Shown here: in pieces, positions 1 through 20,133 of the stretch | Position numbering within the stretch: the stretch's first letter is position 1 | How the letters are laid out: every line of letters begins with the position of its first letter | Assembly: GCA_004298605.1 (NCBI GenBank) | Contig: SCPW01000445.1 | Location: 1-20,133, forward strand | Length of the DNA: 20,133 nucleotides | Direction of reading: 5' to 3' | Origin: Gallionella sp. | GTDB taxonomy: Bacteria > Pseudomonadota > Gammaproteobacteria > Burkholderiales > Gallionellaceae | Position numbers and translations under genes: made by a program | The notes under the pieces: model-generated | What the model saw: only the letters and a program-made list of their open reading frames with translations | The model's database searches: none | Told to the model about the DNA's origin: nothing

Positions 1-97
1 CGACCAGCGTCAGAACGGTGGAAAAGACAATGCCCACCAGCGTGATGACCAGCCTGCCGCGCTCCTGAAATAGTATTCTGAATGCAAGCCACAACAT
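1..97 (-). CDS. ABC transporter permease, FtsX/MacB-like, N-terminal fragment
   Basis: Only the first 32 codons lie in the window; the gene runs off its left edge on the minus strand. The fragment starts MLWLAFRILFQERGRL and continues into a hydrophobic stretch (VITLVGIVFSTVLTLV). This pattern, a short cytoplasmic lead with basic residues followed by the first membrane helix, is typical of the N-terminus of FtsX-type permeases of MacB/DevC-like ABC exporters. There is no strong Shine-Dalgarno before the ATG at 97-95. It is divergent from the tRNA-Ala gene. The family call rests on 32 residues only, so the substrate cannot be inferred. Confidence 0.5.
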   Translation of the reverse strand, partial: MLWLAFRILFQERGRLVITLVGIVFSTVLTLV

Positions 98-311
98 AAT
101 CCGTGTGTTCCGGTGCAGTTAAGTTTCAGGCGCAAGCCCGTTAAGCGAAAACGGAATAACTGGTGCGCTTACCTCATCGCCAAAACCATTCCGTCCATTG
201 GCCGATGATAACAGCAAGAAGCATTTCCTTTTTGCCCGCCGCGCAGATTGTTTGCCCGCCCGCTTGCCACTTCCCCGGCGGGCCATTTGCGTTTAGGATA
301 ACACCTGTCGT

Positions 312-387
<76 letters not shown>

Positions 388-396
388 CCATTCATC

Positions 397-428
397 AAAA
401 CCCCAACCCTTATCGGTTGGGGTTTTTT
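397..428 (+). terminator. Rho-independent terminator of tRNA-Ala(CGC)
   Basis: A perfect 12-bp stem (397-408 with 415-426) closes a 6-nt CTTATC loop and runs into six T residues (423-428). It lies 10 bp after the tRNA CCA end and separates the tRNA from the following permease gene. Confidence 0.9.
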
Positions 429-486
429 GCCCGGAATTGCAAGCGTGTTTACCGGTCAACTCGCGGTAGGCTGTCGTGAGTTTGTG

Positions 487-522
487 AACCCCGGCATTTC
501 GAGATTACATCATGCTGGGGTT
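487..522 (+). other. Hairpin in the leader of the YbbP-like gene
   Basis: AACCCCGGCAT (487-497) pairs with ATGCTGGGGTT (512-522), 11 bp with one G-U pair and a 14-nt loop, 53 bp before the permease start codon. No T-tract follows, so it is not an obvious terminator. It could be a leader structure or a remnant repeat; nothing shows which. Confidence 0.35.
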
Positions 523-574
523 TGTTCATCGTCCCAGCCCGCGAACTACGAACCCTTCAACTGAGGTTTTCAGG

Positions 575-3103
575 ATGAATCTCCTCCGCCTCTCCCTCAA
601 CCTGTTGCGCCGCGACTGGCGCGCCGGGGAGTGGCGCGTGCTGCTGCTGGCGCTGGTGCTGGCGGTGGGCAGCCTCGCGACGGTCGGGCTGTTTGCCGAC
701 CGCGTGCGGCAGGCGTTGCAGCAGGAGGCGACCAGCCTGATCGGCGCGGATTTGCGCATCGTTTCGGCGCGCCCGCTGCCACCCGCTTATCGTGCTGCGG
801 CGCGGGCGCGCGGGCTGCGGACGGTGGAAAGCCGCGCGTTTTTGAGCATGGTGGCGCATCGCGGGCAGACGTTGCTTTCCGAGATACAGGCGGTGGAGGC
901 GGGTTATCCGTTGCGCGGCAAAATAGTGATTGATGATGGCGCGGGTTCAACCCCCTCCCTAACCCTCACCCCGCCCGGGGGAGGGGATGCTGTCAGTCGC
1001 GGCACGGTGTGGGTGGACGGGCGCTTGCTGCGCCGCCTCGATTTGCGTGTCGGCGACGAGGTCGGCATCGGCAAGCTGCGCTTCGCGGTGGCGGCGCGCA
1101 TCGTGCGCGACGTCGACCGGGCGGTCGGTTTTTACAGCTTCGCGCCGCGTGTGCTGATGAACGGCGACGACCTCGCCGCGACCGGTCTGCTCCAGGAAGG
1201 CAGCCGCATCGTTTACCGGCTGATGGTCGCGGGCGAGGCGCGGCAGATCGAGGCGTTGCGCGACGGGTTGAAGCCGGGCTTGTCGGATGGCGAGAAGCTG
1301 GAAGACGTGCGCGATGCGCGGCCGGAAATCCGAACCGCGCTGGAGCGCGCCGAACATTTCCTCGGCCTCGCCGCGCTGACTGCGGCGATTCTCGCGGGTG
1401 CGGCGATGGCGCTGGCGGCGCGGCGTTTCGTGCTGCGCCACCTGGATACTTGCGCGATGATGCGCTGCCTCGGCGCGCGGCAGGGGCAGGTGCTGCGCCT
1501 GTTCCTCTACCAGTTCCTGCTGCTCGGCGCGGTCGCGGCGCTGCTCGGTTGCGCGCTGGGCTATGCCACGCAGGCGGCGCTGGCCGGATTCATCGAAACG
1601 GTGCGCGATGCGGAACTGCCTCAACCTTCTGTGTTGCCCGCGATCAAGAGCGCGGCCAGCGGTTTTGCGCTGCTGCTCGGTTTCGCCTTCCTGCCGTTGC
1701 TGCAATTGCGCAGCGTGTCGCCGCTGCGCGTGCTGCGCCGCGAACTGGGCGCGCCGCAGGCGAACGCCGTGCTGGCTTATGGCCTCGCCGTGCTGGCGTT
1801 GGCGGGATTGTTTCTGTGGCATTCCGGCTCGGCCAGACTGGGGTTCACGATGCTGGGCGGGCTGCTCGCGGGGCTGCTGTGTTTCGGCCTGCTGGCCTGG
1901 CTGTTGCTGCGCGGGCTGGCGCGCTATTCGCTCCGCTTTCGCGCACAGGTGCGGCACGCGCTCAACAATCTGGCGCGGCATGGGCGCGATTCCGCGCTGC
2001 AAGTGGTGGCGCTCGGTTTGGGCGGCATGGCGTTGCTGCTGCTGACGCTGGTGCGCGGCGACCTGCTGCAAAGCTGGCAAGGCAAGCTGCCGCCGGATGC
2101 GCCGAACCGCTTTATTTTAAACATCCAGCCGGACCAGCAGCAGGCGGTGCCCGATTTCTTTGCGCGCCAATCTTTGCCGCGACCGCAGTTGCTGCCGATG
2201 GTGCGCGGGCGATTGGTCGCCATCAACGCCGCGCCCGTCAACGGCGACAGCTATGCCGACCCGCGCGCCCGCGATCTGGTGGAGCGCGAATTCAACCTTT
2301 CTTACGCGGAAGAGATGCCGGCATGGAACGAGCTGGTGAGCGGCAGTTGGTGGCATATCAGAGGGCGGAAGACAGAAGACAGAGTGCAGAAAGACCGGGC
2401 GCAGTTGTCGGTCGAAGAAGGCATCGCCGGCAGGCTCGGCATCCGCCTCGGCGACGAGCTCACCTACGATGTGGCGGGCAGCCGCTTCACCGCGCGGGTG
2501 GCCAATCTGCGCAAGGTGCAATGGGATTCGATGAAGGTGAATTTCTTCGTGATCGCCACGCCGGAACTGCTCGGGGATTATCCGGTGAGCTATATCGCCA
2601 GTTTTTACCTGCCGCCGGACAAGATGCGCGCGGGCGACCAACTGGCGCGGGAATTCCCCAACCTGCTGGTGATCGACACCGGCGCGATGATCGGGCAGGT
2701 GCGCGGCATCATGGAGCAGATCGCGCAGGCCGTCGGCGTGATATTTCTGTTCACCTTGCTGAGCGGCTTCGCGGTGCTGTATGCCGCGCTGCTCGCCACG
2801 CGGGACGAGCGTGTCAACGAGGCGGCGATCCTGCGCACTTTAGGCGCAAGCAGCCGTTACTTGCGGCGTTTGCACCTTTCCGAATTTGCCGTGCTGGGAT
2901 TGCTGAGCGGCCTGTCCGCCTCTGCCGGCGCGGTGCTGCTGGGCTGGGTGCTGGCGCGTTTTGTTTTGGAAATCCCGTATCGGGCGAGCGTCATCATCTG
3001 GCCGATAGGTGCGCTGGGCGGAATGCTGGTGGTGATGCTGGCGGGATGGCTGGGTACGCGGCGGCTGGCCGTGCTGCCGCCGCTGGTGATCTTGCGCGAG
3101 TAG
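575..3103 (+). CDS. ybbP: FtsX-family ABC transporter permease, YbbP-like
   Basis: This 842-residue inner-membrane protein has the YbbP architecture: one N-terminal helix (about residues 22-42), a large periplasmic domain, a cluster of helices in the middle, a second periplasmic domain, and a C-terminal FtsX block of three helices containing the conserved ERVNEAAILRTLGAS segment. YbbP works with the ATPase YbbA and is thought to be a MacB-like, non-canonical ABC system acting on envelope substrates; no ATPase gene is next to it here. The start ATG at 575 is chosen because TGAGG lies 8 nt upstream and MNLLRLSLNLLRRDWRAGEW is the expected N-terminus; an in-frame ATG at 512 has no such site. The protein is somewhat longer than E. 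coli YbbP (about 804 residues), partly because two repeat-like segments are read in frame (951-986 and 2368-2384). Confidence 0.85.
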   Translation: MNLLRLSLNLLRRDWRAGEWRVLLLALVLAVGSLATVGLFADRVRQALQQEATSLIGADLRIVSARPLPPAYRAAARARGLRTVESRAFLSMVAHRGQTLLSEIQAVEAGYPLRGKIVIDDGAGSTPSLTLTPPGGGDAVSRGTVWVDGRLLRRLDLRVGDEVGIGKLRFAVAARIVRDVDRAVGFYSFAPRVLMNGDDLAATGLLQEGSRIVYRLMVAGEARQIEALRDGLKPGLSDGEKLEDVRDARPEIRTALERAEHFLGLAALTAAILAGAAMALAARRFVLRHLDTCAMMRCLGARQGQVLRLFLYQFLLLGAVAALLGCALGYATQAALAGFIETVRDAELPQPSVLPAIKSAASGFALLLGFAFLPLLQLRSVSPLRVLRRELGAPQANAVLAYGLAVLALAGLFLWHSGSARLGFTMLGGLLAGLLCFGLLAWLLLRGLARYSLRFRAQVRHALNNLARHGRDSALQVVALGLGGMALLLLTLVRGDLLQSWQGKLPPDAPNRFILNIQPDQQQAVPDFFARQSLPRPQLLPMVRGRLVAINAAPVNGDSYADPRARDLVEREFNLSYAEEMPAWNELVSGSWWHIRGRKTEDRVQKDRAQLSVEEGIAGRLGIRLGDELTYDVAGSRFTARVANLRKVQWDSMKVNFFVIATPELLGDYPVSYIASFYLPPDKMRAGDQLAREFPNLLVIDTGAMIGQVRGIMEQIAQAVGVIFLFTLLSGFAVLYAALLATRDERVNEAAILRTLGASSRYLRRLHLSEFAVLGLLSGLSASAGAVLLGWVLARFVLEIPYRASVIIWPIGALGGMLVVMLAGWLGTRRLAVLPPLVILRE
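951..986 (+). repeat. C/G-rich dispersed-type repeat read in frame inside ybbP
   Basis: The stretch has the form CCCCCTCCCTAACCCTCACC followed by a G-rich arm ending GGGGGAGGGG. CCCCTCC (952-958) pairs with GGAGGGG (980-986). It looks like the C-tract/G-tract hairpin repeats that usually lie between genes in proteobacteria. Here it encodes SLTLTPPGGG in the first periplasmic domain without breaking the frame. Confidence 0.55.
2368..2384 (+). repeat. GAAGACA direct repeat read in frame inside ybbP
   Basis: GAAGACAGAAGACAGAG is a purine-rich 7-bp tandem repeat (GAAGACA twice) continuing into TGCAGAAAGACC. It encodes KTEDRVQKDR, a charged and atypical insertion before the conserved SVEEGIAGRLGIRLGDELT segment. 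Its base composition differs from the flanking GC-rich coding sequence. Confidence 0.5.
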
Positions 3104-3146
3104 AAGCGGGGGAAAGGTAGGGTGGGCAAAGCCCGCGCGGAGGGCT

Positions 3147-3197
3147 AACGGGCATGGCAAATTGTCACCCCCGATAATGAAACTCGCCATGCCCGTT
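3147..3197. repeat. 12-bp perfect inverted repeat between convergent genes
   Basis: AACGGGCATGGC (3147-3158) is perfectly repeated in inverse orientation as GCCATGCCCGTT (3186-3197) with a 27-bp spacer. It lies between the convergent permease and calcium-loop genes. It has no clean T-tract, so a terminator role is only possible. The preceding GGTAGGGTGGGCAAAGCCCG (3117-3136) resembles common proteobacterial intergenic repeats. Confidence 0.5.
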
Positions 3198-3228
3198 TCC
3201 CTCTCCTCAATCCTCTCCCGCAAGCGGG

Positions 3229-3267
3229 CGAGGAGGCAAACGAATCGCTGCGCGAGTTTCACATTAA
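3229..3267 (-). repeat. 39-bp dispersed repeat, copy 1
   Basis: Read on the minus strand, this segment matches 17207-17245 on the plus strand over 39 bp with about four differences, sharing the core GTGAAACTCGCGCAGCGAT. It supplies the TAA stop codon of the calcium-loop gene. It continues on its far side into a C-tract/G-tract hairpin (about 3211-3233, CCTCTCCCGC/GCGGGCGAGG). Confidence 0.75.
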
Positions 3268-4391
3268 ACGACCAGATCAACTTGCTGCAACGTTCCCGCG
3301 CTGCCGTCTTCGTGTAAATAAACACCGCTGCTGCGCACCTGCCCCCGCAAATCATTTGCGGAATTTTTCAGGTCGAACGGGGTTGCGACATTGCCGAGGT
3401 AAAGCGCGCCGACGTTGCGTTTTGCCAGGGCGCTGAGCGTGTCTTTTCCGGCGGTGTCCTTGCTCCATACCTGTAGTCTGGAATAGACGGCATCGTTTTC
3501 ATCTATCCAGTTGTTGCTGTCGCCGTCGTAAGCGGACAAATCGGAAAAACCGTTTCCGCTTTGTGTGCCAAACAGTTCCGAGCCATTGTCTATGACGCCG
3601 TTGGCGTTTCTGTCCAGAGCCAGAAATCCGCTTCCGGCCCCGACGAAGGATATTTCTTCGGCATTGCCGTCGCTGTCGAGGTCGAAGCCGAATTTTGTGT
3701 CGGTAAGCTGGGCTGCCGTACCGTTGAAATTGATGACCAGAGGGTCTTTTTTTACCCCATCGCCTTCGCGTATGGACAGGTTGGTTTCCCGGAAAAATTC
3801 CCGCTTCATCTCTATCGCGAGATCGAACTGTATTTCCTTGCCGTCGGATGTCTTGATGATGCCTCGGGCGGTAAAGGTGGTCAGCTCGGACTCGCGGATC
3901 GTCTCGTGCCTGTCATACTCGATCCCCCAGCCCTGGCGCTGGTTTTGGGCTGGGGTCTGGTTTGCCCGGGCGGCTTCGGCGGCTTGCTGCGCGGTTTTTT
4001 GGGACTGCACTTGAGCATCGCTCAGCTTCATCTCATTCGGGTTGAATAACTTGACTTTTTGCCCGGTGAGTGCCTCGATCAAACTGATGAGCAGCAGCAT
4101 TTTCGGGTCGTTGCTTGCCTGATTTTCCGCATCTTCCGCTTCGGCGGCGGCCTGGGCATTGGCGGTGGCCTGGGCATTGGCAAAAACCTGGGCATCGGCG
4201 GCCGCTTGTTTGCCGGCGGCGGATATCGTCGCCGCGGTCGATCGGATTGCGGCGGCTCTGTTTTCGGTGGCGCGGCCTTCAAAATCGGGGCGCTGCTGGC
4301 CAATCCAAGCGCGCAGGGATTCTTCGACAGTGACTTGTTTCGAGCTTGCATGCTGGCCAGCCAGGCCGATGTCCGAATGTTCGATTTTCAT
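3264..4391 (-). CDS. Calcium-loop protein of unknown function, predicted sigma-28 regulon
   Basis: I do not recognise a named family for this 375-residue protein. It has no signal peptide or membrane helix. The N-terminal third is Ala/Gln-rich and probably helical, with tandem hexads near residues 67-84 (AQVFAN, AQATAN, AQAAAE). Residues 96-120 form a short hydrophobic segment followed by KVKLFNPNE. The C-terminal half has three Asp-rich loops of the EF-hand/dockerin or VCBS kind at about 237-248 (DLDSDGNAEEIS), 260-271 (DRNANGVIDNGS) and 289-300 (DGDSNNWIDEND), which suggests calcium binding. It is monocistronic. A strong match to the flagellar sigma-28 promoter lies at 4422-4448, and GAGAG precedes the ATG. 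A motility- or surface-related role is inferred from that promoter only. Confidence 0.8.
   Translation of the reverse strand: MKIEHSDIGLAGQHASSKQVTVEESLRAWIGQQRPDFEGRATENRAAAIRSTAATISAAGKQAAADAQVFANAQATANAQAAAEAEDAENQASNDPKMLLLISLIEALTGQKVKLFNPNEMKLSDAQVQSQKTAQQAAEAARANQTPAQNQRQGWGIEYDRHETIRESELTTFTARGIIKTSDGKEIQFDLAIEMKREFFRETNLSIREGDGVKKDPLVINFNGTAAQLTDTKFGFDLDSDGNAEEISFVGAGSGFLALDRNANGVIDNGSELFGTQSGNGFSDLSAYDGDSNNWIDENDAVYSRLQVWSKDTAGKDTLSALAKRNVGALYLGNVATPFDLKNSANDLRGQVRSSGVYLHEDGSAGTLQQVDLVV
4151..4204 (-). repeat. 18-bp tandem repeat inside the calcium-loop gene
   Basis: Three 18-bp units begin at 4151, 4169 and 4187, each starting CCTGGGCATTGGC or a one-base variant. They encode the alanine-rich hexads in the N-terminal part of the protein. 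Being a multiple of three, the unit number could change without a frameshift. Confidence 0.7.
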
Positions 4392-4421
4392 GATGTTGTC
4401 TCTCAGTGGCGCCTTGAGTGT

Positions 4422-4448
4422 TTATCGGCATAAACCCGGCCACCTTTA
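4422..4448 (-). promoter_or_regulatory. Sigma-28 (FliA) promoter
   Basis: On the minus strand TAAAGGTG (4448-4441), an 11-bp spacer and GCCGATAA (4429-4422) match the E. coli FliA consensus TAAAGTTT-N11-GCCGATAA: 6 of 8 in the -35, 8 of 8 in the -10, and exact spacing. Transcription would start about 25 nt before the ATG at 4391, leaving room for the GAGAG ribosome site. Confidence 0.8.
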
Positions 4449-4537
4449 GCGCCAGAATGCGGCGGGTCTGCCGCTGATAACAATAATCTGGCGGTATTGC
4501 GTTGGCCCGGACGTTTCGGGCAGCGCGCTTTTTGGGG

Positions 4538-4567
4538 TTGAGCAACAACCCCGTTCAAGGGTAGAAT
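4538..4567 (+). promoter_or_regulatory. Sigma-70-type promoter of rpsO
   Basis: TTGAGC (4538-4543) and TAGAAT (4562-4567) are separated by 18 bp and lie just upstream of the rpsO ribosome-binding site. Both hexamers are close to consensus. Confidence 0.6.
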
Positions 4568-4596
4568 GCCGAACTTTTTTTAGGAGTGTAAAACCA

Positions 4597-4866
4597 ATGG
4601 CAATTACCGCCGCGCAAAAAGCGCAAATCGTTACCGACTTTCAACGCGCCAAGAGCGACACGGGCTCCCCCGAAGTGCAAGTGGCCTTGATCACTGCACG
4701 CATCGCTTACCTGACCGAGCATTTCAAGGATAATGTCAAGGATCACCATTCGCGCCGCGGCCTGCTGCGCCTGGTGAGCCGCCGCCGCAAGCTGCTCGAT
4801 TACCTCAAGAGCAAGAACGATGCGGCTTATCGCGCGCTGATCCAACGCCTGGAAATTCGCAAGTAA
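4597..4866 (+). CDS. rpsO: 30S ribosomal protein S15 (uS15)
   Basis: This 89-residue protein has the standard S15 length and hallmarks: the N-terminal [23 protein letters not shown] helix-loop, then [28 protein letters not shown] and the closing [13 protein letters not shown]15 binds 16S rRNA early in assembly of the 30S platform. AGGAG (4582-4586) lies 10 nt before the ATG. The order rpsO-pnp is conserved across proteobacteria and is kept here, with a stable hairpin in the 101-bp gap. In E. coli S15 represses its own translation through the mRNA leader; I did not find a clear equivalent pseudoknot here. Confidence 0.97.
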
Positions 4867-4880
4867 TAATCTGTCATTCA

Positions 4881-4915
4881 GCGGGTCGCTTATGCGGCCC
4901 GCGTTGTTTTGTCTT
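4881..4915 (+). terminator. Intercistronic rpsO-pnp hairpin
   Basis: GCGGGTCGC (4881-4889) pairs with GCGGCCCGC (4894-4902) around a TTAT loop, with one G-U pair, followed by a T-rich tract (GTTGTTTTGTCTT). In E. coli this interval holds the rpsO attenuator and the RNase III site through which PNPase autoregulates. The position and form agree with such a role, which is inferred. Confidence 0.65.
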
Positions 4916-4967
4916 GTCACAATGCATGGCGTGATTGCGCGCCATGCCATTCACAGAGAGGTCTATC

Positions 4968-7085
4968 TTGAGTCACTATAAAAAAACAATAGCGTACGGC
5001 AACCATCAACTCACGCTGGAAACCGGCGAGATCGCGCGCCAAGCCAGCGGCGCGGTGATGGTCAGCCTGGATGACACGGTGGTGCTGGTTACCGTGGTCG
5101 GCAGGAAAGATGCCAAGCCCGAACAGGATTTTTTCCCGCTTACTGTGGATTATCAAGAAAGAACTTACGCTGCGGGCAAGATTCCAGGCGGTTTTTTCAA
5201 GCGTGAAGGCCGCCCCAGCGAAAAGGAAGTTTTGACCAGCCGGCTGATCGATCGCCCGTTGCGCCCGTTGTTCCCGGAAAGTTTTTACAACGAAGTGCAG
5301 ATCGTCGCGACAGTCATGTCTTCGGATAACGAGATCGACTCCGATATTCCCGCCATGATCGGCGCGTCCGCCGCGCTGGCGCTGTCCGGCATCCCGTTCG
5401 ACGGCCCGATCGGCGCGGCGCGCGTGGGTTACGCCAACGGCCAATATTTGCTCAACCCGACCGCTACCGAACTTTTGACTTCGCAAATGGATTTGGTCGT
5501 CGCCGGCACGGAACGCGCCGTGCAGATGGTGGAATCGGAAGCGCAGCAATTGTCCGAAGAAGTGATGCTGGGCGCGGTGATGTTCGGACACGAGCAAATG
5601 CAAGCCGTGATTGGAGCGATCAATGAGATGGCCGATGCGGTCGGTGCTCCCGCCTGGGATTGGACCGCGCCAGCCAAAGATGAAGCGCTGATCGCACGGA
5701 TTGCCGAACTGGCCGATGCACCGCTGCAACAGGCTTACGCGATCCGCTCCAAACAAGCGCGCACCGATGCGGTGGCCGCGATTCACGACAAAGTGATGGC
5801 CGCAGTGATTACGCCAGAATCGCCTGCCGGCCAAAAAAATCACGTCAACGATTTATTCAGCGCACTGGAAGCCAAAATTGTTCGCGGCCAAATCTTGAGC
5901 GGCGAGCCGCGCATCGACGGCCGCGATACGCGCACCGTGCGCCCGATCACGATCCGCAATGGTGTATTGCCACGCACCCACGGTTCCTCTTTGTTTACAC
6001 GCGGCGAAACGCAAGCCATCGTTGTGGCGACGTTGGGTAGTATGCGCGATTCCCAGAAGATAGACGCACTGCAAGGCGAATACACCGACCGCTTTATGCT
6101 GCACTACAACTTCCCGCCATATTCCACCGGTGAAACCGGTCGCGTGGGTACGCCCAAGCGCCGCGAAATCGGCCATGGCCGATTGGCCAAGCGCGCGCTG
6201 GTCGCGGTGTTGCCCAGCGAAGAAGATTTCGGCTATGCCATCCGCGTGGTATCGGAAATCACCGAATCGAATGGCTCTAGCTCGATGGCTTCGGTATGCG
6301 GCGGTTGTTTGTCGCTGATGGACGCCGGTGTGCCGCTGAAGGCGCATGTGGCGGGTATCGCCATGGGGCTGATTAAAGAAGGTAACCGCTTTGCCGTGCT
6401 GACCGATATTCTGGGCGATGAAGATCACCTGGGCGATATGGACTTCAAGGTGGCCGGTAGCGAAACGGGCGTCACCGCACTGCAAATGGACATCAAGATC
6501 AACGGCATCACACGCGACATCATGCAAGCCGCGCTGATCCAGGCCCGCGAAGGCCGTATGCACATCCTCGGCCTGATGAAACAAGCCATGCCGCAGGCGC
6601 GCACCGAAGTATCCGATTTTGCGCCGCGCATGATCAAGATGAAAATCAACCCCGAAAAAATCCGCGACGTGATCGGCAAGGGTGGCGCCGTGATCCGTGC
6701 CCTGACCGAAGAAACCGGCACAACCATCGACATCGACGACAGCGGCAATATCACCATCGCTTGCGTGAGCGGCGAAGCTGGTGAATTGGCCAGGAAACGC
6801 ATCGAAGATATCGTGGCAGACGTGGAGGTCGGCAAGATTTACGAAGGCCCCGTGGTCAAGTTGCTCGACTTTGGCGCGCTGGTAAATGTGTTGCCGGGCA
6901 AAGATGGCCTGTTGCACATTTCACAGATTGCCCACGAACGTGTCAACAGCGTATCGGATCACCTCAAGGAAGGCCAGATTGTGCGCGTGAAAGTGCTGGA
7001 AGTGGACGATAAAGGACGCATGAAGCTGAGCATGAAAGTATTGCTGCCATCACCTGAAGGCAGGCCTGCGCACGCCGCCGAGTAA
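4968..7085 (+). CDS. pnp: Polyribonucleotide nucleotidyltransferase (PNPase)
   Basis: PNPase degrades RNA 3'-to-5' by phosphorolysis, as a trimer and in the degradosome. This 705-residue protein (E. coli: 711) has two RNase PH domains, then a KH domain with the GKGG loop at 570-573 and a C-terminal S1 domain (about 615-690, [19 protein letters not shown]). The active-site triad lies at D486, D492 and K494 ([10 protein letters not shown]). Conserved [14 protein letters not shown] and RPLRPLF are present. I chose a TTG start at 4968 because AGAGAGG (4955-4961) is 6 nt upstream and [20 protein letters not shown] is the expected N-terminus. An in-frame ATG at 4944 has no good ribosome site. Confidence 0.97.
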
Positions 7086-7100
7086 TCCGCGATACAGAAC

Positions 7101-7134
7101 AAAAAAGCCCCGCCGGTTCCGGCGGGGCTTTTTT
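7101..7134 (+). terminator. Rho-independent terminator of pnp
   Basis: A long GC-rich stem (AAGCCCCGCC / GGCGGGGCTT around GGTTCC) flanked by A6 and T6 lies 15 bp after the pnp stop. The flanking A- and T-runs would make it work in both directions, fitting the convergent arrangement with dksA. Confidence 0.92.
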
Positions 7135-7180
7135 GTTGCGGCTACTATCCGAAGGCTCCGACATAACCTAAAGGTTGGTC

Positions 7181-7224
7181 TTCGCCGAAAACAAATAGCC
7201 AAGATTACCTGGCTATTTGCTTTT
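7181..7224 (-). terminator. Second, distal copy of the dksA terminator
   Basis: This 44-bp block copies 7261-7304 with six differences, offset by exactly 80 bp. It forms a hairpin whose arms are 7188-7203 and 7208-7223. In minus-strand RNA every pair is kept (two pairs as U-G), and the hairpin is followed by a U-tract. It would act as a back-up terminator for dksA read-through. Confidence 0.7.
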
Positions 7225-7234
7225 GGTTACGGCA

Positions 7235-7257
7235 TAACATGCGCTACGCACATGTTA
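7235..7257. repeat. 7-bp inverted repeat between the two dksA terminators
   Basis: TAACATG (7235-7241) and CATGTTA (7251-7257) flank a 9-nt loop in the spacer between the two terminator copies. Its function is not apparent; it resembles short intergenic palindromes. Confidence 0.4.
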
Positions 7258-7260
7258 GCC

Positions 7261-7304
7261 TTCGCCGAAAACAGATAGCCAAAATTATTTGGCTATCTGT
7301 TTTT
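7261..7304 (-). terminator. Proximal dksA terminator, overlapping the stop codon
   Basis: A perfect 16-bp stem (7268-7283 with 7288-7303) with a 4-nt loop. Its 5' arm in the minus-strand RNA encodes the last dksA codons and the TAA stop sits at the loop. A run of U follows on the minus strand, and the A/T symmetry suggests activity on both strands. Confidence 0.85.
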
Positions 7305-7707
7305 CACGGATTTCGTCCAGGGTCTTGCAGTCGATACACAGGGTGGCTGTCGGTCTCGCTTCAAGGCGGTTTAACCCGATTTCGATGCCGCATTTATCGC
7401 AGTACCCATATTCGCCAGCGTCAATCCTGGCGAGCATTTCGTCAATTCTCTTAATCAATTTGCGTTCACGGTCGCGGTTGCGCAGCTCAAGGCTTACGTC
7501 GGATTCTTGCGTGGCGCGATCATTCGGGTCGGCGAATATGGTCGCTTCATCCTGCATGGTATGCACGGTGCGGTCTATATCCTGGCCCAGGCCGGCCTTG
7601 ATGTCGTTTAAAATCTGGCGGAAATGATCCAGTTGCTTGGGGTTCATGTACTCCTCGCCTTTTTTGGCTTTGTAGGGGGCGACGGGTTTGTGTGGCTGAA
7701 CGGGCAT
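7285..7707 (-). CDS. dksA: RNA polymerase-binding transcription factor DksA
   Basis: DksA inserts its coiled coil into the RNA polymerase secondary channel and works with ppGpp in the stringent response. This 140-residue protein (E. coli: 151) has the GEEYMN segment (17-22), the coiled-coil tip with D60, D63 and A65 (ADPNDRA, equivalent to the essential D71/D74/A76 region), the [13 protein letters not shown] helix and a zinc site C103-C106-C124-C127 (YCDKCG, CIDCKT). The closing REKQIAK matches the REKQMAG of E. coli. The ATG at 7707 is preceded by GGAGAAG at a good distance; a GAGGAG before the inner ATG (residue 21) is another possible start. All functional residues are present, so this is a canonical zinc DksA. 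Confidence 0.95.
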
Positions 7708-7742
7708 TACACTTCTCCAACGGGATAAAAATAAAGTTCGCT

Positions 7743-7771
7743 TTAATACCAGAAAGCGCCCCTTCATGCAA
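7743..7771 (-). promoter_or_regulatory. Sigma-70-type promoter of dksA
   Basis: On the minus strand TTGCAT (7771-7766), a 17-bp spacer and TATTAA (7748-7743) lie 36 bp before the dksA start codon, with the GGAGAAG ribosome site between. The spacing is ideal and the hexamers match in 4 of 6 positions each. Confidence 0.6.
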
Positions 7772-7808
7772 ATAAATAAGGCCGGGCAAATATAAATTTT
7801 TGGGTGCG

Positions 7809-8528
7809 CTAACCCGCGAGCAGCAGAAACAGGCTCGGGCGCTTGTTCAGTTGCGGGATAGGCTGCGATTTCCACTGTGCGATGGAGCGCGTCCGGATCT
7901 GTTCGCCGGGCAGGGTAATATCGGTGGCGACGCATAGCAGGGTTTGCGGGCGGCAGTGGGCGAGCAGGGCGCCGAACATTTTTTCATTGCGGTACGGGGT
8001 TTCGATGAACAGTTGGGTTTGTTTGCGCTGCGCCGATTCTGCTTCCAGCGTTGTGATCGCCCTGTTTCTTTCCGCCTCCGCGATGGGCAGGTAGCCGTGA
8101 AAGGCGAAGTGCTGGCCGTTCAGTCCGGAGGCCATCAGCGCCAATAAAATAGAGGAAGGCCCGACCAGCGGCGCGACGCGGATGCCGTTGCGGTGCGCCA
8201 GGTTGACCAATTCGGCGCCCGGGTCGGCGATGCCCGGACAGCCCGCTTCGGAGATGATGCCGGCATCTTCTCCCGCCAGCAGCGGCGCGAGCAATCCCGC
8301 CAATTCCCCGGCGGCAGTGTGCTCGTTGAGCGTGGCGAAGTGTAAAGATTGAATCGGCTGTTCCGGTTTGAGAGCGGAGAGAAATTGCCGCGCGGTCTTG
8401 GGTTGCTCCACTATGAAATATTTCAATCCGCGCGCGATGTCGATGGCGTGTTGCGGTAGCACCTGCTCTGCACGGGTATCGCCCAGTGTGCAGGGAATCA
8501 GATACAGAATACCCGGAGAGCTTGTCAT
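7809..8528 (-). CDS. Short RsmI-like SAM-dependent methyltransferase (tetrapyrrole methylase fold)
   Basis: The 239-residue protein belongs to the COG0313 group related to RsmI, the 2'-O-methyltransferase of 16S rRNA C1402. Visible family motifs are [12 protein letters not shown] at 93-104 (RsmI: DAGTPLISDPG), VGPSS at 122-126, FHGYLP at 143-148 and FIETPYRN at 174-181. It is about 45 residues shorter than typical RsmI, ending soon after the second subdomain, so the C-terminal RsmI domain is missing. Its ATG overlaps the yceF stop (ATGA, 8525-8528), so the two are translationally coupled. The substrate is not known from sequence; it may be a paralogue of RsmI rather than RsmI itself. The short gap to dksA (101 bp) holds the dksA promoter. 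Confidence 0.8.
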
Positions 8529-9115
8529 GGCTGGAACAGGCGCACGTTTTCGCGGCGCAGCATTTCGGTCAGCAGGATGAGCGGCAGGCCGATCAGCGCG
8601 TTCGGGTCGTCGCCGGCCATTCTGGCGATCAGCGCGATACCCAGCCCTTCCGATTTTGCGCTGCCGGCGCAGTGATAGGGCTGTTCCTTGCGCAAATAGC
8701 CTTCGATTTCCGCATCGCTGAGATCGCGCAGGGTGACAAGATTTTCCGCTACCCCGGTTTGCAGGTTGCCGGTCTTGCTGTTCAGCAGTGCCAGCGCGGT
8801 ATAAAAACAGGTAGTTTTGCCGCGCATGGCGCGCAGTTGCTTAACTGCATTGTCGTGGGTGAGCGGTTTGCCGAGTTGCCGGCCTTCCAGCAGGGCGACC
8901 TGGTCGGAGCCGATAACCAACGCGTTGGGGTAAGCAGCGGCCACGGCACGGGCTTTTTCCTGCGCAAGGCGTATTGAGGTGGCGTGCGCCGGTTCGTCCG
9001 GCAGAGGTGTTTCATCCACATCGGGTGCGGCGGTCTCAAAAGGGAGTTGCAGCCGTTTGAGCAGTTCGCTGCGGTAAATGGAGCTGGAGGCGAGGACAAG
9101 CAACTGAGAACTCAA
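8525..9115 (-). CDS. yceF: Maf-family nucleotide pyrophosphatase YceF (7-methyl-GTP type)
   Basis: Maf proteins hydrolyse non-canonical nucleoside triphosphates; the YceF subgroup prefers 7-methyl-GTP. The 196-residue protein has LASSSIYR (8-15), PDVDET (31-36), LAQEKA (50-55), SDQV with catalytic D71, LGKPLT (81-86) and [12 protein letters not shown] (149-160), closely following E. coli YceF and not the YhdE dTTPase group. The start is a TTG at 9115 preceded by AAGGA 6 nt upstream; no ATG gives this N-terminus. It overlaps the downstream methyltransferase by 4 bp and is divergent from yceD. The yceF-yceD-rpmF neighbourhood is conserved in E. coli too. Confidence 0.93.
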
Positions 9116-9133
9116 GAATTTTCCTTAGGATTT

Positions 9134-9162
9134 TTGACAGGGGGCAACGAAAAATATATCAT
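9134..9162 (+). promoter_or_regulatory. Strong sigma-70 promoter of yceD-rpmF(-plsX-fab)
   Basis: TTGACA (9134-9139, perfect consensus), a 17-bp spacer and TATCAT (9157-9162, five of six) lie immediately before yceD. The predicted start site is about 9169-9170, only 2-3 nt before the yceD ATG at 9172, so the transcript would be almost leaderless. Confidence 0.8.
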
Positions 9163-9171
9163 GCGCGCCTC

Positions 9172-9666
9172 ATGAACGCACGGCCTTTGATCGACTGTCT
9201 GGATTTTGCCAGGAATGGCCGGCAAACCAGCGGGAAGGTGCCGGTTGCCGGATTGGCTCGTTTGCTGGATGTGCTGGAAAATCCGCAGGGATTTTTTGGC
9301 TATACGGTGCAGGGTGGCGTGGATAAACAAGGCAACCCATATCTGGATGTCAGTGTCGCCGGAATCTGCCGGTTGCGTTGCCAGCGGTGCCTGGGTGGCT
9401 TGGATTATCCGGTACACCTGGATTCGCGCTTGTTGCTGCGCGACCAGGCAGGTCTGGATGCTCTGGATACGGATGAAGAAGAGTTCGACAGTATTCTGGC
9501 AGATGCGAAACTGGATGTGCTGGATATGCTGGAAGAAGAGATTTTGTTGAGCCTGCCAATCGCGCCCAGGCATGAATTGGGCGCTTGTCAGGCGGAAGAC
9601 GGCAAAAATGTGCATAAGGAAGAAAAGAATCCTTTTGCGGCTTTAGCGAAATTGAAACGTAATTAA
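9172..9666 (+). CDS. yceD: YceD/DUF177 family protein, 23S rRNA accumulation protein
   Basis: The 164-residue protein belongs to the YceD/DUF177 family, linked to 23S rRNA accumulation and nearly always encoded before rpmF. It has the family's cysteine patch CRLRCQRC (C66, C70, C73), the acidic region [10 protein letters not shown], the [14 protein letters not shown] block and the closing [12 protein letters not shown]. The N-terminus [12 protein letters not shown] is typical of betaproteobacterial members, supporting the ATG at 9172. There is no Shine-Dalgarno; the promoter -10 ends 9 nt before the ATG. rpmF follows after 23 bp in the same transcript. Confidence 0.93.
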
Positions 9667-9689
9667 GTTGTTTTTTGAGGAGTATTAGC

Positions 9690-9869
9690 ATGGCAGTTCA
9701 GCAGAATAAAAAGTCACCATCCAAGCGCGGCATGCATCGCGCCCATGATTTCCTGACCAATCCGGCGACAGCGGTCGAGCCAACCACGGGCGAAATCCAC
9801 CTGCGCCACCACATCAGCCCAAGCGGCTTTTACCGTGGTAAAAAAGTAATCAAGACCAAGGGCGAATAA
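9690..9869 (+). CDS. rpmF: 50S ribosomal protein L32 (bL32)
   Basis: This 59-residue protein begins [20 protein letters not shown] and contains the L32 core [23 protein letters not shown]32 is a small protein of the 50S subunit. GAGGAG (9677-9682) lies 7 nt before the ATG, a strong ribosome site in contrast to the upstream yceD. It has no zinc-binding cysteine pairs, so it is the zinc-independent form. It is followed by a hairpin with a T-rich tail and then by plsX, the common arrangement linking ribosome and lipid genes. Confidence 0.97.
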
Positions 9870-9881
9870 GCTCTCGAACTG

Positions 9882-9917
9882 CGCAGCCGGCCGTCGAGGT
9901 CGGCTGCGTTTTCTTTT
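9882..9917 (+). terminator. Rho-independent terminator/attenuator between rpmF and plsX
   Basis: CGCAGCCG (9882-9889) pairs with CGGCTGCG (9901-9908) around an 11-nt loop, followed by TTTTCTTTT (9909-9917). It could reduce transcription of the plsX-fab genes relative to rpmF. Confidence 0.75.
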
Positions 9918-9954
9918 CTATCCCTGCCTTCTTTATCTATCCAAGGATCGCTTA

Positions 9955-10992
9955 GTGGATGTGACGTTAGCCATAGATGCGATGGGAGGCGACCACGGCA
10001 CCACGGTCACCATTCCTGCCGCAGTCGAGTATCTGAAGCAGTTCCCCGACGATACCATCGTTCTGGTGGGTATCCCCGATGCCATTGAAACCGAACTGCG
10101 CGCTTTGGGCGTGCAGGTTGGCGGGCACTTGCGCATCTATCCCGCCAGCGAAGTGGTGGGTATGGACGAGCAGCCGCAATCCGCGTTGCGCGGTAAAAAA
10201 GATTCCTCGATGCGCGTCAGCATTGACCTGGTCAAGAACGGCGAAGCGTTGGCCTGTGTCAGCGCCGGCAATACCGGCGCGCTGATGGCGACGGCGCGCT
10301 ACGTGCTGAAAACCATCCCCGGCATCGACCGTCCCGCGATCGCGTCTTACCTGCCGACTAAAAAAGGCCAGATATGTATGCTCGACCTCGGGGCCAACAC
10401 CGATTGCACCGCCGAGCATCTGCTGCAATTCGCCCTGATGGGTTCCACGCTGGTAACGGCGCTGGAGCATAAACCCAATCCCAGCATCGGCCTGTTGAAT
10501 ATCGGCAGCGAAGATATCAAGGGCAATGAAGTGGTCAAGCAGGCCGTGCAATTGCTGCGGGGCAGCGACCTGAATTTTTATGGCAACATCGAAGGTAACG
10601 ATATTTTTAAAGGTACAACCGATGTGGTGGTGTGCGACGGCTTCGTCGGCAATGTCGCGCTCAAAACCACCGAGGGAATGGCGCAGATGATGGGCGGTTT
10701 CCTGCGCGAAGAATATAGCCGGAGCATATTCGCCAAGCTCGCCGCACTGGTGTCGATGCCGGTGCTCAAGGCCTTCAAGCACCGGCTGGACCACCGCCGC
10801 TACAACGGCGCGAGTTTTCTGGGTTTGAAAGGTATCGTGGTGAAGAGCCACGGTTCGGCCGATATTTACGCCTTTCGCTGCGCGATAGAACGCGCCGCCG
10901 AAGAAGCGCGCGAGGACATGTTGCAGCACATCAGCGAACATATCGAGAAATGGCATCACGAGCGCCAAAACACAATGCAAGGAGCGGTCTGA
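9955..10992 (+). CDS. plsX: Phosphate acyltransferase PlsX
   Basis: PlsX converts acyl-ACP and phosphate to acyl-phosphate, the donor for PlsY in phosphatidic acid synthesis, and works at the inner face of the membrane. The 345-residue protein begins [15 protein letters not shown], with the conserved DAMGGDHG at 8-15, and carries [53 protein letters not shown] and the C-terminal [10 protein letters not shown]. The start is GTG at 9955 with AAGGA 7 nt upstream. Its TGA overlaps the fabH ATG by one base, so the two are coupled. Confidence 0.96.
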
Positions 10993-11951
10993 TGCATTCA
11001 AGAATTATCGGCACCGGCAGTTATTTGCCCGCCAAAACGCTGACCAATTTCGATCTGGAAAAAATTGTCGAAACCTCGCATGACTGGATCGTATCGCGCA
11101 GCGGCATCGTCGAGCGCCATGTCGCCGCAGATGATGAGATGACCAGCGATCTCGCCTTGCAGGCCAGCCTGCGCGCCATCGAGGCGGCCGGCATCCGCGC
11201 GGATATGATTGACCTGGTGATTGTCGCGACCACTTCTCCAGACCAGATTTTTCCCAGCACCGCCTGCATTCTGCAAGACAAACTCGGCATCAAAAATTGC
11301 GGTGCGGCGTTCGACATGCAAGCGGTGTGCGGCGGCTTCGTCTATGCGCTGAACACCGCCGATTTGTACATACGCGGCGGGCAAGCCAAAACCGCGCTGG
11401 TGGTCGGCGCCGAAGTGCTGTCACGCATTCTCGATTGGACTGATCGCACCACGTGCGTGTTGTTTGGCGACGGCGCGGGTGCAGTGGTATTGCAAGCCAG
11501 TGAAACGCCGGGCATCGTTGCCAGCAAGCTGCATGCTGATGGTAGTCATCGCGGCATGTTGAAAGCCGATGGCAACATCCGCAATGGTGCAATACAAGGC
11601 GATCCATTCATCAAGATGGATGGTCAATCGGTATTCAAATTTGCCGTCAAAGTGCTGAGCGAAGTGGTCGAAGAGGTACTGGAAGAAAATAATTTGAACG
11701 GCTCGGACATCTCCTGGCTGGTGCCGCATCAGGCCAACATCCGCATCATGGAAGCCACAGCCAAAAAACTCGGCTTGAGCATGGATAACGTGATCGTTAC
11801 CGTCGCCACCCACGGTAATACCTCGGCAGCCTCGATTCCCCTGGCATTGGATACGGCGGTGCGCGATGGGCGCATCAAGCCAGGCCAGAATATTTTGCTG
11901 GAAGCAGTGGGTGGCGGGTTTACCTGGGGCGCGGTGCTGGTTCGCTGGTAG
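10992..11951 (+). CDS. fabH: 3-oxoacyl-ACP synthase III (KASIII)
   Basis: FabH starts fatty-acid synthesis by condensing acetyl-CoA with malonyl-ACP. The 319-residue protein has the whole catalytic triad: C113 ([10 protein letters not shown]), H246 ([11 protein letters not shown]) and N276 (THGNTSAAS), plus the [17 protein letters not shown] segment and the closing [20 protein letters not shown] lies 7 nt before the ATG, inside the end of plsX. A 105-bp gap holding a 26-bp perfect inverted repeat separates it from fabD. Confidence 0.96.
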
Positions 11952-11960
11952 CTGTTGACG

Positions 11961-12038
11961 GTTGGGTTAGCGCAGCGTAACCCAACGTTTATCCGATAAT
12001 TTCACAATGATTGTTGGGTTACGCTGCGCTAACCCAAC
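11961..12038. repeat. Inverted pair of a palindromic dispersed repeat between fabH and fabD
   Basis: A 26-bp sequence (11961-11986), starting GTTGGGTTAGCGCAGCG, recurs as its perfect reverse complement at 12013-12038 after a 26-bp spacer. Each arm is itself nearly palindromic (TTGGGTTA-N8-TAACCCAA). In RNA the pair would form a 26-bp perfect stem in the middle of the fab transcript. It looks like a mobile intergenic repeat, not an operon signal. Confidence 0.9.
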
Positions 12039-12056
12039 CTACCTGCTGATTTTTCT

Positions 12057-12989
12057 ATGATTAAATTCGCTTTCGTATTTCCCGGCCAAGGCTCGCAATC
12101 GCGCGGCATGATGAACGGCTACGCCGATTTCCAAACGGTGCGCAACACCTTTGCCGAAGCATCCGATATTTTGAAACAGGACTTGTGGCAACTGGTCGCC
12201 GAAGGCAGCGATGCCGAGTTGAATGCCACCGTGAACACACAGCCGATCATGCTGGCCGCAGGCGTGGCGGTGTACCGTGCCTGGCAGGCGCAGAACGGTG
12301 CGGTTCCGGCGATGATGGCGGGACACAGCCTGGGCGAATATACCGCGCTGGTCGCCGCCGGCGCGTTGCGTTTCGCCGATGCGCTGCCGCTGGTGCGCTA
12401 TCGCGCGCAATGCATGCAGCAAGCCGTGCCGGAAGGCGTGGGCGGCATCGCCGCGATACTCGGCCTGGATGACGATGCGGTGCGCGCGGTATGCACCGAA
12501 GGCGCGCGGGGCGAGGTGCTGGAAGCGGTGAATTTCAATTCGCCCGGCCAAGTGGTGATTGCCGGGAACCGCGCCGCGGTCGAGCGCGGCATGGAGCTGG
12601 CCAAGGCCAAAGGCGCGAAGCGCGCCATCATGCTGCCGATGAGCGTGCCGTCGCATTGCAGCCTGCTGAAGGGCGCTGCGGAACAGATGCGCGATTATCT
12701 GGGCAATGTTGCGGTGCAAGCCCCGGTCGTTCCGGTGTTGCACAATGCCGATGTCAAGAGCTATGCGGATGGAGCCTCAATTAAAGACGCGCTGGTGCGC
12801 CAGTTGTATTCGCCGGTGCGCTGGGTCGAAACCGTGCTGGAATTCGGCAAACAGGGCATCACGCATAACGTCGAATGTGCGCCGGGTAAAGTGCTGGCGG
12901 GCTTGAACAAACGGATCGACACCAACCAGCAGGCGTCGGCCATCAATGATGGCGAAGCGCTGAAGCAGGCTTTGGACACACTTGTATAA
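12057..12989 (+). CDS. fabD: Malonyl-CoA:ACP transacylase
   Basis: FabD loads malonate from CoA onto ACP for chain elongation. The 310-residue protein has the N-terminal FVFPGQGSQ, the nucleophile S91 in GHSLGEY, the conserved R117-like region (RYRAQCMQ), H200 in VPSHCSLL and the NFNSPGQVVIAG block. Length and motifs are standard. No Shine-Dalgarno is visible before the ATG at 12057; only TTTTTCT lies between the upstream inverted repeat and the start, as if repeat insertion had replaced the usual leader. Flanked on both sides by dispersed repeats. Confidence 0.95.
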   Translation: MIKFAFVFPGQGSQSRGMMNGYADFQTVRNTFAEASDILKQDLWQLVAEGSDAELNATVNTQPIMLAAGVAVYRAWQAQNGAVPAMMAGHSLGEYTALVAAGALRFADALPLVRYRAQCMQQAVPEGVGGIAAILGLDDDAVRAVCTEGARGEVLEAVNFNSPGQVVIAGNRAAVERGMELAKAKGAKRAIMLPMSVPSHCSLLKGAAEQMRDYLGNVAVQAPVVPVLHNADVKSYADGASIKDALVRQLYSPVRWVETVLEFGKQGITHNVECAPGKVLAGLNKRIDTNQQASAINDGEALKQALDTLV

Positions 12990-13012
12990 CCATAAACCTT
13001 AAAAACTTTGTT

Positions 13013-13143
13013 AGCCACAGAGAACACAGAGATCACAGAGTAAAAACAAACGGTTGACCCCGGAAATTGATTCACCTTTTCGGTGTGCCATAAAAACGTG
13101 TAACACCGCTGATTTCTCTGTGTTCTCTGTGTTCTCTGTGGCT
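13013..13143. repeat. CACAGAG-type inverted repeats between fabD and fabG
   Basis: AGCCACAGAGAACACAGAGA (13013-13032) is perfectly repeated in inverse orientation at 13124-13143. The right side carries an extra TCTGTGTTC unit. Between the arms are about 90 bp of AT-richer sequence without a reading frame. It belongs to the well-known type of short CACAGAG intergenic repeats of proteobacteria. Confidence 0.85.
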
Positions 13144-13178
13144 TGAATTGAGGTTTTTATTTCGCATAAGGAGCAGAC

Positions 13179-13922
13179 ATGACATTACAAGGACAAATCG
13201 CACTCGTCACCGGCGCCAGCCGCGGTATCGGCCAGGCCATCGCGCTGGAACTGGGCAGGCAGGGGGCAACGGTAATCGGCACCGCCACCAGCGACGCGGG
13301 CGCGCAAGCGATCGGCGCCTATCTGGATGCGGCGGAAATCAAGGGTGCGGGTATGGTGTTGAACGTCAACGATGCGGCGCAAACCGAACACATGCTGGGC
13401 GAACTGCGCAAGCGATTCGGCGAGGTTTCGATACTGGTGAACAACGCCGGCATCACCCGCGACAACCTGCTGGCGCGCATGACCGAAGAAGAATGGGACG
13501 ACGTGCTGTCCACCAATCTCAAATCGGTGTTCCGCCTCAGCCGCGCCGTGTTGCGCGCGATGATGAAAGCCAGGGGCGGGCGCATCATCAGCATCTCATC
13601 GGTGGTCGGCAGCATGGGCAACCCCGGCCAGGCCAACTACGCCGCTTCCAAGGCGGGCATGATGGGTTTCACCAAATCTCTCGCGCAGGAAATCGGCAGC
13701 CGCAATATCACCGTGAACTGCGTTGCGCCCGGATTTATTGACACCGATATGACCCAAGGCTTGGGCGAAGAACAACGCGCGAAACTGGTCGAGCATGTGC
13801 CGCTGAAACGCCTCGGCCAGCCCGCCGACATCGCCGCCGCCGTGGCTTTCCTGGCAGGTCCTGGCGCGGCTTACATCACCGGTGTCACGCTGCATGTGAA
13901 CGGCGGGATGTATATGGAGTAG
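13179..13922 (+). CDS. fabG: 3-oxoacyl-ACP reductase
   Basis: FabG reduces 3-oxoacyl-ACP with NADPH in the elongation cycle. The 247-residue short-chain dehydrogenase has the cofactor motif TGASRGIG (11-18), NNAG (88-91), N113 and the catalytic S141, Y154 and K158 (QANYAASKAG), and ends VNGGMYME. AAGGAG (13168-13173) lies 5 nt before the ATG, so it has its own strong ribosome site despite the 189-bp repeat-filled gap from fabD. The usual next genes acpP and fabF are absent; the next gene is convergent and unrelated, with only 54 bp between and no clear terminator. Confidence 0.96.
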   Translation: MTLQGQIALVTGASRGIGQAIALELGRQGATVIGTATSDAGAQAIGAYLDAAEIKGAGMVLNVNDAAQTEHMLGELRKRFGEVSILVNNAGITRDNLLARMTEEEWDDVLSTNLKSVFRLSRAVLRAMMKARGGRIISISSVVGSMGNPGQANYAASKAGMMGFTKSLAQEIGSRNITVNCVAPGFIDTDMTQGLGEEQRAKLVEHVPLKRLGQPADIAAAVAFLAGPGAAYITGVTLHVNGGMYME

Positions 13923-13976
13923 GGGGATCGCAAGGAAACCCCTGAAATCCACATTCACCCCGACCGGCGAAGCGCC

Positions 13977-15740
13977 CTACCTTTTGAACAGCGAAGTGCC
14001 CTGCAGAGATCCGATCAATGCGCCGGAATTGAAAGCGTTCGCGCTATACGAAGTCAATGCGCCGGCCGCATTGGGGGCGATGAATACCCCGCCGGCTTCC
14101 CCCTTGATAACTGACACCGGGCCTGCGCCGGCCAGGTTTGCACCGGACAGCGCCAGCCCGCAGGATCCGCTGGTGCAATTGCTCTGGTAGAACTGCTGCA
14201 CGGTGCCTGTGTAATTCAGCCCCCAAGTTCTTGTCCCGTTGCTGGCATTGATCGTCAGTGAGACGGCGGGCGAGGTGGTGGCGGCCGTTACGGTCAGGCT
14301 GCCGGTGGCCGAGTAGGTTGAGCCGAGGTTATCCACGACGTTTCCCGCTCCCGGCACAATGTTGAACGTGTGCGAATTGCTTTGGAAATAGGCATTGGCC
14401 TGGATGAAGTTCATCGAGTGTTCGGTGAACATCAGGCTCATCGTGATCGGGTCGCGCGTACCTGTCGGGTCGACGAACTGATCCGGGCCGACATAGCGGC
14501 CCCACATCACCTTGGCCGTCCCTACGGTTGCCTGCCCGCCCTCTACCATCTTCGCCGTGCCGGCGCTGTATTGCATGCTGCCAAACTGGCTCTGTTCGGC
14601 GACCAGCACCGGCAGTTTGGTGGTGGCGTCGAACAGGATGGTCTGGTTGGGGCCTTCCACCACGATGCCGCCCCCACCGGCAAACGGGCCGGTGACATTC
14701 GCGCTGCCGCTCCATCCGGTGCGGATACTGATGTCGCCGCCGACGCCACCGGTGCCTACCGGCGCGAGGATGGTGCCGCTGCCCGAGGTAACGGAGCCGG
14801 AGCCGGTGGTGCCCGTGACAAGGGTAGTGTTGGGCGGTGGCGGGGGCGGCAACAGCGTGCTGCCCAACATGTTTTGCGGCGGGGGCGGCGGCATGGTGCT
14901 ACCGGTTGGCGGAGGTGGCGGTGGCTGGTAGACACCGTTGGCGGGAGGCTGTCCTGCCAACGCCGTTTTCTCGCCTGGCGCCGGCTGGACGCCGCCATTT
15001 GCAGGCTTCTGCCCGGCGTCCTGTTTTTTCACATCCTTGGCCTGCTGTTTGCCGTCCGCCTTGCCGGCATCCTGCCGCTTCCGGTCGTCACGCCCCTGCT
15101 GGCCGCCCTTGGGCGCCTCGAAAATCGTCGGAACGTGTGGCAGGATCGCCGCCGGTGTGCCCAGATTAGGCGCGTAGGCCACCTGGTTCATCCCGACCAG
15201 CGTGCCGTTGACCACGGTTGTACCGGTATTCACCTTGTTGTAAGTGCCTTCGGGCAGGTTGGCCAGGGCGGCGATCAGGTGGATCGTTTCATGGTCCGTG
15301 CCGCGAATGCCGATGGTGGCCGACGGTGTCCGGATGCCGTAGTTCCCCTTGTTGCTCCTGCCGATGAGGCCGGTGATCGAACGGAATCCGCCCTTCAGCA
15401 GCGAAAAAAAGCCCCGTTCGGCCCCATCTTCCTTGTTGGCTAGCTTGTATTCGTCAATCCGCAATGTGGTTTCCGGCCTCACCGCGACAATGCCGTCGTC
15501 AATCATGCGCAACTGGGCGGAGCCGGTTTTTCCGGAAAGGATGGATTCCTTTTCGTTGACCTCGCCGCCCTTGATGGCCGGGCGTTCCCTGCCGTCCGCG
15601 CCGACGATGCGGACGTCCCCGGCCACGAACTGGAATCGCCCGGCCACTGCCGCCCATGCGGGATGGGGCAGGCACATTGATACCAGGGCGAACATGCACA
15701 GGCTGAAAGCGATGGCTTGCCGGAAATGGTGTTTTGTCAT
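13977..15740 (-). CDS. Exported FecR-domain protein with C-terminal TbpB-like barrel; candidate Slam/T11SS cargo
   Basis: The 587-residue protein has a type I signal peptide (cleavage after AWA, residue 30), a FecR domain (about 31-190, with LSGKTGSAQLRMIDDGIVAVRP and the characteristic TPSATIGIRGTDHE at 138-151), a charged Lys/Gln linker (211-260), a proline-rich segment (270-304, three runs of five or six prolines) and a Gly/Ser/Thr-rich C-terminal domain of about 250 residues. That last domain alternates polar and hydrophobic residues and has near its end GVFIAPNA (551-558), resembling the G-x-F-x-x-P-x-A element of TbpB-type barrels. A Cys pair (SNCTSGSC) may form a disulfide. There is no lipobox and no membrane helix, and no FecI-type sigma factor nearby. 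AGGA overlaps the upstream gene's stop, so the two are coupled. Cargo status is inferred. Confidence 0.8.
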   Translation of the reverse strand: MTKHHFRQAIAFSLCMFALVSMCLPHPAWAAVAGRFQFVAGDVRIVGADGRERPAIKGGEVNEKESILSGKTGSAQLRMIDDGIVAVRPETTLRIDEYKLANKEDGAERGFFSLLKGGFRSITGLIGRSNKGNYGIRTPSATIGIRGTDHETIHLIAALANLPEGTYNKVNTGTTVVNGTLVGMNQVAYAPNLGTPAAILPHVPTIFEAPKGGQQGRDDRKRQDAGKADGKQQAKDVKKQDAGQKPANGGVQPAPGEKTALAGQPPANGVYQPPPPPPTGSTMPPPPPQNMLGSTLLPPPPPPNTTLVTGTTGSGSVTSGSGTILAPVGTGGVGGDISIRTGWSGSANVTGPFAGGGGIVVEGPNQTILFDATTKLPVLVAEQSQFGSMQYSAGTAKMVEGGQATVGTAKVMWGRYVGPDQFVDPTGTRDPITMSLMFTEHSMNFIQANAYFQSNSHTFNIVPGAGNVVDNLGSTYSATGSLTVTAATTSPAVSLTINASNGTRTWGLNYTGTVQQFYQSNCTSGSCGLALSGANLAGAGPVSVIKGEAGGVFIAPNAAGALTSYSANAFNSGALIGSLQGTSLFKR

Positions 15741-15748
15741 GGCGGTTC

Positions 15749-17098
15749 CTATTTGAATTCGCGGCGCACGGTGATCGAGGCGTCGATGCGGTTGTAATCG
15801 TTCAGGCCCGAATTCGAATCGTTGCGGGTGTAGGAGAGTTGGGGTCTCACCACCCAGTTCTGGAGGGGTCTCCAGTTCAGTCCCAGCGACAGGTCGTGCT
15901 GGTGGTCGCGGCGGTAATCCAGGATCAGCGGGTTGCTTGACCGGTAGTCGCCCCGCTTGAAACCGGCGGAGCCGGTGGCTTCAAGATTTTCGCCCAGCGA
16001 TTTTTGCCCGCCCAGCTTAATCCCCCAGAATTTCTGGTCGCCGTCGATGCGCACCGTGGCTGCGACGGTATTCTCGTTGCCGCCGTAGATGCTGGCAAAC
16101 ACGATGTTTTTGCCATAATCGTCAAAAGCGTGCAGCCAGCCCAAACCGGCAACCGACTGGTCGACGTCGTTGTAGGACAGATCCGTGCCGGTCTTGTCGT
16201 GGCCGTAGCGCAACAGGCCGTACTGGCCGAATACGCTGACAATGTTGCGCGGGTTGAAGGTGTGGCGCCATTCGCCGGATATTGCGGCCAGGCGGTGGTT
16301 GAGCCTGTCGTCGATGTCGTACACGCCTTTCTGGGCGGCCAGGCGGAAGGCGTTGGCGCCTTCGTCGATATTCAGGCCAAACCGGCCATCCAGGTTGTCG
16401 GTGTTGAAGGTATCCTTGAAAAAGTTCTGCCGTTTCTTGGCATCGGCGCCGGCAAACAGGGAAAGGCCGGGCTTGAGCGGTTTTACGATTTCCAGGCCGC
16501 CGCCGAGCGCGAGGTAGTTGTCTCTTGCGGCGACACTGGCGCTGTCCAAGGTCAGGCTGGCGCCGAATACCGGGATGAAGACCTGGCTGGCGGCGGTGGC
16601 GGTGTTGACGTTAGTGTCATAGCCCGCGACACCTTCGAGGTAACCGGTGACGGTGATGCCGGGGTTCAACTTCTTGTCGATGGCCGCCAGGTACTGTTCG
16701 ATCACGCTTTTTGCCGCAGGCGGCGGGTTCTGTGCCTGCACTGCCTCGAATTCGGTTTTTGCGCGCTCCATATCGCCCAGGGCGAAGTAGGCGCGCGCCA
16801 GATCGAGCCGCGCACCAGCATAATCGGGGTTTACCGCCAGCACCCGTTCCAGCGCCAGCGTAGCCTTGTCCGGGCTGCCGCTGTCGAGCGCGGCGATGCC
16901 GAGCAGGTAATCGTAGTCAACGTTGCCGGCCATCTCGTCTTCGTGCGGGGCGAGCAGGGCATAGCCTTCCTTGGCCTTGCCCGCTTTCAGCAATACATCC
17001 GCCTTGCCCGGGTCGAATTCTGCCGCAACAGCGATGCCAGAGCATAACAGCCCCATCGAGGCGATCAGGTGTGCTTGATACCGATACGTTTTCTTCAT
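15749..17098 (-). CDS. Slam-like outer-membrane protein (TPR plus DUF560-type beta-barrel)
   Basis: The 449-residue protein has a signal peptide (cleavage near AVAA, residue 26), two clear TPR motifs at about 62-126 (YDYLLGIAALDSGSPDKATLALERVL; ARLDLARAYFALGDMERAKTEFEAV), a linker SVIEQYLAAIDKK, and a barrel from about 147 to the end with alternating aromatic/polar strands and the terminal ASITVRREFK. This is the plan of Slam proteins, the outer-membrane components of type XI secretion that move TbpB-like lipoproteins or soluble cargo to the surface; Slam proteins are usually 460-490 residues. It is the first gene of a unit whose second gene encodes a plausible cargo. A weak GGGAA site precedes the ATG at 17098. 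An unrelated TPR-containing porin is the main alternative. Confidence 0.72.
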   Translation of the reverse strand: MKKTYRYQAHLIASMGLLCSGIAVAAEFDPGKADVLLKAGKAKEGYALLAPHEDEMAGNVDYDYLLGIAALDSGSPDKATLALERVLAVNPDYAGARLDLARAYFALGDMERAKTEFEAVQAQNPPPAAKSVIEQYLAAIDKKLNPGITVTGYLEGVAGYDTNVNTATAASQVFIPVFGASLTLDSASVAARDNYLALGGGLEIVKPLKPGLSLFAGADAKKRQNFFKDTFNTDNLDGRFGLNIDEGANAFRLAAQKGVYDIDDRLNHRLAAISGEWRHTFNPRNIVSVFGQYGLLRYGHDKTGTDLSYNDVDQSVAGLGWLHAFDDYGKNIVFASIYGGNENTVAATVRIDGDQKFWGIKLGGQKSLGENLEATGSAGFKRGDYRSSNPLILDYRRDHQHDLSLGLNWRPLQNWVVRPQLSYTRNDSNSGLNDYNRIDASITVRREFK

Positions 17099-17206
17099 GT
17101 TTTTCCCGAAATTGAAAGGTGTTTAATGAGGCTCAGGGCAAAAGCAGGGCAAAAGGCATATCCGTCAGCCCTTACTTTAGCCTTAAGTTTCATTTAGTTC
17201 CAGTCT

Positions 17207-17245
17207 TTAACGTGAAACTCGCGCAGCGATACGTTTGCCCCCTCG
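17207..17245 (+). repeat. 39-bp dispersed repeat, copy 2
   Basis: It matches the reverse complement of 3229-3267 (TTAA-N-GTGAAACTCGCGCAGCGAT and on to CCTCG) with about four differences. It lies in the 172-bp gap between the ABC-F stop and the Slam-like start, and lacks the C-tract/G-tract hairpin attached to copy 1. Confidence 0.75.
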
Positions 17246-17270
17246 TTTTCCGGATCCGCCGCGCATCACT

Positions 17271-19124
17271 CTACGCCGCCTCCTCTAAACTCATTTCCAG
17301 TTCCAGCCAGCTTTCCTCCAATTCGGCGACTTTGGTTGCCAATATTTTGTGCCGCGCATTCAGGTCGGCGATGAAATCGCCGCTGCATCCGGCATAGGTG
17401 GCGGGGTCGCCCAACTGGCGGTCGATTTCGCCCAGTTCGGTTTGCGCTTTGTTTAACTCGGCTTCGAGCTTGGACTGCTTCGATTGGAGCGCCTTCTTGT
17501 TGGACTTTGGCGCGGCGGGCTGGCGCGGCTTTTCCGGCTTGGTTTGGGCGGTTTCGCGCGGGCGGCGCGCTTCGATCCAGTTTTTGTAGTCTTCCAGATC
17601 GCCGTCAAACAGCTTGGCCTCGCCGCCGGCAACCAGCCACAATTCGTCGGCTACGGCGCGAATTAAACTTCTGTCGTGGGATACCAGCACCACCGCGCCG
17701 GTGTACTCCTCCAGCGCGATGGTGAGCGCGTCGCGCATGTCCAGATCGAGGTGGTTGGTGGGTTCGTCGAGCAGCAGCAGATGGGGTTTTTGCCAGGCCA
17801 GCAGGGCGAGCGCGAGGCGGCTTTTTTCGCCGCCGGAAAAGCTCGCTACCGGGCGGTCTTCGCTGTCTCCGGCCAAACCGAAGCGGCCTAAAAAAGTGCG
17901 CAGCGCCAGCGTGGTTTCCTTGGGCGCCAAGCGTTCCATGTGCCGCAGCGGCGTGGCCGCGCTGTCCAGATTTTCCAGTTGATGCTGGGCGAAGTAGCCG
18001 ATGCGGATGTCCGGGGTGGTTTCCAGTTTTCCCGAGGTGGGCTGGAGTTCGCCGACCAGCAGTTTAATCAGCGTGGATTTACCCGCGCCGTTCGGCCCGA
18101 GCAGGGCGATGCGCGCACCGGCACGCAGCGCCAGATCGACGTTTTGAAACAGCTTTTTGTCGCCGTAGGTGAAGCCCATTTTTTCGGCGCGCAGCAACAG
18201 GTCGGGGCTGCGCTCCGGCGCTTCGATCTCCAGCTCGAAATGGCCGTCGGCGACATGCGCCGGGGCGATGCGTGTGAGCCGTTCCAGCGCCTTGACGCGG
18301 CTTTGCGCCTGCTTGGCTTTGGTCGCCTTGGCGCGGAAGCGGCGCACGAAGTCTTCCAGATGCGCGATTTTTTCCTGTTGCTGCTGGAACGCGCTGTTTT
18401 GCTGGGCGATGCGCTCGGCGCGGGCGCGCTCGAAACAGTCGTAATCGCCGGCATAGTTGTCGATGACGCAATCGTGGACATGGGCGATGCGGTTGACGGT
18501 GGCGTTGAGGAATTCGCGGTCGTGCGAAACCAGCAGAATGCTGCCGGGGTAGCGCGCCAGATATTGTTCGAGCCAGATAATCGCTTCCAGGTCGAGGTGG
18601 TTGGTCGGTTCGTCGAGCAGCAGCAAATCGGCGCGGCGCATCAGTGCGCGGGCGAGGTTGAGGCGCATGCGCCAGCCGCCGGAGAAGCTGTCTACCGGGC
18701 GTTCCAGCGTGTCGCTGGCGAAGCCCAGCCCATCCAGCAATTGCGCCGCACGGGCTTTGGCAGCATAGCCGTCGATGGCCTCAAAACGGTGCTGCGCATC
18801 GAACCAGACGGCGTCATGCTGTTCCCGCGCCAGGATTTTTTCCAGTTGGCGCAGTTGCGCATCGCCGTCGAGCACGAACTCCAGCGCGGGTTGCGCCGAG
18901 TTGGCGATTTCCTGCTCGACAAAGGCCAGCGTCTTGCCGGATTGCAGCGAAATTTCGCCGCCGTCCGGTTTAATTTCGCCGCGAATCAGGCGGAACAAGG
19001 TGGATTTACCGCAGCCGTTTTTGCCCACCAGACCGATGCGCTGGTTGGCGAACGCCTGCAAATTCGCCCGCTGGAACAAGGGCGTGCCGCCCTGCAAATA
19101 GGTCATATTCTGGATGTTTAGCAT
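17271..19124 (-). CDS. yheS: ABC-F family ATPase, YheS-like
   Basis: ABC-F proteins have two ATPase domains and no membrane part; they act on the ribosome E site to help translation. This 617-residue protein has Walker A GKNGCGKS (34-41), FSGGWRMR signature and LLLLDEPTNHLDL in the first domain, the RRFRAKATKAKQAQSRVKALER linker, Walker A GPNGAGKS (343-350), FSGGEKSR and a second LLLLDEPTNHLDLDMR, then a charged coiled-coil C-terminus (about 530-617). Order and details closely follow E. coli YheS (637 residues). The ATG at 19124 is chosen because MLNIQNMTYLQGGTPLF is the expected N-terminus; no Shine-Dalgarno precedes it, but an extended -10 lies 6 nt upstream. It is divergent from the tRNA operon. 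Confidence 0.93.
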   Translation of the reverse strand: MLNIQNMTYLQGGTPLFQRANLQAFANQRIGLVGKNGCGKSTLFRLIRGEIKPDGGEISLQSGKTLAFVEQEIANSAQPALEFVLDGDAQLRQLEKILAREQHDAVWFDAQHRFEAIDGYAAKARAAQLLDGLGFASDTLERPVDSFSGGWRMRLNLARALMRRADLLLLDEPTNHLDLEAIIWLEQYLARYPGSILLVSHDREFLNATVNRIAHVHDCVIDNYAGDYDCFERARAERIAQQNSAFQQQQEKIAHLEDFVRRFRAKATKAKQAQSRVKALERLTRIAPAHVADGHFELEIEAPERSPDLLLRAEKMGFTYGDKKLFQNVDLALRAGARIALLGPNGAGKSTLIKLLVGELQPTSGKLETTPDIRIGYFAQHQLENLDSAATPLRHMERLAPKETTLALRTFLGRFGLAGDSEDRPVASFSGGEKSRLALALLAWQKPHLLLLDEPTNHLDLDMRDALTIALEEYTGAVVLVSHDRSLIRAVADELWLVAGGEAKLFDGDLEDYKNWIEARRPRETAQTKPEKPRQPAAPKSNKKALQSKQSKLEAELNKAQTELGEIDRQLGDPATYAGCSGDFIADLNARHKILATKVAELEESWLELEMSLEEAA

Positions 19125-19130
19125 GGCGTT

Positions 19131-19139
19131 ATGATAACA
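19131..19139 (-). promoter_or_regulatory. Extended -10 promoter of the ABC-F gene (possibly leaderless)
   Basis: On the minus strand TGTTATCAT (19139-19131) is an extended -10 (TGn plus TATCAT). Only six bases separate it from the ATG, which places the predicted start site on the A of the start codon. There is no good -35, as is common with extended -10 promoters. Confidence 0.5.
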
Positions 19140-19229
19140 GAGGGTTGCACCAGTTTTCCCCCGGGATATCTTCATGACCTGAGCTTGCGCCAAGCGATAG
19201 GCCGGATTCTTGCGGGCGATTTTTTGCGC

Positions 19230-19258
19230 TTTACAAGCATAGGTCGCATCACTATAAT
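19230..19258 (+). promoter_or_regulatory. Strong promoter of the tRNA-Ala/tRNA-Glu operon
   Basis: TTTACA (19230-19235), a 17-bp spacer and a perfect TATAAT (19253-19258) lie 22 bp before the first tRNA. The bases after the -10 are GCGCGC, a GC-rich discriminator of the kind found at stable-RNA promoters under stringent (ppGpp/DksA) control. Confidence 0.88.
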
Positions 19259-19280
19259 GCGCGCTCTTTTTCGGGGTATC

Positions 19281-19356
<76 letters not shown>

Positions 19357-19374
19357 AAGAGCAAAAAGTAACAA

Positions 19375-19450
19375 GTCCCCATCGTCTAGAGGCCTAGGAC
19401 ATCGCCCTTTCACGGCGGTAACACGAGTTCGAATCTCGTTGGGGACGCCA
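19375..19450 (+). tRNA. tRNA-Glu (anticodon UUC)
   Basis: A 76-nt gene with acceptor GTCCCCA/TGGGGAC, the typical GTCTAGAGGCCTAGGACA D-arm of tRNA-Glu, anticodon loop CTTTCAC (anticodon UUC), T arm CGAG-TTCGAAT-CTCG, discriminator G and encoded CCA. It follows tRNA-Ala by 18 bp and shares its promoter and the terminator at 19458-19494. tRNA-Glu also feeds heme synthesis through glutamyl-tRNA reductase. Confidence 0.96.
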
Positions 19451-19457
19451 AATTATC

Positions 19458-19494
19458 AAGGGGGTTAGAGAAATCTAACCCCCTTTGCTTTTTT
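19458..19494 (+). terminator. Rho-independent terminator of the tRNA operon
   Basis: A perfect 12-bp stem (19458-19469 with 19474-19485) closed by a GAAA (GNRA) tetraloop is followed by TTTGCTTTTTT-type T-tract ending at 19494. It lies 7 bp after the tRNA-Glu CCA. Confidence 0.93.
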
Positions 19495-19590
19495 GCACTG
19501 TATCCGCACGAGGTGGTGTCGGAAAACAGCGCCAATGCAAAATGAAAAAGGTCGCTAAAATTAAAAAATACCGCTTCACTGCCCCTGTTG

Positions 19591-19596
19591 TAAAAT
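19591..19596 (+). promoter_or_regulatory. Candidate -10 element just before greB
   Basis: TAAAAT ends 7 nt before the greB ATG. No convincing -35 lies at the right distance, so this is a tentative call. Confidence 0.3.
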
Positions 19597-19603
19597 TTCA
19601 GGC

Positions 19604-20133
19604 ATGAGCAAAGCATTTACACGCGAAACGGGGTTGGCAGCCGCTGATGATGACGAATCGGAACCGGCGGCCCAGTTGCCGGCGGGCGCCAAAAATTACA
19701 TCACTCCCGGCGGGTATCGCAGGCTGAAAGAAGAGTTGGAGCAGTTATGGAAGGTCGAGCGCCCGGAGCTGGTGAAGACCATTACCTGGGCGGCTTCCAA
19801 CGGTGACCGTTCGGAGAATGGCGACTATATCTACGGCAAGAAACGCTTGCGCGAGATCGACCGGCGCGTGCGCTTTTTGCGCAAACGTTTGGAGCAGGCC
19901 GAAGTCGTTGATCCGGCGCAACGCGGCGAATGCGGGCAAGTATTTTTCGGTGCGACGGTGACGGTTTGCGACAGCGATGGTTGCGGGAACACTTACAGTA
20001 TTGTCGGCGTGGATGAGGCGGATGTCGGGCGCGGGCTGGTTAGCTGGGTCTCGCCGCTGGCGCGGGCGCTGCTCAAGTTGCGCGAAGGCGAGGTGGCGGC
20101 CTTGCGCACACCGGCCGGCATCCAGGAGCTGGA
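19604..20133 (+). CDS. greB: Transcription elongation factor GreB (3' end outside the window)
   Basis: GreB rescues backtracked RNA polymerase by stimulating transcript cleavage through the secondary channel. The 176 residues present start MSKAFTRETG, followed by an acidic extension (DDDESEPAAQ) seen in betaproteobacterial GreB, then NYITPGGYRRLKEEL and the N-terminal coiled coil with the acidic tip D68 and E71 (ASNGDRSENGDYIYGKKRLREIDRRVRFL). The YIYGKKRLREIDRR motif separates GreB from GreA. The FKBP-like C-terminal domain follows (VFFGATVTV; YSIVGVDEAD; ISP-like VSPLARALL) and is cut by the window edge. No usable Shine-Dalgarno precedes the ATG; the AGG at 19600-19602 is too close. Confidence 0.93.
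   Translation, partial: MSKAFTRETGLAAADDDESEPAAQLPAGAKNYITPGGYRRLKEELEQLWKVERPELVKTITWAASNGDRSENGDYIYGKKRLREIDRRVRFLRKRLEQAEVVDPAQRGECGQVFFGATVTVCDSDGCGNTYSIVGVDEADVGRGLVSWVSPLARALLKLREGEVAALRTPAGIQEL

Follow-up and report, generated by a model that had tools for sequence, protein, structure and literature searches.

The window, a stretch of 20,133 nucleotides of Gallionella sp. DNA, carries a gene for a putative Slam-like outer-membrane protein next to a gene for a protein with a FecR domain. This arrangement raises the question of whether the FecR-domain protein could be the cargo of its neighbour in a type XI secretion (T11SS) unit, and which part of it the exporter would recognise.

The gene pair and its SlipAM-like barrel protein

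The original prediction described a two-gene minus-strand unit with an 8-bp gap and an AGGA motif overlapping the stop of the first gene, and all of these elements are present in the sequence (Table 1), the gap occupying positions 15741-15748. The genome that contains the window is 85.8% complete, and these two genes gave its sole matches to PF04575 and PF04773 (E ≤ 0.001). At the same threshold we recovered 584 homologues of the FecR-domain protein and 817 of the barrel protein (8000 scored candidates each), and adjacency was kept in most of the loci examined; thus, the gene pair is more than a chance arrangement. A phage origin of the pair was rejected, as the phage collection gave no match.

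Table 1. Positions of the two genes and of their recognisable parts in the window.
Feature	Positions	Strand	Basis
SlipAM-like outer-membrane protein (Slam/DUF560, T11SS) of 449 aa with a signal peptide, a TPR domain and a beta-barrel	15749..17098	-	Pfam
Signal peptide of barrel protein, residues 1-26, cleavage after AVAA	17021..17098	-	by eye
TPR region of barrel protein, residues about 64-142	16673..16909	-	TPR_19, 49.7 bits
SlipAM barrel, residues 161-448	15755..16618	-	PF04575, 28.7 bits (cut-off 22)
AGGA of the ribosome-binding type; it overlaps the TAG stop codon of the barrel gene	15747..15750	-	by eye
FecR-domain partner, putative cargo, 587 aa	13977..15740	-	ORF, Pfam, homologue search
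Signal peptide of putative cargo, residues 1-30, AWA site, no lipobox	15651..15740	-	by eye
Conserved FecR region, residues 28-210 (Pfam FecR 67-150; weak retention_LapA match 39-98)	15111..15659	-	profile matches
Linker, charged then proline-rich, residues about 211-325	14766..15110	-	by eye
C-terminal domain (residues 335-587), whose core at about 400-582 can be aligned to the TbpB_B_D-related C family	13980..14738	-	profile comparison

The predicted combination of TPR and beta-barrel was borne out by Pfam, and the best barrel match of the window exporter was SlipAM. Its assignment to the Slam/DUF560 family also held, since the match exceeds the PF04575 cut-off and the same model was matched by 52 of the 53 barrel-family members chosen for alignment A2, whereas OMP_b-brl matched 21 and BBP2_2 16 of them (E ≤ 0.001 throughout; the sequences of alignments A1 and A2 were hand-picked among the 120 matches listed per search). 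The Slam-specific TPR model PF24575 stayed under its cut-off in the window exporter (16.8 versus 35.2) and was matched by 3 of the 53 members (E ≤ 0.001). By this homology, the window barrel protein is classified as a SlipAM homologue.

The FecR domain expected in the second protein scored above the Pfam cut-off (24.6 versus 24 bits), and by eye the charged and proline-rich linkers and the Gly/Ser/Thr-rich C-terminal part agreed with their description. However, the protein does not end with GVFIAPNA, as had been stated; this motif occupies residues 551-558 and is followed by 29 more residues. Lipidation of the partners was considered and rejected: a permissive lipobox fitted 12 of 77 proteins, by eye mostly within the hydrophobic stretch before an AxA-like site. 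The Leptospira surface-protein models Lsa33 and LipL45 were matched by all 18 FecR domains compared, but the resemblance to Lsa33 is little informative because 7 of 10 anti-sigma FecR controls matched it as well.

Recurrence of the pairing and its constant element

The prediction that the putative cargo gene adjoins the exporter gene, and that FecR/DUF560 neighbours recur in other genomes, was confirmed by neighbourhood surveys. When loci were selected by the barrel gene alone, a FecR gene lay immediately downstream of 77 of the 86 SlipAM-like ORFs (those scoring >200 on the barrel profile); four of the remaining nine were at contig ends. The order-wide survey comprised 78 matches as weak as about 5e-39, with a single ORF counted for each locus, and placed FecR downstream in 68 and upstream in 3 loci, while 7 gave no FecR match next to the exporter on its own strand; a 2e-31 match inside locus L200 and other weaker matches, some in ORFs of 455-498 aa, were left out. 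FecR matches in the order numbered only 491 across 200 genomes. Species overlap between the first and the order surveys is possible. The class survey covered 26 loci besides the window; no SlipAM-like ORF was obtained from 4 of them, L144 proved to be the second piece of the gene of L140, and the contig of L132 also holds a TbpB_B_D match. The relatives that were kept, the best 80 of 272, occurred mostly in records titled as betaproteobacteria. In the window and in most surveyed loci the exporter gene precedes the FecR gene. The recurrence of the pairing in many environmental bacteria, with partners of widely varying size, points to a so far undescribed class of cargo for a known secretion route.

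Behind the FecR domain the relatives carry from 0 to 5 barrel-type matches, and among the 78 FecR ORFs of the first survey 17 encode short proteins that lack a barrel match. Because these 17 partners consist of FecR alone, the barrel cannot be the sole link between cargo and exporter. In addition, among the 38 loci kept with all three parts at full length, the correlation of exporter distances was 0.854 with those of FecR and 0.716 with those of the C domain, values that are uncorrected for shared ancestry. By these comparisons FecR is better conserved than the barrel and follows the exporter more closely. Thus, judged from the sequences, the constant partner of the exporter is FecR rather than the barrel domain.

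The C-terminal domain and the bridge loci

For the claim that the C-terminus of the cargo is of the TbpB type, the profile evidence is mainly indirect. Single-profile searches of Pfam and PDB returned no TbpB-type barrel for the window's C-terminal domain, only scattered weak matches, and profile-profile comparison was needed to detect the relationship. The C family aligned with TbpB_B_D at 90.2% (score 40.4), spanning positions 2-120 of TbpB_B_D, and still at 89.0% (score 39.4) when the 2 of 51 rows that stem from FecR-linked genes were removed; no control scored above 13.9, whether a reversed profile, an unrelated alignment or a column shuffle (two sets of 60). The window's C-terminal subfamily joins the C family at 99.7% in profile comparison. 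However, its direct comparison with TbpB_B_D was weak (6.4%, and 4.1% without the FecR-linked rows, at a score of 20.6 versus up to 15.8 for shuffles). By this profile evidence, the domain falls in a family whose distant relatives include the TbpB barrel carried by known Slam cargo. Both the C and the TbpB domain were absent from 10 of 10 FecR proteins taken from other settings.

Two loci in relatives bridge the pair to that cargo. In L114/L247, from a related genome, one protein of 575 aa contains both FecR (51.7 bits, cut-off 24) and TbpB_B_D (30.3, cut-off 26), and the neighbouring gene matches SlipAM (59.8 bits, cut-off 22) and TPR_Slam PF24575 (40.3, cut-off 35.2). All models therein exceed their cut-offs and the design is that of the window, although the gene order in L247 is the opposite, with the cargo first. 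In L200 one protein combines FecR (41.4 bits) with TbpB_B_D (21.5 bits), and the same cluster holds a SlipAM match of 86 bits. This TbpB_B_D match is under the cut-off in hmmscan and rises above it in another search only together with its neighbours; for the minus-strand exporter of L200, Autotransporter (27.8) outscores SlipAM (20.7, below cut-off). One domain profile that hit L200 contained the L114 and L118 domains and its hit is therefore not independent, whereas the hmmscan of L200 and the later comparison of the C family with TbpB_B_D are independent of that profile.

Proposed route, rival readings and related systems

We consider the pair to be probably a variant of the type XI (Slam) route that consists of two genes and has a cargo other than a lipoprotein, with a probability of roughly 0.65. 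The sequences themselves show the pairing, its recurrence, the domain homologies and the constancy of FecR, whereas translocation, topology, recognition and the eventual location of FecR are inferred. Both proteins would be made with Sec signal peptides, as read by eye. The exporter would insert as a barrel, of 14 strands if it follows its family, with the TPR domain in the periplasm. The FecR protein would enter the periplasm in soluble form, consisting of the FecR domain, the charged and proline-rich linker and the TbpB-like C-terminal domain, and the neighbouring SlipAM protein would carry it across the outer membrane. The part delivered to the surface would be the barrel-like C-terminal domain, of which relatives show as many as five matches, and the conserved FecR domain would engage the exporter, probably from the periplasmic side. 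The original idea of a FecR protein delivered as cargo by its barrel thus survives in part: the TbpB-related C-terminus and the bridge loci speak for it, but the barrel as the only link does not stand, and the 17 FecR-only partners, which have no barrel to deliver, count against a Slam-cargo reading.

A less likely alternative is that FecR is a functional counterpart of LapA's N-terminal retention module, folded in the periplasm at or in the SlipAM channel and tethering the exported barrel by the proline-rich linker running through the pore. NCBIfam retention_LapA was matched by 18 of 18 excised FecR domains at E ≤ 1 (best 3e-10, window 1.4e-4) and by none of 10 full-length anti-sigma FecR proteins at that threshold; the window's FecR is the only retention_LapA match in its genome, which encodes a LapG-type protease beside a LapD-type receptor, and the FecR-domain profile matches PDB 5ix9 (2.4e-5 over 64 residues). 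However, the window domain remains under the NF033682 cut-off (22.1 versus 50 bits). A specific link between these FecR domains and LapA, strong at first, was weakened by a control: at least 7 of 10 FecR proteins of other contexts match retention_LapA about equally, which makes the resemblance a general trait of FecR domains outside the anti-sigma kind. Cleavage of the partners by LapG was rejected, as the site [T/A/P]AAG is unconserved: it occurs in 10 of 76 partners and in 4 of 52 close homologues, and the window protein has PAAI. Moreover, the list of L. pneumophila supernatant proteins includes a FecR-domain protein, so FecR domains can be extracellular (PMC12239567). It is equally conceivable, at the same low likelihood, that retention and Slam export are combined: a FecR/retention-type plug, delivered by Sec, would stay docked at the exporter and hold one to five TbpB-like barrels that SlipAM passes outside, and the FecR-only partners would then be plugs or subunits without a passenger.

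The barrel protein could instead export something else, such as polysaccharide, with the FecR protein assisting it in the periplasm by binding to peptidoglycan or to the TPR domain. BcsC is a TPR-linked barrel of polysaccharide export. PgaA is another (PMC8406197), and the OMP_b-brl and BBP2_2 matches among the chosen barrel relatives, the existence of FecR-only partners and LysM-type matches in some FecR proteins elsewhere agree with such a role. We regard it as improbable: SlipAM remains the best and most widespread barrel model, no polysaccharide gene was seen by eye within the window, and many partners end in a TbpB-like domain, which is above the cut-off in L247. Least credible is a FecI/FecR-type signalling protein placed beside a porin by accident. 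The Pfam FecR domain would fit it, but an N-terminal signal peptide (by eye) takes the place of the cytoplasmic domain, the pairing recurs far above chance, and the anti-sigma FecR equivalog PRK09774, matched by 10 of 10 sigma-type controls, had no match at E ≤ 1 in the window protein or the 18 FecR domains. By these profiles the window's FecR is other than the anti-sigma kind, and the signalling reading is already contradicted.

The pair resembles type XI/Slam systems with TbpB_B_D cargo in that a TPR and SlipAM gene adjoins the gene of a putatively exported protein whose C-terminal domain is probably related to TbpB, and non-lipidated cargo is known from TXISS-1B (PMC8406197). It differs in a cargo that starts with FecR and has 0 to 5 barrel-type matches, in FecR as the constant partner, and in the exporter gene usually coming first. 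The word FecR does not occur in the main text of either PMC12282271 or PMC8406197. The former, a T11SS survey of 2025, describes ten network clusters, of which only the animal-associated cluster has verified cargo. Its marine cluster 3, a SlipAM branch, likewise has a usual neighbour other than a plain TbpB_B_D protein, and the survey leaves open other cargo-targeting domains there; the partner in that cluster is DUF1194, in Rhodobacteraceae/Roseobacteraceae (PMC12282271), whereas here it is FecR, mostly in records titled as betaproteobacteria. LapA-type adhesins share an N-terminal domain of distantly similar sequence with a variable passenger behind it, but LapA exits through a type 1 system (PMC6890996), and the present proteins have a Sec signal peptide (by eye), a SlipAM neighbour and an unconserved LapG site. 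With FecI-FecR surface signalling the pair shares the Pfam FecR domain, but has a signal peptide (by eye) in place of the anti-sigma N-terminus and leaves the FecR equivalog model unmatched.

Proteins named only as FecR-domain or hypothetical in the sources can pass for iron regulators, and for these our analysis suggests a likely setting at the cell surface. A branch in which FecR is constant and the passengers range from none to five barrel matches would offer a natural series for the study of exporter recognition.

The unit, its surroundings and its recurrence

Both genes of the two-gene unit were recovered as originally described, 8 bases apart and with an AGGA over the stop codon, and inspection of the window by eye again showed no sigma factor. 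The barrel of the 449-aa protein exceeded the SlipAM (Slam/DUF560 exporter) cut-off (28.7 vs 22 bits), and the FecR domain of the 587-aa protein scored 24.6 bits against a cut-off of 24. After FecR, the linker is charged and then proline-rich, followed by a Gly/Ser/Thr-rich C-terminal domain; the stretch GVFIAPNA, previously placed at the end of this protein, occupies residues 551-558 and is not its C-terminal end. The window's genome (2.30 Mb in 462 contigs, 85.8% complete) gave no SlipAM or FecR match besides these two genes. Among the best 80 of 272 matches, from which very near genomes may be omitted, the nearest relative of the barrel protein was from Sulfuricella sp. T08 (63%). The unit is convergent with a gene run that we take to be plsX-fabH-fabD-fabG, and the gene ahead of it is presumably of the ABC-F type. 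By eye, neither acpP nor fabF directly follows the presumed fabG.

Coordinates of the genes, loci and repeats discussed in the text
Feature	Location	Strand	Remarks
SlipAM-like gene, 449 aa	window 17098-15749	minus	upstream gene; signal peptide (by eye), TPRs, barrel
FecR-domain gene, 587 aa	window 15740-13977	minus	downstream gene; signal peptide by eye
End of presumed plsX-fabH-fabD-fabG run and convergent FecR/SlipAM unit	window 13179-17098		run ends at fabG, where the unit starts
40-nt sequence, two copies (93%)	window 3229-3268, 17206-17245	opposite orientation	mostly intergenic; second copy just upstream of SlipAM-like gene
31-nt inverted repeat	window 13013-13043, 13113-13143		CACAGAG-type units; between presumed fabD and fabG
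51-nt terminator-like sequence, two copies (84%)	window 7174-7224, 7254-7304		80 bases apart; behind long ORF ending at 7085
LapG-type protease gene directly beside LapD_MoxY_N/GGDEF (LapD-type receptor) gene	L235 1-2034 (G000:C382)		window's genome
FecR + TbpB_B_D gene, then SlipAM + TPR_Slam gene	L247 3587-6727 (G235:C1:742500-753000)		all four models over Pfam cut-offs
Two divergent FecR/SlipAM-type units	L200 1320-10385 (G436:C1:59900-72000)		one unit: FecR + C domain
L200, other unit			FecR + TbpB_B_D match, second short FecR gene, strong SlipAM gene
FecR part and barrel-repeat part	L063 7247-12479		on two overlapping ORFs, like one long gene split

The pairing was surveyed in GTDB species genomes scanned with the barrel family alone, of which 79 loci were kept (from the best 80 of 272 matches), and the FecR profile was applied only after the loci had been picked. 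For 77 of the 86 SlipAM-like ORFs, a FecR domain in the same orientation started downstream within 800 bases, mostly at a distance near 100 bases. The remaining nine comprised four ORFs stopping at a contig edge and five without downstream FecR, one of which (L028) had FecR just upstream. When the 78 strongest barrel matches from 200 genomes of the window's order were used, FecR was downstream in 68 and upstream in 3, while 1 had the C domain only and 6 had none. At class level, where 21 of 209 genomes had a match, the 26 SlipAM matches besides the window's had FecR downstream (15), TbpB_B_D upstream (3), the C domain upstream (1) or none of these (3), and four gave no ORF. Since the 200 order genomes contained 491 FecR matches, about two to three per genome, the adjacency is not due to chance. 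Thus, the proposed recurrence of such neighbours was borne out in both the first and the order survey.

The C-terminal domain and its relation to known Slam cargo

At 164-325 aa, the shortest FecR partners contain FecR only or are split or cut; the longest are ORFs approaching 2,000 aa that extend beyond their locus, and a common motif terminates many of the longer partners. An iterative search found the C domain, i.e. the C-terminal domain of these partners, as 124 matched stretches across 56 ORFs; 23, 21, 11, 16, 6 and 1 FecR ORFs had 0, 1, 2, 3, 4 and 5 matches, respectively, some ORFs being cut and partial matches being possible.

Pfam and PDB searches of the C domain returned no TbpB-type barrel. 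We therefore report the profile comparison with TbpB_B_D, the barrel model of known Slam cargo, on a set of 51 domains from 36 loci. With hhalign the C family gave 76% from the raw alignments; restricted to match columns, the comparison reached 90.2% (score 40.4) and was collinear across nearly the whole TbpB_B_D. The controls scored 12.3 and 13.6 (reversed profiles), 9.7 (FecR), 12.0 (SlipAM) and at best 13.9 (60 column shuffles). Two of the 51 rows come from FecR-linked genes, and without them the values were 89.0% and 39.4 (shuffles ≤11.8). The window's own subfamily matched TbpB_B_D directly at only 6.4% (score 22.1), or 4.1% (20.6; shuffles ≤15.8) without the FecR-linked rows, but the C family at 99.7% (176 columns), so that its link to TbpB runs via intermediates. 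A distant relationship to the TbpB barrel is thus upheld for the C family, whereas for the window's protein the direct match is weak.

Moreover, some loci join FecR and TbpB_B_D. A 575-aa protein of genome G235 (L114, L247), similar to the window's cargo in size and layout, carries FecR (residues 72-172; 51.7 bits against a cut-off of 24) and TbpB_B_D (residues 439-561; 30.3 against 26). The ORF that follows it in the same orientation matches SlipAM (59.8 against a cut-off of 22) and TPR_Slam (40.3 against 35.2), the gene order being opposite to that in the window. In G436 (L200), a 1164-aa protein combines FecR (41.4 bits) with TbpB_B_D at 21.5 bits, below the cut-off (25.4 in another scan, above it only with neighbours); the same strand also has a SlipAM gene (86 bits) and a second, short FecR gene, and the divergent exporter matches Autotransporter better than SlipAM. 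Four class genomes supplied seven loci with TbpB_B_D matches, of which three matches were below cut-off; at six of these loci the window-family barrel profile recognised a neighbouring ORF. Neither the C domain nor TbpB_B_D occurred in ten FecR proteins from other contexts, and the 4-7 kb stretches around them contained no SlipAM barrel.

The FecR domain as the constant partner

The anti-sigma FecR model, matched by all 10 sigma-type FecR controls, did not match the window protein. As cut-out domains, the window's FecR and all 17 relatives matched the NCBIfam model retention_LapA, the LapA N-terminal retention module, with E values of at most 1, the best being 3e-10; the window's domain reached 22 bits against a cut-off of 50. 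A profile of the 18 domains matched PDB 5ix9 (E 2.4e-5, 64 residues), listed as Antifreeze protein, which we take to be part of the Marinomonas ice-binding adhesin. However, at least 7 of the 10 FecR proteins from other contexts also match retention_LapA, so the resemblance belongs to the FecR family at large. In the window's genome only its FecR protein was found with this model. Cleavage of FecR partners by LapG was rejected, the cleavage motif not being conserved. Adhesins of type 1 and of type Vb are described as carrying retention modules in excerpts of PMC13090378 and PMC6890996.

Directly behind SlipAM genes we found 17 short FecR-only proteins (226-325 aa, without C domain, uncut by the locus end). 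Behind nine of these genes (L022, L024, L032, L034, L046, L047, L051, L057, L058) lies an opposite-strand ORF of 467-483 aa starting ≤221 bases away. Where a locus had all three parts (38 loci), FecR was the best conserved, with a mean identity of 0.53 against 0.47 (exporter) and 0.36 (last C domain); its distances also correlated more closely with those of the exporter (0.854, against 0.716 with the C domain; uncorrected for shared ancestry). The FecR-only partners, identities and correlations argue for a role of FecR in the interaction with the exporter and against the barrel as the sole recognition element. Delivery of the cargo by its barrel, as originally proposed, is consistent with the TbpB-related C family but does not account for the 17 partners lacking it.

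A predicted variant of the Slam route

Homology predicts that Sec takes the FecR protein to the periplasm and that it then crosses outward at its SlipAM neighbour with the barrel-like domain or domains, FecR either crossing too or staying docked. In the known case, Skp keeps TbpB unfolded before its passage through Slam (excerpt of PMC9090332), and soluble Slam cargo is established (excerpt of PMC8406197). The constancy of FecR leans towards docking rather than crossing; caution is advised by the retention_LapA matches of FecR proteins from other contexts and by the listing of a protein with a FecR domain among those in L. pneumophila supernatants (excerpt of PMC12239567). The bridging protein of L114/L247 raised our probability that the SlipAM neighbour moves the FecR protein from 0.6 to 0.65, and made export of a polysaccharide by the barrel protein, already improbable, slightly more so.

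Our searches, which combined T11SS, Slam, DUF560 or SlipAM with FecR and also went wider, found no paper on the pairing (most entries judged by listing). The main text of neither PMC12282271 nor PMC8406197 mentions FecR; their supplementary tables may list such neighbours. In the literature reached by these searches, a FecR-partnered Slam variant is not described. Pairing and homology are solid, and we read the unit as a predicted, recurrent Slam-route variant whose partner is of the FecR type.
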